Below, piece by piece: positions 1 through 64,000 of a DNA stretch of 64,000 nt. Origin of the DNA: Pleurostoma richardsiae. Lineage: Eukaryota > Ascomycota > Sordariomycetes > Calosphaeriales > Pleurostomataceae. The stretch's first letter is position 1; every line of letters starts with the position of its first letter. The notes under the pieces are model-generated. The model ran no database searches, had not been told where the DNA came from, and was given only the letters and a program-made list of their open reading frames with translations. Position numbers and translations under genes: made by a program. The stretch lies in contig JANBVO010000004.1 in NCBI GenBank assembly GCA_030052745.1, forward strand, positions 868,001 to 932,000, read 5' to 3'.

Positions 1-1
1 T

Positions 2-163
2 ATCAAGGACTACACCGCCAGCGCCCCGACCCCCAGCCACGGACCCACCCAGATCCGCGGCTGGAACCATACGGCTAGCCGGCGGGCCCGTGAGGCAGCG
101 GCAGCGGCGGCGGCGGCAGCTGCCAAAGCCGAGGGCTCTCCTGAGCGCGACGAACACAAGTGA
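2..163 (+). CDS. 3' end of an unidentified protein (partial)
   Basis: An open frame enters from the left edge and stops at TGA 161-163, giving the last 53 residues. The tail holds Thr/Ser/Pro-rich sequence, a WNHTASRRAR basic stretch, then a run of ten alanines (GCG/GCA/GCC codons) and a charged end (SPERDEHK). I do not recognise the family and no domain is visible. The frame could be the end of an exon or of a whole gene; nothing upstream is available. It is convergent with AOS1, with about 850 bases between the two stop codons. The call rests on an uninterrupted frame, protein-like composition and a stop, so it is moderate only. Confidence 0.5.
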   Translation: MKDYTASAPTPSHGPTQIRGWNHTASRRAREAAAAAAAAAAKAEGSPERDEHK

Positions 164-1009
164 TGATGCCCTCCTCTAGGGGATGTTCAAAATTCCACGG
201 GAAACAAGGCGATAGACGAAAGGTTGAGGTGAAGGAACATACTTAAGAGAGGAGACGAGCAATGTAACTCCGTCTCCGGCGAAAAGCATAGCGTTTGCTT
301 TTCCCAACACCATCATGTCAGAGTATATACAGACGCACCTTTCCATTTGTCGGAGTTCAGGTTTAGGCCAGAAAAGGGGGCCATTGAGGGACAAGGGCAC
401 GATGATACCCAGTGCGGAACTCGTTTGCTCTTTCTTGCTTGCAATTTTTTTCCCCCGGAATCAGGACAAAGCGAAGGTATCCGCGCTTCTGGGGCATTTA
501 CACGGAAAGGAAGACGATCCCGGGAACCAGGGAATGAATGTCGGGCGACAGAGCCCGAAAATTAAGCCTATAAGTTTGCTTGCAATTGATATGCCCTCAG
601 ACGGAGGGTTGTTTCCCTACATGTGTGCCGGGATGATGCTGCATTTGGCGGGTGACTGTGTTTAGAAGCTTGGAAGGAGAAGACAACACTTTGTGAAATG
701 TTACATTCGGCGCAGAGATGCTGAGCTAGGTGTCCAGCTGGTGCCAATGAAAACCCGTCTCAATAGTATGTGATACCCGCAGGCAGAAATTCACAGTCTC
801 ATGGTGCCACCGTCCTTTACTGTACAAATTGACGCCGTGCTTTTAATGCACTCCGGGCATCCCGATTTCCATCACCATCCGGCTAGCGAGCAAGTGTTAT
901 GTCGAATCCTCCAGCGGCAGTACCGTTACCAATCCCCATGCGATTTACCAACCACCCTATACTCAAACAAGGACAGACGCCCTAAGACTACCCAGGGCCC
1001 CCCATGTCT
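164..1009. other. Convergent spacer between the left-edge gene and AOS1
   Basis: This stretch should contain the 3' UTRs of both flanking genes. Short open frames occur on both strands, but none has splice signals or family resemblance. I see no gene or repeat here. Confidence 0.5.
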
Positions 1010-2482
1010 CTATGTGGAACCAGAGAGGTCGACCAAGCCAGCCGGATCCATCGGTGGCATGCCGGCCGCCATCATGGCAGCAGCGGGGTCGAGGCCCAGG
1101 GCGCCGTTGCCGAACCCCGCCATGGCCAGTGGCAGGAGCTGCGTGCCGAGGGCGCCCTCGGGGTGCAGCGGGTACATGTTGGCCTCCATGGTGTTCCCGT
1201 CGAAGATGACCATGTTCTGTATGGGCTGCTGCGTCTGCCCCAGCACGTTGATGACGTCCTGCGCCAGCTGGCCGCCGAGGATGGCCGCCACGGGCGCGAC
1301 CTCGGCGCCGATGCTCTGGGAGAAGCCGCGCAGGAACGCCGAGGTCAGGGTCTCGGCGGGCAGGCCGAGCGCGTTATGCTTGAGCTGCGCCCGCTTTGTG
1401 AACTCCTTGAGGTCCTCCATCGTCTTCTGCGGCAGCCGGCCGCGCGCTTGCTGGAACTCCCACAGACCGCGGAGGCACGGCAGAGCGGGTGAGACGGCCC
1501 GGAGGCGCCGCTTGGACTTGCGGTACTCCTCGGGCAGATAGGAGCCATCGCTGGCGAGCAGCCAGGTGCTGTAGAGCTCGCGCTTGGTTACCATCTCGAT
1601 GGTGCGGCCGCCCTCCTTCTTGGTCCTGACGTCGACGACCATGCGCGTCTTGGATTCCAGGCCGACGGCCGTGGCCACGTTGCCCTTGTCCCGCTGGATC
1701 ACGTAGTCGTGCTCAATAAGGTCGGCGAAGATGAAGCCGAACAGGCCGTGCGAGCCGGCCGCGTAGAACGGCCGCCCGTTCAGCCGCGTCGCCGTGTTGA
1801 TGACGTCCAGGGCGTTGGGGTCGAGGTCCGTGGCGATGACGATGTCGAAGCCCGAGAAGTAGCTTGAGCCCTTGGACCGAATGTCGCTCGCGTCGGCGTT
1901 GACCCGGACCCGCGGGTTCAGCTTCTGGATCTGCGGCAGAGCTGCCTCCGCGCGATTCATGCCGAGGTGGCCGTCCGCGGCGGATAGGAAGAACTGCGCG
2001 CCGAGGTCGGCCTCGGTGACGGTCTCGTGGTCGATGACCGTCAACGAACCGATGCCGGCGAGGACGAGGTTCTTGGCGATCTCGTTTGCGAGAGCCTTCA
2101 TGGTGATGAGAAGGATGTTGGCGCTCCGGATCTTCTCCTGCGCCTGCATGCCCCACAGGCGGATCTGTCTGTCATAGAGGGCAATTTCATCTAGACACTA
2201 TTAGCTATCTGAAATATGAATATGCCTTGGTCCACTGTTCTACCGACCTGCACTCATGGATTCGGGTGCTGGGCCGGGATTGGTGCCGTTGCTGCTGGTG
2301 TTAAGTGGTTGCTGGATGGGCATCATCGCCGACATGTCCATGAGGGGTGCGCCGGCGGCCGACATCATGGCGTTGTGAAAGGCCAGGTCTGCCTGTGTAG
2401 GAACTTGCCCTATGGATGAGAGGTCGTTCTCCGCAGGGACGTAGTCCTCGAGAGGCAGGCCTCCCTGGTTGGGGTGATCCAT
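1010..2482 (-). CDS. AOS1: SUMO-activating enzyme E1, AOS1-type subunit
   Basis: Model: complement(1010..2190, 2248..2482), 471 aa. The product is expected to pair with UBA2 to adenylate SUMO before its transfer to UBC9, mainly in the nucleus. After the splice the protein reads SADEIALYDRQIRLWG, the characteristic opening of AOS1/E1 N-terminal halves. It continues with a ThiF-type nucleotide-binding core (LAGIGSLTVID) and a C-terminal block AILGGQLAQDVINV typical of E1 enzymes. No catalytic cysteine is expected in this subunit. The 57-bp intron is phase 1 (G|GTCGGT ... CTAG) and restores the Asp codon. About 78 residues precede the E1 core, making it longer than the roughly 350-aa yeast protein; this extension is Met/Pro/Ser-rich. 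The start is the only ATG opening that frame. The gene is divergent from the gene at 3525, so 2483-3524 probably serves both. Identification is strong. Confidence 0.93.
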
Positions 2483-3524
2483 GATACTGGCGAGAGGCTT
2501 AGCGAACAGACCGAGAGAGATTATGAGTTAGCCAAGAGTTTCTTCGGGTCGGTGTTGCGACTTCGTGCTTGAAACGAGATATGAGAAATGCACGAAGACA
2601 AAGCAGGTAACGTTGAGATGGAGATGTGAGAATGGACGTTGTTGTGATCCGTTTGCTCGGGAGAATAATTTGTCAACTTCCACAGGTCGAGGCTGCGAGA
2701 CTGACTGCGAAGGTAGATGGATGTTTCGATGAATTTGTCGACAACAAACGGACCAATGAGAAATGCTGGATTGCCTGAAACTAACGTCTGGTCACAGCAA
2801 GGGCACAGAGACCTGCTTCACCGACTCGAAGTAGCGTCGCCTTCTTTATTTTGATAGGATCGTCGACCTTCTCTCGTCGAAGTCCTTTGTCTCAGAGCCT
2901 CTTCTGGTACATCGGCTGCGCCATGTCATCAGAACCGGCGACAGTTGGCGATGCTCATCGATAAGAGTTGTGCAGTGTTGGCTTATGGCGGCGCTAATAC
3001 ATACCGCTTTATTCTTAGTACAAATCCTGGAAATCCCCTGCTAGCGACGCGGTGCGGCACGGTCTCCAGAGTGGCTGTAGTCGGTGTTTAATAGGTACTG
3101 CTCCGTGACGTCGCATCCGCAATGGATTCCCCCGGGCTGGGATGAGGTAATGCGTTGTCCTCTAACAATTTGCAGCTATGCTGGCCTGCGCCGCTCTACC
3201 CTGCACTTTGCAGCGTCAGCCAACTCTATCGGCGCCCCGAAAAGCCCCGCCCCATCTTATTGTGCAACTTAGCGAAAGCCACATAGGACACCATCCTCCA
3301 CCCTGCACCCACCTCTCCAACTCGATAGGATATCTCTCGAACTCTGTGCTCGCTCCTCCGTCTGCTTCTCCTCTTTCACAGTCTCTCGTCTCTCGCCTGG
3401 CCCCTCAACCGTCTGCGGCCAATTTCTCAACAGCCAACGCTACTGGCGAGAACTGCATGAGACCCTGTTGCATTCCCTGGTATCGGACGACGCTCCAGAT
3501 TCGCTCCCCCGCTCTTGTCGCTTA
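2483..3524. other. Divergent promoter region, AOS1 / gene at 3525
   Basis: About 1.04 kb separates the two start codons. The right half (3300-3520) is C/T-rich, as in fungal promoters and 5' leaders. No protein-like frame with splice support is visible. Confidence 0.5.
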
Positions 3525-5698
3525 ATGGTGAGTTAGACCTCGGAAAGCTATGGACGCTTTGGCGGAACCTCATTTGATGCTGTCAAACCCTGAGTTGCCT
3601 CGTTGCCTTGAAGCCTGACGATCCAGCCTGACGGTTCCGCTGCGTGTTTGCCGATATCCTTCTCCTACGCTCTCGAGGACACTCTTCATCTGATCTCAGT
3701 ATTCATTGCTGACATTTTCCCTCCTCTGCAGTCTGGGCATCGTCCCCGGCCTCCCAGCCGCCCTTCGGACTCTGATCATATAGACATCCACGCACGCCTA
3801 CAGATACTTCAGGCGGCCGTTGCGCGATACCGGGCGAGAGGAGAAAGGAACGAGGTTGCTGAAGCACGGTACCGAGCCGCTATTGGCGCCCGGAATAGGG
3901 CCGCTCGCGAAGCTATTGAGCGCGAGATTGCAGAACGGAGGCGGCGCTCGCAAGAGGGGAGCCAGGCCGCTACGGAGCGATATCGCACCGCCAACGAACT
4001 TGTCCGCTCCATCCTCGATGACCGGCCGCCCACAGCTGAGGTCAGTCCGTCGGGAGAATTGCTTCGAGCCATAGAAGCACGATACCACCCAGCCAGCGCG
4101 GAGAGCGGCCCTCGCCAGCACTTGAGCCCAAACGCATCTTCCGGGCGCAGCATGTCATCGGACCCAACGCGGGATCTCCAACGCAGATTCTCCAGGGACC
4201 CGCAGGAGCGAAACTCGGAGACTCTTCCAAGCTTGTCAAGTCTGTCTAGTGGTGGCCCGGCGCTCCCTCCCCTGAGGTCGTTGGGTTCAAGAAGAGGACC
4301 AACCATGTCTGGATCCAATGGCGGCACGAGCGGTCGTCCTGTTCCTCGATACCGTCCTAGCGACAGATTCTTGGAGCGGCAACGGAATGCATGGGAGCAG
4401 AGCCGCAACTCAAACTCAACCTTTGAAGATCTGGATCAGCACCTTGAAGACGCGAACTCGCATCTCCGGGCACTCCTAGACTTCCCTACCATGTCCCCCC
4501 TGCCATCCATTGGATCACCACCTTCCCGTGGTCAGGACCATTCTGAAGAACCTAGAGGGCGAAAGCGACGAAAACTGGACCCGAACACATCTAGCTCGGG
4601 ATATAAAGGCTTCCGCTACGGCAGATATGGCCAGGTTGAGCCAGGCCGGCTGACTATGGAGATTGTCAGTTGTGATGGTGGCATGTATTCAGACGAGTCT
4701 TCCTACGCCGCGGAGAACATCTTGAAGAACGACAATTCTGTATACTGTACGAAGGGCAACAGATGCAACATTGTCCTGAGGCACCAAGGTGCCACTGTCT
4801 TCAGCCTCAAGGAGCTCGTCGTTAAAGCCCCTGGATCAAACTACTCCTCCCCGTAAGTGCTCGCGCAGCTTTTGACGCCTTTATAGCTGTTTCAATGGCT
4901 AATAGGTCACCGAGCAGAGTCCGCGAAGGCATGGTCTTCGTCTCCATGGATTCAGACGAGCTATTGGCAAGGACAGCGCAATACCAAATTCAGTACGTCT
5001 CAGCAAATGACCCGACAAAGACGTCCGTCGAGCGAGAGGGCTGGGCGCGGGGTCGGGGCGGGCAGGGTCGGGCGGCTGTGCCTATTCTCTCGATACGGCA
5101 TAATGAAGACGGAACGACCATGACCAGAGCGCAGATCCGGCAGAGGAGACTGGCCAACTTCAACCTGGAGGAGGACGAGGACTACAGAACGGCTCAGCTA
5201 CCATCTGAATTCAACGTCTCTCCGCCTCAGTTCCATGTGACCACCGAATGCAGCGACGATGAGAACGAGGCCGCGATGCCGAGATACCGAAGGAGGACGC
5301 CTAACCGAATCGGCGCCCTGCCGTTTGAAAGCGACAGCAGCGAGGACGGCGGCCCCTTCAGTGCTTATGACTACGCTTTCCTGGATGATGTTGGGCCGCT
5401 GGGAGACCAGCACTCGGAGAACATGACCCTAGCTGAAGCGGCGGAGGCATCTCAGATAGCGACGCAGGAAGCTGTGCGAGCAGTCGGAGGGGAGCTGATG
5501 GCTCCGCACGCAAGATTCTACATCGAGCAGGAGAAGAGCAAGTGTACAATCAAGTTTGACCCCCCGGTATCTGGGCGGTTCATCCTGTTGAAGATGTGGA
5601 GTCCTCGGCATAACCCTCATGGGAACATCGACATCGAAGGAGTGGTCGCGAAGGGATATGCTGGGCCGAGATACTTCCCCTCTGTGGAATTGCGATAA
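3525..5698 (+). CDS. Conserved-looking nuclear protein with split galactose-binding-like fold
   Basis: Model: 3525..3527, 3732..4852, 4906..5698, 638 aa. The ATG is followed directly by GTGAGT. A 204-bp intron ends in GCTGAC ... CTGCAG and puts SGHRPRPPSRPS in frame with the long exon, so I prefer this start to the ATG at 3648. Residues about 20-110 are helical and Arg/Ala/Glu-rich with recurring R-Y-R. Residues 110-280 are Ser/Pro-rich, and GRKRRKLD near 278-285 looks like a nuclear localisation signal. Residues about 294-375 (LTMEIVSCDGGMY, ENILKND, IVLRHQG) resemble the first half of a discoidin/APC10-type sheet. The last 60 residues (IKFDPPVSGRFILLKMW, IDIEGVVAKGY) resemble the second half, separated by an acidic linker. 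This fold assignment is inference. The 53-bp second intron could also use an acceptor 12 bp downstream. I do not know the function. Confidence 0.72.
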
Positions 5699-6592
5699 GA
5701 AGACGTAACTTGCTTCGAAGAGATGTTTCTCCACGGGTCTATGAGACATGTCCGCTTTACGATGGGACCAGGGCCGGCATGCATTTAGGAATTGGGTAGA
5801 TAGCATCTCGGCTGGCGTTTGGGTCAGTTTGCCGGGAGCATTTGCGTGACAAAGTCATTCGTTTCTCTTCTCAGTATGAGAGCCACCGGAACCCGTGTAA
5901 TACATATTGCATTGTGAGACCCGTTGTGCGGACTCGGCCCCACGAGATGCAATATGCAAGCCGGAAATGCGTCATACTGATGCGACGAATCGACTCATAA
6001 GCCATCATCACGACTAATGGCGCTAATGGCGAGGCTGAGCCAGGGGAGATACTGAGCAGGGCTAAACAACAGCAGATCACCTCAGAGGGGCGTATCCGTA
6101 GCTAAACCCTTCAGGGGCACGCTCTCGTGGGTGTAGGCAAGGAACAGCAAGCAGCCGTGTGTGCATTGGAATAGACGAGTCATCTGATGGGGCGGCGCAG
6201 TGACACGGAGGCGGAAGACCATCCTGGACAGCGAAGCTGCAGGAATAAACTGAGTCATCGGACTACTCGCTAGTGGAAGAATCCAGGGTCTCTAACTTGA
6301 CTGAGCTTGACAGAGCTGCAAGCACTCATCGAGGTCGGTGTTAGTGAGGCGGTAGGAGGGCCTAGCCGACCTTAGCAAAGTGCAAAGTGCCCCGCATCAA
6401 TCGATAGCAGAGAAGGCAAAAACGCCTGTCGAGCTTAAAAACGCCGTCGTGCTCGCATACCGAAAATTTCACCCAAACCACCAAACCTTGCCTAGCAAGC
6501 TGCGATCGAACCTACGACGACACACTCCAGAAACCTTTCCCCATCCCTGAACCACAGAGAGAGAACAGAGAAGCACATACGATAAACGAATC
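5699..6592. other. Spacer before TIF6
   Basis: It holds the 3' flank of the preceding gene and the TIF6 promoter and leader. CA-rich sequence lies just before the TIF6 start codon. I see no gene. Confidence 0.5.
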
Positions 6593-7492
6593 ATGGCTGT
6601 CCGCGCACAATTCGAGAACTCCAACGAGTAAGTTGTGGACGTACATCCGAAAAATTACCCCGCCAGATCCCCGCGGTGATAGCATCCCCATGCTTACACA
6701 TCTCTCTGCTCCTAGGGTTGGCGTCTTCTCAACGCTCACAAATTCTTATGCGCTGGTTTCCCTCGGTGCCAGCGAAAACTTCTACAGCGTCTTCGAGGCT
6801 GAGCTGCAAGATGTCATCCCCATCTGCAGGACCACCATCGCCGGCACCCGCATCGTCGGCCGGTTAACAGCTGGGTAAGTCCCAAGCACAAGCCCGGGTG
6901 GCAGAATCTCCGAGCTTCGTCATGCTTACAGGCGTCCTTCTCTAGAAACCGCAAAGGCCTCCTTGTGCCGACGACGACGACGGACCAGGAGCTCCAGCAC
7001 CTGCGCAACAGCCTACCGGACGAGATCAAGATCCAGCGGATAGAGGAGCGGCTCTCGGCGCTGGGCAACGTGATCGTCGCCAACGACCACATCGCGCTCA
7101 TCCACCCGGACCTGGAGCGCGAAACAGAGGAGATCATCGCGGACGTGCTAGGCGTCGAGGTGTTCCGGCAGACGGTGGCGGACAACGTGCTGGTGGGCAG
7201 CTACATGGCGCTGTCGAACCAGGGCGGACTCGTGCACCCCAAGACGTCTATACAGGACCAGGACGAGCTGTCCAGTCTGCTCCAGGTGCCGCTGGTTGCG
7301 GGCAGCGTCAACCGCGGCAGCAGCGTCATCGGCGGCGGCATGGTCGTCAACGACTGGCTGGCCGTCACGGGGCTGGATACCACGGCCACAGAGCTGAGCG
7401 TCATCGAGAGCGTGTTCCGCCTGGGTGAGGGCGCGGCGCCGGGGAACATCAACACGAACATGAAGGACACGATGGTCGAGTCGTTCTACTGA
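6593..7492 (+). CDS. TIF6: Eukaryotic translation initiation factor 6 (ribosome anti-association factor)
   Basis: Model: 6593..6627, 6716..6874, 6946..7492, 246 aa, essentially the invariant family length (245). eIF6 binds the 60S subunit on its intersubunit face, is needed for 60S maturation in the nucleolus and blocks premature joining with 40S. The sequence begins [19 protein letters not shown] and contains the repeated pseudo-symmetric blocks of the pentein fold ([52 protein letters not shown]). It ends in [11 protein letters not shown], with the Ser-rich tail of animal proteins reduced. Both introns (88 and 71 bp) have GTAAGT donors and both junctions restore conserved residues (E|V and G|N). 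The start is fixed by the family N-terminus. Identification is near certain. Confidence 0.97.
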
Positions 7493-9180
7493 GCGGGTGT
7501 CTTGGGAACCAGGACATTGCGGCCTGCATGCTTTCTTTACCTATCACCAGTTTGGGACACAAGCGTCACCAATAATTGGGCTCGTTTGTGGCCCGGATTG
7601 GGATGGTGATGTTACCGGAGTCTGGTTCACTGGTCATGAGCAGCATATATCGTCGGCGTTGTGCAGACTCAGACGTCCAAGCCAGGACGTTTCACGAGGA
7701 GCCGAGGAGTCGGACTTCTATGGGAACGGGATAAGAGGGTCAAGGATGAGGTGCTTCGTGGCAGGCAAGCGTGGCTAGTTATTGCTCCATGTCTCTTTTT
7801 GTGGAGCCCTGGATATGACATCCGTTTCCCTGTTGATTGGGGAAGACTACAACTAGAGTCGCAGACTCTCGTGGCAGGACCTTGAGGAGCATCTTTCGTC
7901 CGACCTTCGGGACCTGCGGGTATGAAAAGGAGCGGGCCACAGGAGAGAGGTGATGAACAGGGAGATAGACATCTTAAACCGCTAATCGAAAACCTTGGAC
8001 GACTGTACATGGACATGGACAATTTCTGTCTATCAAGGAGTGGCTCCAGATGGAAAATGTTCCGTTTCATACGTCCGGCATTCGGGAGCCCTGGACCAGC
8101 AGACATCTCTGCATAGTTATGTAGGTAGGTATCTTATTCAGAGATGTCCGATAAACTACCGTGATCACGGAGGAGCCGAGTTGCAGAACGTAAATCCAGT
8201 CCCTACTGTGCCAAAAGCTCAACCTGAATCGGCATCTATGTGATACACCTAGGTAGTCTACGGAGGTCTCGAACTAACATTGGGAATGCAGTCTGCAATA
8301 TCTCTCCTAGCGGCGGCCTCTTAGTGGCTCCCAAGCGGTGGTTGTGCGGAGACACTGTGGAGAGGGAGACGCCTCTTACAGCGTACAGCGATGTTCGGCG
8401 GTCCCCTCCATTTCACCGCAGCAACCCTGGCAATCCAGCTGTTTAGAGGTCGTGGCATTCGCTTGCGTCTGTTGTTGAGCTTTCCAAGTTTTTTTCCCGC
8501 GCGCAGAGCGACGGGCGAACGCTGCATAATAGACCCGGCACTGCCCAGTTCTGCTCGGACACGTAAAAGCCACTGTCTTGCTTCTCTTTTTGTTTACTTC
8601 CGACAGCCACCCTCTCATCCTTGCTTGATTCTTACAGCGCCGCATACCAGTTCATAGGCAAGGGGCCATCGATTGACCCTGCGAGGGACGCGCCGGCTTA
8701 AGACAGACACAGCAGCTAGTTATCCCCGGCCGTGGATCACCGGATCACTGGATCACTGCGACCCTTGCTTCGGTTTCTGTTTCTCACCCTCGCCCCGTCT
8801 GCTCAGTACCTGTGCGAAACAGCCTCTAGCACAACGCATGTCCGCCCACCGCCAGCTTTATGCAGATAAAGTTCGGCCTTCTTTAGCAGCTATAGACTTG
8901 CTTCCCGGCGCCGACCGCCACCGAAGACCCCCGCCATCCAAAGGCTGCTGAAGAATCGTGAAAGAGCTCTTCGCCGCGGCGCCCTGGTCTTTTGGAGACT
9001 CGGAATACCATCAGCCCCTGGTCAAGCCTGGCTTGGTCTGACTCGACTGGTGCAGGTGCTTCCTTGTAATTCTTGCCCCTGGTGCTGGACCCCACCTAAA
9101 CGTCTCAAGGGCCAGCAGTCAGCCACGATCATACTCCCTGGCGATCGACTGATTGTCCCGCCCGAGACACCTTATTCGTC
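7493..9180. other. Spacer, TIF6 to coiled-coil gene
   Basis: This 1.7 kb stretch has no supported gene. A GGTAGGTA motif occurs near 8118-8128. A short direct repeat of GGATCAC (three copies) lies at about 8735-8755. From about 8560 the strand becomes C/T-rich, consistent with the promoter and 5' leader of the gene starting at 9181. Confidence 0.5.
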
Positions 9181-10743
9181 ATGCTAAGGTCCAATATGGC
9201 CGCGCAACATACCTCGCCGGCTGATGTGCGGCAAGCGTTTCCTTCTCCAGGCCTGCCAGCATCAATCCAGACCCACGACGATTCAGATGCGTTCCCTTCT
9301 TCTGCAGGCTGGACCGAGAACCACGTAGCACAACCGTCACAGCAGGCATACAACGAGCCGCGCCCGCTGCAAGAGTACCACAGTGCCTACTCAGATGCGG
9401 AGCCCACCTCGTCTCGCCCTTCCACGCACGGCCGGCAGCAGTCGTTCACGAACTTCCTGCCACGGAGCATCAGAGAGAGGATACCATCGCCGGAGAGGAG
9501 AAAGCCGATCCCCGTGTTCGAGGAGATGCCTCTCACCGGCGACGGGACGAAGGGTCGGCAGTCGGAAAGCACAAGAGGCGGGATAGGGGGTCTTCTGTCC
9601 GGCATGTCCGCCCCCGTGGCCCTGGGCTTCCACAACCGGTCGGAGGGTGACTCTCCGTCGAGAGCCTCGACGCCCGACACGACGCCGACCCGGCTACGCA
9701 AGAGCCAGACCACCGCATTCGACGTCCCCACGCCGAAGAGCAATGCAAGCAGCACCGGTCGCTTCGCCTTCCTCGCATCCTCCATGTCGGCCATCTCGCG
9801 CTTTACCCAGGGCTCGGCGAGCCCCGGCCCGGACGACGAGCTCGCCGGCATTGACGTGGAGGCCGCGCTCTTCCCCGCCGGGCCCCCGACCGACCGCGAC
9901 ACCTTCTCGCCCGCGGCGTTCAAGAACCTGCAGGCGAACGCGACGGGCCTGCTGCTCAAGATGCAGGGGGCGTACCGGCAGCGGCTCGCGGCGCTGCGGG
10001 AGCTGGAGGCCGAGCGGGAGGCGCAGCGCGAGGAGCTCGAGGAGGCGGAGACGCGCGCGGCGCACCTCAAGATGCAGCTCGAGGGCATGGCGCTGCGGGC
10101 CGCCGAGCAGGAGCGCGACATGCGGCGGCTGGCGGAGGAGCTCGGCGCGGAGAGGAGGGCGAGGGCGGAGGAGCGGGAGAGGGCCGCCCGGGAGAAGGCG
10201 GGGCCGGCGGTGCGCGAGCACGTCCTGATGCTGTCGTCGGAGGGCGGGTCGACGGTCTCGGAGGACCTGGGCGTCGACGAGGAGGAGCAGCAGCGGCGCC
10301 GGCTGCGGAAGAGGAGGGACTGGCGGGAGAGCGCGGGGACGGTCAAGTCGGAGGCCAGCAGCTTCGACACGGACGAGGAGAGCGCTGGCGACGAGAGCGT
10401 CTTCTCGAGGTCGCGGAGCCCGACGATTGCTTTGCCCCCCGGCAGCGGCGCGGAGAGCAGCGCCGGCAGGCTGTCGGGATCCGGGAGGCCCAGGGCGGCG
10501 GCGCCCCAGATGAGCACCTTCCAGAAGATCATCAAGAACATCTCCGGGGACCAGCCGAGAGACCAGGAAGAGCAGGGCTCCGGCTACGACGGCTGCGGGA
10601 ACTGCAGGGGCCAGGACGCCAGCGTGGCGTGGGACACGGTCAGCCTGCTGAGGGACGAGAACAAGGCCCTGAAGCAGCGCGTGGGCCAGCTGGAGGTCGC
10701 CGTGGAGGGCGCGTTGGATATGGTCAATGGCATTGGGATATGA
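9181..10743 (+). CDS. Intronless coiled-coil protein of unknown function
   Basis: A single open frame of 520 aa. The N-terminal 240 residues are Ser/Pro/Thr-rich and probably disordered, with PRSIRERIPSPERRKPIP and a conserved-looking GRFAFLASSMSAISRF segment near 195-210. Residues about 250-345 form a long Glu/Arg/Ala-rich heptad array (LRELEAEREAQREELEEAE), a probable coiled coil. An acidic, Ser-rich linker follows. A second heptad segment (LLRDENKALKQRVGQLEVA) lies at the C-terminus, just after a CGNC pair. This suggests a scaffolding or self-associating protein, perhaps cytoskeletal, but no family is recognised. The coding strand is extremely GC-rich in the coiled-coil part, so other frames there are also open; they lack the amphipathic pattern. 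The second in-frame ATG six codons downstream is an alternative start. Confidence 0.75.
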   Translation: MLRSNMAAQHTSPADVRQAFPSPGLPASIQTHDDSDAFPSSAGWTENHVAQPSQQAYNEPRPLQEYHSAYSDAEPTSSRPSTHGRQQSFTNFLPRSIRERIPSPERRKPIPVFEEMPLTGDGTKGRQSESTRGGIGGLLSGMSAPVALGFHNRSEGDSPSRASTPDTTPTRLRKSQTTAFDVPTPKSNASSTGRFAFLASSMSAISRFTQGSASPGPDDELAGIDVEAALFPAGPPTDRDTFSPAAFKNLQANATGLLLKMQGAYRQRLAALRELEAEREAQREELEEAETRAAHLKMQLEGMALRAAEQERDMRRLAEELGAERRARAEERERAAREKAGPAVREHVLMLSSEGGSTVSEDLGVDEEEQQRRRLRKRRDWRESAGTVKSEASSFDTDEESAGDESVFSRSRSPTIALPPGSGAESSAGRLSGSGRPRAAAPQMSTFQKIIKNISGDQPRDQEEQGSGYDGCGNCRGQDASVAWDTVSLLRDENKALKQRVGQLEVAVEGALDMVNGIGI

Positions 10744-11219
10744 TGTCTTGGTGCTGAACAGAGACCGTTACGCCGGGTGTCTGGCCGCCTTCTACGGAAT
10801 TGCATTAGAATGGGCACGGATAGATTGGACTTTTAAGAAGGCACTGATTGTCTTCATGGCTCTATTGTGGTAGAGCGAATGAAGGTTCCGGGGACTAAGC
10901 TTATGCATAGACATGGGTCCGGCAAGCGTACAGGGAGGTAGCTACATGATACCATCATAGGAAAGCACGAATCCCGCTGTTCGTATGCCTGTCTAGAGAG
11001 TGTCCGTACGTGTTCTCGCCCGCCACATGAAATGAAGGCTTCCATCGACCGCTCTCCACCTGCTACCGATGGTACCAGCAATCTCATTCTCATGTCAAAT
11101 GGCGAGATAGGGACTACTCGGGGTGACAGAATTCGTGCCTTCACTGGGTCTGTTTTGCAGGATATATAGACACCGTGTATGTACAACAAGGACCGACCGC
11201 CCGGTTCTACCTCATCCGT
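10744..11219. other. Convergent spacer between coiled-coil gene and NDUFB3
   Basis: This is 3' flank for both genes. No gene, repeat or RNA is recognisable. Confidence 0.5.
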
Positions 11220-11668
11220 CTAGTGGTGTGCCTCGCCATGGCCCTCTCCGTGATGCTCGTCCTTCAAGAAGAAATATTCGTAGCCACAGTACGCCGCAAA
11301 GGCTACTGTCGCGATGCCGAGGCCGGGGAGCGCGTTCTTGAACCGATTCCTCCTGCTGAAGAGTCCGGAGTACCGCCACGCCTCACTGTAGGTTTGTTCT
11401 TGTCAGCTTTCCTCCGCTCAGAGGGACCGGGGAGGGACCGGGGAGGGACCAGTTGAGGCATACACTCTCTCCCACGGATCGTATCTTGGCTGTCCCGCCG
11501 CCTCCTTGAACCTTCTTATGTCGAACCCGGTAATGTTTGGCCGCTCTGGCTCGTATCGGAGAACGCTGGAAAGGGCGGAAGCTGTTAGCCGAGCACAACT
11601 GACGCGCAGACGAGCTCGGTACGGGCTTGCACAGCTGCGCGGGTGCGGTCTCACCGTGTAGGATGCAT
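11220..11668 (-). CDS. NDUFB3: Mitochondrial complex I subunit NDUFB3 (B12)
   Basis: Model: complement(11220..11385, 11464..11565, 11655..11668), 93 aa. This is an accessory, single-span subunit of the membrane arm of NADH:ubiquinone oxidoreductase in the inner mitochondrial membrane. The core PNITGFDIRRFKEAAGQP, YDPWER and EAWRYSGLFSRRNRF is diagnostic. It is followed by a hydrophobic helix (LPGLGIATVAFAAYCGYEY) and a His/Glu-rich tail. The length matches the family. The first coding exon is only 14 bases (ATG CAT CCT ACA CG). The acceptor TTTCCAG with a CTAAC branch point joins it in phase, giving MHPTRVLRYEPERPNITG. The second intron uses GT|GTATGC ... CTACAG and contains an 11-bp tandem repeat. 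The first exon is inferred from splice signals only; the rest is secure. The gene is divergent from CAF1. Confidence 0.9.
11421..11450. repeat. 11-bp tandem repeat inside NDUFB3 intron 2
   Basis: The unit gagggaccggg is present 2.7 times with no mismatch. It lies wholly in the 78-bp intron, so it does not touch coding sequence. Confidence 0.85.
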
Positions 11669-12207
11669 CTTGATGGACCCAATTGGTCTGCCAACAGATG
11701 CTCTAGCCTGCCGAGGGAGGGAATGTGAGAGCGTCCACGGTCGTGGTGGGCTCCGTTCCGGCAGAACAAAGGTGACGGAGGTGGTGGGATAATCGTCGGC
11801 CCGGAAGGCTGAGCGAGCCTCTGATTGGCCCGCACGCTCCTGGCTAGGCGACGTGCAGCCTCAGCGGAGGAAATCCGGACTAGCATCCCTCTACCGAGTC
11901 AAGACCTCACCCGGTCATCAGAGCTCAAAAGCACTTTCTGTCCTGCCAACTTCCGTCCCGTCTTTCTGCCCCTGCACGAAGCCACAAGCGCAGAGCAACA
12001 GCCTGACGACAGCCTCACGGTTCGACACCGAACTCAACAAGATCTAGCCGGAAAATCGATCGCGACCGATATCCCTTTTGCCGATCTCGTCGCGAGCCCA
12101 CCGTCGCATCCCTACAAGATCACTTACCGTGCCGATGCTTGATGTCGTCCACGTCGCAAACACAACACTCAAGAAACGGAACATCATAAGAATAGGAGTA
12201 CAAGATT
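11669..12207. other. Compact divergent promoter, NDUFB3 / CAF1
   Basis: Only 539 bases separate the two start codons, so the core promoters and both leaders must be packed here. I see no obvious TATA element. The sequence near 12150-12200 is A-rich just before the CAF1 start. Confidence 0.5.
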
Positions 12208-13758
12208 ATGCCTCCACAGCTGTCTAGGTTCCAGGGCGGGCCGAACGCTATCTCTCCCTACCAGCACCAGTTCCCCGGCCATGCCCAGAGCCACTCGGGA
12301 AACCACCCTTCCCAGCTCGGCGGGAACCCCTCCTACCTCAACCCGAACGCTCAGCTGAGCCCATTTACCACCAATGGAAATGTATTAGGTCTTGGCGGCG
12401 GCATGGGCGTGGGAGGTGGGTTTGGTGTTGGTGGTGACACAGGTCTCGCGAGTCAAGCTGCGAGGATGGGGTTCGCACACGGCGCAAATCTCCAGCAGCA
12501 ACAACAGGCTCAGCAGCAGGCTCACGGCGTTATGGGCGACCACGGACCGAGAGGTGCCGCGAAAGGGAGGATACGAGAGGTGTGGAAGCATAACTTACAC
12601 GAGGAAATGGCTGTCCTGAGAGATCTGGTGGACAAATACCCGTATATTGCCATGGTGAGACCGAATGCTCTGGGTCTGGTCTGAGGGGATGAGATCTGAC
12701 GCGTGCAGGATACGGAGTTTCCGGGCGTGGTTTCCCGGCCGATGGGAGGATTTCGCGGCAAGAGCGACTATCACTACCAGTGCTTGCGGACGAACGTCGA
12801 TATGCTCAAGGTGATCCAGATTGGCATCACGCTGTTCAATGACGACGGTGAGACCCCCCCGGCGCGGCCAACTTCCGCCGACGGACTAGATATGAGTTTT
12901 GCGACGCGGAGAAATGCGGCACAGGGCCCGCTACCGTATTCTTGGCAGTTCAACTTCAAGTTCTCCTTGAAGGATGACATGTTCAACCAGACTTCGATCG
13001 AGTCATTACAACAGGCTGGGATCGACTTCCAGCAGATGGAGAGAGATGGCATTGATCCTCATGAGTTCGCAGCTCTCCTCATCCCCTCTGGCCTCGTATG
13101 CTTCGATAACGTGCGGTGGATATCATTCCACGGCGGCTACGACTTTGGCTATTTGACCAAACTCCTTATCTGCAGGCCTCTGCCGAACGACGAGGTGGAA
13201 TTTGACCAGCTCATGAAGTTATATTTCCCTAGCACATACGACGTCAAGCACCTGATGAAGCACGCCATCAAGCTGCACAACTCCGGCCTTCTCACTCCAA
13301 ACGATCCCGCCAGTACCGAGATCCTGCAAAAGTTCGAGCACAAGTCTGGCCTGGAGAACATCGCCGAGACGCTCAAGATCAAGCGAGTCGGCTCCGCCCA
13401 CCAGGCCGGCTCGGACTCCCTGCTCACCGGCCGCGTGTTCTTCCAGATGCGGGACAAGATCTTCAACGGTGAGATTCCCGACGAGCACCTCGGCAAGGTC
13501 TGGGGCCTCGGTGTCCCCGATATCTCCACCATCATGAGCGGTATGGGAGGAGGGGGCAACGACAGCACCCCACCGGGCCAGAACGGCAACGGCTTGCAGA
13601 ATGGGACGCCGAGTACGCCGAACACCGGCAGCGTCGGCCTTGTGACGACGCCCGCCGCGCAGGCACACAATACAAACGGCATGAGCATGGGGCCCATGAC
13701 GCCCGGTGGCGGAGGCGGCGTGTTCGGCAACTTCGCCTTCACGGCGGCGGGGAGGTGA
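12208..13758 (+). CDS. CAF1: CCR4-NOT deadenylase subunit CAF1/POP2
   Basis: Model: 12208..12654, 12709..13758, 498 aa. It is a DEDD-family 3'-5' poly(A) nuclease of the CCR4-NOT complex, acting in cytoplasmic mRNA deadenylation. The catalytic acids are visible: D150 and E152 in DTEFPG, D294 in HGGYDFGYLTK, and H380/D385 in AHQAGSDSLLT. The nuclease domain spans about residues 125-410. It is preceded by a Gly/Gln-rich extension (residues 1-120, with QQQQQAQQQAH) and followed by a Gly/Thr-rich tail; both are usual in filamentous fungi but absent from animal CAF1. The single 54-bp phase-0 intron (ATG|GTGAGA ... ATCTGAC ... GTGCAG) falls exactly between Met149 and the first catalytic Asp. If retained it reaches a TGA after ten codons. 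Identification is near certain. Confidence 0.96.
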
Positions 13759-14444
13759 GACGAGGATTGGGACCCCCCGTCGGGGAAGTGCGGTGGTCTG
13801 TAAGAAGGCGTTTCTTCGTCCGCGAGAAATGGCGATTAGGAGTCCTCTTTAAGGGTTGGCTTGGTAACTCGGGCAAATGAATGAAGAGCACACGTCCTGG
13901 AGTTCTGGGGGAAAATATCCGGCAGTGAACTTGTTTTTCTCTCGAGCCGACGACGACGACGACGGGAGGGAAACGTGCGGTTCGTCTGAAGATGGGTTCT
14001 TAAACTTCCCGGAGACCTCTTTTGACGACGGATGGCCTGCTTCTGTGTACTAGTATCCCAGTTTCTGTTCCATGCGGTCATAGTGGCTACTGTTTTGGAA
14101 TGTAATCGCTGGTAATTGCGGCGATATGTCCACACATGCCCAAGACTACACGACAACGCATTGACGGACATGACTGAGTCGTTAGTATTCCGTGGAGTGA
14201 TGCTGATAGCTATTGATCAATGGCTAGCTAGCAAACATGATGATCCCTTCCTTTCCCTTGCTCTGAACTCCGAGACCTACGCCGGATCTCCTTAGAAACC
14301 GGATATGCCTTGTTATGTCCCCGCCGGTAGAGACCCAAATGATAGCAAACTGCTTGTATAAAGCAAAAACGCCTGACAATTACTGGGAGTCTCGGTACAG
14401 TCGTTGTTGGTCGTAAAGCATCATCACCACTGCCAGCAGTCTCC
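13759..14444. other. Convergent spacer between CAF1 and FYV10
   Basis: This is 3' flanking sequence of both genes. No gene or RNA is recognisable. Confidence 0.5.
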
Positions 14445-15913
14445 TTATGTGATGTACACCTTCTTCAGGCCGTCCGCAGGATAGATATCGCCCGTCCGCG
14501 GATCCTTCACCTGGCCCTCGGGAAGCGCTGTCTTGCGGGCGTGCTCCTCGAGCCGCTCCCGGCTGTACACCCTCCCGTTGGGCAAGAGCAGCAGGTCGTG
14601 CTCGACATGGCTCTTGCTGTGGTGCGCGTAGGGCACGTTACGCGCCAGGTCATTCAGCTCCGTTGAGCAGATGGGGCAGACGGACGTGCTCACCAGCGGC
14701 GGCGCCGCGGTGGTGGTGGCCGCCGGGGTGCCGTCCGCCGAGGGCGAGGCCCCAACAGGCGGCGGCACGCCGTGATCTGCCGAGTGGCAGGCCGGGGTCT
14801 TGAGCGCCGAGAGCCCGGAGGAGAGGGCGATGTGCAGGAGCGGGAATGAGGGGAGGGAGAGGAGGCTGTTGTGCGTCTGGGTGAAGACGTCCGCAAGCAT
14901 GGCCCAGCGGTCGGCGCTATACATGCGGCGGTACTCGCCATGGGCGATATCGGGAGGGAAGGCGAGTAGGCCCCCTGCTTGGCTGACCTCCCGCGGGAAG
15001 GAGTCTTTGAATGGAATGAGATACTTCTTGGCGAAGGCGATGGCGTCGAGCATCTTGTCCTGCTGCTGGGTGCGTACCATCTCGATGTACTGCTGGAAGC
15101 GGAGCTGGAACTCCAGATTGCTCTGTAAGAGGATCTGCGTCAGCCGAGACTCTTGTTGCTCACAAACCAGCCGATATCGTTAGACAAGGTCACACGTACG
15201 TCCATCTTTCTCAGCTCTTTCTTGTTCTCTGTGCACCATTGTAGAGCTTCAGTGACGCTACCGTTCCGGAGGCTTTCCCGGATCTTGTTCATCTGCACGA
15301 AGGTGTCGATATCGACCAGGTCTTGCATGCCCCTCTCATCGGCCAGCGCCTCAGCGCTCTTGTCGTAGCCTTGACGCAGCAGGTAGTCGACGAGCAGGCG
15401 GTCGAGCCGCTGCCGCGACCACCCCTCATAGCCGACATCCTCGAGGGTCTGCATCTTCGAGAGCGCTGCCAGATGGGCCAGCCGGGCATCGACCTGCCGG
15501 TACAACCGGGCTTCCTCGTCCGCGTGGGCCGTCAGCTTGCGCTTGATACCGCGGCAGCGGGCAATCATCGAGTCGAGGCTCCGCAGGACATCATCGGGCG
15601 AGGACCGGCCGCTCACGGCGCTGGTAGCGGCCTCCTTGAGCAGGTTCTTGACGGCAGTTGAGTCCTTCTCTACCGTGAAGTGAGCGGATCGGAAGTTCTT
15701 CTTCAAGAGTTCGTGCGGGAGTCGAAGGAGTGGTTGGTCCTGTTCAGGTGTAACAGAAGTGCTTGTTAGCTTGCTGGTTCCTTAACGCCCTTCTAGCGGG
15801 CGGTACGACCAACAAGGCGAGAAGTGAAGCCACCGAGGCAATGAGGGTGTCATTTTTCTTACCAATAAGACATGGTTTGCGTGATCGATCTTGGATACCT
15901 CGAAGTCACTCAT
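14445..15913 (-). CDS. FYV10: GID/CTLH ubiquitin ligase subunit FYV10 (GID9, MAEA homologue)
   Basis: Model: complement(14445..15122, 15200..15739, 15863..15913), 422 aa. GID9/MAEA pairs with GID2/RMND5 to form the catalytic module of the GID E3 ligase, which in yeast degrades gluconeogenic enzymes after glucose is added. Visible in order: short N-terminus ([17 protein letters not shown]) running into [12 protein letters not shown]; a helical region; a LisH motif ([19 protein letters not shown], about 120-140); a CTLH segment ([16 protein letters not shown]); a CRA region; and a C-terminal degenerate RING ([10 protein letters not shown] ... PYAHHSKSH ... LPNGRVYS). Both introns (123 and 77 bp) are phase 0, and the second has a CTGAC branch point. 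The length matches MAEA-type proteins (about 400 aa). Identification is strong, and the start is supported by the family N-terminus. Confidence 0.95.
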
Positions 15914-17141
15914 CTTGGAAGAGGCTCTCTGGCCCAAGACTGGACGGTTTTGGTTGTTCAAGAGGGCAGGAGAGGTTGAAAGCAGCTCTCGAGTCGGAAG
16001 TCTTGTGTTAAAAGATGTCATGTAGGTACCTAGATACACCGTACTGTAGGTATGGCGGTTGAAGGTTATCACCACGAGGGGTGTTGAATTAGTGTGAACT
16101 GCACACATGCCCCACTTTCCTCTCGAAGCCACGATTAGATATCACGGCACTTTCCCGACTGACTAACTCAGTAGGCTGCTCGTCGGGGATCACCATCTCG
16201 GACCACAAGCCCACAGATCACGTTACTTCATAGGCCGAGGTCACGATCTTAGGTTTGTGTACTTCGTACGGAGTACAATGTGCGGACAGAGGTAAATACC
16301 TAAGTTTCTGGATGCATCATTCTTGCTCCGACAGGGATGGCAGCTGTACGGAGTACCATAGTACATCCTATATTTGGGAAGCACTTCCTACAGTGCCGCG
16401 GTACTCCTCCCACACCTCCCATCCATCCGTAAAGGAGGGGTCGGGAGCAGGGGCAGAGCCGGGCATGGGGACGTTATCCTGGATCACTTGACGTTGCGAG
16501 CGAGCGATGCAGTGAAACATCTTCATAAAACAGAAACTCGCCCATCGCCTCCAGCTGACGTACACTGGGCTGCTGCTGTGCTCGATGCTCTGTGGTGACA
16601 GAGGGCTGTCTTTCCCCCCTTGTCCAAGCTCCATCTCTCTCCTCTGCAGCTTCGAATATTATGCGGGCTTGAATGAATGTGTTTGCTTATTGGCTATGGG
16701 CGTTGGCACGGAAGTATCTCCTCTCCTAACAACAGCCAAGGCGTGATAGGCGAGCTTGGGCTGCAAACCTCAGCTTCGACTGACTGACTGACTGTGCCTC
16801 TGCATACTGCCTGTCATATATTCCATGCATGACTGGTCCGGCATGCACGAGCGCAGCCGGATCACGACTCGGCCGCAGCCTCGCTGGTTTGGCCGTAGCG
16901 GAAGCGCGCTACGCAGACGTGGCTGCATCACCAAAATGTCATGCTTTTCCACACGCGGACCTGCCGACCGATGGGAGGGAGGTTAATGTCGGACACGCCT
17001 TGCCCACATGCGTGGATGGGTGAGGGTGAAGAGGGACTGAACATTCATGTCTTGGTATAGCAGAGCTGGATCTTTCTCGTGTACACACACCCACGATATC
17101 TACATTAGGTTAGGTAGGTGCAGCTGTGTATTCCAGACAGT

Positions 17142-17170
17142 CATCCATCCACCCATCCATCATCCATCAT
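17142..17170. repeat. Imperfect CCAT/CATC microsatellite
   Basis: A short run of ccat units with single-base interruptions. It is non-coding and likely polymorphic between isolates. Confidence 0.7.
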
Positions 17171-17466
17171 GGAGTAGAGGCGTGTTGGATGTGGGAGGGA
17201 GGGAGTCAGGTGAGCAGCCACAGTGAGGATGAGCTGGTGTGAGCTTCGCGGTCTGGGTTCCGCTTGTGGTCCGTGCGCCCCGCCAGAGCCAAAAGCGGAC
17301 AATTCCAGCCACCAGTCCGCGGCTCATGATTGGCCCGCGGCCACCCCTCCTTCCTCTCCCTCGCTCCCCTCCATCAGTGAAGCCTCTTGCCTCAGGAGTC
17401 GCTGGCCCGGCTCGAGCCAAGGTACCTCCAACCAACCTACCTTACCTATATATTGTCACCTCCCTT

Positions 17467-17706
17467 CACGTGGTCCCACCACCCATTCACCTGACCTCCC
17501 ATTCGCATCTCTCTCCTCCAGCAAAGACGCTCCCCCAGGTCTCTCTGGATTATCGTAAAGGCTCCTGTCGGCTGTCAGGAACCTCCCCTCACTTCTATAT
17601 CTCTCCGACAAATTAAAATCTTCGAGATTTTGCGTTTTTGGACGTGTTGTTACTCTTTGATCGATCGACGATCGACACGTCGACTCCATAACACGCTCAA
17701 CACGTG
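17467..17706. promoter_or_regulatory. Two CACGTG E-boxes upstream of CBF1
   Basis: Perfect CACGTG palindromes occur at 17467-17472 and 17701-17706, 235 bases apart. CACGTG is the established core site of the CBF1/USF class of bHLH proteins, and the gene just downstream encodes such a factor. Both lie upstream of the possible leader-intron donor at 17813. Autoregulation is an inference; a single CACGTG is expected by chance about once per 4 kb. Confidence 0.4.
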
Positions 17707-17812
17707 CACGCTGCTGGACACGGCTCCTCACCTTCCGGCCTGCTGCCGCTCATCACGTTTTTTTGGGCACGCTTTCCAGCACATGATCTGAGAGACTCGA
17801 CTCTCATTCAAG

Positions 17813-18557
17813 GTACGCGAAGCATTTCCATTTCCATCAAATCCATCGTCTACCGCCTGTTCACACTCGTGCAACGCGATGCTGGCCCGCGGCCCCTGGC
17901 CAACAAAGAGTTTTTCTCGCGGTTTGTCTATCGCGACACGCGAAGAATCTGCGTCAATCCCCGACGATGCCATTCTCAAAGTGAAAGCGACGACTGCTTG
18001 TAGTAGCTGCCGTCGCGTCGCGACCTTCCATTGCGCTTCACTTCACTCCACTTCCCGAGCCTCTTTCTCTTCGGATCCATTCCATCGCTGCTTTCACGAG
18101 CCACCCTCTTTCACTCCATCTGCACCTTGAGGTGTTAACTGCCTAGAAACTTCGAGCTCTTCGAGCTTCACGACGCTGAGTTGGCGCTCTGTGTTCATGA
18201 TCCGGATCCGACATTGTCCAAGCAAGCGCTTGACTCGCGGTATCAGGACAATCCCATTCATTCCTGACTCTCTCGACTTTCCTCAATGCCAAGCAGCGCT
18301 CATCGCTGGAGCTTACCAAAAATGCCGCTATGTCGGAGCTGCAAGTGCTTGCTCGTTAATCTAGCTCCATTACTTCCGTCATGCCATCTTCCGAGCCTTT
18401 CGCCATCTGTCGAATACTTTTCTCTCCGCCTTGTCGTCTGTAGCGGCCGTAGTTGGGGCTGCATCTTCAGGACCATCTTCACCTTTCTATGGCGCCTGGT
18501 TGCACTGCAACCATGTTGATTGTCGCCAATGTTGAAATCCATCACTAACCTTCCTAG
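17813..18557 (+). other. Possible intron in the CBF1 5' leader
   Basis: AG|GTACGC at 17811-17818 could be a donor. ATCACTAACCTTCCTAG ending at 18557 is a very good acceptor with a CTAAC branch point. The acceptor is 73 bases before the CBF1 start codon. The acceptor is convincing; the choice of donor is a guess, and a nearer GT could be used. Confidence 0.35.
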
Positions 18558-18630
18558 GCAATTCTCCACCCCGACTCGACCTGGAATCTAGCTCACGATA
18601 GAGTCGTTTGTGTATCCGCCGGTCTACGTT

Positions 18631-19608
18631 ATGGCCGAGACTGTCACAGCAGACCATCCCGACCTCTCCGCCCTCACACAATCTCCGCCTCAGAAGCGCA
18701 AGCGTGGCGCTCCTGATTCTCCTGAATTTCGACGGGCCAAGCGTGGAGTGCCCTCAGCAGCCATGACCGACGTCGAAGAGGCTTTCATGGACAGTGCTGT
18801 CGAGGCGGCGGCGTCGGGTGTCAATGTGTCTGACTTCACCGCTCTGCAGCAAGCTGCTGCCGAGCACAGCGAGGCTGCCGACCCCGCCAATGCCTCGAGC
18901 ACTGCAGCCGCCGCTCTTGGCTCCATGTACCCGACTCTACACGTCCCGCAGTCCACCGAAGAGACTTTCGCTGCACAGACCCTAGATACCGACCATCATC
19001 ATGCAGACACGTCTTATCCCGGCGACGTGAGCCAGACAGATGGTCTGCCAATCGATACTTCCGGAAGTGTGCACCAGCTATCCCCTCCCAATGTTCAGCC
19101 AACCAACGGTATTCGTCACCCAGAGCCGCGCTTCCAGACTAGTCAGGGCACCCCTACTCCCAAGCCCGCTGTTGGGTCAGAGGAGTGGCACAAGATGAGG
19201 AAGGATAACCATAAAGAAGGTGAGTTGTCATTTGTGCCTGCATCACCATGCTTCCATCGCCTAGCTAACCCTATTCTAGTCGAGCGTCGCCGGCGTGAGA
19301 CCATCAACGAGGGAATAAATGAGCTTGCCAAGATCGTGCCTAACTGCGAGAAGAACAAGGGGTCCATTCTGCAGCGCGCTGTGGCGTTCATAACCCAGCT
19401 CAAGGAGAACGAGTCTCAGAACATCGAGAAGTGGACTCTGGAGAAACTTCTCACGGAGCAGGCCATTGCTGAGCTCAGCTCGTCTAACGACAAGCTGAAG
19501 CAGGAGTGCGAGCGGCTATACCGTGAGCTGGAGACGTGGAAGCGGATTGCTCAGAATGCTGGCCTCCAGCCTCCCTCAGAGAAGGTCGAGCCCAACGCGA
19601 CGAGCTAG
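18631..19608 (+). CDS. CBF1: bHLH transcription factor CBF1 (centromere-binding factor 1 class)
   Basis: Model: 18631..19219, 19280..19608, 305 aa. CBF1-class proteins bind CACGTG as dimers; in yeast they act in sulfur-amino-acid gene control and at centromeres. The N-terminal 180 residues are low-complexity (Ala/Ser/Thr), with KRKRG near residue 17-21. The DNA-binding domain starts at EEWHKMRKDNHKE and continues after the intron as VERRRRETINEGINELAKI, with the loop CEKNKGSILQRAV and a second helix, then a heptad-rich leucine-zipper-like segment (LSSSNDKLKQECERLYRELE). Basic-region residues H-K-E-V-E-R-R-R-R are as expected for E-box recognition. The 60-bp intron (G|GTGAGT ... CTAACCCTATTCTAG) lies inside the basic region, is a multiple of three and has no stop. 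The start is the first ATG in frame; a GTG seven codons upstream is not a start. Confidence 0.92.
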   Translation: MAETVTADHPDLSALTQSPPQKRKRGAPDSPEFRRAKRGVPSAAMTDVEEAFMDSAVEAAASGVNVSDFTALQQAAAEHSEAADPANASSTAAAALGSMYPTLHVPQSTEETFAAQTLDTDHHHADTSYPGDVSQTDGLPIDTSGSVHQLSPPNVQPTNGIRHPEPRFQTSQGTPTPKPAVGSEEWHKMRKDNHKEGELSFVPASPCFHRLANPILVERRRRETINEGINELAKIVPNCEKNKGSILQRAVAFITQLKENESQNIEKWTLEKLLTEQAIAELSSSNDKLKQECERLYRELETWKRIAQNAGLQPPSEKVEPNATS

Positions 19609-21522
19609 ATGCTTTAAGTCTTGGAGTCTCTGGCCGACTTTACCTTCCGCGGCCGCCTGTTCATCGTCTATATGGCAGCCCAATATCTTTTGCTTCTTCA
19701 GTTTATACCCTTTGCGATTCGAGATGGGTTCTCCGGTCCGGGAGAAGACTCGATCTCGGCTTATTGCGCATCACTTTCCCCCTCCAACTTCGCATCTCCC
19801 AATCCACCCGGCAATGAGGACGAGTCGACCTACCTCAGCAGAGAGAAGCAGACAATAAAACGCACTACGGCAGCTGGTCTTCGCAGATCCTTCTTCATTT
19901 GGACATGGAGCCAGCTGCTCGTGATCGCATGCTCTCGCTTTGAGATGGAGGCTCCGCGTGACCGGCTGGCATTTGGTGGTCATGGTTCGGCAGGGCTCTC
20001 TCTTTGCGGCGGATGGACGCCAGGCAGGCAGAAGGCGTTGGTGGAGATTGTAAAGTACGGCGGTGTTACACGGAAGGCCACAGTTAAATAGGGAATCATG
20101 CATTGAATCAGGAAAGCACGTCCTCAGTAGGCATGCCAGCCGTAACTGAAGTGAAGCAGCAGCAGCAGCCGCCTAGCATGTTCGGTTATTCATGTCATGC
20201 CCCTGGAACCAGTATCCTATTCTACCGCTCTCTTGATCTATTCGGAGTATCTCTCAGATAGACAGGGCGGTGGGCTAACCAATTGCGGGTTCAGTCGGGT
20301 CATGCAAGCCACCGTCAAAGTCACAAGATGAAGTAACAGATTGATCCTGTGTCGTCTCTTGGAGGTTCTGCATCGGTACATGCGGGCGGGTTATGGGTCT
20401 TTCCCATGTTATCTAATTGCCTGAGTGCTGCATCTTTGCCAATCTCTCCGAGCTTCCACGAAACCCGAAGTCGGCGGTAGACGACGATGCCGGTATCGTC
20501 TGACTGCGCCGAAGTCACCGGTCGCTCAGCGGAGAGAAGCCCCGCCTTCGGGTGCTCGCTTGTCGCGTCGACCTACCGAAAGCTGCAAAGCTCGAAAAGC
20601 TTGCCGGGCTAGTCGACGCGTAGGGACCCGCCACCGAGAGGGTTTCTCCAGCTGGCAGCCCGTCATGGAGATAGCCGTCCGCGTAGCTTCGCAGCGACGA
20701 TAGCTATCTTCCCCTCGCTCTGACCCTTTGGGGATTCTCCGCTAGGCGGGTCAATCCATATAAGCCGCACCGCTTCCCCCTGCCCGCGCCTCTGACTACG
20801 GAACACAAGCAGGAAAAAAAGAAGAAAGCGCAGCAAAAGAGGCTTGTCTAGACCATTGGACTGCCGCTGCTGCCCTCTGCTAGTCCGTCTCTCGGCCATC
20901 TACCGCGGCTACTGGTTTCTTCGTCGACGTTACCGAGTATCTTTGACGTAACTGCTCGCAGGCCACCTTACGTTACAGATACCTGTTCCTGTCACTGTTC
21001 GCCAGCTCTCAAGGCAAGTACTGCATACCTCTTCCAGAGCAGCTCCAATTGCTCCCAAACAACGCTCCCTCTCCCGTCCCTCATCAGCTTCCCCACCTCC
21101 CTTGCCCGCGCCAGACACACACGCGCTGCGCACACACAGTCAATCGCACTGCTTCGGCCTCATTCGCGGGAGCGCCTTACACTCTGCTGTACTTTCCATC
21201 TTGAGAGCCTCCTGGTGCCCATATAAGCCGGCGATAGCCACCGTTTGATAGGCTCCCTTGTCATTGTCACTTGGACCTACCTATCTTAGGTACCTACCTA
21301 CCTACCTTACTCAGTCAGCACCTGGTGCGGGGCGTGTGTGTGTGTGTACTTGTGCTTCTTTCTCCCCTCCACCCTCCCGGGACCCCCGTTCTCACGGGTC
21401 TCTCCCCTCTGGCGCGGCTCCCGGCGCAATTGGCGGCTCCACGCGCGTGGTCGCACCTTCCTGGCCTCCGTGTTGAATTCGTTGGCGCTGACTAGCTAAG
21501 GAAGCGGATATATAAGGTCGCC
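19609..21522. other. Spacer between CBF1 and GABA transaminase
   Basis: This is the CBF1 3' flank plus the promoter of the next gene. It contains a cluster of HGATAR elements, TATA-like ATATAAG at about 20758 and 21221, and a TTAGGTACCTACCTACC stretch at 21287-21309. A GT run (gtgtgtgtgtgtg) lies around 21333-21346. C/T-rich sequence follows. No coding gene is supported. Confidence 0.55.
20669..21251. promoter_or_regulatory. HGATAR cluster upstream of GABA transaminase
   Basis: Matches to the GATA-factor site HGATAR are AGATAG 20669-20674, CGATAG 20698-20703, AGATAG (minus strand) 20704-20709, CGATAG 21232-21237 and TGATAG 21246-21251. The two at 20698-20709 abut head to head. In Aspergillus the GABA catabolic genes are under nitrogen control through the GATA factor AreA, so control by an AreA/NIT2 orthologue is plausible. 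The motif is short and the density is only suggestive. Confidence 0.35.
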
Positions 21523-23108
21523 ATGTCGTCCCTCCGTACCGGCCTCGCAGCCTGGCGCTGCACCTCTCGCTCCTCCTCCAGGCTCGTCACACCCTCCTCG
21601 CTACGACAGGCCCGTCCGTTCTCTGTGTCCAGCTCCAAGATGTCGTCCTTCTACCCATCATGGGAGCCCGAGGCCCCTACCGTCAAGACGGAGATCCCTG
21701 GCCCCAAGGCCAAGGAGGCCATCGCCGACCTGGACAAGGTCTTCGACACCAGGAGCTTGAACATGCTCACCGACTACCAGAAGAGCTCCGGCAACTACAT
21801 TGCCGACCCGGATGGCAATGTCCTGCTCGATGTGTAAGCACACATGTACACCCAGCTGCCTCTACAGAAGCACTAACCGACCTCCCGTACAGCTATGCCC
21901 AGATCGCCTCCATCCCCGTGGGGTACAATAACCCTTCGCTCATCAAGGCGGCCCAGAGCGATGACATGATCAATGCCATCATCAACCGTCCCGCCCTGGG
22001 TAACTTCCCCCCCAAGGACTGGGCCGACGTCCTCAGGACTGGCATTCTCAAGGTTGCCCCCAAGGGCCTGGACCAGGTCTTCACTGCCATGGCTGGCTCG
22101 GATGCCAACGAGACCGCCTACAAAGCCGCTTTTATGTGGCGGCGGCAGAAGGAGCGTGGTGGCCCCGGCGTCGAGTTCACCGAGGAGGAGATGGAGTCCG
22201 CCATGAACAACCAGGCCCCTGGCGCTTCGCAGCAGCTGTCCATCATGTCCTTCAGGACCGCCTTCCACGGCCGCCTCTTCGGCTCCCTGTCCACCACCCG
22301 CTCCAAGCCTATCCACAAGCTTGACATCCCCGCCTTCGACTGGCCCCAGGCTACCTTCCCAACCCTCAAGTACCCTCTTGAGGAGCACGCCGAGGAGAAT
22401 CGCAAGGCGGAGCAGGACGCCCTCGCCGAGGTCGAGCATCTCATCCTGAACTACCACATCCCCCCTTGCGCCGTCATCGTCGAGCCTATCCAGTCCGAGG
22501 GCGGCGACAACCATGCCTCGGCCGAGTTTTTCCGTGGCCTGCGCGCTCTGACCAAGAAGCACGGCGTTCTCATGATTGTTGACGAGGTGCAGACCGGTGT
22601 CGGCGCCACGGGCAAGTTCTGGGCGCACGAGCACTGGGACCTTCCCACGCCACCTGACATGGTGACCTTCTCCAAGAAGGCTCAGACCGCCGGCTACTAC
22701 TTTGGCAACCCGGAGCTGCGGCCCAACAAGCCCTACCGCCAGTTCAACACGTGGATGGGTGACCCGGCCCGCGCGCTGCTCTTCCGCGCCATCATCCAGG
22801 AGATCGAGAAGCTCGACCTTGTCTCCCACACCGCGCGTGTCGGCGACTACCTGTACGGCAAGATCGAGGCGCTCGCCAAGAAGTACCCGGGCGAGTTCCA
22901 GAACCTGCGCGGCAAGGGCATGGGCACCTTCATCGCCTTCGACAGCCCCCGCCGCGACGAGTTCCTGAAGAAGGCCAAGTCTCTGGGCGTCAACATCGGC
23001 GGGTCGGGCCAGAGCGCCGTGCGTCTGCGGCCCATGCTCATCTTTGAGGAGAAGCACGCCGATACCCTGGTTGATGTGATGGAGAAGATCGTCACGTCAT
23101 GGAAGTAA
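21523..23108 (+). CDS. gatA: 4-aminobutyrate aminotransferase (GABA transaminase), mitochondrial
   Basis: Model: 21523..21833, 21893..23108, 508 aa. This PLP-dependent class-III transaminase converts GABA plus 2-oxoglutarate to succinic semialdehyde plus glutamate in the GABA shunt. The first 40 residues are Arg/Ser-rich without acids (MSSLRTGLAAWRCTSRSSSR), a good mitochondrial presequence. The enzyme core begins around SFYPSWEPEAP. Recognisable blocks are SIPVGYNNP, INRPALGNFPP, FRTAFHGRLFGSL, AVIVEPIQSEGGD, VDEVQTGVGATG and TFSKKAQTAGYYF. The first lysine of that last block (K365) is the expected Schiff-base residue. The 59-bp intron has GTAAGC, CTAAC and GTACAG and joins LLDV to YAQIA. 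An internal ATG at codon 40 (MSSFYPS) could give a cytosolic form. The yeast equivalent is UGA1. Identification is near certain. Confidence 0.96.
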
Positions 23109-24720
23109 GGGGAGAAGAACGTATATTAGTGGTATCGAGAAGGGCAGCGGAGTAAGCCGTCGGGGAGGAAAGAGATGCGCATGACATGCAATGCAACAGC
23201 AGCGAATTATTTGGTGTTGTTTTATATAGGTGGAATGGAGGTGTTATCTCTGCCAGGAGACAATATGTCTCCTTGAGGGGCAGGTCTATCGACATATTTC
23301 CATCCCGTAAGGGAAGCAAAAGTGAATCCGGTCTTTCTGCGAAGCAGCCACTTGTCTGTGTCCTTTGAAAACTTGTCTCCCATGTCCGACGCATTGTGTC
23401 GCTATTCGCCGAGAACTATGCTGTCGCATCCGAGCGGCGGAAATCATCCATTGCAAACTTGGGGCTCGGCCTGGAGAGTCCAAAATCATAAGGAAGAGCG
23501 ACGGTCATACCTAGGTACCTAATGCCCAAGGGATGGGGTCCATCGCTGCGTCTGGCTGTCCCGCCAGCCACTGGGAGCTGACTCGTTATCTGGCCAGACA
23601 TTTTGCCACAAGCGAATGGCGATGCACAGGAGCAGGCAAGTAGTCATGGTATGGTGTATATTTGTAATATCATTTCCCCTTTCCCTGAGCACTCCTCAGA
23701 ATGCCCTCCTTTCCGAGGGTCTCAATGCACAATCCCTCCATAGGTACTCCGTAGGTGTTGCTGGGTCATGCATGGGGTATATACGTAGGGAGGTAGGTAG
23801 GTATGGTATCTAGGTAGGTGATGATTCATGAATGCGACATGCAAGAAAACCCAATAATGCCACCAGAATGTTAAAAAAAGCCACACCCCAGACCGACCGA
23901 CCGACCGACCGAACGGACCACCGCAATTCGTCGTTCGTCCTCACGCCAGTTTCCGCGAAGCCTCGCATACCGGTAACGACACTGGTGGGGGTATAAAACG
24001 ATATGAACAAAAGAGGCGCTCCTCGTTGCTGGTTTCCCTTTTTTTTGGTCCCCGTCTCCCCCTCCATTCCATCTGTCTTTCGGGAGAAGAGTATGTGTCG
24101 AGGGGGTTTTTCGGCCTCCCTAACTGAGTAGACATGGGTAGAGCAGGAAGGACAAGAGGACCGAGAGACCGAGAGACCGCGAACCCACACGAAAAGTCCA
24201 CCGGCGAAAAAATGCGCAACGAGCAATGATGTTTTCCCTTAAATACCGAAGTGCACTGTATGTGACATGTCCGGGACATGAACAATGGGCCACCTCAACC
24301 ACGAGAACTCCCGGATTGTTAAACTCCGCCCGATAAGATAGACGAGGCAGCCGGGGCTTGCTTGAAACCCCTGCCCGCCTCGACTCCCTGCCCCAGGCTG
24401 CCTCGTGTTCCATGTAGCCGATGACCAGATTCCCCAGCGAAAAAAGGAGAGAAAAGCAGAAGCATCATTTGAACTTATATACACCGGCCCTTCCCCTGTT
24501 CTGCAACTACCCTTCGTGTACAGCCGTCGGTCTGTGCAGATCGTTCGAGCCGAAGGCCTGGTGATGCCGGAAAGACGTCGATTATAGATACAGTGGATGG
24601 TGTGATGAGCAGCAACAGCTCATCAAGGGCGGAAAGTCGATGAAGAATTAATTGTGACCGCCCCTAGAGTATGACGCTCCTCTCCTATTCTTCGGGGATG
24701 ATTCTCATTCAGCCATGACC
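23109..24720. other. Convergent spacer between GABA transaminase and SET2
   Basis: These 1.6 kb are 3' flank of both genes. They contain CTAGGTACCT (23511-23520), GGTACTCCGTAGG (23743-23755), several GTAGGTAGGTA runs (23785-23820) and a GACC tetranucleotide repeat (23891-23912). No coding gene is supported. Confidence 0.55.
23891..23912. repeat. GACC tetranucleotide repeat
   Basis: Five and a half units of gacc in a row, in non-coding sequence. The same unit recurs on the other strand at about 60198-60215 and in a shorter form near 63494. Confidence 0.8.
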
Positions 24721-27700
24721 TTAGTGACTGAGAACTTCTCTCTTCCGAGCCTCATTCTCGTGAGGCTTCAACGTATCGCCGTCCTTGTTAGAATGTGGCG
24801 GGGCCATCTCGAGGTCGGCACCGTCAAGATCAAGCTTGGCCCTGCTCGTCAGGGAAGCCGCCTTCAAGCCCTCTCCATTGATGAACGGCTCCCCGTTAGT
24901 GGTTCCATTGCTATCGCTCACGCCAGCGAGCAGCTTCTTCTTCTGCTCCTGCTCTAGCTCAAAGTCCCGCATAGCCTCTTCATTCTCGCGCTGCAGTGCC
25001 TCCTCCTGAGCGATTCTATCTTTCTCAGCCTCGGCCGCGAGCCGTTGCGCTTCCTCATTCTCGCGGGCCCAGGCCTTCTCCTGCTCACGCAACGAATGGT
25101 CTTGCTCGTCCATAGCGGCTTCCGGCGGCGGCGGAGGCGGCGGAGGGCTAGGCGCATCGACTTCATCCTCCTTCAGGCGCTTGACGGACGGCGTCTCGGA
25201 GGGTGTCGCACTAGGCGACTCGACATCATCTTCCCTCTTGCGCTTTCGCTCTAAGCTGGTCGGGCTATCTTCCATGTCGCTCAAGAGGACGTCGTCAGCT
25301 GCCTCGGTAGTGTCCTCCTTGAGCGTATGTACCGGTAATGTCTCGGTCGTTACAACCTTGGCGTCGCTCTCAGAATACTTCATACCATTGGTAGCTTCAT
25401 GTCGTGCCGCACGTTCAGCCTTCCTCTTCTCATGAGCGGTGTACTTCTGCACTGCTCGGTCAAGGAAGTCCTTAACGTATTTCTTGACCTTCTTTTCTTG
25501 CTTAGCAGTGATAGAAGTCGGGTCGTCTACGCGATTGTTCTTGTAGTCCGAGGCGACTAGCTTCTTGTTGACCTCCTTGGCGAACTTCTTCAACTCCTCC
25601 TTAGGAAGCTTATGTCGGAACTTGTCCATGACATATCGGACGTGAGGGAACAGCTGCGATCCAGAGTCAGCTATGAGAGGTCTTGCAGGGTCGGCCAAAT
25701 GCTTTGCATGGATTGTCAAAGACTTACCGTGTTCTCGTAGATCTTCATTTGCTTTTCGATCGGAAGAAAACGCCACTTTTCCTTCTTTGGCTCCTGCGCG
25801 GGAGTCCCCACCGGCTGTGGTGTTTGCGAAGCCGACGCTCTCGGCGTGGGTTCCTTGGTTAGGCTATCGATAATGTCCTGCAGGGCTTTCTTATCCTGCA
25901 TGGCCTTCGACGGACCTTTCGGAGTGTCGACGACCGCGACAGTAGGCCGCTTCCAGGTGGTTGTTCCGCTCTTGTTGTAGTAGTAGGTGTTTCCCCGCGG
26001 GTCTGTGGCCGAAAACCATCCCGCTGGCAGGCCGCTGTTGCCGGCAAACTGAGGCCGTCGGTGCCGCTGCCCAGCATTGAAGTAATTTGGGTTGCGCTGG
26101 GGTACATTGCTGCGCGGGCCCTTTGGAATTACGACGTTGACGAAAGGCGAAGCTGGCTGTCTGGTGACGGCCTCTTCCTCGGAGCGGTCGAAATTGCGGC
26201 GTTCCTCGAATGAATTCGATATTGCCGTAACCGCAGCGGGGTCGAATTTCTTTCGGGGGATGCGGTAGGCTGTCTCAAGCTTACTCCACTCATCCAGGAG
26301 GCGCCTTGACTCGGCTGCTACATCCTCATGGTCAGAGGAGGCGAGATTCTCAATTGTCGTCTCGATCTTAGAGTCGGAGATCTTGTTTTTGGTCAATCGA
26401 GGGAATTTGTAGAGGATGTCGAGGACCTGAAGGACGACATTGTTGTCGTCGATGAAAGTGGTAAGTGCAGCCTTGAGAATCTGGTATCCGTGCATCCGCA
26501 CAACGCGGTTCCGCACGCGGTCGTCGTCGGCGTTCTGGATACGGTTCAGCAGCTTCACAGCGATCCATTTCTCCTTGCACTGCATGAGAGCAGCCATGAC
26601 TTTGGTGACGCCATCCTCATCGAGACCGCGCGGTTGTAGGCTGTTAACATACTCCTCGTCGTCCTCGGTGTGCTTCTTTTTGCGGGGTTTCTTAGCGACG
26701 ATCGTGTCCCAACCATCCCCGCCATCCTCAATGCCAAGCGCCTCGATCGTAGCAAGGGGCAATTTGGTGGCACGCTCGGTCTGGGTCTTGCCGCCGATAA
26801 ATCCTGTGCAGTTGGGCTCACCACAGTAGCATGGCTGCGGGTCGGCACCATACCGATCGACGTTGTAGTTGAACACCAACTCCTCGCCAGCCTTGACTCC
26901 GCGACTGGTGAAGATGCCCATGCGCAGCTTGTCCCCAACCACCCACTTGTCGACGTAGCAGTTAGGGTTACAGGAGTGGTTGCAGAAGCGGCCAAGATTG
27001 CCCTTCTTCGTAGCGTCCACAAACTCACTCTTGGTCAGCGACATGAAATAGAAGTGCTTGATGCCCTCTTCGTCGTACTGGATCATGCGGCGACGAAAGG
27101 TAGGCTCATTGATGACTTCGCCGATGTACTCGAAGACGAAGTCGTTGGCCTGCAGGTCGGCGTTGGCCCTAAGGCCAAAGCCCTTTTTCTCCGTCTTGAT
27201 GACAGAGACGTCCGCATATTGCTTCCTCTGGAATCGCTGGTTTTGGCATCCGAGTCCGCAGTTACAGTCACCATCGACACACTCCATTTTTGTCGCCCGG
27301 TTGATACAGTCAGAATCCTCTCCACAGGCGTTATTCATGCCGTCTCCTGCATGAGGACGATACTGTCAGTAAAATATAGCGGCGACAAAAGCAGCATGGC
27401 GAATCAGTGCTGGCGCAAATGTAGATTCCAACTTACGCCATTCTTCGGAACAATCGCAGTCCAGAGCATCATGCTCGGAGGAGCCCATATGCTTTGATCC
27501 ATACAGACAGTCTGTGATGACCTGAAATGTCTGGCATGACTGGGCCGTGACATCTGGGCTGTGGTCGAAAAGAGGCGGAGTGCGGCGAGCGGTTTTGGCA
27601 GACGATTTTCGCGATAATTTAGGTGCGGGTTCGGCCTCTGGGGTAGAGGTACTCTCGTTCTCGGCTTTGACTTGGTCTGGCGACATGCTGGGAGACCTTG

Positions 27701-27830
27701 AGGTGGGTTTGGAGTCGTTCGGGGTAGTGGTAGTGCTCCGCCGTTCCTTCTTGACCTCCATCTCCTCTCCTGCTCCGTTCTCGAGCTTCATGCTGTCCAT
27801 CGCACCCGGTATTCGCTCCTCGTCCTCCAT
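24721..27830 (-). CDS. SET2: Histone H3 lysine-36 methyltransferase SET2
   Basis: Model: complement(24721..25653, 25728..27346, 27437..27830), 981 aa. SET2 travels with elongating RNA polymerase II and methylates H3K36. The full architecture is visible: AWS cysteines (CDCSEEW ... [11 protein letters not shown], about 125-170); SET domain with [11 protein letters not shown] (251-261) and [12 protein letters not shown]; post-[11 protein letters not shown] (314-321); a TFIIS/LEDGF-like helical region (about 370-495); a WW domain ([18 protein letters not shown] ... WKRP, about 570-600); and an SRI domain ([17 protein letters not shown], about 655-750) that binds the phosphorylated polymerase tail. 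A Pro run and a Glu-rich coiled tail follow. Introns of 90 and 74 bp have CTGAC branch points; the second divides the SRI domain. The start is the ATG opening MEDEERIPG; the frame stays open upstream, so an earlier start cannot be excluded. Identification is near certain. Confidence 0.96.
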
Positions 27831-30800
27831 CGTCCGGGGCGGGTTCGGCGGAGACGCCGATGCTGACGAGAAAAAGATGGGAATCACTCTGAAATTTAGG
27901 GTTTGTTCAAGGGATCCCAGGAACACCTAGTGGCCGAGGCGGCGAGGTGAGTGGTGAATCTAGCAGGAACCGGCAGAAGCGTGGTCGGAAGAAGTGGTTG
28001 TGTCCATGGGGGTTTTGGTTGTGGTGCGGAGGGAGAAAATTGGAAGAAGCGGAAGGCGAGGAAATAGGTAGGTAAGGTACCGAGTAAGGTTGGAGGGAAT
28101 GTGAGGTCGAGCGAGGGTGGAGGATAACGCCCGCTATTGCTACCGGTCGCCGAATGTTTGCGACATGGCAGATTAGAAGGGGACCGCAAAACCCTCTCGT
28201 TCTTTCTCGTGAGCCCAACCCGAAGAGAACTCAGGAAGGCGATCGCAACCGGAACTTGCTTTGGCGGTGCAGTTTTGCCCTTGTCACAATCTCTCACAAT
28301 CACTCGTGAAGCCGTCTATTTTTGTTCAGAGGGAGGGAAAAGCGGCGCATCTCGCAGCAGCGCCCATTGATCGCAGCGCCGAAAAGGACGGGAAATCCAT
28401 CAATGGGCCCGGGCGGATTAACAGGGGTCCCGCTAGCGCACCGAGGATCTCTCCCCCACAGTGAAGGTGGCCAATCACAGCTCGCCATTGAAATATAACT
28501 CCCATTGCCCATCGGAAAAGTACAACAGTACCTCGTCACACAGCAAGTTGTACACACATACAGGCAGGAACAGAGTGCGAAGCCGAAGATTGGAAGCCAA
28601 AGCAGACATCGGGTTTGGAGAATCAAAGTTTCTATGGCTTTGCCAGGGTCAATGACGCTGCTGTCTGAGGTGCAGATGGGCCATGACCGCTCCTCGCATC
28701 CACCACATGGTGTACTGAGGCTCTAAGATTCACTGACATCAGCTGGGAAGTAAATAATGCGAGTAAATCCCTGTAGGGTAACTCACCTTGCAAATCTGCT
28801 CTTCTTTATTTTTGACGAAGGCGTCTCCGACTGTGGCTTGGGGGATCCCGTCTTTGGGTACGTTTCAAGAGGAGACTCTGGGCCAATGAACCGAACATCA
28901 GCAGAGCAAGAAGACATTCAGCATAGATAATGCTCTTCTAAGTCCTCTGTTCGTAGTCACTGACTAGAGAATCATATATTTGCCCTACTCCATAGGGAGT
29001 ATGCGTCGGTCCTCCGAGGAGACCACCGCCCTAAGGCCAGCGCCTCCGACGATGACGAGCAGTCTCCTCTAGGCCAGACTGCATGGTCAACATTTCAATA
29101 TGAAACTGGCCCACGCGATACAGGTGCTCTCTTGTCCTTCGTTTTGATCATCATCAATGCTGATAAGCCTTGACCTTCTTGGAATATGGGGCGCCTTGAA
29201 CAACGACATTCTGGATGCGGATATAGGAACAACATATGCTGACATGGGGGTTATGGATGCCACGTAGTGCTCTGACCCAGCCTCGTATAAACTTCTAAAC
29301 AGGCCAAGTAGAGGCAAGGACCAGTAACATTGTCAGAGGAGAGGCAATATATGCGCCAAACAGAAGCAAGCTGGGCGGAAGAAAACAATATAGCTCCTGG
29401 GGGCTTCACACACAGACGCCGATTGACGCAAATCTTGGCACTGGTTGCCTTGCACACAGCGGACACCCCGAGCTAGAGACTCGAGCCCCTTGAAGCTACT
29501 GCAGGTAGGGTGAGTAGTCGACTTCGTAGCGATACAACGCACATGCCGTGGAATCCTGTGATTTGCAGACGACGTACGCGAGATCCAAGCCTGACGTAGC
29601 ACTATGGACAGAAGGTGCAGACGCCGTGCGGCGACCACGGGAAAGAGAAGGGAAAAGACCATGGAAAGGGCGAACAAGCCGGTTTTCGACGACGAATAGA
29701 CATGAGGCCTAAAGCCTGTTGGGCTGTTGCGCCGCTTAAGCAGCTGGTTCGGTTGCCAGCTCATCATGCAGCAAGGCAAGTGGAGAAGCGAGTCTGAGCA
29801 GAAATATTTAAGGCCTCGATGCGAAGCGGTGTAGACGGTTCGAGAGGTTATTAAGGAGTCGGCTCCGGACAGCTTCTCTTTCTCTACACTTTTCTCTCGG
29901 CTATTCTCGATTACTGTAAGTGATTCGGCCCCACAAGGGCACGACGATATCGACAATGGGACGCGATGCGATGCGGCTCTTCCAGCGAGGAACAGCTGGT
30001 ATGTGCTTAGGGCTCGCTGTGTGATGGCGCGGGAGGCACCTCTGCAACACCATTGGCGAGAGACTCCAGCGAGACCGGCCACTGAGATGCCTCGGTCGCC
30101 ATGTCAGGCCGCCGGCCCACCTTCGGCTTGCGGATCTCGAGCAACGCCCAGTTGCCAATTGCCAAAGGCTCAGTACCATTGGCCTGGGCCAGTTTCCGGA
30201 GAGCGACGAAAAAGTCAATTGGAAAGGCCGAAATGGGTCCCTGCTTAGCCTTCCGGACGCGACTTGGAACGACGTGGGGAAGAAGAGGCTATCGGCACGA
30301 GGCGCGCGGGCGGCCATCGTCAGTCAGTTCTCGCTTCTTTCTCACTGTTCCTCGCAACTGCGTCTCTGCGACGCTGCATCCCGTTCCTCCTCTTGCATCA
30401 TCACACCATTACCCTCTCTCGTTGGGCTGGAAGGAGGACAGAAAGACAAGAAGCCCAGCTCCCACTAAATTGGGGGGTGTCAGGTGGTTTTATTAGTTGA
30501 CTCGGGCTATTGGCTGGTCACTCGCACTTGAGATGCAGACGACTGCAGAGGGACTGCACGTCCAGACGCACATGGCCAGCCGCCCACTGGCGGATGCATG
30601 CGGCATGCGACCGGGAAGCCATCTGCCATGCCGAGATTCGCTGCATTGAGTGATCTGGGCGGCAAATCGGAGGCCGTTGTGAGCAGGAATATGACAGCGT
30701 GTGTTGCTGTCTAGCCGGAGGAATCAAGGTGAAGAGGGACGCAGTGTCGGAGAGGAGCTGACGGGCGAAAGCGCCTGTCTCCCCCTCTGTTTCCCTTGTC

Positions 30801-32454
30801 GGGAAGCTGATAACCGTACGGGGAAGTTTTCCCGTTTTACTACGAAATATATCATAGGCGGGAGACATCTTACCTTAATCGGGCCTCGAGGGAGCCAAGG
30901 TATCTAATAATTGCCTTAGGTACCTACCTACCTGGTAAAGTAAAGAGACCAGGAAGGAAGGGTCGAAGAGTGTGAAGAGGAGGAAAGCGAGGAGGGCAGA
31001 CCAGCGGAAACGCCAACAGAAAGTCGGGCTTCCCGACCCAATACGAGGCCACACACAACAACAAGAACGAGCACAGACTTGCATACAGTACACACATTTT
31101 ACACTGACGCACACAACTCATAACTTAAATACATTCATAAGTTTACGTGCACACCACACACGAAGGACACCTTCGATACTCCACAGGTGGCAGCACAATT
31201 CTGCGCGTCGGCCGGCTATCGACAATAAATCCTGGATTTTCGAGGCCGGAAGATGGATGGATGACTGACTCTCCTTGCCGCTGAGCGCATTGACCTGGGT
31301 GGCCTGGGCAAGCCTGCGGATCTGGATCTGGATTCTGACGGCATTTACTCCGTCCGTACTTATCACGAGTCGCCATCTCTTGTTCCCCAACCACCCTTTG
31401 GCTGCGGGCCGGTTCAAATCAGGAAAAGACCCGATCGGAACCCAGTGACTCAACAGCGTCCTGACGAAGACAAGTGAGCGAATGCAACTGCAGAGTCGTC
31501 GTCCCTGCAGAACTATTCTACACAGCGCCGAATGCTCCTGATACACCGAGCCAAGACTAGTCTGCTGTACTTCACCGTCGCACTTGGCCCCTTCACCTGG
31601 GCTTGTGCCGTGTCTTGCGGGGGTCTTCCCTGTCGCCTCTCTTCCCAAACAGGCGCGCACACACACACACAAACAGGCACGCACGCAACGGAGAACAAGC
31701 GAGGAAACGAAACGAAGCGAGGGAAACAACCCGAACGGACAATCCAATCTACTCGCTCCAGCCCGAGATTGATGCACCTTGACAGCAGTTGCCGTGTTAA
31801 TTTCTGTCTCAACCACGGGCCACATGCAGCAGACTCAGAAGGGGACGTGAAATAACCTTTGTGCTCTCCCTGGTCACCAAGGGCACAGGCCATCTATCCA
31901 CCGGCACCAGCTTTCCAAGGTTGCCCGCTGCTCGCCTGCATGCTTGGTTCACCTTGCCTGATCTGTGCAACCCAAGATCAGCTTCTTCCAGGGGGCTTCC
32001 CCTCAGAAATCCTCGCCTTCCCGCAGGTGGTGGCTTTCCTTTTTCCCCTCCCAAAAGACGCGCGCTTGCTCGCGTCTGGGGTTTCTACTTTGTCTTCGTC
32101 CCGTCTGCGACTGCCAGCCACTTGATTCTCTTCCCGTGGGCGTTCCCGTGCGCAAAAGACAGCGGCATCGCCTAGTTGCTGTCTGGCGCTCGCTCAGGGA
32201 CAGCGACGGCCACCACAATTAAGGCATATGCCCTCTAGTCTCACTTCACTTCTTCTTACCTTCCTTCCTATCTATCGCCTACGCCTCACCCTCTTTCTCC
32301 CTGTCTCGTAACGGATACGCCTTCCTCGCAGTCACCGACCATCGCGCCCTCATTGTCTTCCAGCGAGTTGCGCCTGACATGAAGCTCTTCCTCTGCTCCC
32401 TTTTCCTCGCTTCGTACGTTCGTTTCTCCTGCAGCAGATAGTCCGGTCGCCAAG
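27831..32454. other. 4.6 kb gene-free divergent region between SET2 and the AT-hook gene
   Basis: No frame on either strand has splice signals plus protein-like composition. The longest open frames (29333-30082 and 31118-31825, both minus) look random. Features seen: TAGGTAGGTAAGGTACC at 28064-28080, TTAGGTACCTACCTACC near 30916-30932, and a CA-rich stretch near 31650-31680. A C/T-rich segment follows before 32455, with an acceptor-like TTTCTCCTGCAG ending at 32434 that may close a leader intron. Base composition is not AT-rich, so there is no sign of RIP-degraded transposon. Confidence 0.5.
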
Positions 32455-33577
32455 ATGGGTTCCTCCTTCACGGACGATGAGAAGGTACGTTAGACCCGTC
32501 CTACCCTACCGAGCACCTGTAATGGCACCCCTAGCCTGACTCACCGGACTTTCACAGCGCTTCCTCCTCGCGGAAATGATCAAAGTGAGCCACATAGACA
32601 TACGCGCGCTCGTAGAGTTCATCGAGTCATTCAACGCCCAGCCGGACTGGTTCTCCATGCAGCTACCTGGAGGTATGTCTGGTTATCTTGTCCTTGTCAT
32701 CCAATACCGCCTTTCTCCCCTCCTGGATAGTCTCCTACCGCCGAAGAGTTACCTAACCGCGCCTTTCGACGCAGGGCGTAACATGAACCAGTGCTTCCAG
32801 GCTGCGGAGAGCATGTTCAACGCTCCCATGCAGCCGCCACCGATCACCACCCTCAAGCGCAAGTCCTTAAGCGACCAGGCAGCCGAGCAGCAAGCAGCTC
32901 CCAAGAGACTGGCTATGATGGCTTCTCCGATAGAGCCGCCGCTGACCCTAGCACAACCCCCGGCACAGCGCAACGTTAACATACAGCCGCGACCGTCACC
33001 GACGAGTAGCAGCGCCGCCCCTAACGGATACTCCGTCTTTCACTCGACCGTGAGCGCTCCAGCCAACACGGGGCCTCCCCCCGCAACGAGAAAGCGCGGG
33101 CGTCCATCCAAAGCCGACAAAGAAGCCTGGCAGGCTCGCACGAGCGGCTTCCAGCACATTAATTATGCGCCCATCTCTCCAGCCCCTATAGCACCCGCCC
33201 CGCAGCCTCGACAGGTATCAGTAACAGCGTCGGGACCTCCGCCAGTCCCGCCTGCGTATCGAGTTTCTCCAGGACCAGACAACACGAAACCGAAAAAGAA
33301 GGGGCGGCCGCCTGCCGATAGCAGCAGCAAACTTCGGCAGCAGCCTGGCACGATCCTCGATCCAGCACCGCCAGCGGGTCAGAGATCACCAGCAATAAGC
33401 AATTTGATGACTCCTCCTGAGCAACAGCATCTGCAAGAACAGGCATGGAGCGCGACCGCCCAGGATACAGGACGAGGTGCTCCAGCTTCACCGGCTGCTG
33501 GCGGAAGTAGGGTGACGACGGCGGCGATGTCCCCATTGCGGCGGGATACCTCTGCGCCAGTGACGAACGCGGCCTGA
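32455..33577 (+). CDS. AT-hook DNA-binding protein, function unknown
   Basis: Model: 32455..32484, 32558..32672, 32775..33577, 315 aa. The N-terminus (MGSSFTDDEKRFLLAEMIK, SHIDIRALVEFIESF, PDWFSMQLPGGRNMNQC) is a compact, helical and probably conserved module of about 60 residues. The rest is Pro/Ser/Ala/Gln-rich and disordered, with two AT-hook cores: RKRGRPSKADK (about 140) and KPKKKGRPPADS (about 215). These bind the minor groove of AT-rich DNA, so a nuclear chromatin role is likely. Intron 1 (73 bp) has GTACGT, CTGAC and TTCACAG. Intron 2 (102 bp) has GTATGT, CTAAC and GACGCAG, but is a multiple of three with no stop, so retention would insert 34 residues. I prefer removal because all splice signals are good and LPGG|RNMNQC reads smoothly. 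No specific family name is known to me. Confidence 0.78.
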
Positions 33578-34591
33578 TCGACTTCATATCCACGCGGGCC
33601 TCGAACCGACTGCAAGTTGAAAGCACGGGGGATCCGAAAAAGAAGTGGAAGGCACCTGCATATTCTGTTTTTTCGGGCCATCTTTTCTGTCATACGCGAC
33701 TGTAGGTCCAAGAGACCTTGGTCACTCCGGACGCAATCTTCTCAACCTTCCTAGATGAGGGTAGGCTACTTGCTCTGACTGGCTCATTGGGCATTTTCGA
33801 ACGGATTCTTTTACCTCCTTCTTTGTCCATATCTGATTTTGTTTTCCCTTGGTCTTGCATGATACAACGACAGGACTCGGCGCATAATATCACAGAGCGG
33901 CTTCGAATCTGCGGATTCAGGAGCATGGAGGCAAAGATGTTGTCTATTTCATCAAGCATCTGGTGCGACGACGTGGTTAGGGTGAAGATATCATTTCACC
34001 TAACCATCGGCAACAATTCAAGTGGGTCGGCCTTACCCTCCGGCCACCTTGAAAGAGAGCCAGTGGATATTTGCAGGCTATCAAGACGCGTGATGGGTTG
34101 CGCTGCAGCCTTGTAAAGTAGGCGTCGTTCTTTCGAGAGGAAACTGGAATAAGGTCCAGGAGTTGAGGGTGGCTGATCTGGTTTGTTCCTGTACGACTTA
34201 TGGTGTATGATGAGTTACGGTAATTGGTGGATGCGTTGCTAAATACGTTATACCCTCAATCTCATAGGCAAATGATCGTTCTGATATCCGTAACTGATCC
34301 TTCAGCAACCGGTGTTCCTCTGTCATAGAACTTATTACTGGAGCAGGCGAGCTGTGGAACGTCACACAATAGCACGGGAGACAGCCTCGCCAGTCAGCTT
34401 GCCTTATCAGTTAGGACGGGTCTTTACGACTCTACAACGTATATGGCCCAGGGCAACTAGACCCTCCAGAACTCGATGTCGGACTCGAGATTCTGCAGCA
34501 ATCTCGCTGGAAAGCAGCTTAGTGGCACCGTCTAGAACCGAGATGCCGGTCCGCAACCACTAGATTACTATAGACGTACTCGCCACCCCTT
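33578..34591. other. Convergent spacer between AT-hook gene and beta-galactosidase
   Basis: This is 3' flank of both genes. No gene is supported. A fragment near 34500-34560 faintly resembles Pol III promoter boxes on the minus strand but cannot form a tRNA. Confidence 0.5.
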
Positions 34592-37500
34592 TTACGCATA
34601 CTGGCTCCTATCCGTCCACCCAGGCTGCAGCGCGCTCCAGTCCCTGTTGAACCCAAAGTCTGTCTGGTACTTGCCGTACGCGAACAGCCTCGCCCCGTCG
34701 AGCCGGGCCCCCTCGTCCGTCTGCGCCCACAGGCTCAGCGCCAGCGTGTTGAGCCCGCGGTTGTTGACCACCCCCGGCGGCACCGGGAACCGCGTCTGCG
34801 GGCCCAGGTGCGGCACGAACTTGCCGTACTGGTAGCCGTTGACCCAGAGCATGGCGCGCGCGACGGTGCCCGCCGGCGCGGAGAGCTCGATCCCCAGCGG
34901 GACGTCCAGGTCGCTGTCGATGTTGAGGTGGAAGGTGGTGGTGTAGAAGCGCACGCCAGAGCGGTCGAGCCCGTCGAGCGGCGTGGTGGTGGAGGAGAAG
35001 CCGACGGCGGCGGAGGGGTCGAAGCCGGGCAGGTGCCAGCCGAGACGCTCGCCGTAGAGGCCGCCCTCGTTCATGGGCCCGCGGACGGGGTCGATGTTGG
35101 CGGCGCCGCCGGCGTTGCCCTGGATGCGCCACTCCCGGAAGCCCGTGGCGGTGGTGGAGGCGTTTCCGCCCGAAAAGACAAGCTGCGCCCCGAGGATGCC
35201 GCGCGGGTTCTCGACGCCCTTGGCAGTGGAGGTCTCGTCGTGGCCGTGGTAGTCCACCAGGACGGCCAGGACGTTGCCGGCGTCCTTGAGAGCCGAGGCG
35301 GGTAGGGCCAGCAAGGCGGTGGTCGTCGTCAGCGAGCCGTTGCCCGGGTCGCCGCCGACGAGGACGCCGTTCAGCCAGGCGTTCCAGCCGAAGCCCAGGC
35401 CGCCGCTGGCGGTGATGTTGACGGCCGTGGCCGCCGTGCCGTCGAAGTAACCGCGGTAAACCTTAGCGCCGACGTAGAAGCCGTAGTCGGAGCTAAAGAG
35501 AACAGGTAATGTCAAGGGCTTGACAGGGGAGAGGGTGCTGGTCTTGTTGCAGACCGCCCACTTTGAGTCATCATAGTCCGGCTGAGCCTCGGGGAGTGAG
35601 TCGGCGGAGTGCCATCTGTCGAGGGAAGGGAGCGTGATCACCCTTGAGTCGGCCCCCGGTATCTCAGCCGTATACGAGCCATAGACGGTCTTCTTCGCAG
35701 CGATCCGGATGCCGTTCCAGACGATCGTCTCAATTGGCGAAGAACCGACATACACCTCAATGGTAGTCGAGTTGGTGTTATCGCCCGAGACATGGAGCAC
35801 CTGGTGGCTAATGTAGGCGCTCCGGACCAAGTAAGGCCCTAGGATGAAGAACTTCTGGTCCGGGGCAACATAAGGGTACGAGCTGGTTGACGGCGCCCAG
35901 AACCTCCATGCAGTCGGCTGGTCGAGTAAGTAGAGAAGTACACCGTTCGAGAATTTGACAACGGTTGACCCGGCCGCCTGAGTGTACGTAAAGACCTGCC
36001 GGCCGTTCTCGTCGGATGTGGTAACCGCCGAGTTACCGTAGACGGTGTACGTCAGGTTTGTTTCGCCCTTGAAAGCGAACTCGCCAACCTGACCTTCCTT
36101 GAGATAGAACACAAGCGCGTCGACATCGAAGATTCCATTTGTGAGTATGTCCGGAGAAGCGTACAGGAGGGTGTGGTCTCCAAAGCCGTAGTCTGTGACA
36201 AGGATCCTGCTCTGTCGCCCAAGCAGCGAGACGTCCGGGACGGTCACGGGACCTTCGCTTGTGGTGAGATCCGCAGAGAATGAGACGTCAGAAGTAGACC
36301 TGGTATTGCTCTGCTGGGTCACCGTAAAGGTGGCGTCGGTGTCTGGATTCTTCAAGAGCCAAGTCCAAACGGAGTCAGATGACACCTTTTGCGCTGTTAG
36401 TTTCACCCTCAAAGACGGTCCCTGGTCGACTTACCTGATAGCCTGTTCCGTTTCCGACCATCTCGGTTACTAGGAGGTCGGGTGACGAGGCAGCGAACAT
36501 GTTGACCAGCTTTGTCTGAAATAGCTTGTCCCATTGCTCCCGAGTCTCCCTCAGCGGTGCACTGCATGATGGAACTTAGCAAGTGTCTCCAAACTTCACT
36601 GAATACTTGGCGGACAAACCTATAGTCGTAACTGGTGTAGACCACGGGCGCTGCGGCTGTGTAGTCGAACTGTCAATTACTCATCTTCGGTCACCCAGGA
36701 GAGTGCTGTACGTACAATGACCCCAGTTTGTCCCTCCGTACGTCATGTAGAAGTTCTGCATAGTTACGCGCTGGCCAATATTGTTCTTGTAGTAAACATC
36801 AGCGAACGCCGGATCATGCTCAGTGGTGCACTATTCAAGGCGTCAGCGGCAATGCAGTCATGATAGTTGGTATCAGTGATCTCGACCTGATCATAGAAGG
36901 TCCCGCCTCCCCAGGCAGAGAACCAGCCCCCCTCAAACTCGGGGAGATAGCTCGGCTGTGTGTACGAGTAGTTGGAGAACCACTGATAGTAGGTGCGGAC
37001 CACACTGAAGCCGGTCGACGGGTTGGTACACGATAGCCCTCCTGGATATGAGTCCAGCCCGTACACATTGACACTGCCGCCTACGTCCTCGTAGTCGGTA
37101 GACCAGGACTGAGATCGCATACCCTTCTCGTTGTGGGTAAAGGGTACGACAACCCCTGCGTCCCGGAATGCGGCTTTGATCTGCTCCATGTACTTGACGA
37201 GGGTATTATCGGCAGAGTGGACCGTCTCCTGAAGCTCGTTCTCGATCTGATTAAGGATGACAGGCTAGGCGGAGAGCAGTTCAGCTCTGTCGGTTGGTAT
37301 AAGGGAGTGTTGCTCGATGGAAGTGACTTACGCCTCCGTTTGTGATCTGGTTGGCTGCGATGATCTTGCCAATGGCTGTGACCCAGGGGAGCCAGGCTTG
37401 GTAATAGGTGTCATCGCTGGTTCGCAAGTTGCCAAGGCTTCCGTCAGATCCCCAAAGCGCGAAGCCCCCTCCATTTGTCTCTGCCTTGATGAATATCAGC

Positions 37501-38089
37501 AGCTAGACTTGTATCGTTACGAGCTCAGGTCTCACATTGCAATATGGGCCAGCACGGGCGACAACCCACAGGCCAGCTTCTTTTGCGTAGTCGAACAGCT
37601 GCTGAACGTTCTTCCCCGGTGACTCGAAGTCAAAGACGCCTTTTGAGGGCGAGTGGTACGACCAGAAGAAGTACACACTGCAACATGTGAGTGGTTTGAT
37701 CTGTTAACCTGTTTCCCCTAGTCGCACCTGATCGTATTGAAGCCATTGGCTTTCAGCTTTTGGAATATGTCCTTATCAAGGAGTCAGTGACACGGATGGT
37801 GGTCCCACCCCTCTGATCTCGAGACTTACGGGCCAAAGATCAGGGACCGGCAGACGTTGATAATGAAACTCTGCTGAGCTGTGAAGCCGAGGTATCATGT
37901 CAGCTTCTTCCGAGCTTTTCTCTCAAGACGACATTTGCTGGCATTAGTCACTGACTTGATGAAAACCCTGGATCCATTGACAGACAAGCTGTACTTGTCC
38001 CACGAGACGACATCAGTAAGGCCATCCGTCGTACACAGAACGCTAGAGGCCCAGAGTAGGGCCGTTGCAAGCAAATACAAAGGTCGCAT
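34592..38089 (-). CDS. Secreted beta-galactosidase, glycoside hydrolase family 35
   Basis: Ten exons, complement(34592..36385, 36435..36561, 36620..36656, 36716..36830, 36887..37264, 37332..37484, 37536..37677, 37728..37771, 37830..37878, 37956..38089), 990 aa. It should release terminal beta-galactose from oligo- and polysaccharides outside the cell. A signal peptide is clear ([19 protein letters not shown]). GH35 landmarks in order: [46 protein letters not shown]; the acid/base motif NQIENE (E182/E184); the nucleophile motif PEFEGGW (E285); [20 protein letters not shown]. The large last exon carries the beta-rich C-terminal domains with many potential N-glycosylation sites. The length matches fungal LacA-type enzymes (about 1000 aa). 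Each intron is 49-77 bp, and all phases close. Two exons are only 37 and 44 bases. The acceptor at 36656 was chosen because a nearer AG breaks the frame. Family identification is near certain; substrate preference is not. Confidence 0.94.
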
Positions 38090-39118
38090 CTCGTGCTAAA
38101 CCTCGCGTCAACCGGTATCACAGTTGCTATACGAAATAGCACAGGGACTTCTATATGCCCGAGCGCAGCAAGAGGCGACTATCATAGTTATAATAGAGAA
38201 AGCTACTTGCCCTAGTATTTGACTTCGACAGTCACTTGACTGAAAGTAAGTGAAGCACGAGACGCGATGGTACCTTGATGAAGAACAGCAGCTGTCATGA
38301 GTGAGCACACGATACCGCGACTCCGCAGTTACATCGGCAGAGGCTACGAGGAAGGAAATATGCAAATCCAGCAATCATAAGGCACAATTGACCGGGCTCG
38401 TATGAATTCGACTTCTGGCTAATCCCATGGTGCTATTGCTAGGACTGGTTGTTGTCGGCCCGTCTCGGCTCGTTCCCCAGATAAAAAGGCAGCCCAAGCA
38501 GATTGCGGAGTTGGCTGGGGGGAAAGTTTGGAGAAGGATGCACGCCGGTCGGGACAATTGCAGGCGTGCGACGTACCCCTGTCGGCACGACGTCAACTAC
38601 CCCAGGATTCGAATTAATGATCTACCGAGAGGGAGGGGTCGAACAAGTTGCAGTTCTCCATAGCTAATAGCTTCCTATCCATTTTTCGAGTGTAGGTTGG
38701 AAGAGAAAAGTGTGTGGAAGATATAGTTGGCAGAGCACTAGGTTCTGTAGTATTGGACTCCTAATCGCCGGCCAATGGCTCGAAAGGGCGAACCACAATT
38801 GGACACGTCCTTGATATCTGTGTCGTGTCTAAAGTCTAGTGGTGAAAGCTATATGCGTCAATAGAGTTTGGAATGACTATCGGTAAGAGCTTGGCACGAA
38901 TAAGCCTATATGATTAAGAACGAATGGCTGCTGAAAGTTGACGGCAGGGCTTCGACAAGTAATAAAATCGCGCTTGGAAACGTCATCTCTTGAGCCGATT
39001 CCATAAACAATGTAATGGCAAGTGAGGCTAAAGCCCAATCTGCAGGTACTCTACTTGTGAGGCCGCTCGGAGCCGTCAGCTGCGGAAGGCAGATCTTAGA
39101 TTCACCCATAAACTCATG
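38090..39118. other. Spacer upstream of the beta-galactosidase
   Basis: This is the promoter side of the beta-galactosidase and the 3' flank of the acetyltransferase gene. I see no coding gene. B-box-like words near 38600-38635 do not fold into a tRNA. Confidence 0.5.
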
Positions 39119-40503
39119 TTACGCCGAGCTGGCCCTCGGCTCCCTCACCATGCAGTAGAGCTTGCACACATCACCAGCGTCGTCACAGTCTAGCGCCTCG
39201 GCGAACTTGAACCCCATGCGCTCGTAGATCTGCGTGTTCGGCTTGTCCTTGCTCGACTCGAGGTAGCAGGGCATGCCCTCCGCGTCAGCACGGTCTGTGA
39301 CCACGCTCACTAGCTGCTTCCCGATCCCTCGCCTCTGAGCCTCGGGGATGACGACCATTATGTTCAAGAAGTAATAGCCGCGCGGGTCAGTCCAGACCGC
39401 CGAGTGTGCCTTCTCCTGGCCGGCTTTCCAGATGTAGTAGCGCTGTTGTCGACCAGGGCCGTCGTGTTAGCCATCTCAAGCAGATCAAAACACACTGATT
39501 AGAAATGGCTGGCATAGGAGATGGCACGAACGTGCCATCCAATCGGGTCGCCACGGAAGAAGCTTGTCTGGCATCAAGTGACGTCTGCATTGACTGCACA
39601 TCTTTCCATGGCCACTGCGTGCCGCTGTTCATAGGTCGGTTCGCCGTCTTCACCTGGACTCACCTTAACATTCAGGCCTCCTCTGCCATACCACACATTC
39701 ATCCTGACCTGGTCGAACCATAGTCTCCAATCCTCAAACCAGTCGTACCAAGACTGATTCTGCCCGGCCGGCTTGGGGAGCAGCCACATGGCCACGCCCA
39801 GGACCTTGTCATTACCGGGCTCCTTTGCGACATAGAATAGACCATTGCGGATTCCCCAGCGCATGCGGATCGCTAGGGACGCCGCATTGCGCTTGGGATT
39901 GAACTTGTGTGAGAAGAAATGTGAGCTGCATGAACACAACATATTCAACCGAAGCTCGAAGATCCGGCGCAAGGTACTCAGTGAACATAACACAATGGAA
40001 GCGTGGAGATCCCGACCTCAGACCTGTACTAGTAAATCTCCCGCATCCGGGACCTCCATCAAACAAATTCATATCGTCGGCTGACAGCACATTCCCGAGC
40101 CCACTTGGGTGTGTCCTTTCCGGAGGATGCATGAATTCAGACTGCCCAGAAGCAACGTGGACTGGATGCCGGAACAGGGGCCTTCAGTAGCAGAGATATC
40201 ACATACCTCTGACTTATCAAAAATCCAGTTGTTATAAGGGTCGTCTGCAAACGCCTCTCTATAACACCGCCCGGTCAGCTTGACACATTGTTAAGTGGAG
40301 TAGAAGCATGAAAGATTTCCAGAACACGCCGTCCCAGCGGCTACTGGTTGGTAGCTTGTGTCGGACCGGGCGGATTGCCACAGGACCGTTTCAGAAGGCC
40401 GCTGGAAGCCCGAGGCTGGTTCCGAAGGTGGGAAGACATACTGAATAGCATGAACTGAGCTCGGAATATCTGACTCGGTCAGAGGATGTATCTCGATAGC
40501 CAT
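39119..40503 (-). CDS. GNAT-family N-acetyltransferase
   Basis: Model: complement(39119..39442, 39664..39903, 40207..40258, 40442..40503), 225 aa. It is expected to transfer acetyl from acetyl-CoA to an amine; the substrate is unknown. The N-terminus MAIEIHPLTESDIPSSVHAI is the usual first strand and helix of the fold and joins EAFADDPYNNWIFDKSE across a 183-bp intron. The core contains GIRNGLFYVAKEP and LGVAMWLLP. The last exon carries YYFLNIMVVIPEAQRRGIGK; R-R-G-I-G-K matches the acetyl-CoA pyrophosphate loop (Q/R-x-x-G-x-G/A). It continues with CYLESSKDKPNTQIYERMGF, the typical last helix and strand. The introns of 303 and 221 bp are long for this window, but all four junctions keep frame and have CTGAC, CTAAC or good acceptors. 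Cytosolic fungal acetyltransferases of this kind include candidates for detoxifying small amines; that is inference. Confidence 0.85.
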
Positions 40504-42592
40504 TTTCCTCGGGCGCGAGGTCCGTCAAGGAGCCTTTTAGGCGGAAAGGCGGTTAGAGCTGTGCGACCCAGGTCCCGGGTCGTGCTGTTTCATTGGAGAC
40601 AGGTGAGAGTAGTCGTCTCTGGCGCCCGGCACATAAAAGATCCCAAAGCGATGGACCTCAAGTTCGAGACGCAGTCGATAAGAGGTCAGAGAAGGGTCGG
40701 GTCACTTGTTGTCGTTTGTTGCGAGGACCGGCCTCTTGTCTTGGCTGAGCGGAGTCGCGGAGGGACGGAAGGTGCTCACGAGGGCCGGAACCGAGCTCGG
40801 CCCCACTTGGTGGCATCCAGCCAAGATTATTGGCCGCGGCGGTTAAGGTGAGGGAGAGGGAGAGGGAGAGGGAGAGAGGCTGATCCAGAGTTTCTCCAGT
40901 GTAAAACAGTCGGAAACCATGGCACGCCCGTTTCCAGGAAATGGATTGTTTTGGAATGGAGCACAACGTGGCGGCAGCATCACCGGCATAATAGAGATGG
41001 CCGGAAGACCCTGCTGTGCGCCCTTCTCTCCGCTGGGCATGAGGAAACGGTGGATCTTGCACCACGAGTTCGGCTCTGGAAACGCCGGTCAAGGCCAGTT
41101 TACCCTGCCTAGGTATGGAAATGCAAGCCGCTTACTTCCGTGAGAGAACATCATCTCGTGCCTTATCGAGTTCGAAGGAGGACGGATCAAAGAAGCCTCA
41201 ACCTAGATCTCGTGCCAAGACCCCAAATCTAACCGATTGACGTCTCGTTGAGTGTCGTGTTCAAGGGGGGGACAAGACACTCTGCCGACTTCCGAAGAAC
41301 AGTGTCTGGCAAAGAGTGGATGGCAGGGGAACCAAGGAACGCCAACGCCCGCCATGTTTTTCTCCACACAGAAGGGCCGGCCGCTGTTGCTTGTCATCCA
41401 AGGAGGAGACAGTCGTTCAGCATGATCGCTGCCAGCGACTCGGAGCATCCCGAGCCTGTGATGCGACTGGTTGTCTGTACATTCTGGAAGCCGTTGTGGC
41501 TTGCCGTCCATGCTCGCGCGGCTCAACCGAAAAGGGTCCATCCCGGCCTTGATGAGAGCGAGGTGTGGCGCGGCGGCCGGTAATTGTCCGAGCCAATCAG
41601 GGACTCCGAGTTCCCTGACCCATGCGGTCTTGGCAGCAATGCGCGCCGTCTCTTGAAACGCGCTCTGGCCGAGCTGAGACACCTCAAACCCTCCAAGGCT
41701 GCATGTCCCCGTCACAGTTTGCGAGATTCAATGCAGTCTGTCGTGCTCTCTGCACGGCAGCTCTGTCTGGCACTCTGCGGTGTCCAGCTTTTGATCCGAG
41801 TGAGCCGATGGCGTCGTATGCTCTTCCTGCTGTGTGCAAGGTTGCCTGGGACGGATCTCCACATGGTCAATGGCCGGCTATGCTCGTCTGCATCTCAGGA
41901 GCTCAGGTAGTCCCTGGCTCATCTCGCGCCGCCCAAGGCAATCGTCTAAGCCCTCGAGGACCCTCGCTTGGGCTTCGCTCCGGCATGCTCTCGCCGAGCC
42001 ATCATGCTCACTGAATCGATCTTACTAGCCGAGAATAAGCTCGTGCCCCCATTCCTCTTCAGGCGTTCCTGCAGATGGCATCAATCCAGGACCCCTGCAT
42101 GCCCCCATCCCACTGTCTGGGGAATTCGGAACTGCACCCATCCATGGCCACTGGCGGCCCCTCACGAGTCTCGTACCATCATCCTGGCACGCTCGTGGGA
42201 ACTTGGGACCCGCTGCTTTATGCTCTCTGATCTCCCACACGGCAAGAAGATCCCCCCGGTTTGTTACAACTCCCCTCACTTCCATTTTGCCTCTTTCTTC
42301 CTGTATAGGCGGCTTTTCGTCTCTCCCATTCTTCTACTCTTCTTCTCCAAGGCGGGCCTGTTCACTTCTCTTCGTGATAATACTTTTTATTCGAAATATC
42401 TTTCCTTTGTGTTTGTTCCTCTCCCAAAAGCTCCCGCCTCGTGTCCGTGTCTGTCAGTTCCAACGAATTTTCTTGGGATGTTCTCTGGCTAGGGTCTTCC
42501 ACGCGACTTTCCCAATGCCCGTCCAAGCCGAACACAAGTGAGATGCGATAAAATCCGCAGCACTGCAGCTACTCGTCGGGAACGACTAGAGG
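40504..42592. other. Spacer between acetyltransferase and mucin-like gene
   Basis: 2.1 kb without a supported gene. An AGGGAG repeat lies at 40851-40879. Open frames here (for example minus 41203-41715) lack domain resemblance. The last 350 bases are C/T-rich, consistent with a promoter and leader for the gene starting near 42593. Confidence 0.5.
40851..40879. repeat. AGGGAG hexanucleotide microsatellite
   Basis: Nearly five perfect units of agggag in non-coding DNA. Confidence 0.85.
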
Positions 42593-44666
42593 ATGCTAGA
42601 GGTCGGGGTGATGGCACCGGTAATAGAGGAGCGGCGGGGACACGACTCGCGAAGCTGGCTTGGCTATGATCACTCAATATTGCCCGAGCGGCTGCAACGG
42701 AGAGATAAAGGCGATGGTGGAAACGACGACGGTGATGGTGATGACTCTGGATCACGGGGAGGACGAGGACGGTCCGCCAACAAGAATCGTGACGATAACG
42801 GAGGCGGTAGAGGCGGCGGAGGAGATGGAGGGGGATCCGGTGGTGATGGAGGAGGTCGAGGAGGCGGCAATGGGGGTGGAAATGGCGGTGGCAATGGGGG
42901 CGGCGGTCGAAGTAAAAACGACAATGAAAACGCGGATAGTGCCAACGGCAAGGGAAAAAACGGCGGTAATGACAACAACAATAACAACAACAGCAACAAC
43001 TCCAACGACAACAACAATGACTCAACTCCTCTGCCTCCGCTAGAATCCACAACACCTCCAGCTGCTGCTACAACCTCATCGTCTGTTGCGGTAGTATCCG
43101 ATGCTGATCCCACCACGGTGACGGTGGCCCCGACAACTGTCGTTGTCATGTCGACGATTGCAACGAGCTCGTCGGACGCCGTAGTAAGGCAATGGGAGTC
43201 TTCTAAGTGAAGATACGAGACGCTAACACAGAATAGGCAGAAAATCCAATCATCACCTCGTTCATCCCTCTCATGACAACGTCGCCTACGACTGAGGTTT
43301 CCTCATTACCTCGTGCAGGTCTCGACCCACCACCTGATACGACTTCAACGACCACAGCTTTCATCGCGACGGAGTCAAGTACAGCAGCAACAGCCTTGGC
43401 TGACACGCTTCCTACTTCTTCAGCCATTTCTGACAGTAGTGGCAATGGGAACAACGACGGCAACGGTAACGGTAACGGTAATGGTAACGGACAGGGCAAC
43501 GGGAACAACAGACACCATAACAACAAGGGCAATAAGGACAAGGATAGTAAAGGCCTGGATCCTACTGCTGAACGGGCCTTGATAGCGACAGGATCAATCG
43601 GTAAGTTTTATCCTTCGGCAAGCCACAAGTACGCCTCAACTAACCGTTGTTAACAGGCTCCTTCATCCTGATCTGCTTCGTTGCTTGGATCATCTATCGG
43701 ACGATGAAGAAATCCAAAGCAAAGAAGCAAAATGGCGGGCAAGGATACGCTGAGTTCAAGCGGCCTAACCCGCTCCTTGCCAAACTTCCGTTCTTCAAGA
43801 ACAAGGAGGCTCGATGGCAAACCATCGACGAGGCTGGTGGATCGGTGAGCCTACGGTCAGCGCCACCGAGCTACAGAGAGAGGAGAGACTCCAACCTTCA
43901 AGCCTCGCAAGTCCAGGATTATTATGGTGCCGAGAAGGGCTACTTGCAGACTCCATCGGAGGCGGGCACCTATCGAGAGCCGCTGCCCGACTCGAAGCTA
44001 CAATTGCATATCACGAACCCAGATGTCGACCCAACCATGACATTTCCCCGCTCCGATACGCTCAACAACACCCCTTATACCCACCAGCCAGGGGAGTCAT
44101 TCAGCTCCACAAGCGCCGCCCAATTCGCCGGCACAATGCAGAGCAGCACGACCCTCCGGTCCCGCATGGCGGACCCCTACTTCAACCAGTCCGAACTTGC
44201 CCGCCAGCCGTCCGACGCGTACGATCCGGCTCGGCGACAAGTCAACCGCGCATCCGAGCTGTCCTCTCTATCCTCGGGATTCGGTGATGGCGACATCATA
44301 GTCCCGGAAGCGCTGCTGATCCGGCCACCCCAGCCGGCGGCCCCGCCGATGCGGCAGTCAACCAACTTCGTGGGGCGCTTCAGCTGGATGGGCCGCCAGG
44401 CTCGCCGTAGCCGCGGAGCAGGTGGAGACCGCGACCGCGATACTGTCTACACGCAGGCCAGCGATGACTCGCCGCCACGTTTTCGGAGCGTCACGTCGTG
44501 GGTCAACCAGCAGACGGGCCGGATACGGCGCGCCCAGCAGAGAGACGCGGACGTGCCTCCCGTGCCGGGGATGTCAGTGCCGGGCGTCGCCAATAATATG
44601 CCGCCGGAGCCTGAGATGAACCTGATGATGGACGACGGGGAGGTGCCGAGGCGGCCGGGGACGTGA
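42593..44666 (+). CDS. Mucin-like single-pass membrane protein (5' end uncertain)
   Basis: Model: 42593..43183, 43237..43600, 43657..44666, 654 aa. The outer part is low-complexity: Gly/Asp/Arg-rich (GGGRGGGGDGGG and similar), an Asn run (NNNNNNSNNSNDNNN), Thr/Ser/Pro-rich mucin-like sequence and a GNGNGNGNGNGQGNGNN block. A single transmembrane helix follows (IGSFILICFVAWIIY) with a positive stop-transfer sequence (RTMKKSKAKKQ). The cytoplasmic tail of about 330 residues contains LPFFKNKEARWQTIDEAGG and a PPSY motif that could bind a Nedd4/Rsp5-type WW domain. Such architecture is common in fungal wall-stress sensors. Introns are 53 bp (GTAAGG, CTAAC, AATAG) and 56 bp (GTAAGT, CTAAC, AACAG). 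No signal peptide is visible; either a 5' exon is missing or the helix acts as signal-anchor. The first exon is the weakest part. Confidence 0.65.
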
Positions 44667-45677
44667 TGGCACCAAACAAAGTTTCCTTTTGACTTCTCAA
44701 TACCCGGGCTCTTATTCTCGAAAAAAAATATTTTGCCATACCTTGGCCACCTTCTCCATCGAATTAGGAAGCGGCTTTGATCGGCCAGGAGAAGGAGAAA
44801 GAAGCGAGATATATATATCATGGACCTCCGCCCAGTCCCTTTTGTCACTCTCTTCCGCCTGTATATATCATGCCCTCTTCACCCTAGGGTCCTATCTGGA
44901 TCTTCCCTTTTTAAGCCTGGCGCTTAGGGGAAGGAAAGAGGACTTGGAGCGAGGGAAAATCACTCTCGGACCTCCATCCCACTGAAGGACCTATGCATCT
45001 GCGGTGCGCTCGCATGAGTCGCCAGCGCGGTGTTCTGGATGCAGGAAGCGATATCAATAGTAATAAACCGACGACTACGTCTCAATAACCACGCTTATGG
45101 CTGGATTGTCCCTTCGTGTCTCTTTCTGTGCTAGACCTGCCCCCGTATGTATGACCTTCGTGGACAGATGTGCCTCGTAGTAGTAGCTCTCAGAGTCGAT
45201 GGGGACTAAATTGAGGCTGAGCCAATCTTGCCCTTGCTAGGGAACGAAGCACTTTTCAGACTATAACTTAGGTATATATGGCTTACTCGGTAAGGACTGT
45301 CTAACTTTTCTGTTGATGGAACTCCTCTGCTCTTAGCTGGTATCCTCCATCCAGGAAAGGGGACTGACTCCTTACCACCCGGAAAAGAATAAGAAAAAAA
45401 AAAAAAGCTGATGGTATACCGAAAGATAATCCCCAGAGAAGAGAACAGAGGAAAGGAATGTTCTGCCGTCCACAGACGCTTAAGCCACGCTCAGATTGCT
45501 CATCATTATTTCTCGTATGCGAGCTGTTTCTCAGAAGTTGTTAGCCTTCCGTCAGCTAGACAGTCACGCCTCTTTTGCACCCTTCCCAGTCTAACTCCAA
45601 CGCCAACTCTCAGGCCCCAACCCCTTTTTTTCTCGTGTGCTCCGTTCTCACTGCCGGCCTCCCGAGCCTCGCCCTCC
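44667..45677. other. Convergent spacer between mucin-like gene and RRM gene
   Basis: This is 3' flank of both genes. A 13-base A run lies at 45394-45406. No gene is supported. Confidence 0.5.
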
Positions 45678-47941
45678 TCAATTCTTTCGGTAAGAGCTCC
45701 CATCAGCCACGAGCCCAGCCGACTTGTCCTTGACCTTGTGCCCTCCCTTGTCCTTATCCTTGCCCTTGGGGTCCTTCTTGTGATCCTTCTTGCCGCCATG
45801 ACCGTGATGTCCGCCTCCTCCTCTGCCGCCACCACCGTCCCCCACCGGCTCGCCCTCCTTGAGCAGCCTCACCTGCAGCTTTCGGCCGCTGAACTCGAAA
45901 CCGTTCAGGCGCGCGACCATACGCTGCGCGACCTCAAGCGTGGTAAAGCCAACGGTGGCGAAGCCGCGGGGGCTCTTGTCCTTGACGGCGATGTCCATCT
46001 TGACGATGTTGCCGGCGTCGTCGCCGGCCAGGTTGACGATCATACTGTGCACGTCGGCGACGGCCGCGCGTCGGGAGATCTCGCGGATGTGGATGCCCCG
46101 CTGCTCCGTGTAGATGAGACCGGGCGGGGAAGCGAGCGAGCCCTGGCTCGGTACCGAGGACGAGCCGGCGGCACCCGATGTGGTGCTGTAGTAATCGCCA
46201 TAGCCCTGAGGCGCATATTGGTAGGCTCCGCCCTGGTAAAGGTTCGTGGGCTGCGGAGTATAGTTGACGAAGGAAGGGGACTGGACGTAGCTGTACTGCG
46301 GTACTTGTGGAGGTGCTTGTGAGTAGGCACTTTGCATCCCATACGGGATGTTAGAGTCGTACGAAGTGGCAGTTGGGGGTTGCTGGTAGTAAGTACTGTA
46401 GGCTGGAGTAGAGAACCCGTATGGTCCCTGAGATGCCGAATTCTGTCAGCTAAAGGGACGACGACTACAAACACTTCAATAGCAGCTTAGCTATAGGACG
46501 GAGCGTTTAGACTTACTTGATTGTAGTCGGGAGACGAACTTGAAGGAAATAATGTTCCGCTAGCTGTGGCATACGCATGCGTTCCTGGCGAAGTACTTGT
46601 CGCGAGAGTCTCAGGCCCGTACCCCCTCGGCGAGCCAAGAACCGGGGTTACTGTGGACTGTTCGCCCGTCCCGTCATCATCGGCTGTTGGGACTACTGTC
46701 CGTATCCTAGCAGAACACTGCTCATTGCGAGCATCCCAGACGATGGCGCGTCCCTTGAAAGGCTTCTCCTTAAAATGCGCTACGATGCAGGTTAGGTTGT
46801 ACACGCCTGCGAGCTAGACCTTCGATGCTTTGTGGTCGGATGTAATGCTCACCAAGCGCCTTCTTGAAATTGTCGTGTCCCTTTACACGCACCCAGGCAG
46901 AAGTGCTCTTAGAGAAGATCTCTACGTGCTCGACATTACACGCTTCTCGGAGGTAATCTTTCAGATCCTGCCAAGTCGTGTCAAAAGGTAGCTGGAAGTT
47001 ACCTGTCAGCTCGGCGTCCCTTGCTGGGCGTACAAGAGGTAGGATTTGTATTACTGACGTTAGAAATGGGGATATAGTACACTCCCGTCTTGTTGCCGGG
47101 TGGCACCTCAATGCTCTGCTCTGGCATGACAATTTCGGGCAGCTGCAGAGGCAAAGGTTCAGGTGATGTAGGATTGTCAGGAGCGTAGACCTTTACGTGG
47201 ACCCGTAGGATGGTATAATGTAGTACTGACAAGTCGCCTCCCGTGTGTAATGTAGACTCTGCAGCAAGGCAAGATGCTTAAACCAGGTATCCTTGATGCA
47301 TGAAGGAATATGTGTCCTACTAAGGGGTATCCATGTTTTTATATCGGCGCGGGAAACCCCATCCAAGAGTGAAATCAATGCGTTTGCTCATGGCAGCTGT
47401 CTACAAGGGGACCTCGAGGTCGAAAACGGAAGGAGTAAGGAACGCAAGCCAATGACGATCGCTTCTCGCCAAGTGATTCCTTCTGCATGCTTCGAACAGA
47501 ACGTCCGGATTGATCTCAAAGCAGCAATCATCGAGGGGCTGGCGAGGGTCATGGTGGAGCCGCACTGTTGAGTTGACGCAGGAGGACACCCATCCTATCG
47601 GGAGCTAATTGCGCTCGTACCCTGTCGCCGTCTACGAATGTCTTTTTGTACGGGCCGACATCAGACGACGGAGCGCTGCGGTCCGAGCCAGTAGCGAGGG
47701 GCCCCCCGAACGAGGTGACTCGAGCCCTCTGCAGCTTCATGGGAGCTGTCCTGCACGGGAGGTAGTCTGGATCATTGCGGTCCACTTCGACCTTCGAAGG
47801 TACTGTAGCATTCTGTGGGGTTGGCTGAGGAGGTAGGGGGGTGCCTGGCTTGACGGGCCCAGATACCCGGTCACAGTGATCCTGTCTAGGCACTAGTCCT
47901 TGCGGCTCAAGTGGCCGCCCAAGGGTTCGAGCGACGAACAT
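45678..47941 (-). CDS. Two-RRM RNA-binding protein, 5' half not cleanly resolved
   Basis: Secure part: complement(45678..46442, 46517..46779, 46853..46991, 47059..47190). It encodes PPGNKTGVYYIPISN|LPFDTTWQ, a first RRM (VEHVEIFSKSTSAWVRVKG), a Gly/Ser/Tyr/Gln-rich linker, a second RRM (GIHIREISRRAAVADVHS ... SPRGFATVGF) and a Lys/Gly-rich tail. Introns there have CTGAC or CTAAC branch points. Upstream, two blocks look coding but lie in different frames: 47552-47941 (RNDPDYLPCRTAPMKLQRAR, KKTFVDGDRVRAQLAPD) and about 47413-47548 (EINPDVLFEACRRNHLARSD). They can be joined by an 82-bp intron 47539..47620 (GTACGA ... GCCAG), giving about 581 aa, or by a +1 shift at CCA-TGA-C (47549-47554). The link from 47413 to 47190 needs a poor GTCCCC donor. 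The protein may be intact with unusual splicing, or the gene may be decaying. The RNA target is unknown. Confidence 0.6.
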
Positions 47942-48718
47942 CGCCCTCGATTATGGTTGGTGGTCGTGATAAGGTTGCCATTGAAGCCGCCCCACCGACA
48001 AGGGTCCCAGCAGTGACAAATTCGTGGTCGGATTGCATTTGAGAATACATGGAGAGGGGTTATGATGCGTATCTTGTCTGCTGTCAGTCCACAGCGTTGC
48101 GTCGTGCAACGAGAGGCTGAGTTTAGTGGTGGTGGCTGGATGAGTTCACCCCACCCTCGCCGGTCAGCAAACATCCAACCTACTGCCGCTCTGAAACGAG
48201 GCCACAAAGACTCACATTAGCGGCCTTTGCATGCAGAGCCATCGCCAATGGTAGCACCTGGCCAGGCTTGAGCTCCGTGGATCACCACCGTTCCGAACCG
48301 TCTTCTAGCAGGCAGGGTCCGTAGCAATGTACCACCCTCTTTCCAGGGTCGTGGGTGGGAGTTGTGATTGCGTAGCCCTTCGAAGTGGACTAATTGGAGC
48401 CCTGGAAGCCCAAGAGGTCGTGATATGCCGGACCTATGACAAACGCCACAAAAGACCCTAGCCTCGATTTGCTTCTGGGTGCAGGATTGACTTCGTCACA
48501 GGCATATGCGGGCTCGGTAGGCGCTGAAGACACGCTGAGAACTGAATCCCGCGAGGTGGCGGTATGTTTGCTACGTTTCCGCGGACGAATGATGTGAGTT
48601 GCTCCTCCCCCTTGAAATCGGAGCTGATGCCTAGTTGCAGCATTCACTGTCTTCAACTTAAACGGTCTTTCCCAGTTCAACTTGAACGGCTGGGAAAGAC
48701 CGTTGAAGGACATGCAGT
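47942..48718. other. Spacer between RRM gene and Wdr8-like gene
   Basis: Both flanking genes are on the minus strand, so this is the RRM promoter plus the Wdr8-like 3' flank. An open minus frame at 48390-48722 overlaps the Wdr8-like stop and looks non-coding. The hairpin 48661-48704 lies here. Confidence 0.5.
48661..48704. repeat. Perfect 15-bp inverted repeat (hairpin) just past the Wdr8-like stop
   Basis: Left arm aacggtctttcccag at 48661-48675 and right arm ctgggaaagaccgtt at 48690-48704 are exact reverse complements around a 14-base spacer that itself contains ttcaa-c-ttgaa. The arms extend to cttcaac/gttgaag if a 6-base insertion (ttaaac) in the left arm is ignored. On the minus strand it begins 14 bases after the stop codon, so it would sit in the 3' UTR. 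Confidence 0.8.
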
Positions 48719-50423
48719 TCAAGGACCCGCTTCTCGTTTGAAATGGAAGGTGTCCTCTAGCTCACTGCCACCGTCATCGTCGGCCCCGCTGGAGAAGATG
48801 TCCTCTTCTTCGTCAGCCAGGACCAATGGCGAGTCCTCTGTGCGTGCGGCGCTATGCACCGCGGTACCATCCGCTGTCTGCCATGGTAGGGGATCTTGGT
48901 CGGATTCTGCAAGGCAGGCGAGAAGATAATCCTTGCTATCCGCGAAAAAGAGGACCCCAGGGTCTACAGCAGCCATGTTAAGCCACATAAACCCAGACTT
49001 CCCAATGAGCTTCGAGGCGGGTAGCTCTTGAGCAAAATCGACGGATCTAGGGCCCTGCGTAAGGGGATCCCAGACGAACGCTAGCCCTCCATATTCCTCT
49101 CCTTCACAGCCTATCAGGAGTGTCTCGCGAATGCTGGGATGCCACGAGACTTTGGAAACGTTCGAGTGGAAAATGATGACTGCACGAAGTTCGGATGCTA
49201 CGACGTCCCAGATCCAGAGTGTGCTTGGTGCGTCTTCAAGCTTACTGACGAGGAGGGTGGAGGAACTGTCGAAACTGACGAGGGAACAGCCACCTTTCGT
49301 CTCTGATGCGCTTCCAGATGTCCGCGCAGGCGGGTATATCGTCTGAGCAGCTCTGATGAAGGAGTGGCGCGGGATATCTGCCGAACCCAGATTGACCTGT
49401 TCCTGCCAAACCTAGTGTGATGTCAGTCGCAAGTATTGCCTTTGCGGATCGAGCTCACCGTACCTGTAGCGTCTCTCTGGGAGCCAAGCTGCTTGGGTGG
49501 TGGAGCCGCATGGTCTCACTAGCAGACGCCATGTTGAGCATGCATATGCATCTGCTGTGGTCTCCAATAGCCAGGTATCTGGCGTCGGGCGAGAAGCGTA
49601 GGTGTTTGACGCCGGCGCCAAGGCTTAGCTCGGCATCCGGTGTAGGAATCTGTGGCCCCAGCCAGACCCTGAATAGATTGCCGTCGGGCGTGTAGAACAA
49701 GATCTTGTGCCCCTGACCCGGCGACTCCCATACGACCAACCATCGTCCATCTGGGCTCCAGGTTAATCCCTGGGCATCGACGGTTTCTGGGAACCAGGAT
49801 CTCTGCAGCTCCCGAGTGACGGGGTGGTGGAGACTTATCGCATCTTTGCCGGATGTCCGCGTTAACACCGCCAGGTGATATGTCTGCGGCCGAAAAGAGA
49901 AGCTCCTGCAGGCAGCTGCCGACGTGGCGTAGAACTTTGGGTTGCTTATTTCTACCGCTTTGGCCGAAGCGAGGTCAAACACAGCAAACTTCAGCCCGAA
50001 AGGGGAGCAAATGCACATCTCCGTGTCGTACGCGCCAAAATCGACGACGGCAGGCTTTGCAGCCGGAGCGGCAGGATGCCGAATGGTGCCATGGAAGTCT
50101 CCGTCGACAGCAGAGAAGACATGTACTTGCTCAACAGCCGCAACGAGGAGACACTTGGATGACGTTGACCACGAGAACGCCGATACGGGGCGGCCAGCAA
50201 TTTCTCGAGGGAGTCTGATGATCTTGACGACCTCCAGCGATCTCGTGGATCGGACGCTTATGTTGGACGCAAACAGTGTAGCCACGAACCTGCCATCAGG
50301 ACTTGGCAGGCAATGGGACGAAGCTATCCACTTATTTCAGCCATCGCCGTTGACATGTGTCGCTGGCCAGCTCCGAGCCGAGTGGCTGTGAGTCTCACCT
50401 TTGAAGGTCCGGGTGAAGTGCAT
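48719..50423 (-). CDS. WD-repeat protein of the WRAP73/Wdr8 type
   Basis: Model: complement(48719..49411, 49464..50323, 50399..50423), 525 aa. Wdr8/WRAP73 proteins are spindle-pole or centrosome WD proteins; in fission yeast the orthologue acts with Msd1 in anchoring microtubule minus ends. The 25-base first exon gives MHFTRTFK, the family-typical opening (MHF-x-x-x-FK), joined to SSHCLPSPDGRFVATL. Successive WD-like blades are visible (GLTWSPDGRWLVVWES; HLRFSPDARYLAIGDH; STLWIWDVVASEL; VSWHPSIRETLLIGC; GLAFVWDPL). The C-terminus is acidic (DEEEDIFSSGADDD). Introns are 75 and 52 bp and all phases close; the second has a CTGAC branch point. The gene is divergent from the MOCS1 gene. WD fold and full model are well supported; the orthology call relies on the N-terminus and overall layout. 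Confidence 0.83.
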
Positions 50424-51402
50424 CGTCCACTCCACCAGGCCGCTTGCCCGGATGTGTAGGGGAGAGGTTGAGAGCCTTTCTGGGGATGCGCGATGTGCGA
50501 CGCTTTTTCTTTATGGCTTGCTCAAAGATGTCGACACGCAATTATGACAGAATACTGACGATGGCACGGCTTGGTGGAGGGAGCCGGGCTGATTGGGAAT
50601 AGTGCAGCCGTCCAGAATGCATACGGTTGTACAGGCACAGTCGCGCATGAGAGCACATTTGGATTTGGCAAGCGCGACCGTCGTGGATCTAAGGGTTGTT
50701 GATTGCATTGCCCGAACAGGCTTAGTCCTCCCGACGGTTAGGCTATGTGCTCCGTACATAGAGTACACCATACGGAGTACTCCGCACATGCATCGATAGG
50801 CAGAGAGGTCCTCATTGTGGGCCCGCAAGTCGCCCTCTCCCGCTCAGTAAGAGCCTGGAAATCATTGGAGGATTTGGCTCGGAGATACGCGAGCATTACC
50901 TCAGCACACAAGTGCGCGCACTGTAACTCACTCTACCTAGTTGGAGATAACCTACGGTATCGGCCTTTGCTATTGCCACAGAGAAAGCTGAGTCAGTCCG
51001 TAAAGGGTAAAAAGCCATCATCGACATTGGCTCCAAGTGATGAGTGAACGTCGTCCATCCTCATCACCCACGTAACGTCCAGGTATCTACTTACCAACCC
51101 AACTACCTCGGTGTGCGTGAGATCGTTTGTTGCTGATCTGTCGTCTTTTCGAAAATCTGCTTGCTTTCTGCCTCGCGGCACGCCGGAAGAGGAGCCGCCT
51201 GAGGCCGTCGACAGGAGTTGCCGTCACACAGGCTTCTGCTAGTGATCGGACTATTCAAACTCGACTTTGGTCCAGAGCTTACGGGAGAGGACACCCTCTC
51301 GTGCCCGCCAATGGCTTGAGCGGCGATGGAAGTGACGTCTCAGCATAAGCCCCCATCTCCTGCGGAACTCAGTCCAGCGCGGCGCTGAGCTGTCTTTCTC
51401 CC
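50424..51402. other. Divergent promoter region, Wdr8-like / MOCS1
   Basis: 979 bases between start codons. It contains an inverted pair of the TACGGAGTAC motif at 50748-50786. No gene is supported. Confidence 0.5.
50748..50786. repeat. Inverted TACGGAGTAC / GTGCTCCGTA pair
   Basis: ctccgtac (50750-50757) and its counterpart acggagtac (50772-50780) face each other around a spacer, followed by a further tccgcac. The same word occurs elsewhere in this window (16265, 16345, 23743). Confidence 0.55.
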
Positions 51403-53586
51403 ATGGCTCTGCCTTGGACTTCCCGGACCGTGCCTCGCCTCCTCCGGCGTGGCTGCCGTGATTCTGCAAGCACCCGTCCGTGGAGGGGCGTAGCAACAAC
51501 TGGACTAGCTGAGGAGCGGCCGTCATGGAGCAGCGCAGAGGACGACGTGGCGGCCGCATCTGCGTCTCGCCCATCTCGTCGAGATGCCATCCGGAACGCC
51601 AAGCCCTTTTCGCACTTCCTGACCGACACCTTCAGCCGGCAGCATGACTACCTTCGCATCTCGCTTACAGAGAAGTGCAACCTCCGCTGCCTCTACTGCA
51701 TGCCTGAAGAAGGTGTGCCTCTGTACCCACCCCGGGAGCTTCTGACCACTCCAGAGATCGTCCTGCTCTCCTCTGTCTTCGTGTCACAAGGGGTGACCAA
51801 GATCCGCCTCACGGGTGGCGAGCCGACCGTGCGGCGTGATATCCTGCCCTTGATGCAGCAGATCGGAGCCCTACGGCCGCACGGCCTACGCGAGCTTTGC
51901 CTGACTACCAATGGTCTTGCTCTGCACCGCAAACTGGAGCCTATGGTCGAGGCCGGCTTGACAGGGGTGAACCTCAGTCTGGACACCCTCGACCCTTGGC
52001 AGTTCCAGATCATGACGCGGCGCAAAGGCTTCGAGGCGGTGCAGAAGAGCATACAGCGCATCTTCGAGCTAAACAAAGCCGGCGCCGGCATCAAGTTCAA
52101 GATCAACTGCGTTGTCATGCGTGGCATCAACGACCGCGAGATCATCCCGTTCGTCGAGATGACTCGCGACCGTGACGTGGAGGTACGATTCATAGAGTAC
52201 ATGCCCTTCGACGGCAACAAGTGGAGCGAGGGGAAGATGCTCAGCTACCAAGAAATGCTGGACGTGATCCGCGGACGGTACCCAGAGCTGCAGAAGGTCC
52301 AGGGCCACAGAAACGACACCAGCAAGACGTGGCACATCCCAGGATTCGCCGGAAAGATCGGCTTCATCACCAGCATGACACACAACTTCTGCGGCACCTG
52401 CAACCGCCTGCGAATCACGAGCGACGGCAACCTAAAGGTTTGCCTCTTCGGCAATGCTGAGGTGTCACTGCGCGATGTCCTGAGGAAGGCGAATGGCGGT
52501 GAACCCATCGACGAGGCGGCTTACGAGGAGATGAGGAAGCTCGCCATCGACCGGGCTCAGGGGCTGGCTGCCTCAGGCAAGCCCCTGACTCTGGCGCCGA
52601 ATTCTGAGGAGCTCCTCGAGATCATAGGCGTGGCAGTAAAGGGGAAGAAGGAAAAGCACGCAGGTATTGGCGAGCTAGAGCACATGAAGAACCGGCCTAT
52701 GATTTTGATAGGTGGGTAGTAGTCCCTCCCCTTTTCCTTTATGAAGGGCTCTGGGCAGTATAGCTGTTTCATCGGGCGGAGTCTCAGCGTTTTGGCCACG
52801 CTATGATTGGATATGTTTTCGTATTGTTCGGGGAGCACATAGGACTTGTTGCTAAGCATGTATATAGATTCGCGGTCTTTGGTGCATCAAAACACAAGCG
52901 GAATTCAGTGGACACGCACCGGGCTCGCCTCTCCTCCGTCTCCCCGTAACCTGCCACTCTCTTCCCCATATGGTCCTGCGGTCTTCCAGTCTGCCCGTCT
53001 CTTCTCCTCCCTCAGCCGCCCGCTCCGCGCCCCCGGAGGAGACCGCAGCAGCGGCTCACCGGACCCGCCCGAGAAGCTGACCCACCTATCGCCCAGCGGC
53101 ACCGCGCACATGGTCTCCATCTCGGAGAAGTCGCCGACGGCGCGCACCGCCAGGGCCGCCTGCAGCGTCGTCTTTTCCAGCCCGCTGCCGCTGCGCCTCA
53201 TCCGCGAGAACGCCGTCAAGAAGGGCGACGTGCTGGGCGTGGCGCGCGTCGCGGGCATCATGGCCGCCAAGCGCACGCCCGACCTCATCCCGCTGTGCCA
53301 CCCCGTCGCCATCACCCACGTGAGCGTCGACCTGGAGCCCGTGGGCGGCAGCAGCAGCAGCGAGGAGGGGGAGGGAGACTGGCGGGTCGATATCGCGGCC
53401 ACGGTGTCGTGCGAGGGCAAGACGGGCGTCGAGATGGAGGCGCTCACGGCGGCGGGAGCGGCGGCGTTGACGGTATATGATATGTGCAAGGCCGTGGACA
53501 AGGGCATGCGGGTTGAGGGGCTGAGGGTCGTGCTGAAGGAAGGTGGGAAGAGTGGGCGGTGGGTGGAGGGGATGAAGGCGGATTAG
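51403..53586 (+). CDS. cnxABC: Molybdenum cofactor biosynthesis protein, MoaA + MoaC (MOCS1 / cnxABC)
   Basis: Fusion model: 51403..52711, 52868..53586, 675 aa; the unspliced reading stops at 52717-52719 (438 aa). The gene covers conversion of GTP to cyclic pyranopterin monophosphate, the first step of molybdopterin synthesis, in mitochondria. The MoaA part is a radical-SAM enzyme: Arg-rich presequence, N-terminal cluster C92-x3-C96-x2-C99 (CNLRCLYC), the RLTGGEPTVR block, and C-terminal cluster C330-x2-C333-x13-C347. It ends in Gly-Gly-stop, the functional end in this family. The MoaC part has LIPLCHPVAITH and ALTAAGAAALTVYDM. The 156-bp intron G|GTGGGT ... GCTAAGCATGTATATAG removes exactly the Gly-Gly and the stop and keeps frame. 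A second presequence-like stretch (FQSARLFSSLSRPLR) lies between the domains, suggesting mitochondrial processing. Identification is near certain; which mRNA forms exist is inference. Confidence 0.95.
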
Positions 53587-56500
53587 GCGGGAGGTCCGGA
53601 TAGGAATGCTCACTCCTGATAACTACCTCCTTTGGGACTACGGTGGGTGGATGGTTCCCAACAGTGAGTAGCCTGTTCATACCTTGGTCATTGGTGCTGG
53701 AGCATGCTGGCTCGGCCTCATAGCAGCATCAGCCTCGTCCGGGCATAGACAGGTCGTCACAACGGCTTGCGCATCATCTTCATACTACCACGGCTATGTT
53801 GCTGGGTAGCCGTCCAACAATACGTACGATACAGGTGCGGCTAATACGCACGAACTGTGATACACAGCTGGTAGCATTGTTACTGTGCATGGCGGTCCGC
53901 GAGAAAACCTCGTCGTGCGGCTATATCTGCGTTCTATTTTGGTGATCTGACTCCTACTTTCTTTCGTCGTGAGCAGATTTCGGACGACTGACTGTGAGCG
54001 GCCAGCTTTCATTCGACCATCCTCAGACATATATCTCCTCCGCCTTCGCGCTCACAGAAACACGTTGTGGTAGAAATGACCAACAGCAAACCAAATTTCC
54101 AGTAGACTGCCTGCCATACGTAACTACGGCGGTGCCCGAGCTGAAAGGCTCGGGGGATGCAGTAGCCTCCAGGAGCTGTCGGGATCATATTCATGACTAG
54201 GCTTGGAGGACGGAGTGTTCCTCCTTTTTCTATTTGACCTATGCTTTCGTCCCCTTTGCTGCCTGCCCTATTTGGCCCCTTCTTCCCCTGCTCTCTTTCC
54301 CCTTCTAAGAGATAAGGTGAGCGATGCGATACCTTTCGCTCTTCTCGAGCTCCGCCCCCGTTTGACTAGGCACATATAGACAAATGAGAGGCTGTCCGGA
54401 CAGAGAGATGAAGCAACCCTCAAACAACTAGAAGCCCGGGTAGGAATAGATGATAGGTAAGTTGGGATACAAGGAACCGCTGTCGATTTAGGTCTATGTC
54501 TACCAGTGTGTCTATTGTTGAGGAATGTCATACAGAACTTGTCCTATGGGATGGCTAAGGCACACAGAGAAGCGCCATACCGGCAGGCTAAGATACTCCT
54601 TTGACAGGACTGGGGAAAAGGGGCTCAGGGTAGAACGGTGGTTGTACTGTGACAGCTTGTACACCGTCACCTACTTGGGCCGGCGGGAGGTTCAAGCTAG
54701 TTAGCATTGCCGTTTGCCCACCTACGGTCCTTCGTGACAAGGTCGGCTATAGGAGCATGACGCCTACGGATCTCAGGAGCCTTGACGACCAAGCGTCGAC
54801 ATGGAATGCCAAAGCTCGATGACGGAACCGTACGTAGCGGTCTAAAGATTCCCCTGATGATGGCCGATCTAAGAGACACCAGCCACCCCAGAGCGTCTCA
54901 TCAGGAACTACATTGTGCGTGATTTAAGGGTCTAGCTGTGTCTGCTGATCGGCTAAGCTAGAGCGTTATCGACATCAGAGCGGTGCTCACTACTCTGCAC
55001 CCATATCATCATACTACAACTTTGATGATGGAGTGCCTTCGGACCTGCAGAGGCACCAGGAACCAGACATTAGTTTAGCTCTCCCTAGCTGACTCTGAGA
55101 CAGAGCGTCGTAGTGCGGCTGTACCCCACATCCACTGAGATATCTCCTGGCGTACTTGGAGTCGCGTACGGAGAGTCAGTCCCCCGCATACTCCTCGTTC
55201 GAGGCACTCACTTCTACCATCTGGTAATAGGCTCACGGGACGGAGACATGCTGCCGTGATGACGGAGGTCTTGAGGGGCTGAACTGATGGCATTTCCTCG
55301 GGCACGAATCGTGATCGGTGAAGAAGAGAGGGGTGGTCTCAGCGAGAGTTGCCCCGGCGAGCCGATGATGTCGCCGATGGAGTCGATACAGAGTTCAGTC
55401 TGCGGCAAGAGGCCGATCGGCAGCGGCGTCGGTCGGGGCATGACGTCCGGGTCGGTGCACGGACACGGCGATCGCCGGCCAAACTGTGAAGGAAAGCACG
55501 CGCCTGCAAACAAGGGTAATTGTGTACCCCGGCCGCTAACTCGGTCTAGCTCTTTTGTGGAGTGAACCTGTTAGCTAAGAGGTACGGAAGAGGGCCTCTA
55601 GCCCGCGACCCTTGACTTGCAGCGGGACGCATGCTATTGGCCAAAGATAAGAATTTACGCAATTAGCTAATGGGAATCGAGCAATTGAAATGTCAGTGCA
55701 GAGAGGCCGCTTGGTTGGCCGCCGATTGTGTTCACGCAGCACACTCTCTCCTCTTGACAGCAGACGGCATGCATCGCCTGCCTGTCGCAGGATGCTGATG
55801 AGCTGTCAATTGAAAAGGCCGCATTGTGTTTGGTCCTTATCTCCTCGGTCCCAGCATTGGAGCGTCTCCTGACGGCTGTCGCTGGAGGAAGTGATAAGAG
55901 AGACGCATTCATGTGGCAGAGCCGGGGGGTACGTACCGTCGGTCTGGTGCGCATGGCGGTGCTGGCTTCATCCCTGTCCAGTGGAGAGATATGGGCCGCT
56001 TCCATGAGTCGCGACCGCCAATCAGCGTCGGCCTAAAGATAAGACTCCCGAAGTCAGAATTCGGCGGCGAAAACCGAGATCGCCTCTCGTCTCCTGGGGC
56101 TTCTGGGGCGCTTCTTCCCCAACTGGCAAGTAGTGGCGGGACATGCGGGCCCGACGCCGCCGAAGAATGGTAGCCTTCCCGCCTGGCGGGTGCTGCTGAG
56201 CGAAATGAGCGAGATGTACGTAATGGGCACGCTGGATTCGGCACTCTGTCGCGTGCTGTGGCGAGAACCCGTCACAGAGCTGCGCCCGCGCAAGCAGAGC
56301 TGTGACGGCAAGGCTGCTGAGCGTCGTCAATGACACGGACGTACAGAGTTCTATATGGGGCACCTCGGCACCAGGGAGGGCGCCAAAGGCTCACAGGCCC
56401 GGCAAATGCATCGACGGAGAAAGCGTCGAGGAATCGACGATGCCCCTTCCGACAGCGGAGGCTCGGTTACTGCAGGCCAAGATGGGCATGTAACGCTGTG

Positions 56501-57999
56501 GAGGGGAGAGAGAGCAGCTGAACACCGCCTGAAGATACTCAGGGATGCAAACAGGGCCGAGATTATATCACGATGAGGTCCGCAATGCTTCCTGAGAGCC
56601 AGCGCTGGGGGACCTGCGACGCTTGTCCTACGGTTGTAACTCTGGGCTCGCCGGCTCGTATTCCATCTGCTATCGACGACTCGTGAGTGACCCGCAAGAC
56701 TCCAGACTCATTTGGATCTCTGGGACCCTCTCCGGAAGACGCCCCAGTTGCTTTTTAGCCTCTGGTACGGCGATGGAACCCTCACCGCAAGTACAGTAAA
56801 TCTCCACATCCTCCTCATCCACTCTCCATCGTCTCCATTCCCCCAGTTCTGAGGCTTCCGAGCTTGGGTCCCTCGACAAAACGGCGCGGTGTCGCCTCTC
56901 CGGAGAGCCTAGAGGAGGAAGCTTCGATGATGGGTGTGCTTCCCGCCGCCACCGCGTTAATATGACGGTGCTGCTTCCACCGTCAGAGAGGTGGCCTGTG
57001 ATTGACACAGATGGATACCTCGGAATGACAGGACAGACAGCTGGATAACGAGTAGCCAACAGCAGCAACCCCTACGCGGGCGAGTCTTCCGGGCGGCTTA
57101 TTAGACATGGGAAGTGTGTGCGTGGCAGATCTTAGAGTAATGACCGGGAGGTTGCCGGTAGCCCGCGCATATCTATCGCAACCCCCCGGTATCCATGATC
57201 ATGTCTCCTATCCGACTCCCTACAACTTCATTCTTCCTTGTTAGCGAGGACGTACTCCTTTGCAGCATTGCTTCTTTCTGCTCTGCTGTTTGGCCCTGGC
57301 TGTCACCTGTCAAATACGCTACTCCCGTCCCATCTTCCTTCGTGCCCGTCTCCGTGTCTGGGTGTCTGTCTACCCACGCAAGCTACGCTTATCCACTGCG
57401 TGTTTAGTCTCACCCACCTTAGACCTGGACTCTGCCGCCTCACTCTAATCCGATCCCTGGGTCCGCCGGACAGAGTGTAGTGCCACACATCGCCCGTCCC
57501 GCCAATCGCCGCTATAGGTATCTGGGCCGGCCGCAGCCAGCGAGACAAAAGCGCAGCCAGCCCGCCCAATTACCGGCGACAGCCCAGACTTACACCCAAA
57601 TCTCACACCGATACCCTCCCTCCTCTCCTCGCACCCTCCGATAACAAGCCAGACCCCCCTTCAGAGTCGCCGTCCCGCGTGCACGAGACGATAGACGGGT
57701 GCTTCAGGAATCCAAAATCATCGTCTTTGGGTTTCGTTAATATCTGCGTTTTGAGCGAGGAGCAGTAGGTTGCTGTCTCCGGCTTTGTTCCCCATCCCTC
57801 CGCACCTCGGTCGAGTGTCGCGCGACTCGGTCGCAAAAATAGCCACGGCTACATAATAAGATCACACCCCACCACCACCACCACCACCACCACCACTTCC
57901 TCCGCCGCCGCCTTCTCCCTTCACCCGCCTCGACGCTCTCCGGTCCTTCCTCCAAAACTCGCGATAACTGGGATCGCGAGGAAATCACAGCAACTAATA
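53587..57999. other. 4.4 kb gene-free region between MOCS1 and FYVE gene
   Basis: No supported gene on either strand. The many short open frames (for example 55909-56363) lack domain resemblance and splice coherence. From about 57200 the strand is C/T-rich with TTCCTTCG-like tracts, then an ACC repeat at 57871-57896, typical of a promoter and leader for the gene at 58000. Composition is ordinary, with no AT-rich RIP signature. Confidence 0.5.
57871..57896. repeat. ACC trinucleotide repeat in the FYVE gene leader
   Basis: Nearly nine perfect acc units, ending about 100 bases before the start codon. Confidence 0.85.
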
Positions 58000-58997
58000 A
58001 TGGCCATGGCGGATCTTGTCATGCCCCGGCTGCCTGACCAGCAGCACCAGCACGCCTTCTACCAGCCTCCGCTGCACACGCAGCAACCGTACCAGCCGCC
58101 CGCACACTACCACCCTCAGATCTCTCCCATGAGCACCAACTCGAATAATGTTTCGCCCACCTCTCCTAAGACTTACCACACGCGGCAGGTACGACCCCTG
58201 TACATGCCCGCAGTGCTGCGTCCGACCGAATTCCCCTCCAAGGCGCCGCCAAAGTCGCCTGGCCTCACCGACGAAGACGCCGCCGATAAGGCACTGCGCT
58301 CGACCGGCAGCTTCGCAAGCCTGAGCGGGCTGAGCATGCTGGGCCGACTGAGCAGGAAGTCGACTGGCGACAGCGGCAAGTTCGTGGACGGCGACTGGAA
58401 TCTCGATCTGTTCCCCAAGGTTACCGGACTGCCTAGCCGGGATCACTGGAAGGTGCGTGTGCATGTGACTCTGTCTCGGAGTCTTCCCTCCTCTCGCTGC
58501 TACCTGTCTCTCCGTTGTCTTTGTCCTACGTCTCCTCGAGCCGACTCCGGAAGGAACACACGGACTGACTTGTCTCAAAACAATAGCCCGACTCGGAATC
58601 CACGGTCTGCGACGAGGCCACGTGCAAACGCCACTTCAGCTACTTCGTCCGCCGCCACCACTGCCGGCGGTGCGGCAACATCTTCTGCGACTGGCACTCC
58701 TCGTACGAGATTCCTCTCGACGAGCGGGCCGACTACAACCCCCGTGGGGCGCCCAGCCGTGCCTGCGCCCACTGCTTCTCCGAGTTCAAGAGCTGGCGCA
58801 GCAGGACCAACAGCCAGGCCTCCAGCGACGCTTCCTCGGCCGGTAGCGCGAGGAGGGGCGATGCGAACGCTGCGAACGGGACTGACACCCCAACGCCGGC
58901 GAGCCCGATTACGGCCACGCCCGGCAGCAGCCCGAGTGCGCAGCGGACGGAGGTGGCGATGAGCGTGCCGAGGGACTGGAACTGGAGCACGTTCTGA
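58000..58997 (+). CDS. FYVE-type zinc finger protein
   Basis: Model: 58000..58452, 58587..58997, 287 aa. FYVE domains bind phosphatidylinositol 3-phosphate on endosomes and vacuoles. The N-terminal 130 residues are Gln/Pro/Ser-rich (HTQQPYQPPAHYHPQ). The finger follows NLDLFPKVTGLPSRDHWK|PDSEST with HFSYFVRRHHCRRCGNIF (the basic R-R-H-H-C-R signature), then RACAHCFSEFKSW. The first zinc pair is spaced C-D-E-A-T-C (CX4C), whereas CX2C is usual, and the fourth pair appears as C-D-W-H, with His in place of Cys. The C-terminal tail is Ser/Ala/Thr-rich and ends VPRDWNWSTF. The 134-bp phase-0 intron (AAG|GTGCGT ... CAATAG) is required to reach the finger; read-through gives a different Arg/Ala/Pro-rich tail of 170 residues. 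A second ATG two codons downstream is equally possible. The family call is strong; the precise orthologue is unknown. Confidence 0.88.
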
Positions 58998-60884
58998 GCA
59001 CCTCTGCGGAAACCACTGCTGCAGCTTACCCCGGAAGACCGGCTCCCCCAGTTCCTCACTCAATCCGTGAGGAATAGGACGGATCTTCATCTGATACAAA
59101 GCGACGAAATTTTACGACGATAACGGCCAGAATGAACCCAGAAGAATATAGAGGACCGGTCATAGAACGAGCGACATTAGACAAGCTAGATCTGGAGCAC
59201 GCGACAGCACCTTCAGGATCACCAGCCGATTCGCGCCCGCAACGGCGTAGACCGCGGCGCCGAGGAGACCATCAAGCAACAACCCGCGGCAACATCCATC
59301 GCGCAGAGGAGGATTGGCATCAATCCCTCCCGCCGACACGGCATGACACCGCCGAGCCGGGTGCTGTGCCCCTTGCCGAGGCCGCCGTGCGACCTGCGGG
59401 CTGCCACCAACAAGATACCCGAGGTCTCAGAAAGGGGCCGCACCTCGCCTCCTCCCGGCAACCACCTACAGCTGGTCACACGAGAGGCCACGGCAACTTC
59501 TCAGTGACGACATAGACACCACTACCACATCAGCACATCTACGTGCGATCTACTACTCTCTAATCATTTGCTCAATTCTGCACGGATTCCTCAGCAGGCG
59601 TTTTGGCTGCTTCTACTCTGGCTTCGGATAGACCGATCTTTGCTATTCCCCGGTTCAGCGATGGTGTCAAGGATTCTGGTCTTCTTTCTCTGTTTCTGCC
59701 TTCTTCTCTCCCCCTCCTCCTCTCGCCATCTCCAATTACCTATGCCTCCATCATGGTTGGCTTTTCCCTTGGGGCCGAACTGCGGGTGATCTAGCACTCC
59801 TCCCCCACTTTTTCCTTCCCTCAGCGGAGCGGCCGAGGGAAGCGGGCTCGGCGTTGACAAAGAACGGCGCCTCGCGCCAATTAGGTATCTTAATTGCCAC
59901 GAGGGGGTGTGCGGGCCGATAGAAGGAGTTTTTGTTTTTCTGTCTCTTTTGGTCGGCGATTGATGCGGAGGAGTCGAGTTACTCTAACTAGAGTAGAGCA
60001 TAGTGCCGTAGCAACTTGTTCTTGCCGAGATAACTCCACCAGATCAAATGGAAGGATGAGGGTCCCCCTGTTCCCGGGGGGCTATTACCAAAGAATTACG
60101 AGCTCCTTTTTGCTGGTGCTTTGCATGCTGTACTCCGGCTACGCTAGCTCTTCGGGGCCCAGATCGTCGGGTGCTTTTTTCTTCAGGGACTCGTGATGGT
60201 CGGTCGGTCGGTCGGGGACCTTGCATTTATCTGTGGAATCATCTCCCGGGATGTGGGTGATGGAGAAGCCCCTCCAGATCTGCATCAGAGGCGTCTTGGA
60301 TTCTACACTTGTAGACAAGCCAGAGCAGAATGATCGGTGATGATACATAATCGCTACTCTTAATCTACGTACGCACCTGGTCCTGTCTACTCTTTACTTG
60401 ATCACCGACACGACTTCATTACTACGCTAGTGCAATGCCGGGCACGCGACTCTCCGGCAGCGATCAATGGGATGCGTAGATATCTGTATTGTCTCGAGTC
60501 GAGAGCCGCCGTAGCATGTACAGAGCGGTCTATGGTATTTATTGCACGTTTGTCTCCAATCCATCCCATACAATACATACAACCTGCCATCATCTATCGC
60601 CTTGCCGAAAAGCCTCCCTCGAAGCCTCCCTCGCCTTCACCTTCCCTCCCCATGCAAAAAACTCTAGCCAGCTTGTCCTACGACCGAAGAGTGACGGGCA
60701 CGACGGCAACGCCATGTCATCGGAACAGGCGTACTTGACACCCTCCCTCTCCGAGAATATGTTTCGTGGACGCACCCTGAGATCCGGATCCTCGGACCAC
60801 AGAACACGTGCCTCCGCCCCCCTCAACAACCCTTTGACCATCCCCTAAACAAACCCCCTGTCTCAGAACAGTAAAACCACCCCT
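58998..60884. other. Convergent spacer between FYVE gene and ELO elongase
   Basis: 3' flanks of both genes. Open frames at 59132-59515 (+) and 59219-59491 (-) overlap each other, and neither is convincing. A GGTC repeat lies at 60198-60215. I see no RNA gene. Confidence 0.5.
60198..60215. repeat. GGTC tetranucleotide repeat
   Basis: Four and a half ggtc units, complementary to the GACC tract at 23891. Confidence 0.75.
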
Positions 60885-62482
60885 TCAACCCCTCCTCGTC
60901 TTCCCATTCCTCGTCGCCCGCCCGTTGGTCTGCTGCTGCTTCTGCGCCGCGACGAAGATGTCCCTCGCGACCTTTGCCTCCCCCTCCCCGTCGCCGTACA
61001 CCTCGCGCTCGATCCCCCGCGCCGCGTCCCACCCGGCCTCCTCCGCGACCGTCACGTGGCTGCTCACGCTGCCGCGCTTGCCGCCCCGGCCCGCCAGCTT
61101 GCCCTCCGCGCCCGACCGCCGGATGTAGCTGGCGATGAAGAAGCTGACGAACAGGTAGGTCAGCGGCGCCAGGTACAGCACGTTGAGCCAGATGGCGAAG
61201 GTCTCGCCCGTCGTCGTGATGCAGGGCACCACGCGCTCGCCGTACGTGACGTGCGCGGCGGCCGCTGCCGCGCCGGAGGCGGCGACGGCGGGGGCAGCAG
61301 GCGCGGAGGACGCGACGGTGGGGTCGGCGCCGAAGATGAGCTGCTTCAGGTTGCCGAGGAGCACCGCCGCGGTGGTGGTTGCGGCGGTCGCAGCAGCAGC
61401 AGCAGCCGCGGCGGGGCTGGAGGAGGCGGCCTTCAGGCTCTCCTGGCCGACGCTCACAACCACGGGTATCTTGTAGCTGACGAAGGAGTGGGCCATGGCG
61501 TAGGAGGCGCCGACCAGGAACTGCGTGATTTGCAGGGTGGTCAGCGTCCGCTTGACGACCATCGGCACCCGGATATTGAACGCCGTCAGCGTATAGTAGG
61601 TGTACTATTTTGCGGGGTGTCAGCAAGTGCTCTAAACAGAAAATGATATGTATCCCGGCGCGCTAGTGTCCGTCAAGGGCTAAGGAGAGACGCAAGAGAT
61701 AGCCGGCTTACCATCATGGCGTGGATGCCGGCATTGACAAAGGCAAACATCCAGATTGGCGCGGACATGTAGCGCATGCCCGCCCACATGCACATCATGG
61801 CCCCGGCGTGGTGGTAGGTCTGCAGCGTCGAGCTGAGCTTGCCCTTGGCCAGGATGATGAAGGTGTCCAGGACCTCGTAGAACTTGCTCAGGTAGAAGAT
61901 CCAGCCGTAGAAGGCGAGCCCCTCGTTCCAGATGCGACCAATATCCGTCCGGCTGGGGTTACCGTCGCTCGCAAGGGACACCTCGGGCGAGAAGGTCTGC
62001 CACTGGTGAGTGGCCTCGTCGTAGATGGCCGCGTTGCCAAGTCCCCTCTTGCCGTTCAACATGCAGGCGCTGTCGACGAAGCCGGCGAGGCCAGCAGGGC
62101 CGAACGGGCTCACCATGCTCCGGCGCAGAGCTCCCAGCATGCCCCAGAACGTCCAGGCGGAGTAGACCGCAAGGAAGACATTGTGCAGGACGACAAAGAC
62201 GAAGAAGGGCCGCGTTTTGCTGATCCCCCACGGCCTCTTGCCAGTGGACTTGTTGTATATGTTCAGCGCCTTCGCCGTGACGGCATAGAGGGCTGCAATG
62301 GTGATCGGGACCTTGGGGTCAAGCGCTGCTTGGTAGATGTGGTCCGGTATCGAGAAGGGCGGTGCATAGGCGATGGAGCCCGGTGGTGGTGGAGGGAGGA
62401 AGGACGGCTCGGCACTGGGCGGGAAGGTGAAGAGCGAGGCCGAAGGCAGTGAAGCGAACACCGCAGGATGTGACGCCGCCAT
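60885..62482 (-). CDS. ELO-family very-long-chain fatty acid elongase (3-ketoacyl-CoA synthase)
   Basis: Model: complement(60885..61604, 61712..62482), 496 aa. ELO proteins condense malonyl-CoA with acyl-CoA in the endoplasmic reticulum and supply chains for sphingolipids. Landmarks: LHNVFLAVYSAWTFWGML (first family motif), YLSKFYEVLDTFIIL, the catalytic histidine box LQTYHHAGAMM, and multiple hydrophobic spans before and after it (MWAGMRYMSAPIWMFAFVN; IWLNVLYLAPLTYLFVSFF). After the 107-bp intron (GTAAGC, CTGAC, AATAG) the protein continues YTYYTLTAFNIRVP. The N-terminus is Pro-rich, and an Ala/Thr-rich insert of about 80 residues sits between the last two spans. The tail is basic. The start is the ATG at 62480-62482; a GTG ten codons upstream is in frame but unlikely. 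The length exceeds yeast ELO proteins (310-350 aa) mainly through these additions. Family call near certain; chain-length specificity unknown. Confidence 0.94.
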
Positions 62483-64000
62483 GTCGTGCGAGTTTTTGCG
62501 TGTTCGTGACACCGAGCACAGGATGGAGTGTCAATGGGCAGAATAATTCGTCCCTCGAGTGCTTTTATTTAAGCCACAGGGTCTGTGACGCAAGAGCCTC
62601 AACAATTTGGTGCGAGTCTGGATCGGCGCGGAGCGGTGGCGCGAACTTAGACGGGCAATGGACCTCGGCTCCGTTTTAGGGCAGGAGGGGCGGAAGGGGA
62701 GAAGGACGTTGGGTATCAAGACGAGCTTGGCACCTTGTTATCAATGCAGAAGAAGAGAATGGCACTGCTGCCCCCCAAAGAAGACAACACAGCCGAGGCG
62801 AAGGACGGGGAGAAAGGAGGAAGGAGAGAGAAGCTGTGAGACGCGAGCAACCAGAAATTCTGGGAGCTCCGGCAGGACCGGCAGGGCAGATAAAGAGGAA
62901 ATTTAAGGCCCGGAAGCCAACGGCAACGGCGGGTCCGCGATGTTGGATTGCTTGCCGCGCTTGTGTCAGTCAATGCGGGAGGAGCACTTGATCTTCCCGG
63001 AAAGCTGATCGTTGACTCGGTTGGATCCTGGCTTAGCAGCTCGACAAGGAGAGCCCCTCACCGGTCCGAAAAGTCATCCAAGGCTGCATACAGCCCCGGC
63101 CCAAGATGTTGGCAGGCGAGCGGCTTCCTTGCCAGCCCGCATTCATGGCATTCGCAAGCACACAAAGGAAACTGCGTCCGGAGTTCGCGACCGGAGCATC
63201 AAAGGACTGATCGAGGATCAGAGATGGAGAGACCCACCAAAGGAACCCCTAGCGAGGTGTACACACGTACGGTTACGTGTCCGGAGCCTCGGCTGAGTTT
63301 GAATTGGGCCCCTGAATGTAGCACCGCATCGTGGGATGGAGTACACAGGCGAAAGGGGGATCGTTGATTCACGATTCGCGTGTCAATCAGCTATCTTCAC
63401 CTGCAGGCCGCAGATAGACCGGATGCTCAGATAAGCGGAGTGCGACAGGATGGTGATACATGCATCACAAGCATCCAACAGGATCATCATCCGACCGACC
63501 GAGGCATCGCCCTCCCTCAACTGTTTGGCCCTGGGCGGCGTTGTTCATGATGATGATGCTGCTGATGCCGGGCCTCGGGGGCTTGGTGCTTGTGCTGGCG
63601 CCGGAGCTTGGAGAGCTGTCGTTGCGTTGAGCATTGGCGCGAAGGAGATGCTCGTGTGATTTTGTTGGGGTTTCTCTCGCACACGGACACCAACTAAAGT
63701 TAGCACCGCAGGGGACGGGCAGCGGGAACCAATCGGCTCTCGTAGGCGCCTGACAGGGCTGCACAGTCAGCGAGATTCCAGCCGCAAGGCCCGCAACTGC
63801 CGTGCTCTGCTCCGCAGTCCGCGGGCCCCCGAGTGTACAGTACAGTCCACTACTACCCTGACTACTCACCGAAATATGTACATTACGGACCCGTATATCC
63901 GTCCTGTATCGCCGCATCGTCAGTCGTCAGTCATCATCACAATTTCGGATCTCGCGGGAGGAGATTGGGGATACGGAGCATCACCTCCATGACCCTTCCT
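62483..64000. other. Right-edge region upstream of ELO gene
   Basis: ELO promoter on the left; beyond it no supported gene to the window edge. Minus frame 63465-63917 is open but without resemblance or splice signals. Short gaccgacc near 63494 repeats the tetranucleotide seen elsewhere. Confidence 0.5.

What the first reader, a model, noticed from the sequence alone, without database searches (positions are those of the whole stretch)
52701..52870. Splice donor sits exactly on the Gly-Gly-stop of MoaA: either/or MOCS1 products in a fungus
Seen: the MoaA frame ends ATA GGT GGG TAG. A donor G|GTGGGT at 52712 and acceptor TATATAG at 52867 remove both glycines and the stop and keep frame into MoaC (1309 + 719 bases = 676 codons). 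Known: in animal MOCS1 the C-terminal double glycine is essential for MOCS1A, and alternative splicing that removes it yields a MOCS1A-B fusion supplying MOCS1B. Inference: this fungus makes active MoaA from unspliced RNA and MoaC from spliced RNA, with a built-in ratio switch.
Basis: partly seen in the sequence, partly recalled or inferred. Interest (0 to 1): 0.75.

Follow-up and report, generated by a model that had tools for sequence, protein, structure and literature searches.

The report
Fungal nit-7-like gene with predicted intron
A fungal gene for the first step of molybdenum-cofactor synthesis carries one removable intron that most likely decides whether its RNA makes enzyme A alone or an A-B fusion; the same arrangement has already been worked out in the bread mould Neurospora, so this looks like a new example of a known device.

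Summary
A 438-codon MoaA frame (51403-52719) ends Ile-Gly-Gly-stop. A possible 156-base GT-AG intron (52712-52867) would remove both glycines and the stop and join the frame to MoaC (675 residues). Gly-Gly is the old MoaA end: 80 of 80 bacterial relatives kept (of 485 found) end the same way. Of 12 in-frame GT-AG fusions counted, 52712/52867 alone has a GTRNG donor, CTRA branch site and YAG acceptor; about 1% by chance. One MoaC and one Mob_synth_C match were found in the genome, both here. The mechanism is not new: N. crassa nit-7 has one intron holding the double glycine; unspliced RNA gives NIT-7A, spliced RNA gives NIT-7AB, from which NIT-7B is released; nitrate raises the unspliced form (PMC7232280). 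No RNA and no other fungal sequence was examined, and my splice-site models did not pick this intron out by themselves. A presequence-like linker segment and an in-frame ATG inside the intron may differ from Neurospora; predictions only. New member of a known kind, low interest.

The parts
51403..52719 (+). MoaA (GTP 3',8-cyclase) frame, 438 aa, product of the unspliced RNA
   Evidence: TIGR02666 moaA 341 bits over cut-off 284; Radical_SAM and Mob_synth_C
51406..51459 (+). N-terminal presequence-like stretch (residues 2-19), highest hydrophobic moment of the 658 18-mers of the fusion, net charge +5, no acid
51403..52711 (+). exon 1 (1309 bases, phase 1)
52711..52719 (+). GGT GGG TAG, Gly-Gly-stop of MoaA, overlapping the donor
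   Evidence: homologous end in 80 of 80 kept bacterial relatives
52712..52867 (+). predicted intron, 156 bases, GTGGGT...TATATAG, removes Gly-Gly-stop and keeps frame
   Evidence: composition differs from exons (GC 0.48, T 0.34); splicing itself not observed
52852..52856 (+). candidate branch site CTAAG (last base off the CTRAC pattern)
52858..52860 (+). ATG inside the predicted intron, in the MoaC frame, A at -3
52868..53586 (+). exon 2: linker plus MoaC
52975..53028 (+). presequence-like segment in the linker (fusion residues 473-490)
   Evidence: inference only
53077..53553 (+). MoaC (cPMP synthase) domain
   Evidence: TIGR00581 180.9 bits, cut-off 141.5; PF01967 174.7 bits

Best explanation
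This is the fungal nit-7/MOCS1 gene. RNA that keeps intron 52712-52867 is translated to MoaA ending in the functional Gly-Gly. RNA that loses it is translated to a MoaA-MoaC fusion whose A half lacks Gly-Gly, which is carried into the mitochondrion by the A half's N-terminal presequence and cleaved to release MoaC. The splice ratio thus sets the A:C supply. Shown here: the frames, the domains, one match each in the genome, splice-compatible sequence. Inferred from N. crassa nit-7: both RNAs, import, cleavage, nitrate response.
For: Exact anatomy; domain hits; Gly-Gly end in 80 of 80 kept bacterial relatives; one MoaC and one Mob_synth_C match in the genome, both here, so this locus is the only source found for both enzymes; one MoaE and three Oxidored_molyb matches point to a pathway in use; of 12 in-frame GT-AG fusions the only one with donor, branch and acceptor motifs; N. 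crassa nit-7 has the same single-intron plan, and its intron start 1460 gives the same phase 1 if numbered from the ATG (my assumption), with experiments behind the model.
Against: No RNA evidence. The first 75 bases of exon 2 score as non-coding in my hexamer model (-9.9), and linker openness is expected by chance. The junction intron was not among the candidates of my own intron searches, which that score explains; in the poor model its acceptor ranked 1 of 142 (lowest) and its donor 71 of 142. No second fungal sequence was available to align.
Confidence: 0.85

Rival explanations
1. Two separate or bicistronic cistrons: MoaA ends at 52719 and MoaC is translated on its own from ATG 52858, either by re-initiation on the unspliced RNA or from its own promoter; the intron is not used.
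For: ATG 52858 is in the MoaC frame with A at -3; the linker has a presequence-like segment; the start of exon 2 scores non-coding. PMC7232280 says a bicistronic transcript was discussed for A. nidulans cnxABC.
Against: In N. [quoted passage not shown] ATGs at 52741, 52803 and 52813 lie between the stop and 52858, which disfavours simple re-initiation. A frame-joining intron with donor, branch and acceptor motifs exists.
Confidence: 0.08
2. Constitutive splicing: nearly all RNA is spliced and one bifunctional fusion protein does both reactions; Gly-Gly-stop in the intron is a relic.
For: The fusion frame is intact.
Against: It would leave no MoaA with Gly-Gly from the one Mob_synth_C match found, yet the Gly-Gly end is kept in register with bacteria. 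The N. crassa work found separate A and B needed.
Confidence: 0.05

Closest known systems
Neurospora crassa nit-7 (NIT-7A / NIT-7AB), PMC7232280
   Same: One gene, two exons, a single intron that encodes the double glycine and holds the stop of the A protein; spliced RNA fuses A to B; same intron phase if the paper numbers from the ATG (my assumption)
   Different: N. crassa intron 237 bases (1460-1696) and, by the same numbering, exon 1 of 1459 bases, against 156 and 1309 here; N. crassa has a second donor 9 bases downstream, while here there is no GT at +9 (nearest 52722, +10); an N. crassa NIT-7AB without its N-terminal signal stayed in the cytosol, while the linker here is presequence-like (untested)
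Human MOCS1 (MOCS1A / MOCS1AB), PMC9607355
   Same: Alternative splicing at the A/B junction gives MOCS1A or a MOCS1AB fusion that is cleaved to release MOCS1B; internal targeting motif upstream of the B domain (passages)
   Different: Ten exons with alternative splicing in exon 9 and exon 1, not simple retention of one intron
Aspergillus nidulans cnxABC
   Same: Homologue of nit-7 carrying both catalytic domains (as cited in PMC7232280)
   Different: Discussed there as a bicistronic transcript; sequence not available here

Membership tests
nit-7/MOCS1-type MoaA-MoaC gene | complete MoaA (radical SAM plus Mob_synth_C) | tested here: met
nit-7/MOCS1-type MoaA-MoaC gene | complete MoaC downstream on the same strand, joinable in frame | tested here: met
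nit-7/MOCS1-type MoaA-MoaC gene | A frame ends in Gly-Gly-stop | tested here: met
nit-7/MOCS1-type MoaA-MoaC gene | splice donor upstream of the stop so that splicing removes Gly-Gly | tested here: inconclusive
   met at sequence level, but use of the donor was not observed and my intron searches did not list it
nit-7/MOCS1-type MoaA-MoaC gene | both RNA forms exist and their ratio changes with nitrate | not testable with these tools
   no RNA data held
nit-7/MOCS1-type MoaA-MoaC gene | orthology to N. crassa nit-7 by sequence alignment | not testable with these tools
nit-7 (mitochondrial A protein) | N-terminal presequence on the A protein | tested here: inconclusive
   residues 2-19 have the highest hydrophobic moment, net charge +5, no acid; no trained predictor was run

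The most novel reading that the evidence does not exclude
In this fungus MoaC may reach the mitochondrion by a second route: the linker's presequence-like segment (52975-53028), and possibly the ATG at 52858 inside the intron, would let MoaC be imported without the A half, as reported for human MOCS1B but not found for N. crassa NIT-7B.
Probability: 0.12. Interest if true: 0.4.

Novelty: new member of a known kind. Interest (0 to 1): 0.2.

Why it matters
It adds, at sequence level, another fungal case of an intron that would decide between active MoaA and a MoaC-delivering fusion, with a different intron length from Neurospora. If RNA confirms it, retention of this intron would be a control point for molybdenum-cofactor supply in more than one fungus rather than a Neurospora peculiarity.

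Tried and rejected
Splice-site models. Two rounds of expectation-maximisation on GT-AG pairs in 264 kb (window plus L002-L021) did not give a clear intron signal and were dropped. In one search the acceptor at 52867 ranked 1 of 142 (lowest) and the donor 71 of 142; I give that model no weight because it had mostly learned excisions of coding sequence, but it is told here because it goes against the reading. A looser filter mixed true and false introns. The motif filter gave 26 candidates, against 6, 8, 10, 12 and 20 for five decoy donors and 8, 8 and 13 for three decoy acceptors, so it is contaminated. The junction intron was not itself a candidate; the low coding score of the start of exon 2 explains it. 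That it looks weak and long fits a retainable intron but proves nothing.

Fungal relatives. A viral-contig scan with MoaA found none. The genome-contig scan gave records of bacteria (80 kept of 485). Two papers on MOCS1 splicing were not held. Literature listings seen: 2 of 2; 20 of 63; 20 of 223; 4 of 4; 3 of 3; 12 of 68; by title and start of abstract, PMC7232280 was the only listed paper about this splicing in a fungus. These searches cover open-licence PMC only. In PMC9370521 I saw passages; nit-7 occurs there once, in the reference list. The original report of the two nit-7 forms (Probst 2014) was seen only as a reference in PMC7232280.

Considered and rejected: linker openness as evidence for translation (expected by chance); stop-codon readthrough (no reason to invoke it when a GT-AG intron is possible; not tested).

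Full report
Observation. The window lies in a 39.4 Mb genome of 136 contigs. A frame with AWS, SET, Med26-like and WW domains, a multi-domain beta-galactosidase frame and candidate spliceosomal introns in sampled sequence mark it as eukaryotic and fungus-like; the species was not identified. The MoaA frame 51403-52719 has 438 codons and ends ATA GGT GGG TAG. The donor G|GTGGGT starts at 52712, the acceptor TATATAG ends at 52867; the intron is 156 bases, exon 1 is 1309 and exon 2 is 719 bases, and the joined frame reads 675 residues with no internal stop.

Domains. MoaA matches TIGR02666 (341 bits, cut-off 284) and the Pfam radical SAM and Mob_synth_C families; MoaC matches TIGR00581 (180.9 bits, cut-off 141.5) and PF01967. 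The best solved relatives are the MoaA structure 1tv7 (aligned only as far as residue 353) and MoaC structures led by 4fdf. The genome gave one MoaC match and one Mob_synth_C match, both at this locus, one MoaE match and three Oxidored_molyb matches. So this locus is the only source found for either enzyme, in an organism that appears to have users for the cofactor.

The Gly-Gly end. A genome-contig scan found 485 relatives, of which the tool kept the best 80, all from bacterial records. Read to their stops, 75 of 80 end in Gly-Gly directly; the other 5 opened on an early stop, taken to lie upstream of the start codon, and their next open stretch also ends in Gly-Gly. So 80 of 80, with ends like NRSMITIGG beside NRPMILIGG here. 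The stop at 52717 is therefore the old MoaA end and not an accidental stop in a fusion.

Chance. Counting donors at 52601-52720, acceptors at about 52741-53042 and lengths of 45-300 bases, 12 GT-AG pairs would fuse the frames; one alone (52712/52867) has GTRNG, a CTRA branch site and YAG, and one more (52664/52867) has the last two without the donor pattern. The GT needs GGT as first glycine codon (295 of 1,835, 16%), and 7.5% of 2,000 dinucleotide shuffles of 52720-52950 give an in-frame CTRA...YAG acceptor. If independent this is about 1%. The intron is poorer in GC and richer in T (0.48, 0.34) than exon 1 (0.60, 0.18). Against: the open linker is expected by chance (48% of 3,000 shuffles; 20% for the longer stretch from 52843), and the first 75 bases of exon 2 score as non-coding (-9.9).

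Strength of the sites. My attempts to learn splice sites from 264 kb largely failed. The motif-filtered set of 26 candidates (donor decoys gave 6 to 20) has donors such as GTAAGT, GTACGT and GTGAGT and branch sites CTRAC. The junction intron was not itself among these candidates, since the start of exon 2 scores as non-coding. Compared with the set it is long, its +4 G is found in 3 of 26 and its branch-site last base G in 1 of 26. A weak intron is what regulated retention would need, but the set is too small and impure to carry weight.

What is known. PMC7232280 (I read parts 1-4 of 6 of the text and passages including figure legends) describes N. crassa nit-7: two exons around one intron that encodes the functional double glycine; unspliced RNA gives NIT-7A, RNA lacking 1460-1696 gives NIT-7AB; a third form lacks 1469-1696 and is not essential; among the Moco genes measured only the unspliced form rises significantly under nitrate-inducing conditions; NIT-7A plus NIT-7AB are needed; NIT-7AB is imported and NIT-7B released in mitochondria. 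That is the mechanism proposed for this window. If the paper numbers from the ATG (my assumption), its intron starts in phase 1 as here. A review of human deficiency (PMC9607355, passages) gives the human parallel and an internal targeting motif before MOCS1B, with cleavage after import; PMC7232280 describes the human cleavage as cytosolic. The two differ and I could not read the original. Intron and exon lengths differ from N. crassa, so this is not the N. crassa gene itself.

What may differ. The linker has a 57-residue acid-free run (438-494) holding, after the N-terminus, the highest hydrophobic moments among the 47 acid-free 18-mers with net charge +2 or more. ATG 52858 lies in the MoaC frame inside the intron, nine bases before the acceptor's last base. 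N. crassa NIT-7AB without its N-terminal signal stayed in the cytosol and NIT-7B alone was not mitochondrial, so if this segment works as an import signal the present fungus would resemble humans in this point. No trained predictor or experiment was available, hence a probability of 0.12.

Verdict.

Noticed in passing
window 52858-52860: An ATG in the MoaC frame lies inside the predicted intron just before the acceptor; unspliced RNA could in principle give a free MoaC of 242 residues.
   Followed up: partly
window 52975-53028: The MoaA-MoaC linker carries a mitochondrial-presequence-like stretch (no acids, net +3, hydrophobic moment in the top 3% of 18-mers of the fusion).
   Followed up: partly
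window 25719-27338 (- strand): Frame with AWS, SET, Med26-like and WW domains, the make-up of a SET2-type histone methyltransferase (name recalled; domains).
   Followed up: no
window 34595-36412 (- strand): Beta-galactosidase domains 2, 3 and ABD2 in one frame.
   Followed up: no
window 21660-23105 (+ strand): Class-III aminotransferase, 482 aa in one open frame.
   Followed up: no
N. crassa nit-7 as described in PMC7232280: If numbered from the ATG and if Gly-Gly-stop follows directly as here, the third published form (lacking 1469-1696) would keep the Gly-Gly-stop and so also encode NIT-7A; this is my inference, not the paper's statement.
   Followed up: no
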